Shown: positions 1 through 64,000 of the stretch, piece by piece
How positions within the stretch are numbered: position 1 is the stretch's first letter
Layout: every line of letters begins with the position of its first letter
Source: Halobaculum roseum
Lineage (GTDB): Archaea > Halobacteriota > Halobacteria > Halobacteriales > Haloferacaceae
Direction: 5' to 3'
Length of the DNA stretch: 64,000 bases
NCBI RefSeq assembly: GCF_019880245.1
Contig: NZ_CP082288.1
Span: forward strand, 1 to 64,000
Position numbers and translations under genes: made by a program
The notes under the pieces: generated by a model
What the model was told of the DNA's origin: nothing
What the model saw: the letters and a program-made list of their open reading frames with translations, nothing else
The model's database searches: none

Positions 1-557
1 CCTTGTCCCGGGTGTGGGGATATCAATACAGATTTCGAACTTCTGGTCTATGTGTCTGTTATCGAAGCTCTCCCACCGTTCGATCGATAGGTGAGGTACC
101 TAAGGTAGATATCTCGTCTATTCTTCTGCACCCTCTCCTTGCCTGACCAATAGCTGTCTCGGGTGCGTGGCTGATGCCGCGAGTATCGCACTCCCGTACC
201 AATTCACGGGTTGTGGATCCCTCTCACTGACGAACAATAGCTAAGATACATCAGATAGCTATCTTAACTATCTTACCTATTTCAGAAGGTGTGGCTGAAC
301 GATGCTGCCGTGCGTGGTTGGCTCACCTCCTGTACCTGCGATCGATATCTTCTCTATTGGAGGTGACTCACCTGTTGAAGGTAAGTTACCTATCGTAGCT
401 ACCTTAGCTGAGATAGGTGGCTTCGATGGTTCACCTCGGGTTTCTGGCTCAGATGTCTTGCGTACCTTCTTGTATGATCCGCTGATACCCCTGTCTACAA
501 CACGGTAACCGGGCAGATCGATGTCGTCCCGTCGATCCTCCGGCCGGTGTGGAACAC

Positions 558-593
558 AAAATAGGCACAAACTTCGGAATAGGTGCCTATTTT
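558..593. repeat. 11-bp perfect inverted repeat upstream of parA
   Basis: AAAATAGGCAC at 558-568 and its exact reverse complement GTGCCTATTTT at 583-593 are separated by 14 bases. It lies about 80 bases before the ParA start. It could be an operator, a partition-protein binding site or part of the 5' end of the transcript. Confidence 0.7.
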
Positions 594-616
594 GAGCGAG
601 GTGAGGTACCTCGCTC
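594..616. repeat. 9-bp perfect inverted repeat adjoining the first palindrome
   Basis: GAGCGAGGT at 594-602 and ACCTCGCTC at 608-616 form an exact inverted repeat around five bases, directly abutting the previous palindrome. Two abutting palindromes upstream of a partition gene suggest cooperative protein binding (inference). Confidence 0.65.
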
Positions 617-669
617 AGCTACCTGTCCCACACTGGCGTCGTCGCTCGGTGGCCGACGAAGGTGATCCC

Positions 670-1560
670 ATGTCAGAACACGACACTCAACCTCGCGCCG
701 TCGCGGTCGGCGTTCTCAAAGGTGGCTTCGCGAAAACGACGACCGCGATCAACCTCGCGCGCGAGTTGGCACATCGGAACGAGTCCGCGCTCGTCATCGA
801 TCTCGACGACAACGGTCACATGACGCAGAATCTCGGCTTTATCGAAGAGTACGAAGCCGAGACGAACCACGTTCACGAGGTCCTCCTCGAAGACGGGGAC
901 GTACGCGATGCGATCGTCTCCGTCGTCGACGGTCTGGACCTCCTCCCGGCACATCAGGACCTCGAGGACGTTCAGACCCAATTGAAGAACGCGATGGGTG
1001 GTTCTACGCGGTTGAACACCCGTGTCGTCGAGCCGTTGCTCGGCGAGGAGTACGACTACATCGTCGTCGACTGCCCCGCCAACCAGGGGAAACTCAACGA
1101 AAACGCCCTGTACGCGACGAACAACCTCATTATCCCCGTGCGTCCGGAGACGGGATACGACTCCGGCATCCACAACACGGTCAATCGACTGGTGAAGGAG
1201 GCGCGCCAGTACTTCGAGTTGGACATTCTCGCGGTCGTTCCCTCGGGTTTATCGCAACGACTGGACCAGGACCGACGCGATCGCGCGCTTCTGCAGGAGA
1301 TCAACTCGATGGGGATCGCCGATTCCGTCGTTCCGAACTTCTGTCGGATCTCCGACGATGACTGGGCGGCGATCGACGAGGGGACGTACGACGGTCCGCT
1401 CCCCGGGATCCGCTATCGGTCGGCGATCGACGACGCCAACGACGCGGGGCTCCCGTTGCGCGATTACGACGGCAGCTGCGACCAGCTCTCCTGTTACGGC
1501 GAACTAGCCGCGATCGTCGAAACCGGCGGCGTGGTCCGCGAGCGTGAGGTGGTGGCCTGA
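670..1560 (+). CDS. parA: ParA-type partition ATPase
   Basis: A 296-residue P-loop ATPase of the ParA/MinD family, expected to sort plasmid or chromosome copies with a partner protein and a DNA site. The deviant Walker A is KGGFAKTT at residues 17-24, with the signature lysine K17 and the second lysine K22; the usual glycine before that lysine is alanine. A DLDDNGHMTQ segment lies near residue 44 and a Walker-B-like YDYIVVDCPA near 132. I start at the ATG at 670 because GGTGAT sits just before it; an open frame reaches back to 583 but runs through the palindromes. Its stop overlaps the next start (TGATG), so the two genes are translationally coupled. No ParB homologue is recognisable nearby. 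Confidence 0.88.
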   Translation: MSEHDTQPRAVAVGVLKGGFAKTTTAINLARELAHRNESALVIDLDDNGHMTQNLGFIEEYEAETNHVHEVLLEDGDVRDAIVSVVDGLDLLPAHQDLEDVQTQLKNAMGGSTRLNTRVVEPLLGEEYDYIVVDCPANQGKLNENALYATNNLIIPVRPETGYDSGIHNTVNRLVKEARQYFELDILAVVPSGLSQRLDQDRRDRALLQEINSMGIADSVVPNFCRISDDDWAAIDEGTYDGPLPGIRYRSAIDDANDAGLPLRDYDGSCDQLSCYGELAAIVETGGVVREREVVA

Positions 1561-2024
1561 TGGCGTTCGACGACCTCGACCAGGCAGAACAGGCCGAGGA
1601 CGAGAGATCCGACACCCAGGATGCAGCGGAGGAACGAGACGCGTCTGAGCCGGTCGACGCGTCGGTCACAGAGGCCGATCTGACCGCCGATTCGGATTCA
1701 CACTCCGAGAACCGCCGCCAGGACGATGCGGGACCCCTTGGATCGTCTGCCGGTACCGGTGAGGACACGACGGCGCATTCCGAACCGGCGTTCGGATTCG
1801 AGGAAGCGAAACAACGTCCGTTATACGCACGACAACGCGCGTGGGACGAGTTCGAGGACGCGCTCGCGATCGATGTCGAACCCACGCTACGGCGCCACGA
1901 TGTCCGGGATGCGTCGAAGCGAGAACTCCACGACGCGGCGCTTCGTGTCCTCGCGGATCACGCCGAAGAGGTCGCGAATACGGTGCTGGAAGCTCGAGGA
2001 CTCGGTTCGGACATCGACGATTGA
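1560..2024 (+). CDS. Acidic ParA-coupled protein, possible partition partner
   Basis: A 154-residue, strongly acidic protein whose start overlaps the ParA stop. Residues 1-80 are low-complexity (Asp, Glu, Ser, Thr) and probably disordered. Residues about 85-145 form a charged, likely helical domain beginning with RPLYARQRAWDEFEDAL. I recognise no family. Small second genes coupled to parA often encode the centromere-binding or adaptor protein, and the position fits, but there is no visible ribbon-helix-helix or HTH motif, so the role is inferred. Confidence 0.7.
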   Translation: MAFDDLDQAEQAEDERSDTQDAAEERDASEPVDASVTEADLTADSDSHSENRRQDDAGPLGSSAGTGEDTTAHSEPAFGFEEAKQRPLYARQRAWDEFEDALAIDVEPTLRRHDVRDASKRELHDAALRVLADHAEEVANTVLEARGLGSDIDD

Positions 2025-2201
2025 CTGTCCCGATAAATCACTAGCCGCTATATCAAGGGTGACTTGGAGGAGACTCCGGAGTTTCGGAGGATCGGCTCCG
2101 TGTATATCACGTCGAGAGGGTCTGGAGTACGCGAATTCGAAGGATTTCCGAATCTCAGGTACTCGATACGCTCGTGGAGAAGTATCCGATCCGCCGTAAT
2201 T

Positions 2202-2882
2202 TCATTCAATCCGCTCGTACGATCCGTTCAGCAGGCGTCTGTACTGCCTACCATCGTACTCTATGATGCCGTTACCCAACGTTGTCGTCTCGGATTCTCC
2301 CACTGGGACATCCACGTCAGAGAGCGTCAGGCCAGACTCGGCGGGAGTGTAGGTGAAGGGAGCGTAGCTCTTTGCGTCGGATTCCGACAGTTTCCGCATC
2401 GAATCGGTGACATCGCGTCGAACGTCGGCATCGAACCGCTCTGCCTGTATCTGCGTATCGACGGCTCCGATCTGGGCGTTTTTGATGGCGGTGTAGGATT
2501 CACGCTGTTCGGGAGACATGTCCGCTATCGCCCCGAGCTCGCTGTGTAACGTTGCCATCTGTGCATCGACCATCGCGCCGGTGTTCGACTTCGGAACGTA
2601 GTCGGGTGATTTGATAGCCGCGAACGCCCGGTCCACCACGTCCGGGTAATCGGGAAGTCCCTCCGGCTCCGCTCGTTCGGAGCTCCCCAACCCGTCGGCG
2701 TCATCGACTGCCCCGTCCCCGATATCGGCCAGTGCGATGTCGGCCGATCCCGCTTCCGACGTGACGTCGAACAGCAGGCCGTCGAACTCGGCGGGGTCCG
2801 TGTCCAGCAGCTCGTCTACATCGTCGTCACCGTCCACCTCGGAAAGCACCCCGGCGATCGCTTCAAGCAGTTCATCAAGCAT
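2202..2882 (-). CDS. Hypothetical acidic helical protein
   Basis: A 226-residue protein of unknown function. The first 80 residues are Asp/Glu-rich. The middle, from about residue 88, is predicted helical with many Gln, Ala and Glu (TAIKNAQIGAVDTQIQAERF). The C-terminus, ending QYRRLLNGSYERIE, looks like a short beta-rich tail. There is no signal peptide or membrane segment. It converges on the ParA pair across about 180 bases and lies downstream of the RMF-repeat gene on the same strand, so the two may form an accessory unit. Acidity and codon use fit a genuine haloarchaeal gene. Confidence 0.62.
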   Translation of the reverse strand: MLDELLEAIAGVLSEVDGDDDVDELLDTDPAEFDGLLFDVTSEAGSADIALADIGDGAVDDADGLGSSERAEPEGLPDYPDVVDRAFAAIKSPDYVPKSNTGAMVDAQMATLHSELGAIADMSPEQRESYTAIKNAQIGAVDTQIQAERFDADVRRDVTDSMRKLSESDAKSYAPFTYTPAESGLTLSDVDVPVGESETTTLGNGIIEYDGRQYRRLLNGSYERIE

Positions 2883-3037
2883 GGATTCTCGATACGGAGA
2901 GACGCCGGCCGCGATATTAGCCGTATACTCAACATTGTATCCGATTGTGGACCGTCTGTCGGGGTACCGTCCCTTCGTCCGTCCGGATACTGTGAACAGT
3001 GCAGGACTGTTCGTGTTGGCTCAGTGGGTGCACCCGT

Positions 3038-4609
3038 TTATTCCTCCTCCTCCGTCGCAGCGGTGAAGCCCTGTTCCCAGATATCCTGCCACGCCCGTGT
3101 CTCGAACGGGCAATCATCGAGGGACTCACCCGCATATGCAGCGATCATCCCTTTCTCGTAGACCGCCCGTTCCATCGGGTCGGAAACCGCAGTAAGCGTC
3201 TGCTGATCGGCGTCGGTAGCACTCCCGGCTCGGCGGTGCTGCTGTAACGCGGTCTGTTCGTCCTCGAATCCCCGCATCCAGATACGGTATTGCTCGGAGC
3301 CCGATTCGCCGGGGGCGATGCTCTCGGGCCGGTCGTTGTATGCGGCTGCAGCCCCCTCCCGGTACCACTCTCTCGCTTGCGGATCCGGGAGGTCCGGAGG
3401 CGGTGAGACGTGGGGGACGTCCATCCCGAGCAGCCGAGCTTGGGGTTCGTACCCGTCCTTCCAGTAATTCCGCCTCTGCAGGTTTCTGTAGGGACAGTCG
3501 GACACGTGCGAGCCTTCGGACGCTTGCCAAACACCCTCCATGTAGATCTCCCTCGGTTCTTGCTCGGTGAGCGAATAGGGGAGTTCGGGGGGATCAGGGT
3601 CCCGAAAGTCGTTCTCGTACGTGATCTTCGTCTCGGGCGTGATCAGGATGCGGCCTTCGGCAGGATCGGGAGTGCAGTCCCCGATCACGATCCCGATATC
3701 CCGGATGTTCAACGGGTACACGAGCTCATCGCCCGGCCGAACCACTGCCCGAACCAACTCCGATTCGAGTTTCTCGGTCTCGTCTCCGAACAGATCCGCG
3801 ATGACCGTCACTTCTTCCGCCGCCGGTAGTTTCGAGGCTTCCTCCTCCCACCCTCGCTCCCAGCTTTTCTGCGTTTCCGGATCGTACCTCCGGAACGTCA
3901 CGCTCGTGAACGGCTTGCTCTCTCGCGCCGATCGGACGCCGTCCCGATACGCCAGCACGTGGTCGACGGGCGAATCGGATTCGAGTGCGGACTCCAGAAA
4001 CTCCGCCGGGAGGTGAATATCCGCCTCCGGAATCTTCGCGATGTTGTCCTCGATTCGTTCTAGCACCTCCCCGCGAACCTCACTGTCGTTCCGGGCATCT
4101 AGCAGCGTTCGGAGGTTCAGTTGGAGTTCGCGACACACCTTGTCGGCGTCGACCCCATCGAACCGAGTGAACCGATACTCCTTGGCGTATGTGGTCGTGA
4201 TGGAGAGTTCCTTCCTGAGCTGTTCTTTCGCCTGCAACACCGCCGTGGGGAGTCGGGTGAAGATCGACGCTCGCCCGAGGGCGTTTGCCGCGGCACGCCT
4301 GGATTCGGTCCTCGGGGATTCGACGGACAACAGCCGGACCTGACTCAGTGGGATCTCGTCGGTTCCCTCGCGTTCGGTGTCGAGTATCACGAACCGACGG
4401 TCAGTCATCAACAGCAGTTTCTCCCCTTTTGGGGCGGTAGCCTGCTTGCAGAGTCGGGCCCAGACGGGGACCTCGCTCCCTTCGAGAACCGAGTCGATCG
4501 TCGGGCGGATGATCCGAACGTTCGCCGGGTTCGTGCTGTCGTCCCCGACCCGGAGAAAGTACAGCCGACCGTTATCGATCTCGAACTGCTTCAGCGTCCC
4601 CGTGTTCAT
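3038..4609 (-). CDS. PH-like domain protein with four RMF-like repeats
   Basis: A 523-residue soluble protein. Residues about 60-100 (KLLLMTDRRFVILDTE...IPLSQV) resemble a bacterial PH-like domain. Four units follow the pattern Y-x2-G-x2-A-(about 20)-W-x2-G(F/W/Y), at about residues 217-258, 353-392, 413-452 and 482-520. Units 2 and 4 contain CPY or CPF, as in ribosome modulation factor and CrpP-fold proteins. The unit likeness is visible by eye; ribosome binding is inference from that family. I start at ATG 4609 (MNTGTL), because the 23 residues before it look non-coding. It reads away from the acyl-CoA operon and is followed 155 bases later by the acidic hypothetical gene. Confidence 0.72.
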   Translation of the reverse strand: MNTGTLKQFEIDNGRLYFLRVGDDSTNPANVRIIRPTIDSVLEGSEVPVWARLCKQATAPKGEKLLLMTDRRFVILDTEREGTDEIPLSQVRLLSVESPRTESRRAAANALGRASIFTRLPTAVLQAKEQLRKELSITTTYAKEYRFTRFDGVDADKVCRELQLNLRTLLDARNDSEVRGEVLERIEDNIAKIPEADIHLPAEFLESALESDSPVDHVLAYRDGVRSARESKPFTSVTFRRYDPETQKSWERGWEEEASKLPAAEEVTVIADLFGDETEKLESELVRAVVRPGDELVYPLNIRDIGIVIGDCTPDPAEGRILITPETKITYENDFRDPDPPELPYSLTEQEPREIYMEGVWQASEGSHVSDCPYRNLQRRNYWKDGYEPQARLLGMDVPHVSPPPDLPDPQAREWYREGAAAAYNDRPESIAPGESGSEQYRIWMRGFEDEQTALQQHRRAGSATDADQQTLTAVSDPMERAVYEKGMIAAYAGESLDDCPFETRAWQDIWEQGFTAATEEEE

Positions 4610-4841
4610 ACACGAGGAATCGCCGTCCCGAGGGTAATTCGAGTGGGGAATTCTTCCGGTTGTGGAAACCGATACCACTCGGTCCAGGAAACGACCCGCT
4701 CCGTCGGGTCCGAGCCAGTCAAACTCCGGTCAATAGATCGACAGTGACGGCGTACGTGCGGTCACGTCGACGCTAACGCCGCGCGTTCGAGCACGGAAAT
4801 CGCGGGGAACCCGTGGAAGAGAAGAACGAATTGTCGACGAT

Positions 4842-6371
4842 TCAGGCGTGCTCCGTCCAGTCGAAGGCGGTGTCGAGGTCGACGGGCTCGTGGCCGCCGG
4901 TCGCACCGGCGCGATCGAGATACGCCCGAAGGTCGTCGCGGTAGTCGGGATGTGCGCACTCGAGGAGCGCGCGGGCGCGCTCCCGCGGCGAAGTGCCCCG
5001 TAGGTCCGCCACCCCGTGTTCGGTGATCACCACGTCCACGTCGTGTTCGGTGTGGTCGACGTGTGAGGCCTTCGGGACGATCTTCGAGATGTCGCCGCCG
5101 GCGGCCGTCGAGCCGAGCGCGATCACCGACAGCGGGGCGTTGCGGGTGAAGTCGCCGCTGCCGCCGACGCCGCTTATCATCCGCGAGCCGCCGAGGTTGG
5201 TGGAGTTGACGTGCCCGTACAGGTCGACCTCGACGGCGCTGTTGACCGCGACGACGCCGAACCGATCGATCAGCGCCGGCCCGTTCGACACGTCGCCGGT
5301 GCGGATCACCACGTCCTCGGCGTATCGCTCGGCGTCGTCGAACAGGCGCTCTTGCCCTTCGGTCGACAGCGCCAGCGACGTGGCGCTCGCGGAGCGAAGC
5401 TCCCCCGCATCGAGCAGGTCGAGCAGGCCGTCCTGGAGCACCTCGCCGTAGTAGATCAGGTCGCGATCGCCGAGATCGGCGTCCCCGAGCGCGCCCATCA
5501 GGGCGTTGCCGAGGCTGCCGACGCCGAACTGGATCCGCAGCGAGTCGTCGTACAGCGACGAGCGCTCGACCTCGCGCTCCAGGAAGTCGCCGAGACGGTT
5601 CGCGATCCGCAGGTCCACGTCGGTCGGGTCGCGGAACTCGTAGGGGGCGTCGCGACCGGTCGTCTCGACGACGGCCTCGAGCTTCCCCGGCTCGAACGCG
5701 ATCCGCGGGCCGCCGATGCGCTCGTCGGGGGTGGTCAACGGGATCGGGTCGCGCTCGGGCGGCGTCCCGGTCCGATACACGTCGTGGAACGCCGACAGCG
5801 ACAGCGGCTGGTCCTCGTTCACCTCGACGATCACCGTGTCGGCAGCCTCGACGAACGCATGGGTCAGCCCGACCGACGTGGACGGGATCAACCAGTCGGG
5901 GCCGACGGCGACGGCCTCGACAACGGCGACGCTGCCGTCGGTGTCGACCATCCCGCCGAAGCGAACGTCGTCGCCGAGCGAGGAGATGTGTCGGTCGGCG
6001 AAGGCGACGCGGCCGTCGTTGATCGCGGCGTTGATCGCCTCGCGCGCCTGAAACGGGTAGCGTCGGTCGATCGCGCCGACCTCGACGAGCGCCTCGTCGA
6101 TCTCCCCGCCGACGCTCCCGCCGCTGACGACCGACAGCGACAGATTTCGGCCGGCGTCGGCGTCCTCGCCCTCGGCGTCCCCGTCCCCGGCGGCCGCGTC
6201 GGCCAGCGCCCGCGGGACGGCCTTCGGGTAGCCGACGCTGCCGAAGCCGCTGACGAGCATCGTCGCGTCGTCGGGGACGTGCTCGGTGGCAGACGCGGCG
6301 TCGACGACCGGGAGATCGCCCTGGATCCGGCCGTCGGGGATCCGATCGGCGGGGTCAGACTCGCGGGTCAC
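4842..6371 (-). CDS. Acetyl-CoA hydrolase / CoA-transferase family protein
   Basis: About 509 residues, the full length of the Cat1 / succinyl-CoA:acetate CoA-transferase and acetyl-CoA hydrolase family. It would move CoA between an acyl-CoA and a carboxylate. Motifs include GFGSVGYPKAVPRAL near the start, the glycine-rich QFGVGSLGNALMGAL, and SVIALGSTAAGGDISKIVP followed by VITEHGVADLRG near the end. I choose GTG at 6371, which overlaps the stop of the MaoC gene as GTGA; an ATG at 6413 would give a longer overlap. It is the last of four co-directional genes. In bacterial itaconate degradation a related transferase is paired with a MaoC hydratase, so a branched or dicarboxylic acid substrate is possible. 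Confidence 0.85.
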   Translation of the reverse strand: MTRESDPADRIPDGRIQGDLPVVDAASATEHVPDDATMLVSGFGSVGYPKAVPRALADAAAGDGDAEGEDADAGRNLSLSVVSGGSVGGEIDEALVEVGAIDRRYPFQAREAINAAINDGRVAFADRHISSLGDDVRFGGMVDTDGSVAVVEAVAVGPDWLIPSTSVGLTHAFVEAADTVIVEVNEDQPLSLSAFHDVYRTGTPPERDPIPLTTPDERIGGPRIAFEPGKLEAVVETTGRDAPYEFRDPTDVDLRIANRLGDFLEREVERSSLYDDSLRIQFGVGSLGNALMGALGDADLGDRDLIYYGEVLQDGLLDLLDAGELRSASATSLALSTEGQERLFDDAERYAEDVVIRTGDVSNGPALIDRFGVVAVNSAVEVDLYGHVNSTNLGGSRMISGVGGSGDFTRNAPLSVIALGSTAAGGDISKIVPKASHVDHTEHDVDVVITEHGVADLRGTSPRERARALLECAHPDYRDDLRAYLDRAGATGGHEPVDLDTAFDWTEHA

Positions 6372-6949
6372 TCCTCGAGGTCCTCCGGTTGGGTTCCGAT
6401 TCCCTCGGGCCACCCGGTCGGCGCCGCCGCCGACGGCTGTGCGTACTCGCGCTTCAGCACCATCGGCGTGCGCTCCAGTGTAAGCACGAGCTCGTCGTCC
6501 TGGTTGAACGCGCGCAGTTGGGTGGTGACCATGCCGACGTGGTCGCGCGACTCGCTCTCGCGCTTGTGGACCACCTCGCTCTCGGCGAAGATCGTATCGC
6601 CGTGGTAGACCGGCGCGTGATGGCGGATGTCGTCGTAGCCCAGGTTCGCGGTCGCGTTCGCGCTCACGTCGATGACGCTCATCCCGACGACGAGCGCGAT
6701 GACGAACGTGCCGTCGACGAGGCGCTCGCCGAACTCCGTCTCGGCGGCGTACGCCTCGTTGAAGTGCATCGGGTTGAGGTTCATCGTGAGGTTGGTGAAC
6801 CAGACGTTGTCCGTCTCGGTCACCGTCCGGCCGTACGGGTGCTTGTACACGTCGCCGACCGCGAAGTCCTCGTAGTAGCGGCCCTGCCAGCCCTCGACCA
6901 GTCGTCGCTCGATGTCGTCGCGTCCGTCGTCGGTGTCGTTGTCAGTCAT
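6368..6949 (-). CDS. MaoC-family (R)-specific acyl-CoA hydratase/dehydratase
   Basis: A 193-residue single hotdog-fold protein. MaoC proteins add or remove water on 2-enoyl-CoA esters. The N-terminal YYEDFAVGDVYKHPYGRTV and the hydratase-like segment TNLTMNLNPMHFNEAYA (near residues 53-69) are typical, as is GERLVDGTFVIALVVGMSV. Relatives act as mesaconyl-CoA or itaconyl-CoA hydratases; which reaction applies cannot be read here. It overlaps the CoA-transferase gene by four bases and follows the acyl-CoA dehydrogenase gene by 57 bases. Confidence 0.88.
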   Translation of the reverse strand: MTDNDTDDGRDDIERRLVEGWQGRYYEDFAVGDVYKHPYGRTVTETDNVWFTNLTMNLNPMHFNEAYAAETEFGERLVDGTFVIALVVGMSVIDVSANATANLGYDDIRHHAPVYHGDTIFAESEVVHKRESESRDHVGMVTTQLRAFNQDDELVLTLERTPMVLKREYAQPSAAAPTGWPEGIGTQPEDLEE

Positions 6950-7006
6950 GGTGTGAGTGGATCGTGGGTGTCTCTGTGTTGGTGAGTTCAGTGGCGCGTC
7001 CGTCCG

Positions 7007-8206
7007 TCAGTACGACCGCGGGAGCCCCAGCACGTTTTCCCCGAGGTAGTTCAGCGCCAGTTCCTGCGTGACGGGGACGAGCCGCGTGAGCCGCGCCTCC
7101 CTGAGGTACCGCTCCACGTCGTACGCGCGGTCGATCCCACGGCCGCCGTGCGTCTGGACCGCGGCGTCCGCGGCCTCGAAGGCGGCCTCCGCCGCGAGGT
7201 ACTTCGCGGTGTTGGCCCACGCGCCGACGGCCTTCCGGTCCTCGTCGCCGGTCCGCTTCGCGGCGGCGAAGGTGAACTGCTTGGCCGCCTGCAGGCGGGC
7301 GTGTCCCGCGGCAAGCGGGTGCTGGATCGCCTGGTTCTGTCCGATTGCGCGGCCGAACACCTCGCGTTCGTTCGCGTAGTCGACGCCCTTCTCGACGGCG
7401 AGCTCGCCGAGGCCGACGGTCTCGGCCGCGATGACGAGCCGCTCCTCGTTGAGGCCGTCGAGCACCTGGTAGAACCCCTCGTCCTCGACGCCGATCAGTC
7501 GGTCCGCGGGGACGCGGAGGTCGTCGTAGGTGACCCGGAAGGAGCTGACGACGCCGCTCGCGGTCTTGTCGATCTCCTCCAGATCGAGGCTGCCCGCCTC
7601 GTGTCCCCGCTCGATGTCGACGAGGAACAGCGAGACGCCCTCGGTCTTCTTCTCGACTTCTTCGCGGGGCGTCGTCCGCGCCGCGAGCACGAGGTAGTCG
7701 CTCACGTCGATCCGGGAGGTCCACAGCTTCTCCCCGTTGATCACGTACTCGTCGCCGTCGCGGACGGCCTCGGTCTCGATCGCCGTCGACTCCGAGCCCG
7801 CCTTCGGCTCCGTCAGGCTGAAACACTGGATCCACGCGTCGCCGCTGGCGACCCGGGGAAGCAGATCGGATTTCAGTTCCTCGCTGCCGTAGTTCACGAG
7901 GGGCGCCGAATTGTAGATCGCCGCGTGGACCGTCTGGGCGCCGCTGAAACCGGCGCCGCTGCGGGCGATCGTGTACATCATCGCGACGGCCTCCTCCGTG
8001 CTGTATCCCTTCCCGCCGTACTCCTCGGGGAGGAGCACGCCGAGCCACCCCTCCTCGGCGAGGGCGTTCACGAAGTCGTGTGGATACTCGCCCTCGGCGT
8101 CGTGTTCCCGCCAGTACGCGGCGTCGAACTCGTCACAGATGTCGCCGACGGCGTCGCGGACCGACCGTTGTCGATCGGTCAACTGTACCGTGTCGGTAGC
8201 TACCAT
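7007..8206 (-). CDS. Acyl-CoA dehydrogenase
   Basis: A 399-residue FAD flavoprotein that introduces an alpha,beta double bond into an acyl-CoA and passes electrons to electron-transfer flavoprotein. The family layout is complete: a helical N-domain, the FAD-binding segment CFSLTEPKAGSESTAIET, the beta domain with NGEKLWTSRIDVSDYLVLAART, and the C-domain with LNEERLVIAAETVGL, an FGRAIGQNQAIQHPLA motif and QTHGGRGIDR. The ATG at 8206 (MVATDTVQ) gives normal family length; the open frame upstream of it translates to arginine-rich nonsense. It sits between the PrpD-family and MaoC genes in one operon. Confidence 0.93.
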   Translation of the reverse strand: MVATDTVQLTDRQRSVRDAVGDICDEFDAAYWREHDAEGEYPHDFVNALAEEGWLGVLLPEEYGGKGYSTEEAVAMMYTIARSGAGFSGAQTVHAAIYNSAPLVNYGSEELKSDLLPRVASGDAWIQCFSLTEPKAGSESTAIETEAVRDGDEYVINGEKLWTSRIDVSDYLVLAARTTPREEVEKKTEGVSLFLVDIERGHEAGSLDLEEIDKTASGVVSSFRVTYDDLRVPADRLIGVEDEGFYQVLDGLNEERLVIAAETVGLGELAVEKGVDYANEREVFGRAIGQNQAIQHPLAAGHARLQAAKQFTFAAAKRTGDEDRKAVGAWANTAKYLAAEAAFEAADAAVQTHGGRGIDRAYDVERYLREARLTRLVPVTQELALNYLGENVLGLPRSY

Positions 8207-8250
8207 TCTGGTGTTCAAGAGTCCCGATAGCGAGCCAATAAACCGTCCGG

Positions 8251-9642
8251 TTACGGCAGTCGGGACGGGGTGTCGGCGCCGGCGACCGTCGCCGCCACGT
8301 CGTCCAGTTTCGGGAGCTCGCACAGCCGTTCGTACAGCCGTTCGGCGTCCTCGTCCGAGACCGCCCGCTCGGCGCACTCGAGGAACTTCGCGCGACGGCG
8401 CTCTGGCGACAGCGGATTCGTGTGGACCCCCGGGGGGTTCGTCCGCCGGCGCTCGTGGCGCTCGCCGTCGACGGTCTCGACCACGACGGTCGCCTCGTGT
8501 GAGTCGTACGGGAGCGACTCGTCGACGGCGAAGTCGACGCGCTCGCGGACGGCGTCGATCGCGGGGTCGGCGAGCGCCTCGGGCTCGAACGCCGCCAGGT
8601 CGACGCGCTCGCGGACGGCCGCGCAGGCGACGGCGTGCTCCATCGAGAACTTCGCCTGCAGCCCGGTCTCCGGGTCGGGATACGCGAGCGCGTCGCCGGC
8701 GCCGCCGGCCGCGCGAACCTCGATCCGGTCGATGTCGTCGGGGGCGACCCCGCCCTCGACGATATCCGCCGTCGCCGCGATGCTGGTGTGGGTGAAGTAA
8801 CAGCACGGGTACGCCTTCGCGTGGATCCCCTCGGTCTCGATGGCCCAGTCGGCGTCCGGGTCGAACGCGAACACATCGCGAGCGTCGCGGTCAGTATCGT
8901 CCGCGTCCGGCCGGGGGTCGTACAGGTCCCAGAACCCCTTGTCGCCGGAGATGGCCGTCGTCGTCGCGGTGAGGCCGTCGCGCGCGAGCGTCGCGGCGGT
9001 GACGCCCGAGCGACAGCACAACCCCGCGTGCAGCGGCTTCGTCATCGACCCGAAGTTTCGTTTCGTCCCCGCGGGCGTCGACGCGGCGATGGACAGCGCT
9101 CGCTCGGTCGCGTCGGCGTCGAGGTCTAGGAGCGACGCCGCCGCGGCGGTCGCGCCGAAGGCGCCGAACGTCGACGTGGCGTGCCAGCCCGCCTCGTAGT
9201 GGGCGGGGCTGATCGGCCCGGCGAGCGCGCACTCGACCTCGAAGCCGACCGCGAAGGCCGCGATCAAGTCGCGCCCCGACGTGCCGGTTTCCTCGGCGAG
9301 TGCAAATAGCGGCGGAACCAGCGTCACGCTCGGGTGCCCGTCGAGGGCCCACGAGAGGTCGTCGTAGTCGAGCGCGTGGGCGGCAGTGCCGACGCGCAGC
9401 GCCGTCGCCGCGGGATCGTCGCCGCCGCCGGTGCCCAGCAGCGTCGCCGCGTCTGCGGCTTCGGGGTCGACCCCCGCCGAACGGCCGGTTTTCTCCCCCG
9501 CTCCCTCGACGGCACCCGTGAGGGTGACGCCGACGGTGTCGACGACCGCCCGGGTGACGGTCTCGGGGACTTCCTCCGGGAGATCGGCGTACTCCGTGTC
9601 GGCGACGAACGTCGCGAGTCGTCGCTCCGGTGTGTGGCCCAT
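8251..9642 (-). CDS. MmgE/PrpD family protein
   Basis: A 463-residue protein of the MmgE/PrpD family, which includes 2-methylcitrate dehydratase and cis-aconitate decarboxylase. Visible family features are the helical N-domain, ALDYDDLSWALDGHPSVTLVPPLFALAEE, the GWHATSTFGAFGATAAAA segment near residue 160, the NFGSMTKPLHAGLC stretch, and YPCCYFTHTSIAA further on. It is the first gene of the four-gene acyl-CoA operon, 44 bases before the dehydrogenase start. The true substrate is unknown; a branched di- or tricarboxylate would suit both this family and the neighbours. Confidence 0.88.
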   Translation of the reverse strand: MGHTPERRLATFVADTEYADLPEEVPETVTRAVVDTVGVTLTGAVEGAGEKTGRSAGVDPEAADAATLLGTGGGDDPAATALRVGTAAHALDYDDLSWALDGHPSVTLVPPLFALAEETGTSGRDLIAAFAVGFEVECALAGPISPAHYEAGWHATSTFGAFGATAAAASLLDLDADATERALSIAASTPAGTKRNFGSMTKPLHAGLCCRSGVTAATLARDGLTATTTAISGDKGFWDLYDPRPDADDTDRDARDVFAFDPDADWAIETEGIHAKAYPCCYFTHTSIAATADIVEGGVAPDDIDRIEVRAAGGAGDALAYPDPETGLQAKFSMEHAVACAAVRERVDLAAFEPEALADPAIDAVRERVDFAVDESLPYDSHEATVVVETVDGERHERRRTNPPGVHTNPLSPERRRAKFLECAERAVSDEDAERLYERLCELPKLDDVAATVAGADTPSRLP

Positions 9643-9717
9643 GGGTCTCTCTCCCCGACGAGCCGTATTAACCGTCCGTGTGGCGGCGAAGCTGCGTCGT
9701 GGTGTCCAGCAGTTCGG

Positions 9718-11073
9718 TCAGTGCTTCCCTGCCAGCATGTTCGACACTTCGGTGTCCGCGTCGGCCTCGCTCGTCGTGGCCGTCTGTCGCTCGATGAATT
9801 CGACGGTGACCGTCGCCTCCCTGTCGGTCTCGCGTTCGATCCGCTCGGCGATCGACCGACTCAACTCCGGGTACGGTCGGTCCGCGGGTCGGGCGACGAC
9901 GACCGTGACGCGCTGCTCGTCGCCCACCGATACCGGGGCGCGGAGCCGGAACGCCGTCGACACCGACACGAGCTCCAGATCGGCGTAGGACTCGTCTGCG
10001 AGCACGTCGCCGGCGGCCTCGTTGGCCTGGCGCTCGAAGCCGATCTGTGCGGCCACGAGTCCGCCGCTGACGAGGAGGGTCGCGGCGAGGACGAGCGCCA
10101 GCACTGCCGCCGAGGCGTACCGGGGTGTGGCGCCGACGGCGTCGTCGCCGCCGGCGGTCGACCGCTCGGGGCGATAGCCGAGGTACCACAGCACCGCCGC
10201 CGCCGACAGGTGGATCGCGACGACGTTCAACACCAGCAGCAGGAACGCGCCCACCGCGACGCCGGGGACGCCCCACGCGATGCCGACGCCGACGGCGGCG
10301 GCCGCGGGAACCAGCGCGGCAGCGACCATCACGCCGACGAGCGCGACCGACACCCCGGTCGCGAGCCCGAACGCGCCGGCTGCGCCCGCGCACGCGCCGA
10401 CGACGATCGACAGCAGCCCGGGCGAGACGCGGCCGGCGATCTGCTGGGTCGTGGTCACGTTCAAGGCCGGCGGGAGCACCGTCGCGTACCGCAGCGCGGC
10501 GCCGAACGCGGTCGCCGCCGCGATCGCGAGCACGAGTCCCAGGAGTTGCGTCTTCAACCCCTCCCACAGCATGTCGCGTTCGTCGAGGACGGTCCCCACG
10601 CTGGCGGTGAGCGCCGACCCCACCAGCGGCGCGATCACCATGGATCCGACGACGATCGCCGCGGAGTCGAGCAGGAGCCCCGCGGTCGCGACGAGCGCGC
10701 TCAGCGCCGTCATCGAGTAGTACGTCAGCGGGCTCGGCGTCAGATCGAGGGCGGTCGCGCGCACCTCCTCGGTGGCGATCGCGTCGTCCTCCTCGGTGCC
10801 GGTGACGAACCGCGCCTCCAGTTCGTCGACGTGGGGGGCGAACACCGACTCCGCGCTGGCGACGACCGTGTACGCGTCCTCGCCGTCCCCGATGTCGCGG
10901 AGCTCGTCGAGCACGGTTTCGACCGCCTGTGTCGGCACGGGGAACTCCACGAGCACCGCGTCTTCACGGTCGCTCGCCTCGCGCACGACCACGTGATCGA
11001 TGTCGTAACCGTCGAGTATCGCCTCCACCTCGTCGACGGCGTCGGCCGACACCAGCGTCCGGACCAGTCGCAT
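9718..11073 (-). CDS. DUF389 (TIGR00341-type) membrane protein
   Basis: A 451-residue protein with an N-terminal ferredoxin-like soluble domain (MRLVRTLVSADAVDEVEAIL), about six hydrophobic helices between residues 115 and 340 (SAAIVVGSMVIAPLVG is the typical DUF389 signature) and a C-terminal soluble domain of about 100 residues. The molecular function is unknown in the family. It stands alone, 75 bases after the upstream PrpD start region and running in the same direction. Confidence 0.85.
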   Translation of the reverse strand: MRLVRTLVSADAVDEVEAILDGYDIDHVVVREASDREDAVLVEFPVPTQAVETVLDELRDIGDGEDAYTVVASAESVFAPHVDELEARFVTGTEEDDAIATEEVRATALDLTPSPLTYYSMTALSALVATAGLLLDSAAIVVGSMVIAPLVGSALTASVGTVLDERDMLWEGLKTQLLGLVLAIAAATAFGAALRYATVLPPALNVTTTQQIAGRVSPGLLSIVVGACAGAAGAFGLATGVSVALVGVMVAAALVPAAAAVGVGIAWGVPGVAVGAFLLLVLNVVAIHLSAAAVLWYLGYRPERSTAGGDDAVGATPRYASAAVLALVLAATLLVSGGLVAAQIGFERQANEAAGDVLADESYADLELVSVSTAFRLRAPVSVGDEQRVTVVVARPADRPYPELSRSIAERIERETDREATVTVEFIERQTATTSEADADTEVSNMLAGKH

Positions 11074-11165
11074 GCAGCCGGCTTCACGCCCCGGGGTGGT
11101 TATCCCGGGCGGGCGTTCTCACGACGCTGTGACGCGTGCGTCGTTCCGACTCACGGACCCGTCGC

Positions 11166-11849
11166 TCAGGTCGACGACGACGATGACCTGGTCGGCAGTT
11201 TCGGGATCAGCCACGAGAGGAACGCGTCCTGACTGCGCGACTGGAGCCACACGGTCCCCGAGCCGGTGAACTCACAGACGAGGCCCTCGCCGCTCGTCAG
11301 CGTCGAGCGCAGTCCCCCGACGCGCCGGACGGTGAAGTCGGCCGTCTCCTCGAAGGCGACGACGTGGCCGGTGTCGACGACGAACGAGTCGCGGTCGTCG
11401 AGGTCGATCGCCTCGATGGCGCCGTAGCTCGACACGAACAGCGGGCCGTCGCCGGCGACCCGCAGGAGGAACAGTCCCTCGCCGCCGAGGAACGTGCGCG
11501 CGCCGCCGAAGTCGGTATCCACGTCGAGGGCGGCGTCGCCCGCGAGGTACGACCCCGACTGGACGTACACCGTTTCCCCCCGCAGATCGAGGGTTGTGAT
11601 GTCGCCAGGTAGCGGGGGTGCGAACTGTACGTCGCCGGCCTCCGTCGCGGTGAAGGTGTTCTGGAAGAAGCTCTCGCCGCCGACCGCGCGTCGGAGGGAC
11701 TTCAGGAACCCGCCGGTCGCGTTCGTCTCGATGTCGACGCCGTGATCGTGGCTGACCATCGCGCCCGCCTCCGCGCGGACGGCCTCTCCCCGATCGAGGG
11801 AAACGGTGAGCAGCGCGAACGACGGACGCGAGGTGACCTCGTGATCCAT
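11166..11849 (-). CDS. AIM24 / TIGR00266 family protein
   Basis: A 227-residue all-beta protein. It shows the family's repeated beta strands and glycine turns, including LDRGEAVRAEAGAMVSHDHG, GGESFFQNTFTA, YLAGDAALDVDT and FLGGEGLFLLRVAGDGPLF. The start at 11849 (MDHEV) is preferred over an upstream ATG that adds an arginine-rich extension. The biochemical role is unknown; yeast Aim24 is a mitochondrial inner-membrane protein. It is transcribed divergently from the DoxX gene across 186 bases. Confidence 0.87.
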   Translation of the reverse strand: MDHEVTSRPSFALLTVSLDRGEAVRAEAGAMVSHDHGVDIETNATGGFLKSLRRAVGGESFFQNTFTATEAGDVQFAPPLPGDITTLDLRGETVYVQSGSYLAGDAALDVDTDFGGARTFLGGEGLFLLRVAGDGPLFVSSYGAIEAIDLDDRDSFVVDTGHVVAFEETADFTVRRVGGLRSTLTSGEGLVCEFTGSGTVWLQSRSQDAFLSWLIPKLPTRSSSSST

Positions 11850-12035
11850 ACAGTGTGGTCGTCGCCTCACGAGAAATACGACTCCCACGGCTCCGACAGG
11901 TCGGGAACCGTCCCGGTCGGCGCGCCGCGCCACCGCTACCGGCGGGCGGAACGACCCGCGCAGGGTTCGGCTCCGCAGTCGGTCGAATATGTTCGGCGAG
12001 TAGACTTAATTAGGTGAGTTGTCATCTTCCGGTCG

Positions 12036-12590
12036 ATGTCCACACGAGAGGTCGAACTGCGGAGCACGATCGGGGGGTTCACTGCGGAGGGCAAACTGCA
12101 CACGTTGAGCGTCTGGTTCATCCTCGCGCTCAGGCTGATGATCGGCCTCGCGTTCTTCCAGAGCGGCGTCGACAAGGTGTTGTCGGGGAGCTTCAGCGCC
12201 GCCGGCTACCTGCAGAACGCGCCGCCGGCGAACGGAAGCCCGGTTGCCGGCCTGTTCGTCGCCATGGGGGACACGCCGTGGTTCGTCGACTTCGTCAACA
12301 TCGCCGTACCGTGGGGCGAGGTGCTCATCGGACTCGGCGTGATCGTCGGGGGGTTCACGCGGCTCGCGGCGTTCTTCGGCGCGTTCATGATGCTGCTGTT
12401 CTATCTCGGCAACTGGGACATCTCCCACGGCTACATCAACGGCGACTTCGCGTACATGCTCGTGTTCCTCTCGGTCGCCGCCTTCGGCGCCGGTCGGATC
12501 CTCGGACTCGACCAGTACATCGAGGCGTACGACGTTGGTGGCGAAACCCTCGTCGAGCGGTACCCGTGGCTCCGGTACGTGCTCGGTTGA
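12036..12590 (+). CDS. DoxX family membrane protein
   Basis: A 184-residue protein with four hydrophobic helices (about residues 28-48, 85-110, 112-130, 140-158). Features of the DoxX/DoxD family include LRLMIGLAFFQSGVDKVL in helix 1 and PWGEVLIGLGVIVGGFTRLAA. DoxD-type subunits belong to thiosulfate:quinone oxidoreductases, but most stand-alone DoxX proteins have no proven reaction. The ATG at 12036 follows an AT-rich stretch (TAGACTTAATTAGG near 12001-12014), which suits a TATA element. Confidence 0.85.
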   Translation: MSTREVELRSTIGGFTAEGKLHTLSVWFILALRLMIGLAFFQSGVDKVLSGSFSAAGYLQNAPPANGSPVAGLFVAMGDTPWFVDFVNIAVPWGEVLIGLGVIVGGFTRLAAFFGAFMMLLFYLGNWDISHGYINGDFAYMLVFLSVAAFGAGRILGLDQYIEAYDVGGETLVERYPWLRYVLG

Positions 12591-12664
12591 CGTGCCGAGA
12601 CGGCGTGTATGCGGCTGACTTCGCGGATCAGTTTATTCTACTCCGGTGACAATACCGGCTATCC

Positions 12665-13216
12665 ATGATCGAACAGCTCCTCGGCGACGAAATCAAATCC
12701 TCCGGACGGTATCTCGCCGAGGTTATTTATGGGGCAAATGACGGAATCGTCACGACGTTCGCCGTCGTGTCGGGTGTCGCGGGTGCGGCGTTGAATCCCT
12801 CGATCGTGCTCGTGTTGGGTGCGGCAAACCTCTTTGCAGACGGCTTCTCGATGGGGATGAGTAACTACCTCAGCCGGCGTTCCGAACTGGATTACGAACG
12901 ATCCCGCCCGGCCTTCAGCCCGGAGCGACCCCCGGATACGCACGACGGGAAGCCACCGTATCGGACGGCCGCTGTTACGTTTCTCGCGTTCGTCAGCGCC
13001 GGGTGGGCACCGCTGTTCCCGTACATCATTGGCGTGGCTCCCGCGTTTCGAACGTCGGTCGCGTTCACCGGAGCGGCCTTCTTCATCGTGGGGGCAAGCA
13101 GGAGTCTCGTGACGGCGCGGCCATGGTATCGCAACGGCGCCGAGATGCTCGCGGTCGGAATGGCTGCCGCCGGCGTCGCCTTCGGTGTCGGGCGTGCGCT
13201 CAGCGGGCTCGCGTGA
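12665..13216 (+). CDS. VIT1/CCC1-type transporter family protein
   Basis: A 183-residue membrane protein. YLAEVIYGANDGIVTTFAVVSGVAGA at residues 17-42 and LFADGFSMGMSNYLSRRSE near 55-74 are hallmarks of the VIT1/CCC1 family, which moves Fe(II) or Mn(II) out of the cytoplasm. Later helices follow at 97-115, 120-140 and 160-180. It lies just upstream of an iron-type regulator and an iron-uptake-like unit, which supports a metal role; the transported ion is inferred. Confidence 0.87.
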   Translation: MIEQLLGDEIKSSGRYLAEVIYGANDGIVTTFAVVSGVAGAALNPSIVLVLGAANLFADGFSMGMSNYLSRRSELDYERSRPAFSPERPPDTHDGKPPYRTAAVTFLAFVSAGWAPLFPYIIGVAPAFRTSVAFTGAAFFIVGASRSLVTARPWYRNGAEMLAVGMAAAGVAFGVGRALSGLA

Positions 13217-13327
13217 CTGGTAAGGGATCGCTCGGACCGGCTAAGCTGAGGGTGTAAATAGCAGGGTCTCGGGAGCCAGACCGTGTAGAGGCGGAGCGAA
13301 ACGGGCCAGCGAGTCGTCTCAGTATTC

Positions 13328-13371
13328 GTTGCTCCGGTGAGCGGTTGGTTCCGTCGTTACACCGGAGCAAC
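13328..13371. repeat. 12-bp perfect hairpin between the VIT1-type gene and the DtxR-type gene
   Basis: GTTGCTCCGGTG at 13328-13339 and CACCGGAGCAAC at 13360-13371 are exact reverse complements around a 20-base loop. It lies over 100 bases after the transporter gene and 34 bases before the operator of the regulator gene. It has no T-rich tail, so a terminator is not obvious; a protein-binding site is equally possible. Confidence 0.6.
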
Positions 13372-13404
13372 GGGGTGGACCGATCGCACCGACAGAATTT
13401 TTAT

Positions 13405-13424
13405 TTTTTAGGTAGACCGAAAAA
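13405..13424. promoter_or_regulatory. Putative iron-regulator operator of the DtxR-type gene
   Basis: The sequence TTTTTAGGTAGACCGAAAAA is an imperfect palindrome with one mismatch per arm against the perfect copy at 14050. It matches the TTAGG-N4-CCTAA type seen before haloarchaeal DtxR/SirR/Idr targets. Being directly before the repressor's own transcription unit, it suggests autoregulation. Confidence 0.7.
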
Positions 13425-13426
13425 GC

Positions 13427-13516
13427 ATGCGAGACGGATTCGGGTCGGGACCCGCCGACGGAGGGCCCGCGATCCCGGAGGACAGCCGCGAACCGCCGGA
13501 GGGAAGGGGCGGATGA
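13427..13516 (+). CDS. Possible 29-residue leader ORF coupled to the DtxR-type gene
   Basis: An ATG two bases after the operator opens a 29-codon frame (MRDGFGSGPADGGPAI...) whose TGA overlaps the regulator's ATG as ATGA. The purine-rich GGAGGGAAGGGGCGG lies inside its end and could serve the next start. Translational coupling is plausible; the peptide itself resembles nothing I know. It may equally be untranslated leader. Confidence 0.35.
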   Translation: MRDGFGSGPADGGPAIPEDSREPPEGRGG

Positions 13517-13953
13517 GCGGTTCGGCGCAGTACCTACTCGCGCTGTTCATCTGTGAACACCGGCAGGACCCGCCGATACGGACCGGGACGGTCGCCGACC
13601 GGCTCGACCGGACGCCGGCGTCGGCGACGGAGATGATGAAGGATCTCGCCGAGGAGGGATACGTGGAGTACGAGCCGTACGAGGGGGCGACCCTGACGGA
13701 GGCGGGTCGCGAGCGCGCCGAGGAGTTGCACGAAACGTACGCCGCGCTGTCGTGGTTCTTCCGGGGCGTCCTGGAGTTGGAGGACCACGAGCGACAGGCC
13801 CTCGAGATCGCCGGTACGCTCGGTCCCGATGCGGCCGAACGGCTCGCCGACTCGTTACTCTCCTCGGACCCGGACGAGTTGCCGGACCGGTTCTCCGAAC
13901 CGTCCGCCGGCGACGAGTCGCCCCCAGTGGACGCGGAGACGGAAACGGAGTGA
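13513..13953 (+). CDS. DtxR/SirR-type metal-dependent transcription regulator
   Basis: A 146-residue protein. Residues 1-60 form the winged helix (SAQYLLALFICEHR, then VADRLDRTPASATEMMKDLAEEGYVEYE), followed by a dimerisation region with the metal-site-like residues of ELHETYAALSWFFRGVLELE. DtxR proteins bind Fe(II) or Mn(II) and repress iron uptake genes. The C-terminal 40 residues are an acidic tail and there is no SH3-like domain. The matching operator at 14050 before the binding-protein gene indicates its likely target; the neighbouring metal transporter could be another. Confidence 0.87.
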   Translation: MSGSAQYLLALFICEHRQDPPIRTGTVADRLDRTPASATEMMKDLAEEGYVEYEPYEGATLTEAGRERAEELHETYAALSWFFRGVLELEDHERQALEIAGTLGPDAAERLADSLLSSDPDELPDRFSEPSAGDESPPVDAETETE

Positions 13954-14049
13954 CGGTCGCTCCACAACCTACCGCTCGTTGACGGTCGTGTGGCCGCGAA
14001 CGATTCGTCGGCGCTCTCCCCCGTGCCGGAAATGAGAACGTTTAGTATG

Positions 14050-14067
14050 TTTTAGGCTAACCTAAAA
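14050..14067. promoter_or_regulatory. Iron-regulator operator before the binding-protein gene
   Basis: TTTTAGGCTAACCTAAAA has perfect 7-base arms around CTAA, a classic haloarchaeal iron-box form. It ends three bases before the ATG at 14071. For a leaderless transcript this covers the space between TATA and start site, so binding would block initiation (inference). Confidence 0.85.
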
Positions 14068-14070
14068 AAT

Positions 14071-15228
14071 ATGCCAGGAGAGATCCCACGGACGCGCCGG
14101 GACGTACTGGGCGGAGCTGTGATCGGCGCCGGACTGCTCGCGGGCTGTGCGGGTCGATCGAACGACGGTTCGGAGACGCCGTCCGACACTGAGACGACGA
14201 CCGACGAGCCGACCTCGACTCCCGACCCGGGATACTCGGTGACGATGGAGCCGGCAGGGACCGTAGAGTTCGACGAGGTACCGGAACGGTGGGTGCCGTT
14301 CACCGGCGACTACGCCGACATGGGCGTCGCGCTGGGGCAGGCCGATGGGCTGGCCGGGATCGGGATCCCGGGCCGGTACGGCGCGCATCTCTACGAAGAG
14401 CTGCCGGGCGTCTCCGTCGACACCGACGAGCTCACCGCCCTCTATCAGGACGGCACGGGCAAGGAGATCTTCTACGAGATCGACGCCGACGTGCACGTCA
14501 TCGACCCGAACTTCATGACCAACCGGCTCGGCTGGAGCCGGAGCGACGTGGACGAGGTCGCCGAGAACGTCGCGCCGTTCGTCGGCAACACGACGTTCAC
14601 GCGAGTGTACGACTGGCACGACTACCCGCACTACTCGATGTACGAGGCGTTCGGGAAGCTCGCGGAGGTGTTCCGCGAGCGGGAGCGGTACGAGGCGTTC
14701 CGCGACTATCACGACGAGATCCTCGCGGACGTGCGGGACCGGCTGCCCGCTGAGACGCCGGACGTCGCGTTGCTGTATCCGGCCGACATCCCGCCGGAGG
14801 GGTTCTACCCGTACCTCGTTGGGGAGGGGACGACCTCGAAGCACTGGCGCGACCTCCGGGTGGGCGACGCGCTCGCGGCCGCGGGCGTAAACGACGCGCA
14901 GGCCGGCGGCGGCGTCCTCGACTTCGAGACGCTGTTGGAGATCGACCCCGACGCGCTCGCGATCCGGCTCCAGGGCGAGATCACCGAGGACTACTTCGAC
15001 GAGAACGTTCGGTCGTACCTGGAGAACCACGAGGTCGCGAGCGAGCTGACGGCCGTCGAGAACGACCGAGTGATCTACGGCGGGCTCACCTACCAGGGGC
15101 CGATCATCAACCTCTTCCAACTCGAACAGGCCGCACAGGGCCTGTACCCCGACGAGTTCGGCGGCGAGGAGCTGTTCGATCGCGAGCGGGTCGCGAACAT
15201 CGTCACCGGCGAGTTCGGCGATGCCTGA
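14071..15228 (+). CDS. Tat lipoprotein substrate-binding protein of an iron/siderophore ABC transporter
   Basis: A 385-residue protein with a twin-arginine signal and lipobox (TRRDVLGGAVIGAGLLAGC, cysteine near residue 27), then a Thr/Asp/Ser-rich linker and a two-lobed periplasmic-binding fold of the FecB/TroA type (VPFTGDYADMGVALGQADGLAGIG; later VALLYPADIPPEGFYPYLV). It would capture ferric chelates outside the membrane. The iron box immediately before it supports iron control. No permease or ATPase gene follows in this window, so it must work with components elsewhere. Its end overlaps the next gene by eight bases. Confidence 0.88.
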   Translation: MPGEIPRTRRDVLGGAVIGAGLLAGCAGRSNDGSETPSDTETTTDEPTSTPDPGYSVTMEPAGTVEFDEVPERWVPFTGDYADMGVALGQADGLAGIGIPGRYGAHLYEELPGVSVDTDELTALYQDGTGKEIFYEIDADVHVIDPNFMTNRLGWSRSDVDEVAENVAPFVGNTTFTRVYDWHDYPHYSMYEAFGKLAEVFRERERYEAFRDYHDEILADVRDRLPAETPDVALLYPADIPPEGFYPYLVGEGTTSKHWRDLRVGDALAAAGVNDAQAGGGVLDFETLLEIDPDALAIRLQGEITEDYFDENVRSYLENHEVASELTAVENDRVIYGGLTYQGPIINLFQLEQAAQGLYPDEFGGEELFDRERVANIVTGEFGDA

Positions 15229-16135
15229 GCCGGACCACGGGGTCGTCGTCGTCGGGGGCGGCCCGACCGGAACCGGCGTGGGCGTGTTCACCGCCCGCTA
15301 CGGCCTCGACACGGTCGTGTACGACCGCGGGAACGCGGCGCTCGCGCGGGCCGCGTTCATCGAGAACTACCCGGGCTTTCCCGGCGGGATCGACGTCGAA
15401 ACGCTCACAGAGCTGTTTCGCGACCACCTCGCGGAGGCCGGAGGCGACCGCAGGGAGGACCTCGTCGAGTCCGTCGAGCGCGACGATACCGGGTTTCGGG
15501 TGACGCCTGCGGACGGGGAGCCGGTCACCGCCCGGTACGTCGTCGCGGCCGCGTGGTACGACGCGTCGTACCTCCGGGCGCTCGACGACGGCGACCAGTT
15601 CTTCGAGACGCACGAGCACCACGGTGAGGTGCGTGAACAGCTCGACCGCGACTTCCCGAACGACGACGGGAGCACCCCCGTCGACGGCCTGTACGTCGCC
15701 GCGCCGACCGACGGACGCAACGACCAGGTCGTCGTCGCGGTCGGCCACGGCGCCCACGTCGCCCGCACGGTGCTCGCCGATCACCGTCGGTCGGAAGGGT
15801 TCTCTGGCGGCGTCGTCCCCCACTATGACTGGCTCCGCCCGGACAGCGAGTTCACTGGCGAGTGGGCCGACCGCGACCGATGGCGCGAGTGGTTCGACAG
15901 CGAACTCGATGCGGACGACGATGTCCCGGCCGAGCGCATCGACGACCTTCGCGAGCGGTACATCGACCGAGCCTTCGATACGTGCCTGTCGGAGGAGGAG
16001 ATCGCGGCGCGCCGCGAGCGGGGCCACCGACGCCTCGCTGAACACCTGGATTCGGACATCGTGCTCGATGCGATCGACGACGAGGAGATCGCCGCGTACC
16101 TCGCAGACAGCGACTCGAACGAATCAAGTTCGTAG
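15221..16135 (+). CDS. Thioredoxin-reductase-like FAD/NAD(P) oxidoreductase without the redox CxxC
   Basis: A 304-residue flavoprotein starting inside the end of the binding-protein gene. The dinucleotide motif GVVVVGGGPTGTGVGVF lies at residues 7-23 and a second conserved patch GLYVAAPTDGRNDQVVVAVGHGAHVA near 163-188. The fold resembles thioredoxin reductases, but there is no CxxC pair. Residues after about 195 are a charged helical extension. Coupling to an iron-box gene suggests a reductase that releases iron from a siderophore, which is an inference. Confidence 0.82.
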   Translation: MPEPDHGVVVVGGGPTGTGVGVFTARYGLDTVVYDRGNAALARAAFIENYPGFPGGIDVETLTELFRDHLAEAGGDRREDLVESVERDDTGFRVTPADGEPVTARYVVAAAWYDASYLRALDDGDQFFETHEHHGEVREQLDRDFPNDDGSTPVDGLYVAAPTDGRNDQVVVAVGHGAHVARTVLADHRRSEGFSGGVVPHYDWLRPDSEFTGEWADRDRWREWFDSELDADDDVPAERIDDLRERYIDRAFDTCLSEEEIAARRERGHRRLAEHLDSDIVLDAIDDEEIAAYLADSDSNESSS

Positions 16136-16170
16136 CTGGAGGCGTCCGGGTTGCGGGGTTTACGGGTAAC

Positions 16171-17238
16171 TCAGTCTCCGCCGGCCCCCAATAATGCCTC
16201 CACGTCCGCGTGCGTCTCCAGCAACTCCCGCATCACTTCGACCGTCCGCGCGTCGCGGGTCCGGCCGCTCCGGATCACGTCCTCCGCGCGATCGACGGTC
16301 GTGAGCGTGTCCGAGGCTACCGATAACACCGGGAGTCCAGCCTCCTTCGCCTTTCCGAGCACCGACCCGGAGGGACGGTGGCCGCCGGTGAGCACCAGGC
16401 AGCGCACGCTGTTGGCCTCGACGGCAGCCGTGGCGATGTCCGAGCGGTCGCCGCCGGTGATGACCGCGGCGTCGCGAGCGCGACGGAAGTGCCGCAGTGC
16501 CTCCTCGGCACCCATCGCCCCGACCATGAACCGCTGGACGAGCGCGTCCCCGTCTCCCTCGACGAGCACCTCCGCGCCGAGTTCGTCCGCCAGCGCCGAC
16601 ACGGTCACGCCGGCGAGCTCCGGACTGCGCGGCAGCGCACCGAGCGTGTCGACGCCGCGGCTCGTGAGGAACGGGATGGTATCCTGGTCGACATCGTCGT
16701 ACACGGCGTCGTCGACGCGGTTGAACAGGACGCCCGCGAGTCGGTCGCCCACGTCGTCGACGGCCGCCAGCAGGTCGTCCACGTCGCCGGGTTCCCCGTA
16801 GTCGGCCACCAGCAGCACGTCGGCGTCGATCAACTCGGCCACCTCGGGGTCGGTGAGGTCGACGACGCCGCCGGTGCGGACGTCGCCGCCGCCCTCGACG
16901 AACATTGCGTCGACGTCCGCCGCGAGCCCGTCGTACGCCTCCGCGATGCGCTCGCGGAGCTCGTCGGGGTCCTCCCGGCCGCGGATCGCCCCCTCGATGA
17001 ACGTCGGCGAGTAAACGATCGGCTCCATCTCGTGCATCTCGGCGTCGGTGCCGAGCAGTTCTCGCGCGAGCATGGGGTCCTCGTCGAGCGTCTTGCCGAC
17101 GACGCTCTGGAGGCGTGTCCCCTTCGGTTTCATGTAGCCGACCTCGCGGCCGCGCTCGGCGGCGATGCGCGCGAGCGCGAGCGTGACGGCCGTCTTGCCG
17201 GTGCTCTCGGCGGTCGATGTGACGAGTAACGGGTTCAT
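16171..17238 (-). CDS. Phosphotransacetylase-like DRTGG-domain P-loop protein
   Basis: A 355-residue protein with an N-terminal BioD-like P-loop (VTSTAESTGKTAVTLALARI at residues 6-25), FVEGGGDVRTGGVVDLTD near 113, and a C-terminal DRTGG domain (AAVITGGDRSDIATAA...CLVLTGGHRPSG). This architecture occurs in the N-terminal part of some phosphate acetyltransferases, without the catalytic Pta domain. It overlaps the ADP-forming acyl-CoA synthetase gene by four bases, so a regulatory or accessory role in acetyl-CoA handling is likely. Confidence 0.85.
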   Translation of the reverse strand: MNPLLVTSTAESTGKTAVTLALARIAAERGREVGYMKPKGTRLQSVVGKTLDEDPMLARELLGTDAEMHEMEPIVYSPTFIEGAIRGREDPDELRERIAEAYDGLAADVDAMFVEGGGDVRTGGVVDLTDPEVAELIDADVLLVADYGEPGDVDDLLAAVDDVGDRLAGVLFNRVDDAVYDDVDQDTIPFLTSRGVDTLGALPRSPELAGVTVSALADELGAEVLVEGDGDALVQRFMVGAMGAEEALRHFRRARDAAVITGGDRSDIATAAVEANSVRCLVLTGGHRPSGSVLGKAKEAGLPVLSVASDTLTTVDRAEDVIRSGRTRDARTVEVMRELLETHADVEALLGAGGD

Positions 17239-19421
17239 GACTGTGACTCCAGCTCCTCGGGGTCGACGGTGAGTCGCAGGTCGACGGCCCGGACCCCGTC
17301 GGGCGTCGCGACCAGTGGGTTCACGTCCAGTTCCACGATGCTCGGGAAGTCCGCGACCAGCTGTGACACTCGCCTGACGGCGTCGACGACGGAATCGAGG
17401 TCGACCGCCTCGCGCCCGCGGGCGCCGCGCAGCAGGGGCGCGGCCTCGATCTCCTCGGTCATCTCGGCGGCCTCGTCGCGCCCGACCGGCGCCAGGCGGA
17501 AGGTGGTGTCCTCCATGATCTCGACGAACACGCCGCCCAGCCCGAACATGACAAGCGGCCCGAACTGCGGGTCGGTGTGGCTGCCGACGATCGTCTCGAC
17601 GCCGTCGTCGAGGTCGATCAGCTCCTGGATCTGCACGCCGAGGATCGTCGCGTCGGGCTGGTAGTTGCGTGCCCGCGACACCAGGTCCTCGTAGGCGTCG
17701 CCGACCTCCGCGACCGGGACGCCGACCTTGACGCCCCCGATGTCGGACTTGTGGAGGATGTCCGGCGAGACGATCTTCATCACGACCTCCTCGCCGATCC
17801 CCTCGGCGATCCGCTCGGCCTCGGCGGGGTCGTCGACGACCGCGCCCTCGGGCGTCGGGATCCCGTAGGCGTCGAAGATCTCCATCGCCTCGACGCCGAG
17901 GCGATTGTCCGACCGTTCGGTGACCGAAGAGAGGATCTCGCGGACGCGCTCGCGGTCCGCGTCGATCGGCTCGGGCTCGGGATACGACCGCCCGCGAACC
18001 TCGCGGTACTCCGCGAGCGACTCCAGGCCCCCGACCGCGCGCGCCGGGTCGAAGTACGACGGAACCCCGCGTTCGCGCAACACGTCGCGGGCGTCGGCGA
18101 GGCGACCGCCGCCCATTAGGCAGGCGGCCATCGGGACGCCGTGCTCGTCGGCGGCGTCGGCGATCATCTCGCCCAACTCGCCGAAGTCTAGCGTCGCCGT
18201 CGGCGCGGTGATCACCACAACCGAGCCCACGTCCGGATCCCGGAGGGCGATGTCGAGCGCCTCGCGGAACCGGTCGACGCTCGCGTCGCCGATCACGTCG
18301 ACCGGGTTGTACACGTTCGCCTCGTCCGGGAGCGCCTCACTGAGGCTCTCGACCGTCCCGTCGTCGAAGCTGGCGAGGCGGAGGCGCTCGGCGTCGCCGA
18401 CGGCGTCGGTCGCCATCACGCCCGGGCCGCCGGCGTTCGTCACGACGGCGACGCCGTCCGATTCGGGCACGTCGCCGCCGGCGAGCGCGCGGGCGGAGTC
18501 GAACAACTCCTGAACCGATTCCGCCCGGAGGACGCCGGCAGCATCGAGGCCGGCCTCGTAGGCCCGGTCCGATCCGGCGATGGCGCCGGTGTGGCTGGAG
18601 GCAGCCTGCGCGCCGGCGTCGGTGCGGCCGGACTTGACGACCGTCACGGGCGTGTCGTCGGTCGTCTCGCGGGCGGCGTCGACGAACGCGCGGCCGTCGT
18701 CGATGCTCTCGAGGTAGCCGACGACCACGTCGGTGTCGGGGTCGTCGCCCCACGCGCGCACGAAGTCCGTCTCGTCCAGGACGGCCTTGTTACCCAGCGA
18801 GACCACGTCCTTGAAGCCGATCCCCTGTTCTTTCGCCCAGTCGACGACGGCCGTGACGAACGCCCCCGACTGGCTCATGAACGAGACGCCCCCCGCGGGC
18901 GGCGCGTCGGGGCCGAACGTGGCGTTGAGCCCGCGCGGGCTCGACATGACGCCGAGGCTGTTCGGACCGACGAGGTTCAGGTCGTACTCGGCGGCGACGG
19001 ATCTGAGCTGCTGTTCGCGGTCGGCGCCCTCGGCGCCGGTCTCGCCGAAGCCGGCCGTGAGCACGACGACGTTCCGGACCCCGGACTCGCCGCACTCGCG
19101 GACCACGTCGATGACGGCGCCCGGCGGGACCGCGACGACGGCCATGTCGGCGTCGGCATCGGCGACCGATCCCACACACGACAGGCCCAGCACCTCGTCG
19201 CGGCTCGGATTGACGGGGACGACCTCGCCGTCGAACTCGGCGATGAGGTTCTCCGTCACCGCCCGGCCCACCGACCCCTCGCGGTCGGTCGCGCCGACGA
19301 CCGCGACGCGTTCCGGGGCGAACAACCCCGTGAGCGCACCGCCGCCGTCGGCCGTCACCTTGCCCCCGAACGACGTGTCGCCGTCGATCGATGGGTCGCC
19401 CGGCTCGTGGTCACCGCTCAT
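17235..19421 (-). CDS. acd: Acetate--CoA ligase (ADP-forming), fused alpha and beta parts
   Basis: A 728-residue single-chain enzyme making ATP from acetyl-CoA, ADP and phosphate in archaea, with acetate as product. The CoA-binding Rossmann domain begins GLFAPERVAVVGATDREGSVG; the phospho-histidine segment is SSHTGAIAGSDRAYEAG near residue 283; the C-terminal ATP-grasp part starts about residue 510 (VEAMEIFDAYGIPTPEG, then VVMKIVSPDILHKSDIGGVKVG and LDVNPLVA). The His and ATP-grasp features are intact. It is coupled to the DRTGG protein gene, which fits a joint acetate-overflow function. Related acyl acids are possible substrates. Confidence 0.92.
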   Translation of the reverse strand: MSGDHEPGDPSIDGDTSFGGKVTADGGGALTGLFAPERVAVVGATDREGSVGRAVTENLIAEFDGEVVPVNPSRDEVLGLSCVGSVADADADMAVVAVPPGAVIDVVRECGESGVRNVVVLTAGFGETGAEGADREQQLRSVAAEYDLNLVGPNSLGVMSSPRGLNATFGPDAPPAGGVSFMSQSGAFVTAVVDWAKEQGIGFKDVVSLGNKAVLDETDFVRAWGDDPDTDVVVGYLESIDDGRAFVDAARETTDDTPVTVVKSGRTDAGAQAASSHTGAIAGSDRAYEAGLDAAGVLRAESVQELFDSARALAGGDVPESDGVAVVTNAGGPGVMATDAVGDAERLRLASFDDGTVESLSEALPDEANVYNPVDVIGDASVDRFREALDIALRDPDVGSVVVITAPTATLDFGELGEMIADAADEHGVPMAACLMGGGRLADARDVLRERGVPSYFDPARAVGGLESLAEYREVRGRSYPEPEPIDADRERVREILSSVTERSDNRLGVEAMEIFDAYGIPTPEGAVVDDPAEAERIAEGIGEEVVMKIVSPDILHKSDIGGVKVGVPVAEVGDAYEDLVSRARNYQPDATILGVQIQELIDLDDGVETIVGSHTDPQFGPLVMFGLGGVFVEIMEDTTFRLAPVGRDEAAEMTEEIEAAPLLRGARGREAVDLDSVVDAVRRVSQLVADFPSIVELDVNPLVATPDGVRAVDLRLTVDPEELESQS

Positions 19422-19705
19422 CGCCCACCTCGCGTCGTCGACCGGGGCGTCGGCCGCCCCCGATCACGAGTCGACGGCGTCGGTCGGCCGACCGCGTCGG
19501 GACTCGTCTCGTACACATCACCGTGCGGCGGTTCGCGGCCGGGACACAAGAATCCATCCGCCGTTGTCAGCGGCTGGACCCCGCGAACGGTCGATCCGAC
19601 GGTTCTACCGGAGGATCTATTATCTTCGTTCGTTGGTGACCCGGCGCCGCGTCCCGCGAGCGCGTCCGTTACCTCGTTCCGCGAGAGGGTTCGCCGGTGG
19701 GCCGG

Positions 19706-20410
19706 CTAACACCACTCGCAATCGCAGTATCGCTCGCACACCGGGTTGTCGCAGTCGGGACCGCGCGCCGAACAGTGGGTCCGCCCGTGTTCGATGAGCA
19801 GCACGTGCATCGGGTAGGTGAGTTCGTCCGGGATCGTCGCGTCCAGCACGTCGTGGGCGCGGGCGTTCGACGCCGACTCGGGGACGAGCCCGAACCGCTT
19901 GGACACCCGCTCGACGTGGGTGTCGACGGCCATCGTCGGCTTGCCGAAGTGGAAGTTGAGGACGACGCTCGCCGTCTTCGGGCCGACACCCTTGATCTCG
20001 GTGAGCCACTCCTTCGCCTCCTCGGTCCCCATCGCGTCGAGGAACGCCAGCGAGTACGCGCCGCCGGTCTCCTCGCGGATCGCCGCGAGCGCACGCTGGA
20101 TCCGCGTCGCCTTCGTGTCGGCGAGGCCGGCGACGCGGATCGTCTCCGCGAGCTCGTCGGTCGGGGCCGATTCGATGGCCGCGAAGTCGTCGTACCTCGA
20201 AAAGAGACTCTCGGCGGCGCGGTCGGTGTTCGCGTCGGCGACGTTCTGTGAGAGGATCGTCGTCAGCAGCTGTCGGACACCCTCGCCCGGGTCGGCGTCG
20301 CTGTCGGCGCCGTGGGCGTCGCTGGCGCCGACAGCGCCGTGCAGTTCGACCAGTTCGGCGTGCAGGTCACGGACGGCCGCCTCGTCCCAGTCCGCCGATC
20401 GTGTCGACAT
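19706..20410 (-). CDS. nth: Endonuclease III, DNA glycosylase/AP lyase
   Basis: A 234-residue HhH-GPD base-excision enzyme for oxidised pyrimidines. The helix-hairpin-helix is EIKGVGPKTASVVLNF, containing the catalytic-lysine position, and the catalytic aspartate lies in MAVDTHVERVSKRF. The C-terminus carries the four-cysteine iron-sulfur loop (CSARGPDC, then PVC and CDCEWC). The ATG at 20410 (MSTRSADW) is preferred over one 87 bases upstream. Before the HhH-GPD domain there is a short Asp/Ala-rich insert around residues 25-45, typical of haloarchaeal acidification. Confidence 0.93.
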   Translation of the reverse strand: MSTRSADWDEAAVRDLHAELVELHGAVGASDAHGADSDADPGEGVRQLLTTILSQNVADANTDRAAESLFSRYDDFAAIESAPTDELAETIRVAGLADTKATRIQRALAAIREETGGAYSLAFLDAMGTEEAKEWLTEIKGVGPKTASVVLNFHFGKPTMAVDTHVERVSKRFGLVPESASNARAHDVLDATIPDELTYPMHVLLIEHGRTHCSARGPDCDNPVCERYCDCEWC

Positions 20411-20646
20411 ATCACGTCGTCGGAGCCTGTGCGTCTTCAAGCACGCGGCCGCGCGACGACCGGGACGGTCGACGAGCAAATCCGAGGGAATCAGCAAGAG
20501 TTACCTACTTTGTCGATCGAGTACGAGCGGGTCGAACCGGTCCGAACCGTCGGGCCTCGGCCCTGTTGACACCACCCGCTGGACGGGGCGATCGGCCGTC
20601 GCCCCGGTCCGGTTTCCCGCGTGTCGTTCATCGCGCGACGCCTGCA

Positions 20647-21309
20647 TCACTTCCGTCGACGAGTCGCCAGCGCCGCGGCGGTCAACAGGAGGCCCAGCAC
20701 TGCCGGTACCGGACCGAACCCGGGCGTCTCCACCGAGGTGCGCAGTCGCTCGAGTCGCGACCGGGCGTCCGATCCCATCGGCGCGCCACCCCCCGAAGCG
20801 GCGTCGCTCGGCGTGGTCGTCGCGTCCGCCTCTCGCACCCTGATCGTGGTGCTCGCCGATGCCTCTCGATCCGTCCCGTCGCTCAAGGTTCCCGCCACCG
20901 TTCCCTCGCCCGCGGCGTCGGACGGCACCGCGACCACCACGGTGAACTTCAGCGTCTCGCCGGGATCGACCGCCGTCCAGAGCCACTCGTTCGTCGAGTC
21001 GCGGAACGCGGCGTCGGTTCCCGACCACGAATCGAGCGTCCAGCCGTCGGGCAGCGATGCCAACCGCAACACCGTGGCGGGCGCGACCGCGTCGCCTGCG
21101 TTCTCGACGGTCACGCCGATCTGAACCGTCTCGCCCGGCTCGACGGTGTCGCGAACCGGATCGAGCGAGAGACCGATCCCGTCGTCGGACTGGGCGGCGA
21201 CTCCCGCCGTCGCCGTGGCAGCGACCACCAGCACCACGGCGATGGCGACGCAGCCCCACCGGATCCGCCGGGAGCGGGCGTCCGTACCCGTGTGTGACCG
21301 GTCACGCAT
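20647..21309 (-). CDS. Secreted NEW3-like protein with a PGF-CTERM anchor
   Basis: About 220 residues: an N-terminal signal helix (GCVAIAVVLVVAATATAGVAAQ), one beta-sandwich domain of the NEW3/CARDB kind (VEPGETVQIGVTVENAGDAVA...PGETLKFTVVV), a Ser/Thr/Gly linker, and the tail PGFGPVPAVLGLLLTAAA followed by arginines. That tail is the PGF-CTERM signal recognised by archaeosortase A, so the protein should be lipid-anchored to the cell surface. ATG 21309 is chosen since GAGG lies nine bases before it; 21318 is the alternative. It overlaps the preceding gene by eight bases in one operon. Confidence 0.83.
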   Translation of the reverse strand: MRDRSHTGTDARSRRIRWGCVAIAVVLVVAATATAGVAAQSDDGIGLSLDPVRDTVEPGETVQIGVTVENAGDAVAPATVLRLASLPDGWTLDSWSGTDAAFRDSTNEWLWTAVDPGETLKFTVVVAVPSDAAGEGTVAGTLSDGTDREASASTTIRVREADATTTPSDAASGGGAPMGSDARSRLERLRTSVETPGFGPVPAVLGLLLTAAALATRRRK

Positions 21310-22306
21310 CCGTCTCATCCTCGTTCGCCTCGATCCATTCGGTGACGAGTTGCTGGAGCGTCCCGGTGTCGACGGTCTCGCCGCCGGTTCCGGGCACGTG
21401 CGTGTCGTTCGTCCAGTGAGTGATCGCCGTTCTGATGTCGGTCGCGTCGAGCTCCCCGGACTCCCCCGCGATGGCCTCCCTGACGGACTGGGCCGTCTCG
21501 CGCACGTCGAACGAGTGCGTCACCGACTCCACGACCGAACCGTCCGCCTCCAGCGTGACCGTCACCGAGTGGGAGCCGGCCCGACGCCCGGAGACCTCGA
21601 TCGCCACGTCCGTGCGGTCGCCGCCCGCGAGGGACCCCACCTCGTACGACGACCGGGCCGGCTCGACGCCCTCGTCGGACTCGACCGTCACCGAGAGGTC
21701 GGCGGATTCCGCGTCGCCGACGTTGCCGACGGTCGCGACGAACTCGACGGTGGTTCCACGCGTCAGCTCCTCGGGTGCCGAGTTCCCCAGGATACTCGGG
21801 GTCGCCGTCAGCGACGCCTCGGAGGCGACCGACGAGGCCGTGTCCGACGCCTCGCCGATGTCGCGTTCCGTGTTGCGGACGCGGTTCGTCGTCTCGACCA
21901 GCTCCGACCCGTCCCGGGTCCCCTCGAAGAAGTTCACCGCCTCGACGAGAAAGCCCGTCCTCGTCAGATCGGTCTGTGCGGCGTTCCTCGTGAACGCGAG
22001 CAGATCCTCCCGCTCGGATTCGGTGAGGGTGCCCTCCTCGACCGCCGCCATCGCACGCTGAGTGCGCGCCTGGAACTCCCGTCCGTTCCGTTCGTACGCG
22101 TCGGCGATCTGCCCGAGGATGGTTCGAGCGAGCACCCGACGGTCGTTGTCGACGGCCGTCGAGAAGTCGCTCAACAGCGAATCGACGCTCGACTCGGTGT
22201 CGTCGATCTGTACGGCGTATCCGACGGCCGCCGGGAGGTCTCCCTCCGCCAGCGCGCTGCGGTACTCGTCGAACAGCTCCGGTATCTGGGTGGATGTGTC
22301 CTGCAT
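21302..22306 (-). CDS. CARDB-like domain protein with a dockerin-like tail
   Basis: A 334-residue protein. Residues 1-165 are helical, from PELFDEYRSALAEGDLPAAVGYAV onward. Residues about 170-270 look like a CARDB/NEW3 beta-sandwich (TRGTTVEFVATVGNVGDAESADLSV). The end, LDATDIRTAITHWTNDTHVP and on, resembles a degenerate dockerin-like pair of helices. No signal peptide or membrane helix is visible, which is odd next to two exported neighbours. It starts three bases after the PKD gene, so co-expression is near certain; function is unknown. Confidence 0.78.
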   Translation of the reverse strand: MQDTSTQIPELFDEYRSALAEGDLPAAVGYAVQIDDTESSVDSLLSDFSTAVDNDRRVLARTILGQIADAYERNGREFQARTQRAMAAVEEGTLTESEREDLLAFTRNAAQTDLTRTGFLVEAVNFFEGTRDGSELVETTNRVRNTERDIGEASDTASSVASEASLTATPSILGNSAPEELTRGTTVEFVATVGNVGDAESADLSVTVESDEGVEPARSSYEVGSLAGGDRTDVAIEVSGRRAGSHSVTVTLEADGSVVESVTHSFDVRETAQSVREAIAGESGELDATDIRTAITHWTNDTHVPGTGGETVDTGTLQQLVTEWIEANEDETDA

Positions 22307-22309
22307 CGG

Positions 22310-25126
22310 TCACCCCCTGATGGCGTTGAACAGTCCGAGATGATGCGTCACGTTGATCTTCACAAGCGCACCGATCCCCCCGCCGGTCGCGAACGCGTCC
22401 ACGACGCCGCCGGCGACGAACAGGACGACCGAGCCGATCGTCTTCGCGACCTCCCAGAGGCTGGGGTCGTTCCAGAGGCGATACACCGACTCCGTAAGCG
22501 AGAACGACTCGCCGAACTCCTTCGCGTCCCGGATGAGCCCCTGTGTGTCCTCGGCCTCGTTCGCGATCGAGTGTGAGGCGTCCGTCGCCGCGGACATGGC
22601 TGCGTTCGTGTCGCCCCTGAGCCCGCTTTCGGCCACGCGCTCGGGCGTGAGGAACTCGTAGAGGAAGTCGATGCCGGCCGCCAACGACGCCGGCGTCGAC
22701 CCGACGAACGACCCGACGAGCGGGGAGACCCCGGCCGCCATCCGCGTCTCGGCGTAGTACTGGATCGACGTCGACACCGTGTCGATTATCCGTTGGACGG
22801 CCGCCTCGACGGCGTCGTTGACGGCACCGATCGTGTTCAGCCCGCCGGCGACGATCTCGCCGACGATCGTGTTGGCCTCGTAGTTGATCTTCGACATCGC
22901 GTCGATCTTCCGGCCCAACATCCCCTTCAGGATCGTCTTCACGGCGTCCTTGGCCTTCGACTTCGCCGTCGACAGGATCGCTTTCGTTCCGAGCCCGACC
23001 CCCTGTGAGACCTTCTTCGCGATCGAGACGACGGTCAACACCAGCTCCATCGCCGTGTTGATCGTCGGGAGCGCCATCTCCTGGGCCAGGTCGGCCCGAT
23101 TGCTGCTCAGTTCGTCGGCGGGGCCGATGTGTTCGAGCGTGTGTTCCGTGACGCTCAGTCCCGAGTCGAGTCGACGGATCGCGTCGATCGCGGTGGCGTG
23201 ATCGATGTCCCCCCGTTCGACGGCGTCGGTGAACGCGCGGTTCGCCCGTCGCGCCTTGGCGGTCGCGTCGAGGTTCGCGACGGAGATCGCGTCGACCCGT
23301 TCGGCCGTCTCTAGGTGCGCCGACGCGAGCGAGTCGAGCGGGCTCTCCGTGACGGTCACCGTTCCCCTGGTCGTTCCTTTCGCGCCCGCGTCGTCGACGA
23401 CGGTGAGCGTGATCGTGTACTCCCCGGGCGACTCGTACGCGTACTCGACCCTCTCTCCGGTCGCGTCGCGGCTTCCGTCGCCGGTCAGGTCCCACCGATA
23501 CTCCCGGATCTCCCCGTCCGGATCGGTGCTCGCCGACGCGTCGAATCGGACCGTCTCGCCGGCCATCGGTTCGGTCGTCGAGCTGTCGAACACCGCCGAC
23601 GGAGGCTCGTTCTCCGGTTCGGCGACCGACACCGTCCGTTCGACCGCGTCGCCGGCGCCGTCGTCGTCGGTGACACGGAGGACGACCGTCGCGTCGCCGG
23701 CCTCCGCGAAGGTGTGTTCGACCGACGGACCCTCCGCATCGACGCTCCCGTCGCCGCCGAAGTCCCACTCGTAGCGCGCGATCGACCCGTCCGGATCGGC
23801 GGCGTCGGAGGCGTCGAACGTGGCCGCCGAGCCCGCGACCGGCGGCGACGGGGAGACCTCGAACTCCGCCGTCGGGGGTCGGTTCTCGGCTTCGCCGACC
23901 GTTATCGACCTGCTCGCGCGGTCGGTCGCCCCGTCGTCGTCGGTGACCCTGAGGACGACCTCGTACGTCCCCGCGCGCTCGACCGTTCGCTCGACGGTCC
24001 GCCCGGTAGCGTCGGTGTCGCCGTCGCCGTCGAGGTCCCACTCGTACCGCCGGATCGAGCCGTCGCCGTCGCTCGCGCCGCTCGCATCGAACGTGAGCGT
24101 GTCCCCGACCGTCGGCGACTGTGGTTCGATCCGAAACGCCGCCGACGGCGCGGCGTTTCCGCCGCCGACCGCGACGGTCCTCGTCGTCACAGCCGTGGCC
24201 CCGTCGTCGTCGGTCACCCGGAGCGACACCGGGTACTCGCCGCTGCTGCCGTAGGAGTGGACGACCGTCTCGCCCGTCGCGTCGTAATCGCCGTCGCCGT
24301 CGATGTCCCACGCGTAGCCGACGATCGAGCCGTCGGCGTCGCTCGCGTCGCTGGCGTCGAACACGACGTCGTCGTCGACCGTCGGCGACGAGGGCGCATA
24401 TTGGAACGCCGCGTTCGGCACCTGGTTCCCGCCGCCGACGGTCTTCGCGACGACGGAGTCCCAGTACGCCGTGAAGTCCCCGCTGTTGAGCGTGAGATAC
24501 GAGATGTCCGTCTCCCAACTCGCCGCGTCGACGGTCGTCGTTCCCCTGCTCGACCCGCCGTCGATCTCGTACTCGAGCGTGACCTCGTCGGCGCCGCCGT
24601 CGTATCGGTAGGTGATGTCGTAGCCGACCCACTCTCCGGGCGAGAACGTGCCGACCGCGACGTTACCGGGTGCATACAGCGTCCCGTCTCGGTGCATCGT
24701 GAGGATGGAACGGCTGGACCCGTCGGACCAGCCGCTACCGGCGTCGGTCCGCAGCTTGAGACGCGCGTAGTACTTGTCGTGGCAGCCGAAGGAACCGGCA
24801 GCGCCCGGGAGGATCGCCCCCGAGAATCGAACCGCGGTTTCGCCGGGATGGCCACCGATCGGCGCGTTCGCGATCGCTTCCCAGCAACCGCCGTGGCCGC
24901 CTTTGATCCGCAGCGACCTGCTCCCGCCGTGTGACCGTTCGCTCACGACCGACTGATCCGTGGCTCCGTCCTTCCTCCATCCGTCGGGATACCCGCCGAC
25001 TGAGACGGACTCGAAGTCCTGGTCGAGCCCCGAAAACGACGCCCGCCCCACCGTCGTCCCGCCGACGGCGATCGACGCGGCTGCGCCGAGCCCGAGGAAG
25101 GTCCGTCTCCCGAACTGCCGATTCAT
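22310..25126 (-). CDS. Tat-exported protein with four PKD domains and a hydrophobic helical tail
   Basis: A 938-residue protein. A twin-arginine signal (FGRRTFLGLGAAASIAVGG) is followed at 35-230 by a jelly-roll, lectin- or lyase-like domain. PKD domains lie at about 236-324, 326-412, 417-502 and 508-595, each with a WD(I/L/F)xGDG core and VTDDDGA-like end. Residues 596-938 are different: mostly alpha-helical, with hydrophobic or amphipathic stretches near 685-705, 755-775, 795-825 and 893-920. PKD domains usually extend surface proteins. The tail matches no family I know; it may insert into a membrane. This is the first gene of a three-gene operon. Confidence 0.82.
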   Translation of the reverse strand: MNRQFGRRTFLGLGAAASIAVGGTTVGRASFSGLDQDFESVSVGGYPDGWRKDGATDQSVVSERSHGGSRSLRIKGGHGGCWEAIANAPIGGHPGETAVRFSGAILPGAAGSFGCHDKYYARLKLRTDAGSGWSDGSSRSILTMHRDGTLYAPGNVAVGTFSPGEWVGYDITYRYDGGADEVTLEYEIDGGSSRGTTTVDAASWETDISYLTLNSGDFTAYWDSVVAKTVGGGNQVPNAAFQYAPSSPTVDDDVVFDASDASDADGSIVGYAWDIDGDGDYDATGETVVHSYGSSGEYPVSLRVTDDDGATAVTTRTVAVGGGNAAPSAAFRIEPQSPTVGDTLTFDASGASDGDGSIRRYEWDLDGDGDTDATGRTVERTVERAGTYEVVLRVTDDDGATDRASRSITVGEAENRPPTAEFEVSPSPPVAGSAATFDASDAADPDGSIARYEWDFGGDGSVDAEGPSVEHTFAEAGDATVVLRVTDDDGAGDAVERTVSVAEPENEPPSAVFDSSTTEPMAGETVRFDASASTDPDGEIREYRWDLTGDGSRDATGERVEYAYESPGEYTITLTVVDDAGAKGTTRGTVTVTESPLDSLASAHLETAERVDAISVANLDATAKARRANRAFTDAVERGDIDHATAIDAIRRLDSGLSVTEHTLEHIGPADELSSNRADLAQEMALPTINTAMELVLTVVSIAKKVSQGVGLGTKAILSTAKSKAKDAVKTILKGMLGRKIDAMSKINYEANTIVGEIVAGGLNTIGAVNDAVEAAVQRIIDTVSTSIQYYAETRMAAGVSPLVGSFVGSTPASLAAGIDFLYEFLTPERVAESGLRGDTNAAMSAATDASHSIANEAEDTQGLIRDAKEFGESFSLTESVYRLWNDPSLWEVAKTIGSVVLFVAGGVVDAFATGGGIGALVKINVTHHLGLFNAIRG

Positions 25127-25318
25127 ACCGATTCACATACATATTCGTCGTATATATCTGTCCCATTATACACATATTGTTACCACGGAATGATCTGTCG
25201 GGTACGGATGTATGCTCCGGCAGTGATCGGACGGTTCAACGACGACGACGGCTCCGACCCGAGATCGTGACTACGGGTGGTTTTTCCGTGTTCGCACCCT
25301 CAAGACGGTAGTCTAGCA

Positions 25319-26353
25319 ATGGACCCCGACATCCCAGTCGCCCCCGACGACTTCTTCCGCGCCCTCGTCGAGAACACCGCGGAGGGGATGTTGACGATCG
25401 ACGAGGAGAGCACGATCCGGTACGCGAACCCGGCGATCGAGGACCTCCTCGGCTACTCGCCCGAGGAGCTCGTCGGCGAGTCGAAGATGGTAATCATCCC
25501 CGAGCGGCTCCGATCGATCCACGAGGAGGCGCTCGCTCGGTACGTCGAGTCGGACGAGCGGAGCATCGACTGGGACGGCATGGAACTCCCCGCGCTCCAC
25601 AAGGACGGTACGGAAGTGCCGACGCTGATCAGCCTCCGTGAGCACACCCACGAAGACGAGCGATACCTCACCGGCATCGTCAGGGACATCTCCCAGCAGC
25701 GCGAGCGCGAGGCGGAGCTTCACGACCAGAAGGAGCGCCTCGACGACTTCGCGGACATCCTCGCACACGACATCCGAAACTCGCTGTCTGTCGCGCAGGG
25801 ATACACGGATCTCGCTCGCCGGGAGCACGACGCGCCCGAGCTCGACACCGTGTCGGAGTCGCTCGACCGCATCGAGAAGCTCGTCGCCGACATCCTCGCG
25901 CTGTCGAAGGAGGGACGCTACGTCGGAGAGACGGAGCCGGTTCCGATCGCCGCGTGTGCCCGCGACGCGTGGAGAACCGTCCACGCCGACACGGCGACGT
26001 TCATCGTGGAGCTGGGGGAGGCGACGGTCGACGCCGACAGGAGCCGGCTCCAACAGCTCTTCGAGAACCTGTTTCGGAACGCGGTCGACCACGTCGGGGA
26101 GACCGTCACCGTCCGCGTCGGGAGCCTCGCAGATGACGACGGGATCTACGTCGCCGACGACGGCCCCGGCGTGCCGCCCGACGTTCGCGAGGAGGTCTTC
26201 GATCACGGGTTTTCGACGCGCGACCACGGGACCGGATACGGGCTGCCGATCGTCCGGCAGATCGCGACGGGACACGGCTGGACCGTCGACGTGGTCGACG
26301 GCGAGACCGGGGGCGCCCGCTTCGAGCTTCGCGGGCTCGACATCCGGTCGTGA
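25319..26353 (+). CDS. PAS-domain sensor histidine kinase
   Basis: A 344-residue soluble kinase. One PAS domain lies at about 8-125 (LVENTAEGMLTIDEESTIRYANPA). A HisKA dimerisation helix carries the phospho-histidine in DFADILAHDIRNSLSVAQGY, and the HATPase domain has NLFRNAVDH, DDGPGVPPDV and GTGYGLPIV. There is no membrane segment, so it senses a cytoplasmic signal. No response regulator lies beside it. The ATG at 25319 leaves the first 14 codons of the open frame unused. It converges on the next kinase gene. Confidence 0.9.
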   Translation: MDPDIPVAPDDFFRALVENTAEGMLTIDEESTIRYANPAIEDLLGYSPEELVGESKMVIIPERLRSIHEEALARYVESDERSIDWDGMELPALHKDGTEVPTLISLREHTHEDERYLTGIVRDISQQREREAELHDQKERLDDFADILAHDIRNSLSVAQGYTDLARREHDAPELDTVSESLDRIEKLVADILALSKEGRYVGETEPVPIAACARDAWRTVHADTATFIVELGEATVDADRSRLQQLFENLFRNAVDHVGETVTVRVGSLADDDGIYVADDGPGVPPDVREEVFDHGFSTRDHGTGYGLPIVRQIATGHGWTVDVVDGETGGARFELRGLDIRS

Positions 26354-26435
26354 CTTCGGGGCCGATCTCTCCCGGTTCCGTCTCGTCGGACGCCCGCCTT
26401 CCGGTTGCATCTCGTCGACTCCGTCGACAGGGGTC

Positions 26436-28787
26436 CTAGTTCTCGACGGTGTCGACGCCGGTCACCTCGAACCGCGCCCCGCCGTCCCCGCCGTCGACGA
26501 CATCGATCTCCCAGCCGTGTGCGTTCGCGATCTCCCGGACGATGTACAGTCCATACCCCGTACTCGCGTCGTCGGTGGTGTATCCGGGCTCGAACGCGGT
26601 CTCGCGCTCGTCGTCGGGGATCCCCGGGCCGTCGTCCGCGACGTAGAACCCGCCGGGGACGTCGCCGACGGTGATACGGCAGTCCTCGCCGGCGTGTTTC
26701 ACCGCGTTTCCGATCAGGTTCTCGAAGAGCTGTTTGAGTCGGCTCGGGTCCGCACGGACGGTCCGGTCCGTCTCGACGACCAGCTCCGCCTCAGCCGTGT
26801 CGGTGTGCATCCAGCACTCCGAGATCGCCGAGGCGAGCTCGACGGGTTCGAGGTCCCCTTCGTCGTGTCCACGTCGCGCGACCGCGAGCGACTCCTCGAG
26901 CAGCGAGAGGGCCCGGTCGACCGCGCTCGCCGCGGGATCGAGGTGGTCGGAATCCGTCTCCTCGCGGGCCAACGAGATCCGTCCCTGCGCGACGTTGAGC
27001 GGGTTGCGGAGGTCGTGTGAGATCAGCCCGGCGAACTCGTCGAGCTGCTCGTTGCGCCGACGCAGCTCCTGTTCGTGTTCGACCCGGTTGAGCGCGGCGG
27101 TCACCGCCGTCGCCAGGATCTCGACAAATGTCTCGTCCGGCTCGTCGAATGCGTTCGGCTCCGTCGACGAGACGATGAACACCCCGTGGTCGTCGAGCGG
27201 GTGGACGATCACGCTCCGGCTCGGCGTCTCCTCCGCGAGGCGGTCATGCGTTCGGATGTCGTCGATGTGTCGTGGCTCGCCGCCGTCGAACGCGTCCCAG
27301 ACGACCGCGCCGGCGGGGTCGTCCTCGACGCCCCGTTCGTACACCGGGAGTTCGTCGAACGACGACTCCACGAAGTCGGCGTGAGCCAGCAGTTCGAGCC
27401 GTCGGCCGCCGTCGCCGACGAGGTGGACTCCGCTCAGTTGCGCCCCGAGAGTCTCGCTGGCAGTCTCGACGGCGATATCCGCGATCTCCTCGGTGGTGGA
27501 CGCCCGCATCAATCGCTGAGTGCGGTCCTGAAGTTCCTCGAGCACGTGCTCGCGCTCGATCCGGTGTAACACCGCGGTCGCGTGCTCGGCCAGCGTCCGC
27601 GCCATCGACACGTCGAGGTCGTCGAACGCGTCGCGTTCGGGGGAGCCGACGAGGAGCACGCCGTGATCCGACAGCGGGAGCGCCATCTGGCTGCGAATCG
27701 GCGTGTTCGGGTTGTACGGCTCAGTCTCCTCGGCGATGTCTGCGTACACGCGTGGTTCGCCCGCTTCGTAGGTTCTGCCGGCGATCCCCTGCCCGGGAGT
27801 GAACGTCGGCGGCGCCCCGACGATCTCCTCGGTCTCGCTCGTCCACGCGACCGGGACGAGTCCGTCCTCGCTCTCGTCGTAGAGGTGGACGCCGTTGAAC
27901 GGGAGATCGAGCACGTCGCGGAGGGCATCGGCGGCGATCTGCGCGACCGACTCGGCAGTCGACGCCTCGACGAGTGCACCGGTCGCGGAGTGAAGCTCCT
28001 CGATCGCGTTCGCCCGGCGCTTCCGGTCGGTGATGTCGGTGTGCCACACGTACCAGCCGTCGGCACCGTCCTCGTCGGTTCCCCACGGGATCGCGCTCAC
28101 CAGGAACTCCCGCTCGCCGTCGGCCGTCTCGCAGACGGCCTCTCCGAGTATCGGCTCGCCCTCGGCTATCCGAGACCGGACGGTCCGGTGCTCGTCCATG
28201 CGATCGGGGGGAATGATCACGTCGGCGATGTCCGATCCGACCACGTCGGTCGCCTCGTACCCGAACGTCTCCTCGAAGGCGGAGTTGACCGCCCGGATGC
28301 GATGGGTGTCGCCGCCGTCTACGATTTCTCCCTCGATGACCGAGTTGGGAGCGTTGTCGAACAGCGCCCGGAGTCGATCGTCCGCGGCCGATCGTTCCTC
28401 CGAACGGGTTCTTTCGACCGCCTTCCGGATCCCGTCGACGAGCCGTTCGTGTCGGTCCGTCCCCGCGTCCTTCGGGAGGTAGTCCGTCGCGCCCGCCGCG
28501 AACGCGTCGCTCGCTATCGCCTCGCTTCCCTCGCCGGTGTAAATGACGAACGGAAGATCTGAATGGTCCTCGCGCACCCGGTCGAGCAGCTCGATCCCGG
28601 TTCGGTCCGGCAGCGCGTACTCGGACACCACACAGTCGAACGCCGCCGACGCTATCCGGTCGAGCCCCTCCTCGGCGTCGGAGACGACTTCGACCACGAT
28701 GTCGTCCGCGCGCTCGAAACGCTCCGCGATCAGTGCGGCTGACTCCGGCTCGGGGTCGATGTGGAGCACGCGGATCCGATCGACCAT
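26436..28787 (-). CDS. Hybrid kinase: degenerate receiver, PAS, two GAF, HisKA, HATPase
   Basis: A 783-residue soluble sensor kinase. Order: receiver 1-120, PAS about 135-260, GAF 270-410, GAF 425-565, HisKA with DEFAGLISHDLRNPLNVAQG, and HATPase with NLIGNAVKH, DDGPGIPDDE and STGYGLYIV. In the receiver the phospho-acceptor position is glutamate (VVSEYALPDRTG, E56) and the acidic pair is D11-P12, while the lysine in DYLPK remains. The receiver is therefore unlikely to be phosphorylated normally. The GAF tandem suggests ligand or redox sensing. It stands convergent to the smaller kinase. Confidence 0.9.
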   Translation of the reverse strand: MVDRIRVLHIDPEPESAALIAERFERADDIVVEVVSDAEEGLDRIASAAFDCVVSEYALPDRTGIELLDRVREDHSDLPFVIYTGEGSEAIASDAFAAGATDYLPKDAGTDRHERLVDGIRKAVERTRSEERSAADDRLRALFDNAPNSVIEGEIVDGGDTHRIRAVNSAFEETFGYEATDVVGSDIADVIIPPDRMDEHRTVRSRIAEGEPILGEAVCETADGEREFLVSAIPWGTDEDGADGWYVWHTDITDRKRRANAIEELHSATGALVEASTAESVAQIAADALRDVLDLPFNGVHLYDESEDGLVPVAWTSETEEIVGAPPTFTPGQGIAGRTYEAGEPRVYADIAEETEPYNPNTPIRSQMALPLSDHGVLLVGSPERDAFDDLDVSMARTLAEHATAVLHRIEREHVLEELQDRTQRLMRASTTEEIADIAVETASETLGAQLSGVHLVGDGGRRLELLAHADFVESSFDELPVYERGVEDDPAGAVVWDAFDGGEPRHIDDIRTHDRLAEETPSRSVIVHPLDDHGVFIVSSTEPNAFDEPDETFVEILATAVTAALNRVEHEQELRRRNEQLDEFAGLISHDLRNPLNVAQGRISLAREETDSDHLDPAASAVDRALSLLEESLAVARRGHDEGDLEPVELASAISECWMHTDTAEAELVVETDRTVRADPSRLKQLFENLIGNAVKHAGEDCRITVGDVPGGFYVADDGPGIPDDERETAFEPGYTTDDASTGYGLYIVREIANAHGWEIDVVDGGDGGARFEVTGVDTVEN

Positions 28788-28898
28788 ACTAACGGATCAT
28801 CATTCCGTTGCCACGATATATACGTTCGGTAACAGTATCGACCGTGATTCTCTGCCGACGCGCTCGTGCGATTCGCCGTCGGTCCGTCTCCGCCCCGT

Positions 28899-29399
28899 TC
28901 ACCAGTCGTACGTCCGGCGATCGGCTGATCCCTCGCCGGTGAGGACTGACAGCGTCGCGACGAACGTTACCGTCCCGTCGGCGACCGTCCGCGCGACGGG
29001 CGTGTCCGGGACTGCGACGGCGTAGGGGTCGACGGCGTGGCCGGCCGAATCCGTCAGATCCTCATAGAGCGCGCCGTGTGCCTCCGAGAGGGCGACGAAC
29101 GCCGTCGGCGTATCGCCATCGCGGACCAGCGACGGGCCGTCCTCGTCGGCGCCCGGGACGACCACCGGGCCGGGGAGGCGGTCGGCGTCGTAGCGCAGCC
29201 GTACCTCGATGTGCTCGTCGCGGACGACGAACGCGACGCGGCACCCGGAGAGGGCGGACCACTCGTCGGTTTCGAGGCCGTCGGACCCGTACGCGACCGC
29301 CCGGTCGACCGTCCGTGCGATGTCGCGCTTGTCGGCGTCCGACAGCGGCGACCGCTCACGAGCCGTGATCGACGACCCGTCCTCCGCTGGCGACTCCAT
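28899..29399 (-). CDS. Hypothetical protein
   Basis: A 166-residue acidic protein with no motif I recognise. The first 45 residues are helical (LSDADKRDIARTVDRAVAYG). The rest is mostly beta strands, including CRVAFVVRDEHIEVRLRYDADRL and DGTVTFVATLSVL. There is no signal peptide or membrane segment. The coding character is good and it is the only reasonable frame between the kinase and the transporter remnant. Confidence 0.65.
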   Translation of the reverse strand: MESPAEDGSSITARERSPLSDADKRDIARTVDRAVAYGSDGLETDEWSALSGCRVAFVVRDEHIEVRLRYDADRLPGPVVVPGADEDGPSLVRDGDTPTAFVALSEAHGALYEDLTDSAGHAVDPYAVAVPDTPVARTVADGTVTFVATLSVLTGEGSADRRTYDW

Positions 29400-29556
29400 G
29401 CGCGGGACTTTCGGCCACGATACAAAACCGTTCGTTCCCGAGTATCATCCACGAAATCGAGATGTCGAGCTCTGACTGACCCAGTGGTTCGAAACATTAC
29501 CAGACATACCTGTTGCTGGCGGCGAGAGCCACCGTTCTCGCTTATCCGTAGACGGG

Positions 29557-30129
29557 TCACGCGCCGGCAAGTTCCTGTGGCGTGTTGAACAACTTGATCC
29601 CGACGACGACCCACAGGCCGAGGCCGCCGCCACCGATGAAGAACGCGAGGTAGGCAGTCCCGACGGTGATGACCGAGGCAGTGCGGATTCCGGCGAAGAT
29701 CACGGGGAGCGCGAGCGTGAGCTGGATCCTCCGGAGGATCTCCCAGTCGGTCGTTCCCATCCCCTGAGCCGCCTCGACGATCGACTCGTCGACGTCCTCG
29801 GTGCCCGCGATGGTGTTGGTGAGGATGGGGAGAATGGCGTAGGTGAACAGTCCCACGAGGGCCGTCGTGAACCCGATACCGAGGACGGGGAACACCAGGA
29901 AGATGATGGCGATAGTCGGCACCGACTGCGCGACGTTCCCGAACCCGAGGATGTATCGCTTCAGTTTCGGTCGTCGCGTCGCGAGGATACCCCCGGGGAC
30001 GGCGACGAGGATAGCACAGACGACCGCAACGAGCACTAGCTGCAGGTGCGTGACGAGCAGTTGGAAGAACTGCTCCTGGTTCGCCAGCAGGTAGTCCCAC
30101 GCGGCCGGGAGCTGTTGGACGATGCTCAT
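29557..30129 (-). pseudogene. Truncated glycine-betaine/OpuB-type ABC permease
   Basis: A 190-residue frame encodes most of an OpuBB/ProW-type permease. It has helices near residues 27-50, 65-90, 90-112, 140-160 and 160-182, and the inner-membrane loop EAAQGMGTTDWEILRRIQLTLALP, which docks the ATPase. It stops at FNTPQELAGA, where relatives run on through one more hydrophobic helix. With the ATPase reduced to its tail upstream and no binding protein downstream, I read it as a decaying transporter gene. A short but working permease cannot be excluded. Confidence 0.68.
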
Positions 30130-30400
30130 CTATGCCCCCTCGCTGCGGCCGTCGCGGATCGCGGTCATCGTCACGATGCCGACGACTGCTCCGTCACGCG
30201 TGACCGGGAGCGCGTCGACATCGCTCTGAATGAGCTGTGAGAGCGCGACCTGCGTGCTGTCACGTCGGTCGATCAACCGACGCTCGACACCGCTCGGGAG
30301 CGGAACCCGGTACGAGAGAGGCGACAGCTGTTGACGACCGAGCGGACGGACGATGCTCGACAGCGGTAGGTGTCGTGATTGATGATCGCCAGCAGGGTTA
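30130..30400 (-). pseudogene. CBS-domain tail of a lost OpuA/ProV ATPase
   Basis: Reading the minus strand down to a TAG at 30132-30130, the frame gives LIDRRDSTQVALSQLIQ, then SDVDALPVTRDGAVVGIVTM and AIRDGRSEGA. This is the end of a CBS domain as found on glycine-betaine ABC ATPases. The TAG abuts the ATG of the permease, as in an intact operon. No ATPase core (Walker A, signature, Walker B) exists upstream: the frame hits a stop at about 30442. The 5' part has been deleted. Confidence 0.75.
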
Positions 30401-30883
30401 TCGGGATCGGATCCAGCGGGAGTTCCCTGACCGAGTTCCGTTCACCGGACAGTGGATAGCAGCGACGATAGAGAGCGGCCGACTACTCTCATTCGAGCCC
30501 ACAGCTCGTGTGGCCATCGAGGCAGATGCCGCGGCAGATCCACGCCGACACACGTCGCTCCGACGCCGAGCGTACAGCGCTCGAACGCGCCGTCAGAGAG
30601 ACTGCCCGGCTTCGAGCCCGATACCCGTTCCTCACAGGCGAACGCGAGACAGTCGAGAGACGGCTCGAACGCCCAGAGGTTGTGCGTCTCCTCGTTCACC
30701 CTGACCGCCCAGTTCGACTCCAGTAACTCGGTCGAACCGCTCTCGTACACAGTCACCACACGCGTCGTATACCCGTTCAACGAAGCCGCGTACCAACCCG
30801 TTCCGTCCGTTTGCACCGCCGTTCGGCTCCGATCGAAGATGTTCGCGATGGCGCTTACGGTACACTACCAGGATCCACGTAGC
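30401..30883. other. Gap of about 480 bases without a convincing gene
   Basis: No frame here shows a known domain. A 124-codon minus-strand frame (30442-30816) has three Trp and several Cys in an unfamiliar order, and its opposite strand is also open; I judge neither as firm. The stretch separates the transporter remnant from the oxidase gene and probably holds debris plus the oxidase promoter. Confidence 0.4.
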
Positions 30884-32665
30884 ATGGCTACGGGAACCAC
30901 TCAAATCGCCCTGACCGGAGTAATGGGCGTGTTTCTGCTCCTTGTGGTTCGGTGGCTGGTCCGCATCGAAAACTGGCGGTCGTACTCTCTCTCCGCCGGC
31001 GGGTCCGAAGCCAGCCATCACGAACAGGAGCACGTAGAGAAACCGAGCGGACTCATTCGATGGATCACGACTGTCGACCACAAGGATATCGGACTCATGT
31101 ACGGGGTGTTCGCGGTGCTCTCGTTCGCGTGGGGAGGGATCGCCGTCGTCCTCATGCGGACGGAGCTGACGACGCCGCCGGTTGACCTGCTCAGCGAGAC
31201 GTTCTATAACGCCCTGATGACGACCCACGGGATCACGATGCTGTTCCTGTTCGGCACGCCGATCCTAGCCGCGTTCTCGAACTACCTGATCCCGTTGCTG
31301 ATCGGTGCCGACGACATGGCGTTCCCACGAATCAACGCCATCGCGTTCTGGTTGTTGCCTCCCGGGGCGCTGCTCATCTGGGGCGGGCTGATCCTCGAGC
31401 CGTTTCAGGTCGGCGTCGAAGGGGCCCAGACCGCGTGGACGCTCTATGCACCCCTGTCGGTCCAGCAGACGAACGCCGGTGTCGACCTGATGATCCTCGG
31501 GCTCCATCTGACCGGGGTGAGTGCGACGATGGGGGCGATCAACTTCATCACGACCATCTTCACCGAGCGCGGCGAGGACGTCACCTGGGCGAACCTGGAC
31601 ATCTTCTCGTGGACGGTCCTCGTCCAGTCCGGCCAGATCCTCTTCGCGTTCCCGCTGCTGGGGAGCGCGCTCGTCATGCTCCTGCTCGACCGTAACTTCG
31701 GGACGACGTTCTTCGCCGTCGAGGGCGGCGGGCCGATCCTCTGGCAACACCTGTTCTGGTTCTTCGGCCACCCCGAGGTGTACATCCTCGTGCTCCCGCC
31801 GATGGGACTCATCAGCTACATCCTCCCGCGGTTCGCTAGCCGGCGGCTCTTCGGGTTCAAGTTCGTCGTCTACTCCACGCTCGCACTCGGGGTACTGAGC
31901 TTCGGCGTGTGGGCACATCACATGTTCGCGACGGGGATCGACCCGCGACTCCGCGCGTCGTTCATGGCCGTCTCGATCGCGATCGCGATCCCCAGCGCGG
32001 TCAAGACGTTCAACTGGATCTCGACGATGTGGGGCGGAAAGATCCGATTGGTAACGCCGATGCTGTTCTGTATCGGGTTCATCGCGAACTTCATCATCGG
32101 CGGCGTCACGGGCGTCTTCGAGGCGGCGATCCCCGTCGACCTCGTGCTCCACGACACGTACCACGTCATCGCCCACTTCCACTACGTCATCATGGGCGGG
32201 ATCGCGTTCGCGATCTTCGCCGGGATCTACTACTGGTTCCCGCTGGTCACCGGGCGGTGGTACCAGCGAACGCTCGGGAAGTGGCACTTCTGGCTCACCA
32301 TGATCGGGACGAACATCACGTTCTTCCCGATGGTGTTGCTCGGCTACGGCGGCATGCCCCGTCGGTACGCCGGATACGACATCACCGTCGGCCCGGTCGG
32401 CTACTTCGCCGACCTCCACCAACTCGCCACGGTCGGCGTCTACATCCTCGCGATCGGACAACTGATCTTCGTGTGGAACCTCGTCACCTCGTGGCTGGAG
32501 GGACGCCCGATCGAGGACAGCGACCCCTGGAACCTCGACGAACACGGACTGCGTACCAACGAATGGGGCTGGCTCGAACAGCATCGGGAGACGGCGCTCG
32601 TCGACGGCGGTTCGGAAATGACCGATTCAGAGTCGTCCGAGAAGACATCGACCACGGACGATTGA
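30884..32665 (+). CDS. Haem-copper cytochrome c/quinol oxidase subunit I
   Basis: A roughly 593-residue, 13-helix membrane protein, the catalytic core of an oxygen-reducing terminal oxidase. Ligand motifs are intact: TTHGITMLFLF (low-spin haem), FWFFGHPEVYILVLPP (CuB histidine and cross-linked tyrosine), and HDTYHVIAHFHYVIMGG (haem ligands). The text WITTVDHKDIGLMYG precedes helix 2. The start is uncertain: ATG 30884 (MATGTTQ) is favoured, with ATGs at 30839 and 30848 possible. No subunit II, subunit III or haem-assembly gene lies nearby, so partners must be encoded elsewhere. Confidence 0.92.
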   Translation: MATGTTQIALTGVMGVFLLLVVRWLVRIENWRSYSLSAGGSEASHHEQEHVEKPSGLIRWITTVDHKDIGLMYGVFAVLSFAWGGIAVVLMRTELTTPPVDLLSETFYNALMTTHGITMLFLFGTPILAAFSNYLIPLLIGADDMAFPRINAIAFWLLPPGALLIWGGLILEPFQVGVEGAQTAWTLYAPLSVQQTNAGVDLMILGLHLTGVSATMGAINFITTIFTERGEDVTWANLDIFSWTVLVQSGQILFAFPLLGSALVMLLLDRNFGTTFFAVEGGGPILWQHLFWFFGHPEVYILVLPPMGLISYILPRFASRRLFGFKFVVYSTLALGVLSFGVWAHHMFATGIDPRLRASFMAVSIAIAIPSAVKTFNWISTMWGGKIRLVTPMLFCIGFIANFIIGGVTGVFEAAIPVDLVLHDTYHVIAHFHYVIMGGIAFAIFAGIYYWFPLVTGRWYQRTLGKWHFWLTMIGTNITFFPMVLLGYGGMPRRYAGYDITVGPVGYFADLHQLATVGVYILAIGQLIFVWNLVTSWLEGRPIEDSDPWNLDEHGLRTNEWGWLEQHRETALVDGGSEMTDSESSEKTSTTDD

Positions 32666-32709
32666 CGCCGGGTCCCTAGTTCGACTCGAACGGCCTCGGC
32701 GATGCTCGA

Positions 32710-33897
32710 TCACCGTGATCCCACCGCGTTCATCAGCCGAATGACGAGGTAGCCGTACACGACCGCGCCCGTGAGAGCGAGTACGTCACCGGTAGTCGCC
32801 AAGATTGTGACCTCCGAAAGCGTCCCGACCACGATAAATACGAGCCCGCCCAACAGGGCGGCGATCACCAGCCACACGGTGGTCTCGGTCGCCCCCTTAA
32901 ATCGACCCGCAGTGGGCGGGAAGAACTGCATCGCGAAGCCGATGATACACAACCCGAGAAACCCGAGGAGGTTCAGTTGAAGGTGCGCGGTGATCAGCTC
33001 GGAACTGACCGTTCCGAACGCGAACGAGAGGCCGAGTGATACCCCCGCGATCCCACAAATAACCCCGACAAGAACGCCGAAGAGACCGACAGTCCGTCGA
33101 TCCGATCGGGCGAACAACAGGCCGTACACCCCCGTGAACCCGACCATCGCCGTCGCTTCGGCGATAGCACCGGCGATGAACGCCGGCCCGCCGCCGAGTC
33201 CGTACGCCAGCAATGCCGGGCCGAGTGCACCCGCTGGAAGGACGACGGCGACGAGTTCCTTCCGCGCCGGAACGCCGAGGAACCGCGGGGCGATACGAAC
33301 GCCGAGCGTGAACACGAGCACCGTCGCACCTCCGGCAGCGAGGAGGTGGCTGACACGCGGGACGTATCCGTCCGTGATCCCTGGGAGCGGGGATCCGGGC
33401 GCGAGCAGTTCGTACGATCCGACCAGTACGTACCCGAGTGCCACTATCATGAACGGGTTCGCATACCGGTCGACCCACTCCAACTCCTCCATTCCGGCAC
33501 CGGTCCCCGTCTCGCGTCCCGCCACGTTGTCCCGGATCGTCCACAGGATCGTCCCCAGAAACACGATGACGCCCAGAAACCACGCAGTGGCGCCCACGAG
33601 TTCGATGACAGGCGGGCCGACAGGGAGGGAGGCCACCGCGAGGAGTCCCGTACCGATCCCCGTCAACCCGAGTTGGATCGCCGGCGGCCACTTCGCATCC
33701 AGAACCCGTTCGAAGTAGGACGGGATCAGCAGATACCCCATCCCGAACACCATATGAAACACGAACCCGAACAGAGCCAGCACGACTTCCGTCCGGCGGG
33801 GAACTCCCGCCAGTGCCCCGAGTCGCCACAGGACGAGCGAGATCGCGCTGAAGACGACGAACCGACGCGACCAGCGACTGCTCCCCGCTGACACCAT
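32710..33897 (-). CDS. Multi-helix membrane protein with conserved His in helices (NnrS- or oxidase-subunit-I-like)
   Basis: A 395-residue protein with about 11-12 hydrophobic helices. Histidines sit within or at helix starts in FVFHMVFGMGYLLIPSYFER, VPRVSHLLAAGGATVLVF and TAHLQLNLLGFLGLCIIGFA, a layout seen in haem- or copper-binding proteins such as NnrS or CcoN-like subunits. Identity is not proven. It is convergent with the oxidase subunit I gene across 45 bases, which fits a respiratory or nitrogen-oxide role (inference). Confidence 0.75.
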   Translation of the reverse strand: MVSAGSSRWSRRFVVFSAISLVLWRLGALAGVPRRTEVVLALFGFVFHMVFGMGYLLIPSYFERVLDAKWPPAIQLGLTGIGTGLLAVASLPVGPPVIELVGATAWFLGVIVFLGTILWTIRDNVAGRETGTGAGMEELEWVDRYANPFMIVALGYVLVGSYELLAPGSPLPGITDGYVPRVSHLLAAGGATVLVFTLGVRIAPRFLGVPARKELVAVVLPAGALGPALLAYGLGGGPAFIAGAIAEATAMVGFTGVYGLLFARSDRRTVGLFGVLVGVICGIAGVSLGLSFAFGTVSSELITAHLQLNLLGFLGLCIIGFAMQFFPPTAGRFKGATETTVWLVIAALLGGLVFIVVGTLSEVTILATTGDVLALTGAVVYGYLVIRLMNAVGSR

Positions 33898-33987
33898 ATA
33901 TGTCGGAGTTCGATCGATGGGCCATTCAGTATTTCGCGAAGGGGACTCGCCTCGGCCGTTCGGTGTCGATTTTTATGGGGGCAAAGC

Positions 33988-34101
33988 TCACAGCTCTACC
34001 CGCTCAATGGGAAACCACTCGAACAGCAGGCGTTCGAGACCGAACGGAGGACACGACGGTTCTCTATCTCTGACGAACGTGAGCCGATCCGGATCTGTCA
34101 C
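33988..34101 (-). CDS. Possible small ORF or gene tail
   Basis: A minus-strand frame ends with DREPSCPPFGLERLLFEWFP then IERVEL and a TGA at 33990-33988. The aromatic, proline- and cysteine-containing end looks protein-like rather than random. A GTG at 34101 would give 37 residues; the frame continues upstream into the next membrane gene without an ATG. It could be a small protein or the surviving 3' end of a lost gene. Confidence 0.3.
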   Translation of the reverse strand: MTDPDRLTFVRDREPSCPPFGLERLLFEWFPIERVEL

Positions 34102-34150
34102 GCGAACACGTTCGCAGTCGCGTACGTTCTCGTTGGGTGCGATCGCCTGT

Positions 34151-35056
34151 TCACGACACGATTCCTTGGACGTAGATGTGTGCGTACGCGCTCGCCCACA
34201 CTATCGAGAGCAGTTCCCCGACACTCGACGAGATCACGCCCAACACGGGATGCACCAACGTCATCTCCGTTTCGAGCTGGGGGACAACTGTTGGCAAATA
34301 GAGGCTGAGCGCACTTCCGATCGCGATGACACCGACAAGCAAGAACTTCGTTCGGTAGTTCGTCGTGATTCGCCAGCTCACCCGAAGTGATTCGAGCGGG
34401 CCGTACTCACCGATGACACACGCCTCGGGCGCGAACCAGAACTTGAACAGGAGAAAGAGGATCGGTACGACGAACACGATCACACCGACCGCTGCCGCGA
34501 CAGGGAAACTGACCATCCCCACCGGGTTGATCGGGAGCGCGCCGACCAGAACGAGCAGCGGAAGCGACAGAAAGAACGGAATCGTCATCACCGAAAACAC
34601 TGTCAGAAGGATAACGCCAACCAATGCCGGTGTGCGGCCGATGCTTCGACGGAGTCCCTCGCGTATCGTGACGGAATCGCCGGTCAGTTCGCCCGCGACG
34701 ATCGTTCCCACGTAGGCGCGGAGCGAGATGACGAACGCGAAGGCAGTTACGGCCTCGATCATCCCGACCGCGGGCGTCGGGAGCAGCTCGATGGTGTCCG
34801 TCTCGAGAAGACGGTTGGCGAGGATGATCACGCCGGCGAAGGCGGGGATTGACGGATAGGACCGAAACAGGCGAACCGACCACACGAGCGCGTCGAGGAC
34901 GGTTCGATTGGTGGTGGTAGTCTCGATGTGGCGGCATTCGAGACACCCACAGCCATCGACATCATCCCGGGCCCTGATCGTCGGTGCTACGTCACCCGGG
35001 GTTGTGCCGTGGCCGATAGAAGCACTTCGGGTCGCTGAGTCGGTGGATTCGCTCAT
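34151..35056 (-). CDS. Multi-pass membrane protein (DUF7847-like), copy 1
   Basis: A 301-residue protein. Residues 1-55 are soluble and hold a CGCLECRH cluster that could bind a metal. Then follow about six hydrophobic helices (for example AFAGVIILANRLL, IEAVTAFAFVISLRAYVG, ALVGVILLTVFSVMTIPFFL). The pattern resembles the haloarchaeal DUF7847/glycerophosphodiester phosphodiesterase membrane-domain group. Its ATG overlaps the stop of the ArsR-type gene (TAATG), so they are co-translated. Confidence 0.75.
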   Translation of the reverse strand: MSESTDSATRSASIGHGTTPGDVAPTIRARDDVDGCGCLECRHIETTTTNRTVLDALVWSVRLFRSYPSIPAFAGVIILANRLLETDTIELLPTPAVGMIEAVTAFAFVISLRAYVGTIVAGELTGDSVTIREGLRRSIGRTPALVGVILLTVFSVMTIPFFLSLPLLVLVGALPINPVGMVSFPVAAAVGVIVFVVPILFLLFKFWFAPEACVIGEYGPLESLRVSWRITTNYRTKFLLVGVIAIGSALSLYLPTVVPQLETEMTLVHPVLGVISSSVGELLSIVWASAYAHIYVQGIVS

Positions 35057-35508
35057 TATTCGCCAGTAATGAACTGGGAGAGCGATTCGCCGGCCGCAAG
35101 CAGAATCGACGGTGGACCGAGAAGCGAGGCGAAGGCTTTGAACGCGCGTTTGAGACTCGGCCGATCCTCCTCGGTCCCGAGAAACAGGAGCGTCGGGTCT
35201 TCGGAAACGACGAAGACGCTCATCTCACGGCCTTTCTCCGAATAGCAGGTGTCGGTGACTTCGATCACGCCGGCCGATTCGAGGTTCTCCAAGTGGTAGT
35301 GGACGTTCTGCACGCTTTGGTCGAGTTGCTCGGCGATCCGCGACGGCGTCGCCGGCGTTTCGTTGAGCAGCCGAAAGATCTCGAAAGCGGTCTCGGAGGA
35401 CAACGCTTCGATCACGGCCCGAGTCTCGTCGTCGTCGAGACTCAGTACGGCTGGGGTATCGCTTCGTTCGACAGCGGCGTCCGTTTGCGTCGGGAAGGGT
35501 TGTGCCAT
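35056..35508 (-). CDS. ArsR-type winged-helix regulator
   Basis: A 150-residue protein with a winged HTH at about 25-95: DDETRAVIEALSSETAFEIF, then SRIAEQLDQSVQNVHYHLEN, ESAGVIEVTDTCYSEKGREM. The C-terminal FKAFASLLGPPSILLAAGESL is hydrophobic and may pack on or in the membrane. It is the first gene of a two-gene unit with the membrane protein. Such pairs are common in haloarchaea, where the regulator likely controls its own operon. Confidence 0.85.
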   Translation of the reverse strand: MAQPFPTQTDAAVERSDTPAVLSLDDDETRAVIEALSSETAFEIFRLLNETPATPSRIAEQLDQSVQNVHYHLENLESAGVIEVTDTCYSEKGREMSVFVVSEDPTLLFLGTEEDRPSLKRAFKAFASLLGPPSILLAAGESLSQFITGE

Positions 35509-35598
35509 GGGTGCGGGTAGCTTCTGTAGCAGTCGGTCACGGGGACCCGGTTCGATAGGGCCTGTTCGGACCTATCGTACGTAATTGTTGGTAGGTGT

Positions 35599-36417
35599 TT
35601 ATCGTGAATCCACGGCGGCTGGTGAGATCGCGATCAACCGCATGTAGTAGGCCGTGTAGACCGTATAGAAGTACGCGAAGCCGACCGCCGAGAAGGCGAT
35701 CCCGACCGGAAGCAGGACGGCGATCGGCAACCCGAGGTCGATCGGTAGAATCTCGGCAGATCCAGTGTCCATCATCGTCCATTCGAGGAGGTATTCGGGG
35801 ATGTAGAAGACGTTCAGGAGCCCGACCCATACCACCGAGAACCCGGCGACGCTTTTCAGGTTTGAACGGACGAGCCCGATGCTTCTGCGGAACGCGTCAG
35901 TGACGCTCTCGTTTTCGATGACGATCGCCGTGTCGTAGAACTGCACGAACATGATGACAACGAGGATCGACACCAACCAGAGGAGCAGCGAGCCGACGCT
36001 TGCGACGAACGCTGCCATCTCGTTGATCGCGGCGATCGCCATCGTTCCGATACCGAGGATGAACGTGATGACTCCGAGTGCGATAGCGGTTCCGAGGAAC
36101 AGGAGCACGAACAGCACAGTCGCGAGGAGCAGTCGGAGGTAGTGTGTCCGGGCTGCAGTGAAAAAGTGAGTGAGCGACGCGTTCGTTCCGTCTATCGCAG
36201 CTCGGGCAGTGCCGATGAATCCGCCGAGAACGAACGGGAAGACTATCAGCCAGGCGAGCGACACGCCTGCCGAGAGAAGCGGCGATTCGACCAGGCGATC
36301 GACGTACTGCAATTGGCTTCCGCCCCCGACGAGGAGCCCGGCGACGAGCAGGATCGGATTCGCGCGGAGGGCGGTGAGTCCGTCTTTGAATGCGGAGACT
36401 GTGACCATCGTATCCAC
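35599..36417 (-). CDS. Multi-pass membrane protein (DUF7847-like), copy 2
   Basis: A 272-residue protein with about six helices. Its plan matches the protein at 34151: SLAWLIVFPFVLGGFIGTAR and the stretch ESVTDAFRRSIGLVRSNLKS correspond to RAYVGTIVAGEL and PLESLRVSWRITTNYRTKFL in the other. It lacks the cysteine-rich head. The two proteins flank the ArsR-type gene and look like diverged paralogues. Confidence 0.75.
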   Translation of the reverse strand: MDTMVTVSAFKDGLTALRANPILLVAGLLVGGGSQLQYVDRLVESPLLSAGVSLAWLIVFPFVLGGFIGTARAAIDGTNASLTHFFTAARTHYLRLLLATVLFVLLFLGTAIALGVITFILGIGTMAIAAINEMAAFVASVGSLLLWLVSILVVIMFVQFYDTAIVIENESVTDAFRRSIGLVRSNLKSVAGFSVVWVGLLNVFYIPEYLLEWTMMDTGSAEILPIDLGLPIAVLLPVGIAFSAVGFAYFYTVYTAYYMRLIAISPAAVDSR

Positions 36418-36660
36418 TGAGTACGGCTGTCACATCTTAGCTCGAACGTAGTATCAAAACTAGATTTAACCGTCCTACGTCCTTCCACCGCTGTTTCGTG
36501 AGTACGACAGTACCGTAGAACTCGGATTTTAATTACCGGTGCCTGGTCAACCGTTCGATACGTTGGTTGTCACCACCAGGGATGGCTGCTAGTTTCGGGG
36601 GACACAGACAGCCACCGGGAAGTTCACTACGCTGGGCGTGGAACGGGCTTTTCATAGACG

Positions 36661-37095
36661 ATGACTTCCTCGAACCGCCTCGAGGATACGTACGTCGCGG
36701 CGCTGCAACACGATCTCGTGGATGTTCCCGCAGAGGCAACGCTGGTGGGAGTCGTTCGGCGACCGACCGGCTGGTTCCGAACGACGGTCGACGAGAACTA
36801 CCCGGCACTCGGTCCCCCGTCGGACCTCCTCGACGAGTTCAAACAGCGGCACGAGGACTTCAAGATGCAGGGAATGTGTGATGAAGGCGCGCATAATGCG
36901 GCCTGGGACGAGGTCGGATTCGAGGATCGGTACCGATCACATCTTACCGACGCCGAGGAGGCCCGAGAGGCAGTCGGTGGACTCACGGACCGATTGCAGG
37001 ACGGGGAACAGCTCGTCCTCGTCTGTTTCGAGAACACCGACCAGAAGCGGTGCCATCGAACGCTTCTCAAGGAACATCTCGCTACACGACTGTGA
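36661..37095 (+). CDS. DUF488-family protein
   Basis: A 144-residue soluble protein. VGVVRRPTGWFRTTVDENYP, the FEDRYRSHL segment and the closing LVLVCFENTDQKRCHRTLLK (cysteine, then C-H-R) are typical of DUF488 proteins, whose biochemical role is not established. A terminal CxH-type pair may bind metal or act catalytically. It is divergent from the second membrane protein gene across 243 bases. Confidence 0.82.
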   Translation: MTSSNRLEDTYVAALQHDLVDVPAEATLVGVVRRPTGWFRTTVDENYPALGPPSDLLDEFKQRHEDFKMQGMCDEGAHNAAWDEVGFEDRYRSHLTDAEEAREAVGGLTDRLQDGEQLVLVCFENTDQKRCHRTLLKEHLATRL

Positions 37096-37367
37096 GTCTA
37101 GCCTCCCAGTTACCAGATCGGGAAGGGATCGTTCGCAACTGACGTACGACTTCGCGAGCAGTCCTCTCTCGGTGCAGTGATATTCGCGGATCTCTTTTCG
37201 GTGTATTAGCGGTCAGTTCAACATCACCTCCACACAACAACCGCTTCCCCAGTCAACTGCAGTGTACAAAGCCATCCTCAAACGTGTCCGAATACGAGGA
37301 TTTCTCTAGAACAGATCGCCGACAACCTATCTTCCCTATTCTCAGTTCGCATTGTCAGGAACAGCGG

Positions 37368-37523
37368 TCACTGCCTCGCGCTGCGTGCTTCTCTGACACC
37401 GTTGCCGTCTCGAATGAGGTCTTCGCAGTTCGGACACACGCGAACCGTCTCCGACCCACTGGGCGCGAACACATCGACATACCGCTGCGTGACGAAGCCC
37501 TCACAGTTTCCACAGATCGGCAT
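37368..37523 (-). CDS. Small zinc-ribbon protein, 51 residues (DUF7563-like)
   Basis: The minus strand from ATG 37523 encodes MPICGNCEGFVTQRYVDVFA, then PSGSETVRVCPNCEDLIRDG and a short charged end, with TGA at 37370-37368. The two CxxC pairs (C4, C7 and C30, C33) form a zinc ribbon. An AT-rich element reading TATAAAATAA (minus strand, 37550-37541) sits about 23 bases before the ATG, which suits a leaderless promoter. The pattern matches a common haloarchaeal small-protein family of unknown function. Confidence 0.82.
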   Translation of the reverse strand: MPICGNCEGFVTQRYVDVFAPSGSETVRVCPNCEDLIRDGNGVREARSARQ

Positions 37524-37720
37524 GTTCGTACACTTGGTGGTTATTTTATAGCTCTTTTGTCGCCAGCTGGTATGGTGAACCCATTGACGCCGTCGAGGCG
37601 ACAGTTGACCGATCGCTCGAGGTTGTAGATTCCACGTGTTCGGACGGACATGGATGACCAGTCGGCGCGTTCCGAAACCACACCGGAGCCGACATACGAC
37701 TCCCGGACCGATACGGTTCC

Positions 37721-38644
37721 GTGACTGATGCCTCCGACACCCGCGGGTTCCGGCGCCTCTTCGGCGGGGACGATCTCACCTTCGGTGCGGGCTTCCCCCT
37801 GACGGACGCCCGCGAGTCGCGCCCCGCCGTCGACGAGGAGATGGCGCTGGCCGCACACGCCGAGTCGGTCGGCTTCGACGGCCTGTGGGCGCGGGACGTA
37901 CCGCTGTACTGGCCGCGCTTCGGCGACGCCGGCCAGACGTACGACACCTGGCCCTGGCTGAGCCACGTCGCGGCCCACACCGACGAGGTCGCGATCGGCA
38001 CCGCGAGCGTCGTCCTCCCGCTCCGGCACCCGATACACGTCGCCAAGAGCGCCGCGACCGTCGACCACCTCTCGGACGGGCGGCTGGTGATGGGCGTCGC
38101 TACCGGCGACCGCGACCCCGAGTTCCCGGCGTTCGGCGTCGACATCGACGAGCGCGGCGAGCAGTTCCGCGAGTCGATCGACCTACTTCGGACCGTCTGG
38201 CGCGACGAGTTCCCCGAGACCGACGGATCGTGGGGCGAACTCGACGGCGACCTCGACGTGGTGCCGAAGCCGGTCGGGGAGACGATCCCCCTGCTGCCGA
38301 CCGGGTTCGCCAGGCAGTCGATCGAGTGGATCGCCGACAACGGCGACGGCTGGTTCTTCTATCACCTCCCCGAGTCGACGCTGGAGTCGTACCTCGACGA
38401 CTGGCGCGACGCCGCCGGCGACACGCCGTACGCGATGGCCGTCCGAACCGAGCTCGCCGACGATCCGGAGGCCGACCCGGAACACCGCCATCTCGGCTAC
38501 CGCGCCGGCGCCGAGTGGTTCGTCGAGTACTTCCGGACGCTCGACGATATGGGCGTGGACCACGTGCTCGTCTCGCCGGCGGGCGGCGAAGATCCCGAGG
38601 CGTCGCTGACGCGGTTCGCCGAGACGGTTATCAACCAGGTGTGA
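37721..38644 (+). CDS. LLM-class flavin-dependent oxidoreductase
   Basis: A 307-residue luciferase-like monooxygenase of the TIGR03571 kind. The TIM-barrel signatures include TFGAGFPLTDARESRPAVDE, VGFDGLWARDVPLYWP, VAIGTASVVLPLRHPIHVAK and LSDGRLVMGVATGDRDPEF. It would use FMN or F420. The start is GTG at 37721. Its 3' end (ASLTRFAETVINQV) reappears in two eroded copies downstream at 40.3 and 41.8 kb, marking an ancestral tandem array or an insertion target. Confidence 0.9.
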   Translation: MTDASDTRGFRRLFGGDDLTFGAGFPLTDARESRPAVDEEMALAAHAESVGFDGLWARDVPLYWPRFGDAGQTYDTWPWLSHVAAHTDEVAIGTASVVLPLRHPIHVAKSAATVDHLSDGRLVMGVATGDRDPEFPAFGVDIDERGEQFRESIDLLRTVWRDEFPETDGSWGELDGDLDVVPKPVGETIPLLPTGFARQSIEWIADNGDGWFFYHLPESTLESYLDDWRDAAGDTPYAMAVRTELADDPEADPEHRHLGYRAGAEWFVEYFRTLDDMGVDHVLVSPAGGEDPEASLTRFAETVINQV

Positions 38645-38700
38645 CGCTGACCGGTCGAGTACATTGCAGAATTTCTACTTTGCAGAAATCGGTTTTACTG
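38600..38700 (+). repeat. Direct repeat copy A: 3' end and downstream flank of the LLM gene
   Basis: This segment and 40300-40399 are alike through the last 13 codons, the stop and about 55 further bases (shared words: GACGCGGTTCGCCGAGACGG, CGAGTAC, GCAGAATC-like, GTTTTAC). Likeness past the stop codon shows duplication of DNA and not only protein conservation. It also contains ATTTCT and AGAAAT as a small inverted repeat. Confidence 0.7.
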
Positions 38701-38925
38701 AACTGGCACAGGTGGGGAGACATCGATGTTGGCGAGTCACTGGATCGGGGGCGGCGGTAAGCAGGTCGTACTCTCGGAGACACGTACAGCCCGTCGCCCG
38801 ACGCCCAACCGATTCGACCGCGACGCCCGCGACGGAACTCGCATTTCCGGATCGCGGGGCGATACAGATCGGCTACGAACCCAATACTTCCGTATAACGA
38901 AACCATTCGGGGGCGAGCGACCGGT

Positions 38926-40053
38926 ATGGGTGCTTACGAGATTGGCGATTCAGCGTCAGGTCCCCACCGTCGAACCGTCCTGAGGGGACTGGCGGGGGCG
39001 GTAGGGGCGACCCTCGCGGGGAGCAACCCGACGGTGGGGCGGGCGGCGACGCCATCGGAGGGGACGGCGACGGTGTTGACACAGAACGTCTATCTCGGCC
39101 TCGACTTCTCGCGGCTGCTCGGCGCGCGTTCGTACAGGGAGCTTCGCCGTACAGTCGGGCGCTTCCTGTCCGAAGTCGAGGCCGCAGAGTATCGAGCACG
39201 GGCTGACGCCGTCAGCGCGGCGGTGGAAGCGACGGACGCCGACGTTGTCGCACTTCAAGAGGCGTCCCTGTTCAGGAAACAGGAGCCCGGCGACTTCGCG
39301 TCGGTGGGTGCAGAGAGCGCGGACACCCAGGTCGTCGACATCCTCGCGGAGGTGGAGCGGGCGCTGGAGGCGCGAGGGCTCCGATACGAACGCGCGGCGG
39401 TGACGACTACCTCGGACGCGGAACTCCCAGCCGAGACGGACGACGGGCCGGTCGACCTGCGCGTCACCGACAGAAACGCGCTCCTCGTGCGGGCCGGCGT
39501 CGCCGTCGACAACGTCGTCACGAACTCGTACGAGGCGGACCTGGCGCTGCCGGTTCCGGGAACCGATCAGGAGGTCGCGCTCCGTCGGGGGTACGCGCAG
39601 GTAGATGTCGCGACCGACGAAGTCGAATTCACCGCCGTCTCAACGCACCTCGAGTCAGTGTCGTCGTTTCTGCGCGTCGTGCAGGCGCGAGAGCTGATCG
39701 ACGACCTCCGGGGGACGAACCCCGTCGTCCTCTGTGGCGACCTCAACAGCGGCCCGGAGTACGAGCCGGCCGCCTACCAGGTGCTCACCGAACGCTTCAC
39801 CGACTCCTACGACCGGGTCAAACCCCGGTCGAAGGGGAACACGTGCTGTCAGTCGCCGGACCTCCGCAACGACCGGTCGCAGTTGAGTCGGCGGATCGAC
39901 GCCGTCCTCCGCCGTGGCGCTCTCCGGGCCACGGACGCCCGCCGGGTGAACCACAAGCGGAGCGACCGCCTGGAGGTCGACGGCGACGATGGGAGGGTCT
40001 CCGTGTGGCCCTCGGATCACGCCGGGGTCCTGGCGACGTTCGAGGCGACGTGA
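38926..40053 (+). CDS. Tat-exported endonuclease/exonuclease/phosphatase-fold protein
   Basis: A 375-residue protein with a twin-arginine signal (HRRTVLRGLAGAVGATLAG). The EEP motifs are complete and in order: TVLTQNVYLG (Asn), VVALQEASLF (Glu), FTAVSTHLES (His), VVLCGDLNSGPEY (Asp, Asn), LSRRIDAVLRRG (Asp) and VWPSDHAGVLATF (Ser-Asp-His). Such enzymes cut phosphodiester or phospholipid bonds with Mg. Export by Tat suggests DNA scavenging or lipid turnover outside the cell. It lies between the intact LLM gene and its first eroded copy. Confidence 0.88.
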   Translation: MGAYEIGDSASGPHRRTVLRGLAGAVGATLAGSNPTVGRAATPSEGTATVLTQNVYLGLDFSRLLGARSYRELRRTVGRFLSEVEAAEYRARADAVSAAVEATDADVVALQEASLFRKQEPGDFASVGAESADTQVVDILAEVERALEARGLRYERAAVTTTSDAELPAETDDGPVDLRVTDRNALLVRAGVAVDNVVTNSYEADLALPVPGTDQEVALRRGYAQVDVATDEVEFTAVSTHLESVSSFLRVVQARELIDDLRGTNPVVLCGDLNSGPEYEPAAYQVLTERFTDSYDRVKPRSKGNTCCQSPDLRNDRSQLSRRIDAVLRRGALRATDARRVNHKRSDRLEVDGDDGRVSVWPSDHAGVLATFEAT

Positions 40054-40149
40054 ACCCCGCAGAAGCGGTGAGGGGACGGACACCGATCACGTTGTCGCGC
40101 ACCGTCTGGGACTATCAACGAAATACGCGCTGGGCGCTGCCGGTGGCGC

Positions 40150-40345
40150 GTGACCGACTGGAGCGACCATCGCGGGTACGACCGTCTCTTCGGTGACGAC
40201 GATCTGACGTTCGGCGCGGGGTACCCGCTGACGGGGGGATAGAGAGGAGCGACCCGTCGTCGAGACCCTCGTCTCGCCGACGGACGGGGACGACCCAGGG
40301 GCGTCGCTGACGCGGTTCGCCGAGACGGCTATCGACCAGGTGTGA
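40150..40345 (+). pseudogene. Remnant of a second LLM oxidoreductase gene (copy B)
   Basis: From GTG 40150 the frame reads RGYDRLFGDDDLTFGAGYPL, matching RGFRRLFGGDDLTFGAGFPL of the intact gene, then meets TAG at 40240-40242. A few bases later the matching C-terminus appears (LVSPTDGDDPGASLTRF, then AETAIDQV and TGA at 40345). About 245 internal codons are missing. The start and end of one gene survive joined together, a clear internal deletion. Confidence 0.88.
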
Positions 40346-40399
40346 CGTTGACCCATCGAGTACTTTCCATAGTAATACTTAGGCAGAATCCGTTTTACG
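40300..40399 (+). repeat. Direct repeat copy B: matches 38600-38700
   Basis: It shares the LLM 3' end, the stop codon and downstream bases including CGAGTAC and GCAGAATCCGTTTTAC with copy A, with scattered differences. The MNT-HEPN pair begins just after it, so the repeat forms the left border of that cargo. Confidence 0.7.
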
Positions 40400-40405
40400 T
40401 ATAGT

Positions 40406-40437
40406 ATTTTTATAGTAGTGGTCCGTGATACGGCACA
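40406..40437 (+). promoter_or_regulatory. TATA-type promoter of the MNT-HEPN pair
   Basis: TTTTTATAG at 40406-40414 is centred about 27 bases before the ATG at 40437. The spacing fits a haloarchaeal TATA box driving a leaderless transcript and supports that ATG over the one at 40425. Confidence 0.65.
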
Positions 40438-41132
40438 TGAACCGTCAGACGGAGAGAACGGAACCCGCTGGAACCTCTATTTCGGTTTCGCTACCCCTTT
40501 CAGACCCGGATATATTCAAGCACAAAGCGACGAGCGATGTCCTTTTATTTTTAACTAACCATCGATTGAGTGATTTTTCGTTGCGGGAACTCGCGACGCA
40601 GATCGGTCATTCACACCAGTCCGTCCGTCGTGCAGTGAACGTTCTCAGTGCGAATGACTTGGTTGTCGAATCATCCGAAAGCAACCAGCGACTCGTACAG
40701 ATCAACAGACAGCGCCTGTCGATTCCCGAAGACCCGATCCTCAGGATCCCCCAATCGGAGTATCACCACCCCGTGAACACTGCGGTAACAAAACTCCGTG
40801 AGAATCTCAGCGATGTCGTCGGTATCATCCTGTACGGGAGTGTCGCCCGAGGGGATGCTGACCGGCGAAGCGATATCGACCTCTGGGTGCTTACTCGCTC
40901 CGGACGGGCCGAATGCCAACGAGAAGCGAACGCCGTCGCACGCGATCTCGAAGAGACCGCGTTCGATGGTGACCGATACGCCTTCGATATCGATGTCGAG
41001 GCCGTCCAAGCGATCCCGACCTACACCGAGGACATTCGGGAGATCGTCGTCTCGGGAATTCCGGTCTACAAGACGAGCGACTTCGAAACAGTCGAAACCC
41101 TCCTGTTGGAGGAGGGAACCGCCGATGAGTAG
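40437..41132 (+). CDS. MNT-type nucleotidyltransferase with N-terminal winged helix
   Basis: A 231-residue protein. Residues about 30-95 form a winged HTH (LLFLTNHRLSDFSLRELATQ, then HSHQSVRRAVNVL). The minimal nucleotidyltransferase motif GSVARGDADRRSDIDLWVL begins near residue 134, with the paired aspartates D146 and D148. In MNT-HEPN toxin-antitoxin systems the MNT partner modifies and silences the HEPN ribonuclease; the fused HTH could also regulate the operon. It overlaps the HEPN gene by eight bases. Base composition is less GC-rich than its neighbours, suggesting transfer. Confidence 0.88.
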   Translation: MNRQTERTEPAGTSISVSLPLSDPDIFKHKATSDVLLFLTNHRLSDFSLRELATQIGHSHQSVRRAVNVLSANDLVVESSESNQRLVQINRQRLSIPEDPILRIPQSEYHHPVNTAVTKLRENLSDVVGIILYGSVARGDADRRSDIDLWVLTRSGRAECQREANAVARDLEETAFDGDRYAFDIDVEAVQAIPTYTEDIREIVVSGIPVYKTSDFETVETLLLEEGTADE

Positions 41133-41634
41133 CGGCTCCGATCCGACTGCCGTGATCGCGGCACTCGACCGCGCACAGGACGCCTTCGAGATGGTCGGAC
41201 GCGGTCGGACGGAGTTCGAAGACGGGATCCGTGCCGATGAAGACTGGAAGACACAACTGACGAAAGCATGTCGCCTCCTCGCGGTCGTTGATACGCTCCA
41301 GTCACAGAATGGGTACTACACAGCCGTCATCGAGGTCTGTTTTGGCACTATCGAACGATCGATCGAGGCGTATGCGCTCTCGATGACGAACGATACGCTC
41401 CAAGCGTTCCAGGACCACCAATTCAGCTACGAGCGTGCCCACCAGATCGGGCTCTTCGAGAAGGAGACTGCCGAGGAAATGAAGAACCTCTACAGCGAGA
41501 ACCGGACTGAGAGTTACTACGGCGGCGGGCGTCCGACCGAAGAACAGGCCGAGGCAATGACCGAACTCGCGATCGCCGTCCATCAGTTCGCTGTGAGTCA
41601 GATCCGGGAAGGTGGCGTCTGTCTGTGTGACTGA
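41125..41634 (+). CDS. HEPN-domain protein, probable toxin partner
   Basis: A 169-residue, mostly helical protein starting at ATG 41125 inside the end of the MNT gene. Helices include ACRLLAVVDTLQSQNGYYTA and EVCFGTIERSIEAYALSM. The family position of the RNase motif reads ENRTESYYGGG (R127, Y131, Y132), that is R-x3-YY and not R-x4-6-H. The protein ends GGVCLCD. Genetic coupling strongly supports an MNT-HEPN pair; whether it is an active RNase is open because of the missing histidine. Confidence 0.82.
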   Translation: MSSGSDPTAVIAALDRAQDAFEMVGRGRTEFEDGIRADEDWKTQLTKACRLLAVVDTLQSQNGYYTAVIEVCFGTIERSIEAYALSMTNDTLQAFQDHQFSYERAHQIGLFEKETAEEMKNLYSENRTESYYGGGRPTEEQAEAMTELAIAVHQFAVSQIREGGVCLCD

Positions 41635-41796
41635 CTACATCGCACTCCGATACTGATCCGAACACGAGCATGTCGCAAACTGGTACTCGCGATCATCGGC
41701 GCACCGCTCCCGCGTACTTTGACTGTAGTTGCGACGGCCGCCAGCGTGTAGTTCTCGCGTCTGAAGCGTGACGGAGCCGTGATCCAAACGGACAGA

Positions 41797-41882
41797 GACC
41801 ACGTGCTGTTTCGCCGGTGAACGACGACAACCCCGAACCGCCGCTGACGCGGTTCGCCGAGACGGTGATCGATCGGGTGTGA
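41797..41882 (+). pseudogene. 3' remnant of a third LLM oxidoreductase gene (copy C)
   Basis: GACCACGTGCTG at about 41797 matches the intact gene's GACCACGTGCTC, and the next bases run on to PPLTRFAETVIDRV with TGA at 41880-41882, against ASLTRFAETVINQV in the intact gene. Only about 28 codons remain. It closes the MNT-HEPN cargo on the right. Confidence 0.8.
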
Positions 41883-41945
41883 CCGGAGCGATGCCGGGCC
41901 TGTCGGTTCCTGATGATTAATTAGGTGTGACCCGCATCGGGAGGC

Positions 41946-42173
41946 ATGGACATCGACACGGAGGAGCTACTCACGTCGCTGACCAAGCGCGAGGACAACG
42001 CGGCGATCAAGTCCTACCAGAACACCGTCGCGGTCGCGTGTCCCGCGTGCGAGAAACCGTTCGACGACCTCGTCGTCTGCAAGCAGAACCCCACGAGCCT
42101 GGACCTCTCGAAGCAGTTGGACCTGTGCGTCGGCGTCGACGACGGACAGGCGTACATCTTCACGCACAGCTAG
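41946..42173 (+). CDS. Small CxxC protein (DUF7385-like)
   Basis: A 75-residue protein: DIDTEELLTSLTKREDNAAI, then VACPACEKPFDDLVVCKQ. The CPAC pair plus a third cysteine suggests metal binding. The end (DLCVGVDDGQAYIFTHS) is a small beta hairpin. It resembles a conserved small haloarchaeal family of unknown function. The ATG lies shortly after an AT-rich GATTAATTAGG element near 41911-41921, about 30 bases upstream. Confidence 0.78.
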   Translation: MDIDTEELLTSLTKREDNAAIKSYQNTVAVACPACEKPFDDLVVCKQNPTSLDLSKQLDLCVGVDDGQAYIFTHS

Positions 42174-42285
42174 CCGCCCACCCACGTCGAACAAGCCTGA
42201 CCCTGCCGACGGCAGATCGGCACACTCGATCGGAACGTCCGATCGACACCGCGACGGTTATGGCCCGCTGGCGTCACCCATCGCT

Positions 42286-43008
42286 GTGACTGATTGGCCC
42301 CCGGTCGATCCAACCGACGCGGACGCGGTTGCCGACCGACGCGACGAGATTGTGGAAGCCGTCCGCGACCACGCCGGACGAATCGCCTACCAACTGGCGC
42401 TGCTACAGGGCGGCGACTACGGCAGCCGTGATGTCGACACCGACCGCGGTACCTGGACGGTGAAGTACGAGGGTGGCGACCTGGAGTACCTTCGATTCTC
42501 TCCGAAGAGTGGGTCGGACGTGTACGTGATCTCGACGAAGCGCGATCCGGAACCCGGGCCGCTGGCGACGGCGTTGGCCGACTACGACGCGTTCGTCCGC
42601 GGATTCAACGCGTACGTCGACTCGCTGAAGGGCGTCCTCGACGACGTGTCCACCGAGTTCCCGGAGGCGACGACTACGGAGACGGTCGTCGCCGAGCGAG
42701 ACCGCGTGCTCGACGCCGTCCGCGACGCCTGTGACCGGATGGCCGGCGAACTCCACCGCTATGAGGGCGGCGACTACGGCACCTACGCCGCCCGTGTCGA
42801 CGGGACCCGCTGGGAGCTGAAGTGGGAACGCGACGGCGTCTCGTACCTCCGCGCGGGCGGCAGCGGCGGCGTGTACCTCCTCTCGCAGTACGAGGCGCCC
42901 TCGGCGGCCGACGTTCGCCAGTACGCTCCCCAGTTCCGCGGCTTCGTGGAGGCGTACAACGATCACGTCGAAACGCTGGAGGCCGAACTGGCGAGCGTGG
43001 AACTGTAG
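42286..43008 (+). CDS. Protein with a tandemly duplicated domain, function unknown
   Basis: A 240-residue soluble protein starting at GTG 42286. Two copies of about 100 residues align by eye: GGDYGSRDVDTDRGTWTVKY...LEYLRF...VYVIST...FVRGFNAYVDSLKGVL in the first and GGDYGTYAARVDGTRWELKW...VSYLRA...VYLLSQ...FRGFVEAYNDHVETLEAEL in the second. Each looks like a helix, a five-strand sheet with a YLR turn and a final helix, a profilin- or roadblock-like plan. I know no function. Confidence 0.75.
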   Translation: MTDWPPVDPTDADAVADRRDEIVEAVRDHAGRIAYQLALLQGGDYGSRDVDTDRGTWTVKYEGGDLEYLRFSPKSGSDVYVISTKRDPEPGPLATALADYDAFVRGFNAYVDSLKGVLDDVSTEFPEATTTETVVAERDRVLDAVRDACDRMAGELHRYEGGDYGTYAARVDGTRWELKWERDGVSYLRAGGSGGVYLLSQYEAPSAADVRQYAPQFRGFVEAYNDHVETLEAELASVEL

Positions 43009-43027
43009 GTTCGAATACATAATCGCT

Positions 43028-44458
43028 ATGGTCCGGTCCGCTGTTGATGGCATCGTGAGGAGCGCAGTAACCCGCAGGACCGCGCTCCGATCGATCGCGG
43101 CGATTACCGGTGGCGGGCTCGCGACCAGCGGCGTCACGGGTCGCCGCCGGCAACGCGATCGATTCGAGCCGGAGCGGCATGGCTTCGGCTTTCGCAACTG
43201 GGGGGCGCGTTCGATGTACTTCGAGCCGCCGCCTGACCCGTCGCCGGCGGACGTCCGCGAGCGGGTCCGGGATCGGTGGCACGACCGGGCCCAGGCGTCG
43301 CTTCGGATCGATACGACGGGATTGCCGAGCGGGGTCGTCGACGCGATCGCGACCCAGATCCGGGCGGCTGTGATTCAGCGGGCCGGGACGAACGGCCACT
43401 GTTACGGCATGGTGTTGAGCGCGCAGGCGTACTTCGAGGACCCCGAGTCGATCCCCGTCGACGAGGAGGTCGCGAGCGAGATCGCGGGTCCGACGGTCCC
43501 GTTCGAATCCCCCGACGCACCGGTGTACGAGGAGATCGTTCGACGCCAAGCGGACCAGTTCCTCCGGTTCCGGCCGTGGCTCGCCCGGCGAGCGATCCTC
43601 CATCCCGAGTGGCTCGATCAGACCGCGGTGATCGACGACGTACGGTCGGTCGTCGAGGCGACGGGGACGGCGTCCGTCGTACTGTTCGGTGACTCGCTGC
43701 TCGCACACCAGGTGCTCGTCCACCGCGTCGAGGCCGTCGACGGCGGGGTGGAGCTGGGACTGTACGACCCGAACCGGTCGTCGGGTGGACACCGACGGCA
43801 CCCGCCGACAGTCAGGTTCGACCGCGAGGACGGTCGGCTCACGATGAGACCCTACGACGACTTTACCGGACTGTTGTACACTCGCTATGACCAGATCGAG
43901 CAGGCGAGCGATCGAACCCGCGCGGGTCCGCTTGACCATCTGGACGTCGACACCGACCGCGTGCGCGACGGGCTCCTTCCGGTCGCGCAGGTCGCCGTCG
44001 ACTCGACGGACGTGGCGCTGTCGGTTATCGAACCCTCCGGCGATCGAGCCCGTCGGATCCGAGGCCGGTTCGACGACCGATCGCGGGGATCCGTTCCGCG
44101 GCTCCGGACGTGTTACGGGGCCGAAATCGGCCGCTACCGGATCCGGCTCCTCGCGACCGCGGACACGACCTACGAGCTTCGCACGGTGGTCGCCGGCGCG
44201 GAGACGACGCGTCTGGAGGCGACGCGCTCGGGTGCGATGGACGCCGGCGCGGTCCGCGAGTACGAACTGATCGTCGGGTCACCGGCTCAAACGACGGTTC
44301 AGCGCGTCGATCTCGATCGAGGGGGCGGGTCGAAGGATCGGATCGTCGCCGCCGGCATCGGTGCGGTCGCGGGCGCGGCGCTCGGGGCCGGCGCGGTCGC
44401 ACTCGGTCGGCACCGCGGCGGAACCTCCGAGAAGTCGACGGACGAGGGCGGGCGGTGA
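43028..44458 (+). CDS. Tat-exported, membrane-anchored cysteine-peptidase-like protein
   Basis: A 476-residue protein. A twin-arginine signal (VTRRTALRSIAAITGGGLA) leads the chain. A papain-like arrangement follows: GTNGHCYGMVLSAQAYF (C125), AHQVLVHRVEAV (H232, or H227) and LGLYDPNRSS (D247), spaced as Cys-His-Asp/Asn proteases or transglutaminases are. A beta-rich segment follows (about 325-430). The end has a hydrophobic helix AAGIGAVAGAALGAGAVAL and basic residues, a likely C-terminal membrane anchor. It starts 19 bases after the duplicated-domain gene, so the two may be co-transcribed. Confidence 0.72.
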   Translation: MVRSAVDGIVRSAVTRRTALRSIAAITGGGLATSGVTGRRRQRDRFEPERHGFGFRNWGARSMYFEPPPDPSPADVRERVRDRWHDRAQASLRIDTTGLPSGVVDAIATQIRAAVIQRAGTNGHCYGMVLSAQAYFEDPESIPVDEEVASEIAGPTVPFESPDAPVYEEIVRRQADQFLRFRPWLARRAILHPEWLDQTAVIDDVRSVVEATGTASVVLFGDSLLAHQVLVHRVEAVDGGVELGLYDPNRSSGGHRRHPPTVRFDREDGRLTMRPYDDFTGLLYTRYDQIEQASDRTRAGPLDHLDVDTDRVRDGLLPVAQVAVDSTDVALSVIEPSGDRARRIRGRFDDRSRGSVPRLRTCYGAEIGRYRIRLLATADTTYELRTVVAGAETTRLEATRSGAMDAGAVREYELIVGSPAQTTVQRVDLDRGGGSKDRIVAAGIGAVAGAALGAGAVALGRHRGGTSEKSTDEGGR

Positions 44459-44467
44459 CGGCGCCGG

Positions 44468-45478
44468 TTAGAGCCCGGTGTAGGGGCCGCCCTTCGCCTC
44501 GGTGAGCCGGTCGACCTGCTCCCCGGAGAGGTCGATCGTCGCGGCCGCGAGGTTTTCCTCCAGTTGGTCGACGGTTCGGGCGCCGACGATCGGCGCGCTG
44601 ACGCCGTCGCGGTGCATCAGCCACGCGAGCGCGGTCTGGGCGGGCGAGGCGTCGACCTCGTCGGCGATCGCGTCGAGTTCGTCGTGCACGTCGAAGTTCT
44701 CCTCGGTGAGGTACTCGTCGGCGAAGCGGCTCGACTCGGCGGCGCGCGACTCGCCGGTCAGCCCGTCCTCGCGGTCGTACTTCCCGGTGAGGAAACCCTG
44801 TCCGAGCGGGCTCCACGGACACACCGCGAGATCCTCGTGGCGGGCCATCTCCAGGTAGTCCCCCTCGATCTCGCGGTCGACCAGGTTGTAGCGCGGCTGG
44901 AGGACGGTGAACGGCTCCCAACCCTCGTTGCGTGCGATCTCGTTGGCCCGCGCGACCTTCCACGCGTTGGGTCGCAGCGTCGAGGCGCCCAGGTAGTGGA
45001 CCTTCCCGTCCTCGACGAGGCCGTTGAGCGTCTTCATCAGTTCGCGAGCGTCCGTCTGGTCGTCCCAGCGGTGGATGTACAGCACGTCCACGTAGTCGGT
45101 TCCGAGGCGGTCGAGCAGCGCGTCGATCCGGTGGCGGATGTTCTTACGGTTCGTGCCCCGGCTGTTGGGGTCGCCGTCGCGGATCTGCCAGAAGATCTTC
45201 GAGGCGATGGTGTAGCGCTCGCGGTCGCGGTCGGCGAGCCAGTCGCCGATCCAGCGTTCGCTCTCGCCGCCGCCGTACACGTCCGCGGTGTCGATGTATC
45301 GGCCGCCGGCCTCGGCGTACGCGTCGAGCAGCTCGTGTGCTCGTTTCTCGCCGATCTCGACGTTGCCCTCTTCGGTCTCCTTGCCGAAGCGCCAGGTGCC
45401 GAACTGCAGCTCGCTCGTCTGGATGCCGGTCCCCCCAAGCTGAACGAACTCTAGGTCGATGTCCGCGAGGTCAGTCAT
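44468..45478 (-). CDS. Aldo/keto reductase
   Basis: A 336-residue NAD(P)H oxidoreductase with the family's catalytic tetrad: YIDTADVYGGGES (Asp, Tyr), YTIASKIFW (Lys) and VDVLYIHRWD (His). The nucleotide-binding end ALAWLMHRDGVSAPIVGART is present. ATG 45478 (MTDLADID) gives normal length; an upstream ATG adds an unlikely 26 residues. It is convergent with the cysteine-peptidase-like gene. Substrate unknown. Confidence 0.92.
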   Translation of the reverse strand: MTDLADIDLEFVQLGGTGIQTSELQFGTWRFGKETEEGNVEIGEKRAHELLDAYAEAGGRYIDTADVYGGGESERWIGDWLADRDRERYTIASKIFWQIRDGDPNSRGTNRKNIRHRIDALLDRLGTDYVDVLYIHRWDDQTDARELMKTLNGLVEDGKVHYLGASTLRPNAWKVARANEIARNEGWEPFTVLQPRYNLVDREIEGDYLEMARHEDLAVCPWSPLGQGFLTGKYDREDGLTGESRAAESSRFADEYLTEENFDVHDELDAIADEVDASPAQTALAWLMHRDGVSAPIVGARTVDQLEENLAAATIDLSGEQVDRLTEAKGGPYTGL

Positions 45479-45667
45479 CGGGTGCGTGTTCGTCGCTTCG
45501 AGTGAAAAGGGTTCAGCATGCGGAACGGGACGTGGATAACCGGCTCCGTGATCCACTCGGCGGGCGAAAACCTTCGTCGACGCCGGCGGTACGGGCGATA
45601 GTAGAACGGTACGGTTCGTGCCTCAGGTGGACAGAACTGCTATCTGTTACGCTATCGAACGGACGGT

Positions 45668-46420
45668 ATGATCGCCTCCCCGGCCGACGACGGGGGTGAC
45701 CCCTCGGGTAGAGCGGTGGCCGAGGGCGTCTATCGGTTCGGCACGCGTCGGATCAACTGGTACGTCCTCGAGACGGGCGACAGCCTGACGGTCGTCGACG
45801 CGGGTCTCCCTGCTCACCGGCCGCAACTGACGAAGTGGCTCGGTGACAACGGCTACGAATTCGCCGACATCGCCGCCGTCGTACTGACTCACGCGGACGT
45901 CGACCACGTCGGCTTGGCCAAGCCCCTCGCGGATCAGGGGGTCCCCGTGTACTGTCACCCGGCAGACTTCCCTCTCCTTCGGAGCCATCCGCAGGGTCCT
46001 CCCCGGTGGTATCTGCGATCGCTGTGGCGGCCGAGATTCGTCGGCTATGCGCTTGAGATGCTCCGCGCCGGCGTTCGCTCCGTCGAACCGCTCACCGGTG
46101 TTGAACCGCTCTCCGACGGGGACGTCCTCCCCGTGGCGAGCGAACTGCGCGTGATTCACGCACCCGGGCATACCCCGGGGTCGTGTGCGTTGTATGCCGA
46201 GGACCGAGCGGTCCTCTTTTGCGGCGACGCGCTCGCCACACGGAATATCTTCACCCAACGGGAAGGTGAGCCGCAACTGCTCGGGTCCGCGGACGAGGAC
46301 CACGAGGAGGCCAAGGCGTCGCTCGAGCGCCTCGACGGGTTGGGGTCGGTGACGGTCCTTCCGGGTCACGGGAACCCCTGGGACGGGGATATCGAGACGG
46401 CGATCGCCCTCGCCCGCTAA
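45668..46420 (+). CDS. Metallo-beta-lactamase-fold hydrolase
   Basis: A 250-residue protein with the MBL core: SLTVVDAGLPAHRPQL, the metal motif LTHADVDHVG (HxDxDH form), the HAPGHTPGSCALY segment, the FCGDALA aspartate and the LPGHGNPWDG histidine. Relatives hydrolyse thioesters, phosphoesters or lactones. There is no export signal and no clear operon partner. Confidence 0.9.
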   Translation: MIASPADDGGDPSGRAVAEGVYRFGTRRINWYVLETGDSLTVVDAGLPAHRPQLTKWLGDNGYEFADIAAVVLTHADVDHVGLAKPLADQGVPVYCHPADFPLLRSHPQGPPRWYLRSLWRPRFVGYALEMLRAGVRSVEPLTGVEPLSDGDVLPVASELRVIHAPGHTPGSCALYAEDRAVLFCGDALATRNIFTQREGEPQLLGSADEDHEEAKASLERLDGLGSVTVLPGHGNPWDGDIETAIALAR

Positions 46421-46477
46421 CGAAGGCTCTCCGTTGGTGGGTTCATCGCGCGTTCTCGCTCGCCTTCGCCGCGCTAG

Positions 46478-47623
46478 CTACGAGTCGAGCGCGTCCTCGG
46501 CGGCCTCTCGGAGGCGTTCCACGTCGTCGTCTCGGTAACTCGCGTGTGTCGTCTCGACCGACTGGTGACGGAGCACCTCCTGTGCCAACTCCGCGCTGGT
46601 GTCGTACAGTTCGTCGCCGAGGCCGCGCCGCGCGCCGTGCGGGAGCAGCGTCTCGCCGTCCTCCGTGACCCCGCTTTCGGCAGAGAGCCGCTTCAGGAGG
46701 CTCCGTGCGCCGGCCGTCGAGATCGCCGGCGGGACGAGATCGTGTTCGTGCAGGAGCTCCCACACGGTCTCCTTCGTGGGCTCGGCATCGACGCCCTCGG
46801 CTTCTCGGACGACCCGATACAGGCTCGGGAGGTGGCTCGTGGCGAACACCGGCCACTCCTCGCTCGGCGGGTCCTGCCGGCGGTAATGCGCCCGAATGCG
46901 GTCGACACCGGGTTCCAGCAGCGGCGTCCGCTGCCACTCCTGGGTCTTGCCGTACACCCTGAGGGTCCCCTCGTCGAGGTCCACGTGTCGCCAGCGGAGT
47001 CCCTGGCGACGGTCGTTTTGCGGGTCGCGAAACAGTTCGGCGCCGCGGGCGCCGGAGTACGAGAGCACGGCGACGAGCGCGCGGTCACGCGTCGCTCGCG
47101 GCGGATCGAGCCAGCCGCGATCGAGGGCGTCCTCGGCGCGCCAGTCCGTCCAGCGGACGATCGCCTCGCGCGTGTCCGCGCTCCAGAACTGCTCGCGGTC
47201 GTCGCCGCGGACGCCGATCGAGCGGTCGGGGAGCGCGCCGGTCGCGACGGCCGATTTCGCGGGGTTGAACTCGATCGCGTCGCGCTCGAGGAGGAACGTA
47301 CAGAAGGAGCGGACGAGCGCGAAGTACTGGTGTGCCGTCCGTCCGGTGATCCCCGTCCCTGCGTCCTCCTCTCTGGCCCAGGCTCGCCGCGCGAGATGGG
47401 AGGCATACGATTCTAGGTGCCCGACAGACAGATCCGCGGCCGTCACGGCGCCGCGGTCGCCGACCCTGCCCACGAAGTCGCCGACGACGCGCGCGACCTC
47501 CCCCCGGTGGCGACCCGAGTCCCCCTTGCTGACGTGGGCGACGAACGCCGCCAGCGCGTCATCGAGGGACGTGTTCGGCCGAACGTCCGTCGGGACGCCC
47601 GTCCGATCTGGCTGCGGACTCAT
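46478..47623 (-). CDS. Tyrosine recombinase / integrase
   Basis: A 381-residue recombinase. An N-terminal SAM-like DNA-binding domain (about 20-125) precedes the catalytic domain. The catalytic residues are Arg in YSGARGAELF, Lys in YGKTQEWQRTPL, the HxxR in LPHGARRGLGDELY, and the late LRHQSVETTHASYRDDD with His and nucleophile Tyr. The residues look intact. It could be a resident XerC/D-like enzyme or part of an element. The mosaic LLM region lies 5 kb upstream, but no att site is evident beside this gene. Confidence 0.9.
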   Translation of the reverse strand: MSPQPDRTGVPTDVRPNTSLDDALAAFVAHVSKGDSGRHRGEVARVVGDFVGRVGDRGAVTAADLSVGHLESYASHLARRAWAREEDAGTGITGRTAHQYFALVRSFCTFLLERDAIEFNPAKSAVATGALPDRSIGVRGDDREQFWSADTREAIVRWTDWRAEDALDRGWLDPPRATRDRALVAVLSYSGARGAELFRDPQNDRRQGLRWRHVDLDEGTLRVYGKTQEWQRTPLLEPGVDRIRAHYRRQDPPSEEWPVFATSHLPSLYRVVREAEGVDAEPTKETVWELLHEHDLVPPAISTAGARSLLKRLSAESGVTEDGETLLPHGARRGLGDELYDTSAELAQEVLRHQSVETTHASYRDDDVERLREAAEDALDS

Positions 47624-47839
47624 CTATGGACGCGTAGGCGGTGCCGACGGGATAACTCTCCCGCACGCGACGCTCGGATCTCCCCGCTTCGGGGTTGGCC
47701 CGGCGCGCTGCTGTCCTTTACCCCTCTCGTGTTGCGTGACCTTCTGTGTTCGTAGAGTCTCCGTCGTCCCTCGAGTAGACGGGTAGGATGTCAACACAAC
47801 AAGATTCTTAATTGTGTAGCTCTTTCATAGTTTACTCAC

Positions 47840-48049
47840 TTGCCTCCCAAGATCGTTCACGAGGTCGTCACGACGATCGCCGACCGTAACGGCGTTCATC
47901 CCGACCAGCTCGAACCGCCGCTCGCCGCTGTCGTGGATCCCGACGCGCTGACGACGGTTCTCCGTGACACCTCCGGGTACGTAACCTTCGAGTACAACGG
48001 ATACATCGTCACGGTCGGCGACGACGGCACCGTAACCGTCGAGGAGTAG
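47840..48049 (+). CDS. HalOD1-domain small protein
   Basis: A 69-residue protein that is one whole haloarchaeal output domain 1: IVHEVVTTIADRNGVHPDQL, PPLAAVVDPDALTTVL and GYVTFEYNGYIVTVGDDGTV. The start is TTG at 47840 (codon order TTG-CCT-CCC); no ATG or GTG is available. An AT-rich run lies upstream (TTCTTAATTGTGTAG, near 47804-47818). HalOD1 is presumed to be a signalling output domain. Confidence 0.85.
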   Translation: MPPKIVHEVVTTIADRNGVHPDQLEPPLAAVVDPDALTTVLRDTSGYVTFEYNGYIVTVGDDGTVTVEE

Positions 48050-48168
48050 CGGCTGGCGGTCGGTTCGGCGGTCGATCGATTTGCCCGCGTGCGAACGTGT
48101 GTAGCGAAACGTTCGGCTGACGCCACGGGGGTACGTTTATGTCGTCGCTTCAACGTCGTCGAACCGAC

Positions 48169-48921
48169 ATGTCTGCGACATCGGTTCGAGGGATGGTACG
48201 GGGAATGGCACGACGCGGCAACCCCGCGTTCGCGGTCGCCGTCGTGGCGATCCCCGTGGCCGCACTCGCCTACGCCGTGACCGGCGCGTCGGTTCAGATT
48301 CACACCTACGTCCACGTGATGACGGGACTGCTGTGGACGGGCATCGACATCTTCATCGGCGCCGTGCTCGGGCCCGTGATCGGCGGACTCGACGAGGAGC
48401 AAAGCGCGGCGGTGTTCGAACGGCTGACGCCGAAGACCGCGTTCCTCCTCCCGGCGCTGGCGTTCACGACGATCGCGGGCGGGATCACGCTCGCACAGCG
48501 CATCGACGTCTTCCCGCACGCGGACGTGTGGCTCCCGCTGTTCACCGCCGCGAACGTGATCCCCATCCTCCTGCTGTTCGGCTACCGGATGAACGTCTTC
48601 CGCGACCGTCGCTGGCAGGCGGTCTTCCTCGTCGGAACGGTCGGGTCGCTGGCGTGGGCCGCGACCACGATCGGGGGCTTCCAGATGACGACGCCCGTGA
48701 TCGCGGTCGCGCTCGGCATCGTCACGATCCTGTCCGTGCAGGGGTTCGGCTTCCTCCTCCCCGGCGAGATCCGGATGTACAAGCAGATGATCTCCGCCGA
48801 CCCGGATCCTGCGGTCATCTCGGCGATCGGACAGCAGAACGCGAAGCTGGGGCTCGTGCAGGGGATCTTTCAGTTGCTGCTCATCGCGGACATGGTGTAC
48901 CTCCGCTACGGCGGCTTCTGA
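48169..48921 (+). CDS. Six-helix membrane protein, CopD/DUF2269-like
   Basis: A 250-residue protein with about six hydrophobic helices. IHTYVHVMTGLLWTGIDIFI holds a histidine in helix 2, as in CopD-like or haem-binding membrane proteins; further helices include TAFLLPALAFTTIAGGITLA and PVIAVALGIVTILSVQGFGF. The function is unknown. The ATG at 48169 is favoured because GTTTAT near 48135 is a suitable TATA element about 30 bases before it; an ATG at 48139 is the alternative. Confidence 0.75.
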   Translation: MSATSVRGMVRGMARRGNPAFAVAVVAIPVAALAYAVTGASVQIHTYVHVMTGLLWTGIDIFIGAVLGPVIGGLDEEQSAAVFERLTPKTAFLLPALAFTTIAGGITLAQRIDVFPHADVWLPLFTAANVIPILLLFGYRMNVFRDRRWQAVFLVGTVGSLAWAATTIGGFQMTTPVIAVALGIVTILSVQGFGFLLPGEIRMYKQMISADPDPAVISAIGQQNAKLGLVQGIFQLLLIADMVYLRYGGF

Positions 48922-48968
48922 GTCCGCGGTTCGTTCGACCGGTCACGGCGGTCGAACGCACGCCGCCG

Positions 48969-49973
48969 TCAGTCGTCGGCTTCGCTCTCGGCCGTCTCGG
49001 CGGCTTCGGCCCGCGGCACCGTCACGTCCGTGAGCTGTGATTCGATCTCGTCGCGGCGCGCCTCGAACTCGCCCGGCAACACCAGCCGGCCGCCGAGGTC
49101 GTCGAGCGGCTCGTCGCTGTCGTAGCCTGGGTCGCTCGTCGCCAGTTCGAACAGCACGCCGTTGTGCTCGCGGAAGTACACCGAGCGGAACCAGTGGCGG
49201 TCGATCTGCTGGGTCGGCCGCAGGCCCTCCCCCTGGACGGCCGACCGCATCGCCGACTGGTCGTCGTCGGTCGGCGTCTGGAACGCGACGTGGTGGACGG
49301 TGCCGTGTCCCTGCCGGCCCGCCTGGACGGTCGGGAGCACGTCGACGTACTTGCCGACCGAGCCGGCGGCCGCAAAGCGCGTCCGTTCGTCGCCGGGGGT
49401 GTCGCCCGGCGACTCCTCGGTGCCGACCTCCTCCAACCCCATCGTCCGCAGGAGGTCCATCGTCGAGTCGGGGTTCGCGAGCCACAGGGTCACGGAGTGG
49501 AAGCCGCGGATGGCGTGATCGGCGGGGACGAACTCGGTCCACGGCACCGTCGGGTCGTCCTCCGGGATCTCGACTTCGACCAGTTCGACCGGGAGCCCGT
49601 CGGGGTCGCGGAACGGGAGCACCGTCTCGCCGAAGCGGTCGACGCGCTCGTCGTAGTCGACGCCGAACTCGTCGAAGCGGTCCTCCCAGTAGTCGAGGCT
49701 CCCCTCGGGGACGCGGAACGCGGTCCGCGACACCTGGCCGGACCCGACCTTCCCCTGCGAGAGGTTCTCCCACGGGAAGAACGTCATGCTGGTTCCGGGC
49801 GTTCCCTCCGCGTCGGCGAAGAAGAAGTGGTACGTGCCCGGGTCGTCCTGGTTGATCGACCGCTTCACGAGTCGCAGGCCGAGCGTCTCGACCCAGAAGT
49901 CCATGTTGCGCTGCGGGTCGCCGGCGACGCAGGTGACGTGGTGGATGCCCCGCGTGGGAGTAACGGATGCCAT
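48969..49973 (-). CDS. VOC-family ring-cleaving dioxygenase-like protein
   Basis: A 334-residue protein of two glyoxalase/VOC modules. RGIHHVTCVAGDPQRNMDFW opens module 1, and RGFHSVTLWLANPDSTMDLL opens the second. Metal-ligand candidates are HHV near residue 8, H in GTVHHVAFQTPTDDDQ and the glutamate in GVLFELATSDPGY. Such proteins resemble the PcpA/LinE type or ring-cleaving dioxygenases. The substrate is unknown. ATG 49973 (MASVTPTRG) is preferred over an upstream ATG that adds basic nonsense. Confidence 0.88.
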   Translation of the reverse strand: MASVTPTRGIHHVTCVAGDPQRNMDFWVETLGLRLVKRSINQDDPGTYHFFFADAEGTPGTSMTFFPWENLSQGKVGSGQVSRTAFRVPEGSLDYWEDRFDEFGVDYDERVDRFGETVLPFRDPDGLPVELVEVEIPEDDPTVPWTEFVPADHAIRGFHSVTLWLANPDSTMDLLRTMGLEEVGTEESPGDTPGDERTRFAAAGSVGKYVDVLPTVQAGRQGHGTVHHVAFQTPTDDDQSAMRSAVQGEGLRPTQQIDRHWFRSVYFREHNGVLFELATSDPGYDSDEPLDDLGGRLVLPGEFEARRDEIESQLTDVTVPRAEAAETAESEADD

Positions 49974-50076
49974 TACCGCTACCCACGGTCCACAGCGACT
50001 TGAATACGCGCTGACGTGAGTGTTACCGGTCCGGCTTCGACGGGATGGCGACCACCTCCCCCGGCCCTCTCGTAAA

Positions 50077-50808
50077 TCACTCCTCGACCGTCTCGACACG
50101 CTCGGCGAGCCACTCGAACGCCTCGTCGACGGCGTCGGGGTCGTCGCCGCGGACGGTCAGTCGGTTGTGCCCCTGCGTGTCCGGGTAGCTCCCGATCGCG
50201 ACGGCGAAGCGGTCGCGGGCGCCGTCGAGCGTCCCGACCATCGACCCCTCGGGCTGTGGCGTGTACAGCGTCCGAGCCACCTCGTCGCCGGCGAACTCGT
50301 CGGCGACGCGGCCGAAGACGGCCCGCACCTCGCTCGGGACGCCCGGCATCGCGTACACGTTCTCCAGAACGAACCCCGGACACAGACCGTCGTCGTTCGG
50401 GACGTATCGCGCGCCCTCGGGAAGCGACGCCCACGCGGCGACGTCGATATCCAGCTCGTGTGTCTCGACGAGGTCGGGGTTCGCATCGCGGTAGGCGGCG
50501 ACCGTCTCCAGGACGGCCGCTCGAACCTCCTCGCGAACGGCCAGATCGCGGTCGAAAGCGTCGGCGATGGCGTCGGCCGTCACGTCGTCGTGGGTGCCGC
50601 CGAGTCCGCCGGTGACGATCACGGCGTCGTACGCGTCGGTCCACGCACGGACCCGATCCGCGATCGCCGTCCGATCGTCGGGCATCGTGAGGATTCGCCG
50701 GACGCGTGCGCCACGTCCGGCGATCTCGCCCGCGAGCCACGAGGCGTTCGTGTTCGTCGTCTCCCCGGCGAGCACCTCGTCGCCGACGGTGACGATCGCG
50801 ACGTTCAT
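50077..50808 (-). CDS. CinA/MoaB-like molybdopterin-binding domain protein
   Basis: A 243-residue protein. MNVAIVTVGDEVLAGETTNT opens the fold, then DAVIVTGGLGGTHDDVTADA carries the family's GGxG-D motif. LENVYAMPGVPSEVRAVFG follows. The N-terminal half is the MoaB/CinA-N domain; the C-terminal part matches the remainder of COG1058 proteins. CinA-like proteins hydrolyse ADP-ribose-type compounds or act on NMN; here the precise role is not readable. Confidence 0.88.
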   Translation of the reverse strand: MNVAIVTVGDEVLAGETTNTNASWLAGEIAGRGARVRRILTMPDDRTAIADRVRAWTDAYDAVIVTGGLGGTHDDVTADAIADAFDRDLAVREEVRAAVLETVAAYRDANPDLVETHELDIDVAAWASLPEGARYVPNDDGLCPGFVLENVYAMPGVPSEVRAVFGRVADEFAGDEVARTLYTPQPEGSMVGTLDGARDRFAVAIGSYPDTQGHNRLTVRGDDPDAVDEAFEWLAERVETVEE

Positions 50809-50950
50809 CGGACGCGACGAGGTGACGTGACCACAAAAGCCCGCCGTCAGATAGCGGCTGACTGTACGGTCGCGGTCGAGCCGAGCGTGTGCTCGCGGTC
50901 CGACGGTCGGCACCGGTCAAGCGCCCGCTCGCGATCCACGCGACCGCCCG

Positions 50951-51298
50951 TCAGCCGGCGTCGTCGGTCGGCGAGAACACGCTGACCCACCCGTCGGTCC
51001 GAACCTCGACCAGCGACCCGTCGCGACCGAACCTGACGGAGTCGCGGTGGCCTGCGCCGGGGTTCTCGTTGTTCTCGACGAACCGGGTGACCGCATCGAT
51101 GTCGACACACTCGTACAGCGGTGCCCCGGGTAACCCGCTGGGGACCACGTCGTTAGCGTCGGCGATCGTCGCCGCGATCACGTTCGAGAGATCGGCGCTC
51201 GTCTCCGGGTCGTACCGTCGCCGCGCGGTCCGCGTCCACTCCCGATCCCGCCACGTGACTCGCGCCGGCACGTCGGTCGGCGCGCTCGACTCATCCAT
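50951..51298 (-). CDS. HalOD1-domain protein
   Basis: A 115-residue protein: an N-terminal 30-residue charged part, then the HalOD1 core, NVIAATIADANDVVPSGLPG, YECVDIDAVTRFVENNE and SVRFGRDGSLVEVRTDGWVS. It overlaps the preceding winged-helix gene by eight bases. Such couples of DUF7344-like HTH and HalOD1 proteins are frequent in haloarchaea and are presumed regulatory. Confidence 0.85.
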   Translation of the reverse strand: MDESSAPTDVPARVTWRDREWTRTARRRYDPETSADLSNVIAATIADANDVVPSGLPGAPLYECVDIDAVTRFVENNENPGAGHRDSVRFGRDGSLVEVRTDGWVSVFSPTDDAG

Positions 51299-51722
51299 CT
51301 ATTCGTCCCCGTTCGGCGGCGTCAGAACAGTCGAGGGCGGTCTCGACGGCACCCAGCGCGTCGACGACGGGCCCGAACCGCTCCCCTGGGGAAACAGTCC
51401 CCCCGTCACTGTCGAACGAGACGACCTTCATCGACGCCAGCTTGGGAACGTGCTGGTGGTACAGGGAGGTGTACACCCGCTCGCATCCGTCGACCGACTC
51501 CGCGTGACTCAGCAACTGACGTTCGGCCGCGGCCACGCTCGCCGCGAGCGCGGTCACGTTCTGCTCGCCCCCCTCGGCGAGCATCCGACAGACGACCCGC
51601 CGCCGCCGGTCGTTCAGCGCGTCGAACACGAAGTCGGGACACCCAGTCCGCTGCGGCAGCAGCGGCGCCGCCGATTTCCGGGCGAGACTCTCCCCCTCCG
51701 AGTCGAACCGGTCTCCCGTCAT
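51291..51722 (-). CDS. DUF7344-like winged-helix protein
   Basis: A 143-residue protein. FVFDALNDRRRRVVCRMLAE and the following VTALAASVAAAE form the HTH, with a wing at YTSLYHQHVPKLASMKVVSF. The C-terminal GERFGPVVDALGAVETALD is helical. This matches the small haloarchaeal winged-helix proteins that accompany HalOD1 genes. Start is ATG 51722. Confidence 0.82.
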   Translation of the reverse strand: MTGDRFDSEGESLARKSAAPLLPQRTGCPDFVFDALNDRRRRVVCRMLAEGGEQNVTALAASVAAAERQLLSHAESVDGCERVYTSLYHQHVPKLASMKVVSFDSDGGTVSPGERFGPVVDALGAVETALDCSDAAERGRIDG

Positions 51723-51869
51723 GGCTCGTACGTTCGGGGACCGATGGATAATTGATGAGATCACTTGCTGTCACGTTACCCTACCGCCGGCGGCGAGGCC
51801 GACGGTCGTCGCGGCGGCTGTCGCCCGTAGATGGTGTGACTTACCACGAACGACCACGAACGAGACGGT

Positions 51870-52148
51870 ATGTCGACGGCCGTCCTCGTCCGCTGTGACG
51901 ACTGTTCCTACGAGGAGACGTTCGGGTCGCTTCGAGCCGCGCGGACGGCGCTCGACGAGCACGAGCGCGGGACTGCCCACACGGTCGACTGGTACATCGG
52001 CGGACTCCCGCCCGGCGTGGAGCGCGCGGGCGACGACGCCGGCGTGTGCGGTCGCGAGGGCTGCGCGAACCCCGACTCGCCGCTGCTGGATCGCGAGGCG
52101 GCGCGTTCGACCGGTCGAGACTCGACCGGCAGTTCCGGGCCGGAGTAG
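51870..52148 (+). CDS. Small zinc-finger-like protein
   Basis: A 92-residue protein. LVRCDDCSYEETFGSLRAAR with DEHERGTAHTVDW supplies two Cys and two His as in a C2H2-like finger; a second cysteine pair follows in GVCGREGCANPDSPLL. The last 20 residues are disordered. I know related haloarchaeal proteins only as conserved hypotheticals. Confidence 0.78.
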   Translation: MSTAVLVRCDDCSYEETFGSLRAARTALDEHERGTAHTVDWYIGGLPPGVERAGDDAGVCGREGCANPDSPLLDREAARSTGRDSTGSSGPE

Positions 52149-52249
52149 GCCACCTCGGATGGGGTGAGTGCGGGATATCGTCCGCCAACAGACCTGGAAC
52201 GCGTCGACGATTCGCCGAGTTGATCGAGGGACTTCGTCCGATCAAATCG

Positions 52250-52714
52250 TCAGTCGGCACCCGGGGCCGACGCGTCGCTCGCGTCGTCGCGACTGCGCCA
52301 CAGTCCCTGGGCGTACGTGCCGATGAACATCCCGGCGATCGCCCACAGGATCGTCAGATTGCCGACCCCGAGGCTGGCGTAGGCGGCGCCCGGGCAGATA
52401 CCCGAGAGGCCCCACCCGACGCCGAAGACGGCGCCGCCGCCGAGCACGTGATTGTCGAACGACTTCAGCCGCCGTTCGAACGTGCGGTTCGTCAGCGCCG
52501 GCCGGTCGAGCAGTTTCGGCGCGAGGAAGTACGCCATTCCTGAGACGAGCGCGCCGCCGAACATGACGAACAGGAGTCCAATGTCCTCGAACTGGAGGAA
52601 ATCCAGCACGACCTCCGGCCGCGCCATGTGACTGTAGCCGAGGCCGAACCCGAAGAGGAGGCCGCCGACAGCGATCAGCGGCATGAACAGCGGGTGACGA
52701 TCGGCGTCGGTCAT
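52250..52714 (-). CDS. YeeE/YedE-family membrane protein, second half
   Basis: A 154-residue membrane protein with four hydrophobic helices. FLAPKLLDRPALTNRTFERR lies between them, and GWGLSGICPGAAYASLG carries the conserved cysteine that passes thiosulfate or sulfide in this family. The gene begins with an ATG overlapping the stop of the other half (TAATG). The start at 52714 is supported by that overlap. Confidence 0.88.
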   Translation of the reverse strand: MTDADRHPLFMPLIAVGGLLFGFGLGYSHMARPEVVLDFLQFEDIGLLFVMFGGALVSGMAYFLAPKLLDRPALTNRTFERRLKSFDNHVLGGGAVFGVGWGLSGICPGAAYASLGVGNLTILWAIAGMFIGTYAQGLWRSRDDASDASAPGAD

Positions 52715-53208
52715 TACGGCGTCACCCCCATCGCGGCGACGAGTTGGGCGACGCCGATCGCGACGAGCAGGAACGTCGCGACGCCGATCAGCGACGTGCG
52801 CGAGGCCGATCCGACGCCACAGATCCCGTGGCCTGACGTACAGCCCTTTCCGATCCGGGTTCCGACGCCGACGAGGATCCCGCCGACGAACAGGCGCCAC
52901 ACCTGCACGTCGGTGGAGTACTGGAAGCCGTCGCCGAGGGTGAACGAGTAGATCGCCGCGCCGGCGATAATGCTCGCGGTGAACACTACCCGCCAGTCGC
53001 GCGATGAGACGTACTGCTGGAAGCGAGACTGTCCCGATACGTACGACAGCGTCGACTCGAGGAACGTGCTCGCGCCGGCGCTGATCCCCGTGCCGAGGTA
53101 GATGATACTGGCGCCGAGTCCCACGAACAGGCCGCCGATAGCGTATCGGCCGATCCCGTTCGGGAAGTACTCGGCGAACACTTGCAGGGGAAGTGGATCG
53201 ATTACCAT
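52714..53208 (-). CDS. YeeE/YedE-family membrane protein, first half
   Basis: A 164-residue membrane protein with four or five helices. The sulfur-passage motif GKGCTSGHGICGVG is typical of YeeE/YedE thiosulfate transporters. It pairs with the next gene to make what is one chain in bacteria. It follows the rhodanese-MBL gene by 12 bases, so imported sulfur would meet that enzyme. Confidence 0.9.
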   Translation of the reverse strand: MVIDPLPLQVFAEYFPNGIGRYAIGGLFVGLGASIIYLGTGISAGASTFLESTLSYVSGQSRFQQYVSSRDWRVVFTASIIAGAAIYSFTLGDGFQYSTDVQVWRLFVGGILVGVGTRIGKGCTSGHGICGVGSASRTSLIGVATFLLVAIGVAQLVAAMGVTP

Positions 53209-53220
53209 TGCGTGAGGTCG

Positions 53221-54414
53221 TTAGTCGTCGGCCAGGGAGCCCTGGCTGGCGGCGCAGTTGTTGGGGCCGAGTTCGAGGGTGAACGCTTCCTCGTCGTCGG
53301 TATCCTGCTGGCCGAGGTTGGTCGCGATGATCTCCTCGTAGTTGGCGGGCCGGGGCGGCATGTCCGCCAGCACCGTCTCCACGAACTCGTCATCGTCCAT
53401 CGAGAGCGCGTCCATCCGCGACTTCAGGTCGCCGATCGGCGCCGTGTACGTGGCGTCGTCGGCGGGGACGGCGGCGTCGCTGAAGTGGGCGCCGCCGACG
53501 AGCGTCTCGTCGGGCAGCGTCAAGACACGCTCCTGCAGCGACTTGTAGAGCATCCGGGCAGCGTCCTCCGCGCCCTCGTCGCCCTCTTCGAGGTCGGGGC
53601 GGGCGACGCTCTCGATGAACAGTCCGTCGCCGGTCGCGAGCAGACTGTCGCCGAGCAGGTAGGAGGTCATGCCGCTGGTGTGTCCGGGCGTGTACACCGT
53701 CCCGACCGTCGCGTCGCCGACCGCGAACTCGTCGCCGTCGGCCGCCGTTGTCAGCTCGTCGGCGTAGGTGATCCCACGGTCGACGGCGGGCTCTGGAACG
53801 ACGCCCTCGACGCCCCGGTCGTCGAGTTCGCGAACGCCAGAGATGTGGTCGGCGTGGACGTGGGTGTCGAACGCGTACGTGAGATCGACGCCGAGCTCGT
53901 CGGCGTCGGCGAGGTAGCGGTCGGTGAACGCGCGCAGGGGGTCGACGACTGCCGCCTCGTCGCCGTCGACGAGCAGGTAGCCGAGGCAACCGGAGGAGGG
54001 ACGCTGGTACTGGTACACCGTTCCCCCACCGTCATAGTTCGTGACCTCCGTTCGTTCGTAGATGCGCGCCCAGCCGTTCATCCCGTCCTCCAGGTGGTTC
54101 ACGTCGTACCCGTGATCGAGGAGCGTCCCGGCGACGAACTCGCTGGCGCCGCCTTTCGCACACAGGACCGTGACCTGGCGGTCGTCGGGGATCCGGTCGA
54201 GCACGTCCTCGTCGATGTCGTCGTCGAGGAACTCGAAGTACGGAACGTTGATCGACTCGACGGTCTCGCCGTCGATCTTCCATTCCTCGTAGTCGGAAGC
54301 CATTCGCGCGTCTATCAGCGTGACTTCCTCGCCGGCATCGATCCGACTCTTCAGCGATTCCGGGGAGACGGTGTCGGCGTCCGCCTTCGGCGTGGGGAAA
54401 TCGTCGGGATCCAT
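53221..54414 (-). CDS. Rhodanese-metallo-beta-lactamase protein, persulfide dioxygenase-like
   Basis: A 397-residue protein. A rhodanese domain spans about 15-120, with active-site C85 in TVLCAKGGASEF. The metallo-beta-lactamase domain follows at about 125-345 with DTHVHADHISG (H185, H187, D189, H190) and VYTPGHTSGMTSYLL. Related fusions (ETHE1-like, CstB) oxidise persulfide sulfur, usually with MBL first; here the order is reversed. The start ATG 54414 is set by family length. It leads the minus-strand sulfur operon. The last 50 residues form an extra acidic tail. Confidence 0.9.
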   Translation of the reverse strand: MDPDDFPTPKADADTVSPESLKSRIDAGEEVTLIDARMASDYEEWKIDGETVESINVPYFEFLDDDIDEDVLDRIPDDRQVTVLCAKGGASEFVAGTLLDHGYDVNHLEDGMNGWARIYERTEVTNYDGGGTVYQYQRPSSGCLGYLLVDGDEAAVVDPLRAFTDRYLADADELGVDLTYAFDTHVHADHISGVRELDDRGVEGVVPEPAVDRGITYADELTTAADGDEFAVGDATVGTVYTPGHTSGMTSYLLGDSLLATGDGLFIESVARPDLEEGDEGAEDAARMLYKSLQERVLTLPDETLVGGAHFSDAAVPADDATYTAPIGDLKSRMDALSMDDDEFVETVLADMPPRPANYEEIIATNLGQQDTDDEEAFTLELGPNNCAASQGSLADD

Positions 54415-54660
54415 CGTACACCGAGTCGTATTGGGGGCTCGCACATAAGGGTTCGGATAGAATTTCTCAGTATATACAATATTCCTGCCGCGGAGATCGC
54501 CCGTGATGCGCAGGCGGATAGGGTGGCGTATGGGAGCCTCAGGGGCCAATATATGCGGTATTTCGGATAACATCCGGTCCGTTTACAAGAATCGATATGG
54601 TTTTATGCCGTCCATCAATATTGTGTAGTAGCTCCAATATACAACCGGAGCGATCAACCA
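54415..54660. promoter_or_regulatory. Divergent promoter region of the sulfur cluster
   Basis: About 246 bases, markedly A+T-rich at the ends. CAATAT occurs four times: 54477-54482, 54547-54552, 54616-54621 (inside the palindrome CAATATTG, 54616-54623) and 54635-54640. The last lies at the expected TATA position for tusA. The repeats may be regulator sites shared by the two units; no regulator gene is adjacent. Confidence 0.5.
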
Positions 54661-54906
54661 ATGAGTGACACATTCGACATCACCGAGACGCTCGACGTGA
54701 AGGGCGCGTCGTGCCCGATGCCGGTCGTGAAGACGAAATCCGCCGTAGACGGCCTCGACGAGGGTGAGATCCTCGAGGTCCTCGCGACAGACCCCGGCAG
54801 CATGAGCGACATCGACGGCTGGGCCGCCGGCACCGACGGCGTCGACCTGCTCGATCAGGTCGAGGACGGCGACGAATTCAAGCACTACATTCGGAAGACC
54901 ACATAA
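54661..54906 (+). CDS. tusA: TusA-type sulfur carrier
   Basis: An 81-residue protein with the sulfur-accepting motif ASCPMPVVKTKSAVDGL (Cys 19), followed by a four-strand fold, VLATDPGSMSDIDGWAAGT. TusA passes persulfide sulfur between enzymes. It leads the plus-strand sulfur unit and sits one base before the DsrE-like gene, so carrier and partner are made together. Confidence 0.93.
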   Translation: MSDTFDITETLDVKGASCPMPVVKTKSAVDGLDEGEILEVLATDPGSMSDIDGWAAGTDGVDLLDQVEDGDEFKHYIRKTT

Positions 54907-54907
54907 G

Positions 54908-55495
54908 ATGAGCGCTGAACCCTCCGAGTCCTCGTCCGAGGACGCCACCGACGCGATGACCGAGGCGGAGCTTCGGGCCCGCGTCGAGGAGCTCGAAGAC
55001 TCGGTCGCTCGGCTCGAAGCCGACGCGGACGACGGCCAGAAGAAACTGACCATCATCGCCACCAAGGGGACCTTCGACATGGCGTACCCGCCGCTCATCC
55101 TGGCGTCGACCGCGGCCGCGTTCGGCTGGGAGGTCGTCGTGTTCCACACCTTCTGGGGGTTGGACATCCTCCACGAGGAGAAGTCCAAGAGCCTCCAGCT
55201 GTCGGCCGTCGGCAACCCGAACATGCCGATGCCGAACGCGCTCGCGGCGTTGCCCGGGATGGACCGGATGGCGACGAAGATGATGGAAAAGCGCATCGAC
55301 GACAACGGGACCGCCACCATCGAGGAACTCGTCGAGGTCTCGCTCGACCAGGGCGTCGAGCTGCAGGCGTGCCAGATGACCATCGACCTGATGGACTACG
55401 ACGAGGACGACTTCTACGACGAGGTCGTCACCGGCGTCGGCGCGGCCACCGCGCTCCAGCATATGACCGAGTCCGACGTGCAACTGCTCGTTTGA
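54908..55495 (+). CDS. DsrE/DrsH-like protein with N-terminal coiled coil
   Basis: A 195-residue protein. Residues 15-45 form a coiled coil (TEAELRARVEELEDSVARLE). The DsrE/F-like fold follows: KLTIIATKGTFDMAYPPLIL, EVVVFHTFWGLDIL and, near the end, the cysteine in VELQACQMTIDLMD. DsrE-like proteins exchange sulfur with TusA. The operon pairing with TusA supports that use here. Confidence 0.9.
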   Translation: MSAEPSESSSEDATDAMTEAELRARVEELEDSVARLEADADDGQKKLTIIATKGTFDMAYPPLILASTAAAFGWEVVVFHTFWGLDILHEEKSKSLQLSAVGNPNMPMPNALAALPGMDRMATKMMEKRIDDNGTATIEELVEVSLDQGVELQACQMTIDLMDYDEDDFYDEVVTGVGAATALQHMTESDVQLLV

Positions 55496-55836
55496 ACGTC
55501 GTTTGAACGTCGTCTTTGGCGGCCAGTCCTCTGGAGTTGGGACGGGTCGATCGAGGTGACTGGAAACGATATCGTTCTGATCGTGTCGTCGGAGTCGCCG
55601 AGACGCGATGACTCGACAGGCTCGAGCGTCCACGAGGTCGGACGGTTCCCACACACTGGGAACAAGCGGCGGGTGTGATTCGTCGGTCTCCGTACTCCGT
55701 TCGTGAACGGACGGACGATGTCATCGAGACGTGAGGTGTTCGGTGGGCCTGCGGGTGGTTCGACGATCGGCGGTGCCGAACAAACTGTTATGTGTCAGGA
55801 CCTGTCGACTGTGAACAACTCGCACACGAACGGGCA
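55496..55836. other. Gap of about 340 bases before cydA
   Basis: No gene seen. The left end contains an 11-base word, GTTTGAACGTC, twice in tandem at 55490-55500 and 55501-55511. Towards the right end, AAACTGTTATGTG (near 55783-55795) could be the cydA promoter element. No palindrome stands out. Confidence 0.5.
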
Positions 55837-57273
55837 ATGATAGATCCAGTCCTCGCGAGCCGGCTCCAGTTCGCCCTGACGACGATCGTCCACATCGTCT
55901 TCCCGGTGATGAGTATGGGTCTCGCGCCGTTTCTCATCTATTTCACGTGGCGCGAGATCCGCGGCGGCGACGCGGTGTACGAGCAGCTTCGACGCTTCTG
56001 GACGAAGATCTTCGCGATCTCGTTCGTCGTCGGGACGGTGACGGGGATCGTGTTGGAGTTCGAGTTCGGGACGAACTTCGCGGCGTTCTCGACGGCCGCG
56101 GGCGAGCTGTTCGGGGGACCGCTCGCCGTCGAGGGGATGATGGCGTTCATGCTGGAGGCGACGTTCCTCGGCATCTTCGTGTTCGGACGCGAGCGGGTGT
56201 CCGATCGCCTGTATATGATCTCCAGCGTCGCGGTGGGCCTCGGAACCTGGCTGTCGGCCGTCTGGATCCTCATCGCGAACTCGTGGATGCAGACCCCGCG
56301 AGGCTACGAGGTCGCCACCGAGAACGGGCAGACGGTCATCCACCTCGTCGACCCGATCGCGGCGTACCTGAACCCGCGGTTCGGGTTCATGTTCGTCCAC
56401 ATGCAAAACGCCGCCGTGGAGTCGGTCGCGCTGTTCATGGCCGGCGTCGCGGCGTACTACGTCTACCGCCACCACGTCTGGGGGTATCCCGTCGAACACG
56501 TCGCGTTCTGGCAGAAGACGCTCAAGATCGCGCTCGTCGCGCTCCTGCTCACCGCCCCCCTCCAGGTGCTTCACGGCGACCTGTACGCGCGACACGTCTA
56601 CGAGACGCAGCCCCAGAAGTTCGCCGCGATGGAGGCCGTCTGGGACACCGAGGCGTACGTCCCCGAGTACATCTTCGCGATCCCGACGGACCTGAGCCAA
56701 CTGACGGACCCACGCGCGAAGGAACTGTTCGGGTTCGGGATCCCCGGCGGCGCCTCCTGGCTCGCGAGCGGGGGGAACCCGAACGCCGAGATCCGCGGAC
56801 TGAACTCCTTCGACTCGGAGGCGCCGCCGGTCGCCATCGTGTTCTGGTCGTTCCGCGCGATGGTCGGGCTGGGCTTTTGGTTCATCCTCCTGGCGTTCTG
56901 GGGCGGCTACCGGTGGTACACCGGGGAGCTGTTCGAGGACGGCCTCCTTCACAAGTCGCTGATGGCTTCGAGCCTGCTCGGGATCCTCGCGGTCGAGCTC
57001 GGGTGGGTCGTCACCGAGGTCGGCCGACAGCCGTGGGTGATCCAGGGCGTGCTCGAGACGAGCGAGGGGGTCTCGCCGGGACTGACCGGCACCGAGGCGA
57101 TGATCACGCTCACCGGATTCGCCGCCGTCTACACCGCGATCCTCGCGGTGTACACGTACGTCATCGTGCGGCTCATCCGGAGCGGACCGCCGGACGAGGC
57201 GGACCTCGATTCGGTTCCGGACCGGCGGCCGGAGTCGGACGCGGCACCCGCGGGGGTGAGCGACGATGACTAG
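55837..57273 (+). CDS. cydA: Cytochrome bd oxidase subunit I
   Basis: A 478-residue membrane protein carrying the haems of the bd-type quinol oxidase. SRLQFALTTIVHIVFPVMSM holds the first haem histidine. VHMQNAAVESVALF contains another, and the GRQPW signature (VTEVGRQPWVI) is present. About nine helices are seen, and the Q-loop is short. ATG 55837 (MIDPVLASRL) is the standard start. It overlaps cydB by eight bases. It sits beside the sulfur cluster; bd oxidases are sulfide-tolerant, which makes this placement functionally attractive (inference). Confidence 0.94.
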   Translation: MIDPVLASRLQFALTTIVHIVFPVMSMGLAPFLIYFTWREIRGGDAVYEQLRRFWTKIFAISFVVGTVTGIVLEFEFGTNFAAFSTAAGELFGGPLAVEGMMAFMLEATFLGIFVFGRERVSDRLYMISSVAVGLGTWLSAVWILIANSWMQTPRGYEVATENGQTVIHLVDPIAAYLNPRFGFMFVHMQNAAVESVALFMAGVAAYYVYRHHVWGYPVEHVAFWQKTLKIALVALLLTAPLQVLHGDLYARHVYETQPQKFAAMEAVWDTEAYVPEYIFAIPTDLSQLTDPRAKELFGFGIPGGASWLASGGNPNAEIRGLNSFDSEAPPVAIVFWSFRAMVGLGFWFILLAFWGGYRWYTGELFEDGLLHKSLMASSLLGILAVELGWVVTEVGRQPWVIQGVLETSEGVSPGLTGTEAMITLTGFAAVYTAILAVYTYVIVRLIRSGPPDEADLDSVPDRRPESDAAPAGVSDDD

Positions 57274-58267
57274 CGTCGAGGCGCTCGCGGCAGGTCCGTT
57301 GTTCGGACTACCGCTGCCGGAGCTGTGGTTCGCGCTCGTGTTCGCCATGCTCGGCACGTTCCTGTTTCTCGACGGGTTCGACTTCGGTGCCGGCGCGATC
57401 TTCGCGACGCTGGAGGAGGGCGAGGCGCGCGAGACGGTCCTCTCGGCGATCGGCCCGTTCTGGGACGGCAACGAGGTCTGGCTCGTCGTCTTCGGCGGGG
57501 CGCTGTTCGCGGCGTTCCCGGCCGTGTACGCCAACCTGTTCAGCCGCCATTACCTCCTCATGTTCGGTATCCTCGGCGCGCTCATCCTCCGCGGGCTCGC
57601 CCCCGAGATGTACGAACAGCGCCACGACGAGCGCTGGCAACGCTGGTGGGGTCGCTCGTTTATCGCCGGGAGCGTGCTCGCCCCGTTCCTCCTCGGCGCG
57701 TTCGCGGGCAACTGGCTCGCCGGCAGTTCACGCTCGTTCACGCTCGTCGGGATCGTCGTCGGGGTCACGGTCACTGCGCTGACTGTCGTCTCCGGGGCCG
57801 CGTTCCTCCGCTTGAAGGCGGCGGACGCGCTTCCGGCGTCGGTGCGACGGATCGGCCTCGGCGCGGTCGCGGCGTACCTGCTCTCGGTGGTCGCGACCCT
57901 CGGCGTCCTCGCCGTTCGCCTTCCCGCCGGGGTCGAGGCGCTGTTGACGGCGCCGGTGATCGCCCTCGTCCTCGCCTCCGTCGCGTTGGCGGGCGGCTAC
58001 GCGCTCGCGCTTCGGCGGGGTGCGAACCTCGCCGCCCTCGCGGCGGCCGCGGGGCTGACGTACGGGCTCGTCACGGTCGTCGCGCTGCTCATGTACCCGA
58101 GCATGGACCCCGCCGCGGGGCTCACGGTCGGCGAGGCGATCGTCTCGACGCTGCCGTTGAACCTCATGTCGATCGGCGCCGCGCTGTTGTTGCCGCTCGT
58201 GGCGACGTACTTCGTCGTCCTCTATTCGGCGTTCAGCGGGCCGATATCCGCCGGGGAGGCGTACTGA
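57266..58267 (+). CDS. cydB: Cytochrome bd oxidase subunit II
   Basis: A 333-residue protein with eight or nine helices. PELWFALVFAMLGTFLFLDG, DFGAGAIFATLEEGEARETV and GPFWDGNEVWLVVFGGALFA are the standard opening of CydB, including the WDGNEVWL motif. It overlaps the end of cydA by eight bases and is followed after two bases by a small third gene. Confidence 0.94.
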   Translation: MTSVEALAAGPLFGLPLPELWFALVFAMLGTFLFLDGFDFGAGAIFATLEEGEARETVLSAIGPFWDGNEVWLVVFGGALFAAFPAVYANLFSRHYLLMFGILGALILRGLAPEMYEQRHDERWQRWWGRSFIAGSVLAPFLLGAFAGNWLAGSSRSFTLVGIVVGVTVTALTVVSGAAFLRLKAADALPASVRRIGLGAVAAYLLSVVATLGVLAVRLPAGVEALLTAPVIALVLASVALAGGYALALRRGANLAALAAAAGLTYGLVTVVALLMYPSMDPAAGLTVGEAIVSTLPLNLMSIGAALLLPLVATYFVVLYSAFSGPISAGEAY

Positions 58268-58269
58268 CG

Positions 58270-58530
58270 ATGCGCGAGGACGCCTCCGCCGCGGACGACG
58301 ACGCGCCGGCCGTCGAGCCGGCGTCGCCGGCGCCGACGTTCCTGCTCTCGCGCGTGATCATCACTTGGGCGGAACTGGTCGTCGTCGGCTTCGTCGGCGC
58401 GGCGCTCGGGGGCGCGGCGTCGGGCCCGCCACAGCTGGTCGTGTACCTGGCGACGGTCTTGGCGTCGGTGGCGGTGGTGCTGTACAACGTCGACCGGCTC
58501 GTGGCCGCCCGTCTCGCGGCGACGACGTAG
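58270..58530 (+). CDS. Small membrane protein of the cyd operon, 86 residues
   Basis: ATG 58270 comes two bases after the cydB stop. The product has an acidic 25-residue head and two hydrophobic helices (SRVIITWAELVVVGFVGAAL and LVVYLATVLASVAVVLY). Position and size recall CydX/CydY-type accessory subunits of bacteria, though it has two helices where those have one; I see no sequence identity and make no homology claim. Confidence 0.8.
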   Translation: MREDASAADDDAPAVEPASPAPTFLLSRVIITWAELVVVGFVGAALGGAASGPPQLVVYLATVLASVAVVLYNVDRLVAARLAATT

Positions 58531-58571
58531 CCGGACGACACGCGAAACGGATCGCGGGACGGCCCCCGCGC

Positions 58572-58832
58572 TCACTCTGAGGCGTCCGTCGACGCGTCGC
58601 TCCCGGCTTCAGGGCCGTTCGTCGACTCGTCGATCCCGTCGCGGGTCGCGATCGCGAATAGAAGCAGTGCGCTCGGGAGGAACACGAGCGAGCCGGCCGC
58701 GGTCACCACGTCGTCGTTGACCATCCCGTACCCGACGCCGCCGACGGTCGCGGCGAGCGCCACGACCGCCGGGACGAGAAGCCGACTCCGGAGCGCGTTC
58801 CCGACCCGCGTTCGTACGATCGACCGTAGCAT
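58572..58832 (-). CDS. Small two-helix membrane protein
   Basis: An 86-residue protein with helices at about 18-36 and 43-63 (VPAVVALAATVGGVGYGM; VTAAGSLVFLPSALLLFAIA) and an acidic tail. It converges with the cyd operon. No known family. Confidence 0.65.
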   Translation of the reverse strand: MLRSIVRTRVGNALRSRLLVPAVVALAATVGGVGYGMVNDDVVTAAGSLVFLPSALLLFAIATRDGIDESTNGPEAGSDASTDASE

Positions 58833-58901
58833 CGCTTGCTGTTCGTAGCGTCCGGATCCCCCTTGGCGTTGTCGCCGCGAAACGGTGTCCGCCCGTGGGT
58901 G

Positions 58902-59300
58902 TCAGCGCGTCGTCGTCGTTCCGGTCGCCTCCGGCTCGCGCCGTTCCTTCATCCAGCCGCCGAGTGCGCCCGCGGCGGCCCCGGGGATCGCCTGGGCGAT
59001 CAACGCTGTGACGCCGGCGACCAGCGTGATCGCCGCCGTAACGAGCCCCGCCGCCAGCGACTGCAGCACGAGCAACACCGCGAGCAACGCGACCGCGCCG
59101 ATGACGGTCGCGAGTCCGCCGTGGATCGCCCCGGGGGTAACCCCCGAGACCATGTACCCGGCGACGAAGCCGCCGATCAGCCCCGGCGCCGCGAGCAGCA
59201 ACGCCGAACTCCCCGACAGCGGCGTTACGAACGACAGCACGATACTCAACCCGAGCGCGACCGCGAAACCTGTCAGCACTGCGTACCAGTCTATCTTCAT
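58902..59300 (-). CDS. DUF5518-like membrane protein
   Basis: A 132-residue protein with four hydrophobic helices. MKIDWYAVLTGFAVALGLSI opens the chain and GLIGGFVAGYMVSGVTPGAI follows, a pattern familiar from DUF5518 proteins of haloarchaea. The glycine-rich helices and PGAAAGALGGWMKER near the end resemble a small pore-like or glycine-zipper fold. The function is unknown. ATG 59300 is preferred. Confidence 0.82.
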   Translation of the reverse strand: MKIDWYAVLTGFAVALGLSIVLSFVTPLSGSSALLLAAPGLIGGFVAGYMVSGVTPGAIHGGLATVIGAVALLAVLLVLQSLAAGLVTAAITLVAGVTALIAQAIPGAAAGALGGWMKERREPEATGTTTTR

Positions 59301-59418
59301 ACGAGACGAGTACGCAGATCGGCCGGTTAGTTCGGCTGTCCTTATGAACACAGTAAGTTATCGCGTTTTCTGCAGGTTTGTCCACCGCAGCGTCGACACG
59401 ACGTCCGTAGCCGGGATT

Positions 59419-59868
59419 TCAGACTGGTGGAGACCCGAGTTCGCCACGGTCGACGGCGAGCTCGTATTCGATGTCGTCGTAGCCGTAGTACACGCGGTCG
59501 ATCGTCGCGTCGGACGGGAACTCCGCGATCGCGGTGACACACCGCGCACGAGCGCCGGGTCTGATCTCGATCTTCGCGTACCAGTGCGGCGGGAGCCAGT
59601 CGACGGCCTGTGACCCCCCGATCCCGACTCCCATGGAGTCGTCGGTGGCGTATTGGTATCGCTCCTCGTCGAGGACGTCGTGTTCGTCGTACCACCACTC
59701 GACCGGCTCGTCGCCGACGTTCTCCACCTCGAAGAACAGCACCGTCGCGGTGGCGGGCTCCTCGTCGTCGAACAGCCCGCCGTCGGTCGACTCGACATCG
59801 TCGGCGACCCCGACGAGACGGACGTCGAACTCGTCGGTGATCGCACGGTTGACCGGACTGCTACTCAT
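59419..59868 (-). CDS. Hypothetical beta-sandwich protein
   Basis: A 149-residue acidic protein, mostly beta strands: TATVLFFEVENVGDEPVEWW, IEIRPGARARCVTAIAEFPS and VYYGYDDIEYELAV. This looks like an immunoglobulin-like sandwich as in DUF4352-type domains, but without a signal peptide. The start is set at ATG 59868. Confidence 0.68.
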   Translation of the reverse strand: MSSSPVNRAITDEFDVRLVGVADDVESTDGGLFDDEEPATATVLFFEVENVGDEPVEWWYDEHDVLDEERYQYATDDSMGVGIGGSQAVDWLPPHWYAKIEIRPGARARCVTAIAEFPSDATIDRVYYGYDDIEYELAVDRGELGSPPV

Positions 59869-60120
59869 GGGTCTCCTCCGCCCACGCCGTCGACACGCTG
59901 ACACGGAAACTGGCTGGCATCGCCGGAGGGTGTACCCGGGGTGACATAACGTTCACCCCGGATCGCCGGGCGATCGCACGGCGGTCTCGTATCTCGGCAA
60001 CTACCCCATGAGAGATCCGGTAGTACACGCCTACTCGGTGGAAATTCGAGCGATATCGACAGGACAGTCGGGTACCGATCGGTTTCCTCTCAACTCTCAG
60101 ATCCGAAAAATACGGTCAAC

Positions 60121-60157
60121 TGTTTTATACGTGTGCCCGTGTGTGGCTGGTAGTACA
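60121..60157 (+). promoter_or_regulatory. TATA element of the tubulin-like GTPase operon
   Basis: TGTTTTATAC at 60121-60130 lies about 28 bases before the ATG at 60157. The spacing suits a leaderless or nearly leaderless transcript for the operon. Confidence 0.65.
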
Positions 60158-62073
60158 TGTCTAGAACCGCGCACGGGCAAACGGTCGCGTGGGGGGCGGC
60201 AGGGATCCCCCTCGTGATCGCGCTCGTGCAGACGTTGTTGGCGCTGTTCGGCTACACGTCGAACTCGGCGGGGCTCACGCCCATCGCGGATCCGGTGTTG
60301 TCGATCCCCGTGCTGTTCGAAGCGGCGGTGGTGTTCAAGGACAGTTCGGCTGTCGTGATGGGGCTGTTCCTGCTCATCGCGCTGGCGTGGGCGGCCCAGG
60401 GCGGCGCGATGTTGCTCGTCGAGCACCGCGAGGCCGCCTACGGGGCGGCCACGCTCTCGTCGGTGCTGTTCTTCGCGCTGTTCTTCGGCGTGTACGCGCC
60501 GCTGACCTCGGCCGACGTCCCGCTCGTCCAGTTCGCCGCGTTCTACGCCGTTCCCGTATGTGCGGCCGCCCTCCAGTTGTTCGCGGTCGCGACGTACCCG
60601 TGGAACGAGGTGGTGCTCGAGGAGACCGGGGACGACCTCGGGCGTCTGGAGGCCGATCTAGCGAACAAGCGGTCGGCGTTCGACACCGCCTTCGACGCCC
60701 GCTTCGAGGGACTCGAGACGCTCTCGAACGTTGCCCCCGGCGGTGTTCGCGATGTCCGCGAGGGAGCCGAGGAGTTCCGTACACGTCTGGACGGGATCGA
60801 CGACGACATCGCCGAGGTACGAACGATGTCCGACGGCGAGGCCGCGCAGGCGGCCCGCGCCGGCGTCGAATCCGAGATCGACGGCCTCGATCCCGAGGCC
60901 CGGATCGAGGAGCTCACAGACCGGCTCCGTCAGGCGCTCGCCAGCGGGATCCGAACCGAGTACGGGGAGTTCGTCGTCCGCTCCGAGTACGGCGAACGCT
61001 ACCGAACGGTCAACCTCCCCACCAAACACCGTGAGGTGTCGATCCCGGGCGGCGCGGACGCGGTCCACCTCGATCACGTCGACGAGGAACTGGAGTCGCT
61101 GACGCGGTCGGCCGACTCGTTCGGCGCCGTCGCCGCGGCCGTCGAGGCGGTCGACGAACACCGTCAGCGCGTCCGCGCGCACGTTAGCGAGCGCGAGGCG
61201 CCCGTCGTCGAGGCGATCTCGACCGCGGAGTCCCGGCTCGATACGCTGGACGACCAGATCGAGGCGGTGGACGTTCCCTTCCGCGATCGGATCGACGAGG
61301 TGTTGGTCGCCGGACGCGACCCGGACCTCGCCGGCGCACGCGACGTGCAGTCGGATCTCGACCGCGCGCGCGAAGCGTTGCACGATTGCCAGTTCGACGA
61401 CGCGCTCTCGGTCGCCGAGGACGCCGCCGAGCGGGCGGCGATGCTCGTGACGACGGCGGAACTGTTGTCGACGCTGGAGGCGACGATCGACGCCCGTCAT
61501 GCCACCGTGTCGATCCCGACGGAGACCCCCGACGAATACATCGAGGCGATCGTTCCCGCCATCCGGGCCGGCTACGACGGCGTCGACGCGACCCTCGACG
61601 CCGGCGGCGGCCGGATCACGTTCACCTACGACGGCGTCGCGGACGGGACGGTTCCGGCCACCGATGTGGCGGCCGCGGGCGACACCTCCTCGGACGACGC
61701 CGGCGACCCGGCCGGTACATCGAACCAGCCCGATGCGGTCGAGACGGGATCGGGCCGGGAGTCGGTTCGCGTCGCGCCGCCGGAGGAGGTCGTCGACGGC
61801 GTGTTGTACGCGTTCCGCGAGTTCGAGCGCGTCGCCGAGGGCGACGACCGGATCGTCCAGTTCCGGCTGGAGGATCTCCCCGACTCGGTCGCGACCCGGG
61901 ACGTGCTCGTCAACGTCGAGCGGTTCGCCGGTCGACAGTCCGACCTGTTCGAGGCCGTCGACCTCCAGAGCCCCGAGCCGCCGGGGTTCATCGAGTTCAC
62001 CCCGGCCGAGGGCGAGTCGATCGAGCGATCCATGTCGGCGGCGCACCGGCGCTTCCGCGAAAAGTACACGTAA
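60157..62073 (+). CDS. Membrane coiled-coil protein encoded with the tubulin-like GTPase
   Basis: A 638-residue protein. Residues 1-155 hold four hydrophobic helices (AAGIPLVIALVQTLLALFGY; GLFLLIALAWAAQGGAMLLV; ATLSSVLFFALFFGVYAPL; FYAVPVCAAALQLFAVATY). Residues about 160-440 are long charged helices, probably coiled coil. From about 500 there is an acidic linker and a final soluble domain (VVDGVLYAFREFERVAEGDD). It is the first gene of the operon, 22 bases before the GTPase. A membrane anchor that recruits or is shaped by the GTPase is the natural reading. Confidence 0.8.
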   Translation: MSRTAHGQTVAWGAAGIPLVIALVQTLLALFGYTSNSAGLTPIADPVLSIPVLFEAAVVFKDSSAVVMGLFLLIALAWAAQGGAMLLVEHREAAYGAATLSSVLFFALFFGVYAPLTSADVPLVQFAAFYAVPVCAAALQLFAVATYPWNEVVLEETGDDLGRLEADLANKRSAFDTAFDARFEGLETLSNVAPGGVRDVREGAEEFRTRLDGIDDDIAEVRTMSDGEAAQAARAGVESEIDGLDPEARIEELTDRLRQALASGIRTEYGEFVVRSEYGERYRTVNLPTKHREVSIPGGADAVHLDHVDEELESLTRSADSFGAVAAAVEAVDEHRQRVRAHVSEREAPVVEAISTAESRLDTLDDQIEAVDVPFRDRIDEVLVAGRDPDLAGARDVQSDLDRAREALHDCQFDDALSVAEDAAERAAMLVTTAELLSTLEATIDARHATVSIPTETPDEYIEAIVPAIRAGYDGVDATLDAGGGRITFTYDGVADGTVPATDVAAAGDTSSDDAGDPAGTSNQPDAVETGSGRESVRVAPPEEVVDGVLYAFREFERVAEGDDRIVQFRLEDLPDSVATRDVLVNVERFAGRQSDLFEAVDLQSPEPPGFIEFTPAEGESIERSMSAAHRRFREKYT

Positions 62074-62095
62074 CCGCATCCATAGAGACTACAAA

Positions 62096-63733
62096 ATGAC
62101 CGAATCCTGCGAGATCTGTTTTACCGCACCGGCGGACTGGGAGGAGGATAGCATCGAGGAACACGTTCTGAACGCCCACGGCGACGCGCAGCCGTCGGTG
62201 CGAGCCATCTACGGCGACCGGTTCGCTCACCTGTTCGAGGAGGGTACGGGCGAGGACGGCGACGGAGCCGGCGGAGCGGACGCCCCCGACGCCCCCGCCG
62301 GCGGCGACGCCCCGACGGATCTGGGCGGCGCCGAGGACCTGGGGCCGGTGTCGATGGACGACGACGGCGAGATGTACGGCCGCAAGTGGTTCCTCATCGG
62401 GATCGGCGGCGCCGGCAACAACATCGTCGACGCCGTGTTGATGCGTCGCGACACCCTCGCGCGCAACCACGAGGACCGCGCCCGCATCTGGCAGGGCGGG
62501 CTCGCGGGCTACGGCCTGCTCAACACCAACATCGCGGAGTTGGAGCAGACCTACTACACGAAGGAGCTGAAGGAGTACTCCCGCAACGACCTGCTGTCGA
62601 ACTCGATCATCGGGTTCGGCAAGCACGGCTACAGCGGGATGGGGTACCGCTGGAGCAACGGCGCGAAGGTGGCGGCGGCCGACTTCGCCGACGGGAGCAA
62701 TCCCTTCCGCGACCGCTGGGACATGACGAGCCAGGACATCCGCGACGCGCAGGCGGTGATGCTCGTCCACAGCGTCACGAAGGGGACCGGCTGCGGGGCG
62801 ACGCCGGTCATCGCCGAGAAGCTCCGCGAGGAGGTCCAGGAGTCGGGACTCGTAATCGACCAGGCGATCCTCAGCTCCGTCGTCATCCCCTCGGAGGGCG
62901 GCCAGCAGTCGGCCGTCGGCGGCCGCGCGAAGACGAACGGCGTGATCGGCCTGTCGCGAATCTCGCGGTCGGCCGACGCGATCATCCCGTTCAACAACGA
63001 CCACCTGCGCCGTGCGAGCACCGACATCGAGCCGCGTATCGAGGGGATCGACCAGTACAACCCGCCGGAGTTCGCGGACCTCAACAAGCCGCTGGTGGCG
63101 TTCCTGGAGGCGTTCACGATGTCGTCGACGCCGCAACTCACCGACCGCGACGCGACGATGAGCATCCGCGGGAGCGTCTTCGACGTGGCCGACAGCTTCC
63201 GGCTGGTCGAGGACAAGTATCCGCACGACATGGCGCCCGAGGAGCGCCCGGCGGTCGTGCTCGCGCCGGCGCTGGGCCGGCTTCGATCGGACGACATCTC
63301 GCGGTCGAGCCTCGAACTGCTCGCGCGCAACACGCTGTTGCAGAACCGGCTCGCCGACTTCGACCCCTCGACGGCGTGGGGCGGCAACTTCATGATCTAC
63401 GGGCCGGAGGAGCAGATGTCGGACGTCTCCGAGTTCGTAACCGACGGGACGCTCCAGGAGATCCTCAACGGCGACGAGTTCCTCGACGCCGGCTCGCGTT
63501 CTGGCGTCGAGACCGTCGACGTGCAGCTGAACCAGCTCGTCATCCCGTACCTCGACGACGTGTTCATGTGGGGGACTCTGTGGAACCCACGGATGCCGTC
63601 GCTGGAGTCGATGTACGAGCACGCCAAGCGCCTGAAGGACGAGGGCCAGAGCGTGCAGGCGGAGGACATCCGCGACGTGTGGAACGAGGTGCAGCCGTTA
63701 TTCGACTGCCTCGGCCGGTCCAACATGCTGTGA
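62096..63733 (+). CDS. Divergent tubulin/FtsZ-superfamily GTPase with N-terminal zinc-finger-like motif
   Basis: A 545-residue protein. CEICFTAPADW with EEHVLNAH gives C-x2-C-x14-H-x4-H at residues 5-28. An acidic linker follows, then the GTPase domain: FLIGIGGAGNNIVDAVLM at 99-116, LLNTNIAELEQ at 141-151 (cf. NTD in FtsZ), the T4-type loop VTKGTGCGATPVIAEKL at 227-243, and YNPPEFADLNKP at 321-332 in the T7 position. It is neither FtsZ1 nor FtsZ2 nor CetZ. I think it belongs to the FtsZ-like families described from genome comparison and linked to membrane remodelling. Confidence 0.87.
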   Translation: MTESCEICFTAPADWEEDSIEEHVLNAHGDAQPSVRAIYGDRFAHLFEEGTGEDGDGAGGADAPDAPAGGDAPTDLGGAEDLGPVSMDDDGEMYGRKWFLIGIGGAGNNIVDAVLMRRDTLARNHEDRARIWQGGLAGYGLLNTNIAELEQTYYTKELKEYSRNDLLSNSIIGFGKHGYSGMGYRWSNGAKVAAADFADGSNPFRDRWDMTSQDIRDAQAVMLVHSVTKGTGCGATPVIAEKLREEVQESGLVIDQAILSSVVIPSEGGQQSAVGGRAKTNGVIGLSRISRSADAIIPFNNDHLRRASTDIEPRIEGIDQYNPPEFADLNKPLVAFLEAFTMSSTPQLTDRDATMSIRGSVFDVADSFRLVEDKYPHDMAPEERPAVVLAPALGRLRSDDISRSSLELLARNTLLQNRLADFDPSTAWGGNFMIYGPEEQMSDVSEFVTDGTLQEILNGDEFLDAGSRSGVETVDVQLNQLVIPYLDDVFMWGTLWNPRMPSLESMYEHAKRLKDEGQSVQAEDIRDVWNEVQPLFDCLGRSNML

Positions 63734-63736
63734 CCC

Positions 63737-64000
63737 ATGTCGGGACCACCAATCGCGGCCGTGTTCATGGGCCTGTTCGGCGGCTCGGAGGAACCCGACA
63801 TCGAGGCGATCGCGGATCGCCTCGGCTCGCGGCCGACCGAGGGCGACGTAAAGCGGACGCTCGGCGAACTCGAGGAGTCGCTTGACCGGCTCGCTGCGGC
63901 CGCCGACATCGCCGGCCCCGACGGCCGCGTCGAGAACGACGCTCCGCCCGCCGACAAGGCGCGCGAACTCGCGACGCTGGTCGAGCGTGGACGCCTCAGC
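63737..64000 (+). CDS. Helical protein, third gene of the GTPase operon (cut by window end)
   Basis: ATG 63737 follows the GTPase stop by three bases. The visible 88 codons read IAAVFMGLFGGSEEPDIEAI, then RLGSRPTEGDVKRTLGEL and further charged helices, with no stop before the edge. An N-terminal hydrophobic patch is followed by a soluble helical region that may be coiled coil. No family is recognisable from this part. Confidence 0.75.
   Translation, partial: MSGPPIAAVFMGLFGGSEEPDIEAIADRLGSRPTEGDVKRTLGELEESLDRLAAAADIAGPDGRVENDAPPADKARELATLVERGRLS

Follow-up and report, generated by a model that had tools for sequence, protein, structure and literature searches.

Organization of the locus

The window analyzed here, i.e. 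the whole stretch of 64,000 nucleotides at the start of contig NZ_CP082288.1 from Halobaculum roseum, closes with three genes on the forward strand, g1, Z1 and g3, which display the following features:

60123..60129, + strand: TTTTATA, a TATA-box-like sequence about 28 bp before the g1 ATG and, from its sequence, a candidate archaeal promoter
60157..62073, + strand: g1, membrane protein of 638 aa, ATG start, conserved 5' of Z1 in at least 25 other genomes
62096..63733, + strand: Z1, zinc finger, linker and tubulin/FtsZ-superfamily GTPase, 545 aa, ATG start
62108..62179, + strand: zinc finger of Z1, C5-x2-C8-x14-H23-x4-H28, CCHH in 23 of 26 aligned sequences
62393..63013, + strand: PF00091 GTPase domain of Z1, residues 100-306, 51.7 bits against a cut-off of 33
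62768..62803, + strand: T4 loop of Z1, HSVTKGTGCGAT, a changed tubulin signature, HSVTKGTGCG in 24 of 26
63176..63199, + strand: T7 synergy loop of Z1, VFDVADSF, D363 and D366 invariant in the alignment
63737..64000 in the window, + strand: g3, helical protein of 510 aa, cut by the window end (contig 63737-65269)

The genes are tightly spaced, with 22 bp between g1 and Z1 and 3 bp between Z1 and g3. Their features are kept in at least 23 other genomes, which rules out chance, and this conservation together with the profile matches excludes chance reading frames or an artefact of high G+C content. The initial annotation had proposed three genuine neighboring genes, and both their coordinates and their adjacency in other genomes were confirmed. 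It had also viewed them as a three-gene operon around a single GTPase, which requires revision: they constitute the first module (module A) of an 11-gene array on one strand, in which g1-Z1-g3 is followed by Z2-g5-g6-g7-Z3-g9-g10-g11 (module B), and the locus encodes three tubulin-like GTPases. A convergent set adjoins the array: it encodes a beta-propeller protein and a CDC48-like AAA ATPase, plus two uncharacterized proteins. Hence, the window ends inside an island of about 16 genes for three tubulin-like GTPases as well as membrane, cell-surface and AAA proteins. Beyond the window, the contig carries Z2 (at 65351) and Z3 (at 69924) downstream of g3, along with genes for another two-TM coiled-coil protein and for five proteins of the membrane or surface. 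Order and strand of the locus are shared by 24 further genomes belonging to several families, and gene junctions often measure -4 to +5 bp.

As the initial annotation had suggested, g1 is a four-helix membrane protein with a long coiled coil: four TM helices (hydrophobic segments at about residues 9-35, 62-89, 93-121 and 121-147) precede a long cytoplasmic part of coiled-coil/helical type, and a small alpha/beta part forms the C-terminus. g1 falls into no Pfam family, and a PDB fold search yielded no match at E<=0.001. The N-terminus of g3 is variable, since its relatives carry a zinc ribbon, a bPH domain plus TM segment, or a TM segment, while its C-terminal region (HNHSIP...YSVMLRRLRG) is nearly invariant. 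Sequence prediction revealed a signal-peptide/TM pattern in g6, g9, g10 and g11, and a profile search returned an Ig-like match for g9. A separate "331-aa gene" considered after g11 turned out to be no gene of its own but the 3' portion of a single beta-propeller gene of 1004 aa. The AAA gene matches PF00004 with 107.9 bits and finds its best PDB matches in CDC48/VCP (E 5e-46), along with a weak match to the CDC48_2 N-domain; it encodes a single AAA domain, for which a single ring is predicted.

Three families of tubulin-like GTPases

Z1, Z2 and Z3, with lengths of 545, 387 and 399 aa, respectively, all belong to the tubulin/FtsZ superfamily, scoring 51.7, 53.5 and 38.4 bits against PF00091 (cut-off 33 bits). 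None of them reaches the 295 bits of the FtsZ equivalog model TIGR00065 (34.4, 44.1 and 23.9 bits). The AF2 model of Z1 exhibits a tubulin fold (pTM 0.71), with matches to CetZ, FtsZ and tubulin at E values near 1e-14, the top Foldseek match being CetZ2 (4b45, E 5e-15, TM 0.70 on target). CetZ likewise is the top profile match for Z2 and Z3. Nevertheless, the tree, which set them beside archaeal FtsZ, CetZ and CetZ-like sequences, places Z1, Z2 and Z3 as separate clades outside FtsZ and CetZ. In this quick tree, with SH-aLRT as its only support measure, CetZ and CetZ-like sequences form a set with 97% support that lacks Z1-Z3; the latter sit on stems of 1.7-1.8 substitutions per site, apart from the CetZ clade. 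A grouping that would fit a common origin, with Z1, Z2 and Z3 on one side of a branch, emerges only once long branches are removed (support 75). Profile scores and tree therefore agree with the earlier proposal of a divergent family outside FtsZ1, FtsZ2 and CetZ.

The motifs required for nucleotide turnover appear intact. T1, T6 and the T7 DxxD are conserved in all three families alike, the DxxD being invariant; since the GTP-binding and catalytic motifs are all retained, Z1, Z2 and Z3 are probably active, polymerizing GTPases. With regard to T4, Z2 (GGGTGCG) and Z3 (GGGTGNG) keep the signature core, whereas Z1 reads TKGTGCG in 24 of 26 sequences; the changed signature noted at the outset is thus real, with HSVTKGTGCGAT replacing GGGTG[ST]G. 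This alteration may entail a different handling of the nucleotide by Z1. Loss of activity does not follow from it, given the invariant T7 DxxD and the canonical GGGTG retained in Z2 and Z3, and inactivity of Z1 is accordingly unsupported. E338, an earlier candidate for the T7 residue, was discarded, as the AF2 model and the alignment put T7 at VFDVADSF.

The zinc finger ahead of the GTPase domain carries exactly the ligands initially described, C-x2-C-x14-H-x4-H, and these are conserved. The three apparent exceptions among 26 sequences look like artefacts of start choice or alignment, and G014 and G162 show separate N-terminal matches. A restriction of the finger to some Z1 members was therefore rejected.

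Distribution among haloarchaea

Of 292 Halobacteria genomes, 26, or about 1 in 11, carry Z1, and the AAA gene is found in precisely these 26 and no others; the probability attached to this co-occurrence takes no account of phylogeny. The AAA gene still accompanies Z1 where the two are unlinked (G017, G061, G098, G249) and, among the 292 genomes, was found only alongside the complete Z1-Z2-Z3 system. Z3 is present in the same 26 genomes and additionally in G042 and G048, both of which are devoid of Z1, the AAA gene and the 381-aa gene. Within the genus Halobaculum, four of eight genomes carry the unit, which is gained or lost as a whole. It resides on megaplasmids in H. magnesiiphilum, H. halobium, H. 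salinarum R1 and Natrinema, the whole set lying on plasmid PHS2 in Halobacterium salinarum R1, and on chromosome-size contigs of 2.9-4.5 Mb in many genomes (G037, G038, G085, G124, G161). In R1, a laboratory strain amenable to experiments, the locus tags are OE_RS12075 for g1, OE_RS12070 for Z1, OE_RS12060 for Z2, OE_RS12040 for Z3 and OE_RS12015 for the AAA gene. A two-pattern search of IMG/VR returned no viral copies. Such a patchy occurrence would suit an accessory function no less than a structural one.

Comparison with known systems

To our knowledge, only a handful of prokaryotic tubulin systems have been understood so far, and almost all of them involve one or two subunits. Among the systems compared, CetZ (CetZ1 and CetZ2 of H. 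volcanii) is likewise an archaeal tubulin-superfamily GTPase but has other gene neighbors, and Z1 bears an additional zinc finger. FtsZ1 and FtsZ2 share the GTPase fold and the T7 DxxD with Z1-Z3, yet form a separate clade, and Z1-Z3 are not universal. The AAA protein resembles CDC48/VCP-like ATPases by profile and PDB matches, but possesses one AAA domain and a dedicated gene.

Another parallel in organization is FtsZl1 (Tubulin_2, PF13809) with its vWA-linked system, for which membrane remodeling was predicted (Makarova and Koonin 2010, PMC2875224), as here too an FtsZ-superfamily GTPase is surrounded by several other genes, membrane protein genes among them. In two genomes (L057, L058), module A adjoins an FtsZl1 gene (PF13809 44.5 bits) or lies near a kinase-containing gene plus vWA/MoxR-like genes; a further tubulin-like candidate in L058 was dropped owing to weak profile support. 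On the other hand, the architecture of about 1050 aa typical of FtsZl1 is absent from Z1-Z3, the locus has three GTPases instead of one plus a CDC48-like AAA protein, and no vWA or OmpA protein was recognized in the block. Against PF13809 (cut-off 27 bits), Z1 (14.6) and Z2 (22.9) stay below threshold and Z3 gives no match.

Santana-Molina et al. 2023 (PMC9871819) presents a phylogeny of Halo.Tub, treated as a single group of unclear origin, examines 5 kb on either side and includes a "quasi-tandem" remark, which probably represents a partial earlier sighting of the Z1-Z3 locus. In its main text, three families, a 16-gene unit, the zinc finger and the AAA co-occurrence do not appear. No description beyond this remark was found in the open-licence literature, and the locus apparently has never been studied before.

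Possible functions

Because the partners of Z1 are membrane and secreted proteins, its surroundings favor a role at the envelope over the DNA or RNA tethering that the initial annotation had suggested. What the sequences show, namely which genes are present, their conserved order and co-occurrence, and nucleotide and T7 motifs that are intact, is best accounted for by a membrane-tethered multi-tubulin remodeling machine, to which we assign a rough probability of 0.45; its polymerization, hetero-assembly, topology, AAA substrate and biological purpose are what we infer. Z1, Z2 and Z3 would bind GTP and assemble, most likely into mixed or parallel filaments that line the membrane on its inner side. 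Module A would serve as the anchor for Z1, with g1 as a putative four-TM coiled-coil receptor, the zinc finger as an additional tether and g3 as an adaptor that probably docks through its nearly invariant C-terminal region and that, in relatives, bears membrane or zinc-ribbon domains at the N-terminus. Module B would link Z2 and Z3 via two-TM and single-TM proteins to the outside, where they would meet large domains of Ig-like and helical type that are predicted to be extracellular. The single-ring AAA protein, which occurs only with Z1, may take the polymer apart or recycle its subunits. As a result, membrane and cell surface would be locally remodeled or organized, the process served presumably being membrane/envelope remodeling or cell contact. 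Counting against this machine, the T4 loop of Z1 is altered, the distribution is patchy, no gene indicates one specific process, and g1 lacks a fold match in favor of a receptor. Its strictest form, an obligate hetero-assembly of three tubulins that is built on the membrane, mechanically coupled across it to surface proteins, dismantled by a dedicated CDC48-like unfoldase and hence an undescribed type of cytoskeleton, is doubtful.

Rather unlikely, too, is an apparatus for cell-cell contact, adhesion or mating, in which another cell or a surface is recognized by g9, g10 and g11, and the tubulin-like scaffold gathers these proteins into clusters or sets their position. Speaking for it are the large parts predicted to be extracellular, with their Ig-like matches, gain and loss of the whole unit inside one genus and carriage on megaplasmids, but the block showed neither a pilin nor a secretion ATPase nor a gene for DNA transfer, and no known adhesin family exceeded the Pfam cut-off there except one CarboxypepD_reg domain.

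An additional cytoskeleton, in which Z1-Z3 as specialized paralogs adjust shape or division beside FtsZ1, FtsZ2 and CetZ, would be in keeping with the tubulin fold, CetZ as top match and the canonical FtsZ and CetZ also present in the same genome. The deep separate clades, carriage by only about 10% of genomes and partners unlike those of FtsZ and CetZ render it unlikely.

Defense or competition, with GTPase filaments, the AAA protein and surface proteins reacting to viruses or rival cells, is quite improbable despite the patchy, unit-wise distribution: among the components run against PADLOC models, only the AAA protein matched, resembling IetA/TRIP13, these matches are generic to the superfamily with CDC48 scoring far higher, and an effector domain is absent. 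A known anti-phage system was rejected on these grounds.

TubZ-like segregation of plasmids or chromosomes, with the zinc finger or an adaptor tying Z filaments to DNA, is very improbable, since the finger and the megaplasmid locations are opposed by the chromosome-size contigs, the secreted and membrane partners and the lack of a recognizable TubR-like gene (the partner of TubZ/RepX) in the block.

If the strictest form of the multi-tubulin machine holds true, it would constitute, by analogy only, a tubulin-based counterpart of microtubule arrays with their AAA disassembly enzyme. With three deeply separate tubulin-like families kept together, in different haloarchaeal families, alongside a fixed set of AAA, membrane and surface partners, the locus would be one of the rare multi-tubulin machines found in nature beyond eukaryotes and Asgard archaea. 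The system has been hidden by annotation, because in RefSeq two of the three GTPases go under the name "cell division protein FtsZ" and the remaining one is called "hypothetical".

Architecture of the locus

The initial annotation had described a three-gene operon at the window end, and all three genes were confirmed: g1 for a four-helix membrane protein with long coiled coils, Z1 for a tubulin/FtsZ-like GTPase with zinc finger, and g3 for a helical protein. The locus is, however, not limited to these genes but continues past the window with two more tubulin-like GTPases, Z2 and Z3, and their membrane or surface partners g5-g7 and g9-g11. In a genome-wide profile search, three of the eight PF00091 matches cluster on this contig (C3), at 62393, 65363 and 69957. 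Four further genes lie on the opposite strand, convergent to the array.

Genes of the Halobaculum roseum locus (contig C3)
60157-62073, +, g1, four transmembrane segments (TM), long helices
62096-63733, +, Z1, PF00091 GTPase with zinc finger
63737-65269, +, g3, extending past the window end
65351-66514, +, Z2, 387 aa
66511-66798, +, g5, 95 aa, two TM
66800-67843, +, g6, signal peptide, C-terminal TMs
67840-69924, +, g7, N-terminal two TM and coiled coil
69924-71123, +, Z3, 399 aa
71129-74002, +, g9, signal peptide; TM 449-475 separates the extracellular from the cytoplasmic part, which has an Ig-like match
74005-75006, +, g10
75003-77738, +, g11, signal peptide, C-terminal TM
77977-80991, -, beta-propeller/Ig-like gene, 1004 aa (propeller label: RefSeq name of the H. 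salinarum ortholog), convergent
80994-82733, -, CDC48-like AAA gene, convergent
83372-84406, -, 344-aa gene, convergent
84431-85576, -, 381-aa gene, convergent

Successive junctions from g1 through g11 measure 22, 3, 81, -4, 1, -4, -1, 5, 2 and -4 bp, a spacing which suggests two transcription units, g1-Z1-g3 and Z2 to g11. A TTTTATA box is located ~28 bp upstream of g1. On megaplasmid PHS2 of H. salinarum R1, an additional 226-aa hypothetical gene (OE_RS12010, L127:26695-27375) resides between the AAA and 344-aa genes, where the Halobaculum locus features a similar-sized gap (C3 82734-83371).

Three divergent tubulin-like families

Z1 passes the PF00091 cut-off (51.7 bits against 33) and stays far below that of the FtsZ equivalog (34.4 bits against 295). 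The zinc finger (ligands C5, C8, H23 and H28) and altered T4 loop (HSVTKGTGCGAT) are as initially described. Profile searches of the PDB place the Z1, Z2 and Z3 families each about equidistant from FtsZ, CetZ, TubZ and tubulins, and in a quick-method tree with SH-aLRT support only and without eukaryotic sequences, each constitutes one clade on a long stem (1.7-1.8) outside FtsZ as well as the CetZ set. All three retain T1, the T6 Asn and the T7 DxxD (D363/D366 in Z1, D240/D243 in Z2, D228/D231 in Z3), while T4 reads GGGTG in Z2 and Z3 and KGTGCG in Z1. The AF2 model of Z1 is a tubulin fold (pLDDT 75, pTM 0.71) with CetZ2 as top match. Because the T1, T6 and T7 motifs are kept and Z1 adopts this predicted fold, GTP binding and assembly are likely for all three proteins, also in the light of established superfamily knowledge.

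Conservation, partial loci and co-occurrence

As judged by tblastn on the regions of other genomes, order and strand of g1-Z1-g3-Z2-g6-g7-Z3-g9-g10-g11 are kept in 24 genomes of several families, with Z1 identities of 43-66% across genera; the convergent set follows g11 in most of these loci examined. Partial loci break cleanly along module boundaries: G042 and G048 carry Z2 to g11 and the propeller gene without the Z1 module, the AAA gene and the 381-aa gene, and G081 and G031 harbor a divergent g1-Z1-g3 by itself, near an FtsZl1-type gene and near kinase and vWA/MoxR-like genes, respectively. An archaeon of the same phylum outside Halobacteria (G529) possesses g7-Z3-g9, the sole case among 51 genomes of its family.

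In G081, the adjoining 1144-aa FtsZl1/Tubulin_2 gene (L057:3896-7330) possibly links both systems. In G031, a kinase fused to Ig-like domains (L058:17033-19666; PF00069 59 bits, CarboxypepD_reg), encoded 5' of g1, matches the g9 profile. Also near its Z1 module, a 456-aa protein (L058:6154-7524) with GLGGGG and GGSGNG motifs and weak profile support may be a further, very divergent tubulin-like protein.

Of 292 Halobacteria genomes, 26 give strong Z1 matches, and the AAA gene is matched in precisely these 26 and no others; Z3 is found in 28, namely these 26 plus G042 and G048. The naive hypergeometric probability of the Z1/AAA co-occurrence, which ignores relatedness, is ~1e-37. Since the AAA gene is distant or on a different contig in G017, G061, G098 and G249, the association does not stem from linkage alone. 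Half of the genomes sampled from the window's genus lack the whole set, which has therefore been gained or lost as a unit. It is carried by four named megaplasmids, including PHS2 (OE_RS12075 to OE_RS12000), where Z3 is a 'hypothetical protein' in RefSeq and both Z1 and Z2 go under the name 'cell division protein FtsZ'; some of the remaining copies are on chromosome-size contigs.

Partner proteins and a proposed scaffold

g1 has four TM and long helices (AF2 pLDDT 83), and a PDB search with its model returned no fold match. The body of g3 is weakly conserved, its C-terminal region almost invariant, terminating in YSVMLRRLRG; in relatives, the N-terminus carries zinc ribbons, TM segments, or a bPH domain together with TM. 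This layout suggests that g3 is an adaptor whose tail serves for docking. The C-termini of g10 and g11 are related (hhalign 80%), a small domain is common to g7 and g9 (hhalign 85%), and the AAA protein is a CDC48/VCP relative with a single AAA domain.

The model with the best support places a tubulin-like scaffold at the inner face of the membrane. In this model, g1, g3 and perhaps also the zinc finger would tether the Z1 module, g6, g7 and g9-g11 would connect the Z2/Z3 module to the cell exterior, and the AAA protein would turn over the Z1-containing assembly, which would account for its absence wherever Z1 is absent. The scaffold might serve remodelling, contact, shape or defence, among which sequence does not discriminate.

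Relation to known systems and other tubulin-like genes

In concept, the FtsZl1 system for membrane remodelling (PMC2875224) comes closest, though Z1-Z3 fail the FtsZl1 family test. Part of this locus was probably sighted before as the Halo.Tub group, for which several quasi-tandem copies and coiled-coil neighbours were noted; the main text of that study does not describe the unit, its three families or its partners (PMC9871819). In surveys of CetZ, 'non-canonical' archaeal members are named but not analysed (PMC9856176).

Elsewhere in H. roseum, a lone divergent PF00091 protein (C1:955281-955691, L005; ORF L011:6438-8147, - strand; 61.5 bits) begins MQIGIVGVGGGGTALADALL, forms a long branch near CetZ and has lost the usual T4 pattern (GGGTAAG). 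G048 encodes a second, degenerate Z3-like protein on C8 (L107:9242-10438; 119 bits) in an unrelated neighbourhood, and G013 two tandem CetZ-like genes (L062:7824-10523), one long-branched with T4 GGGTGCG.
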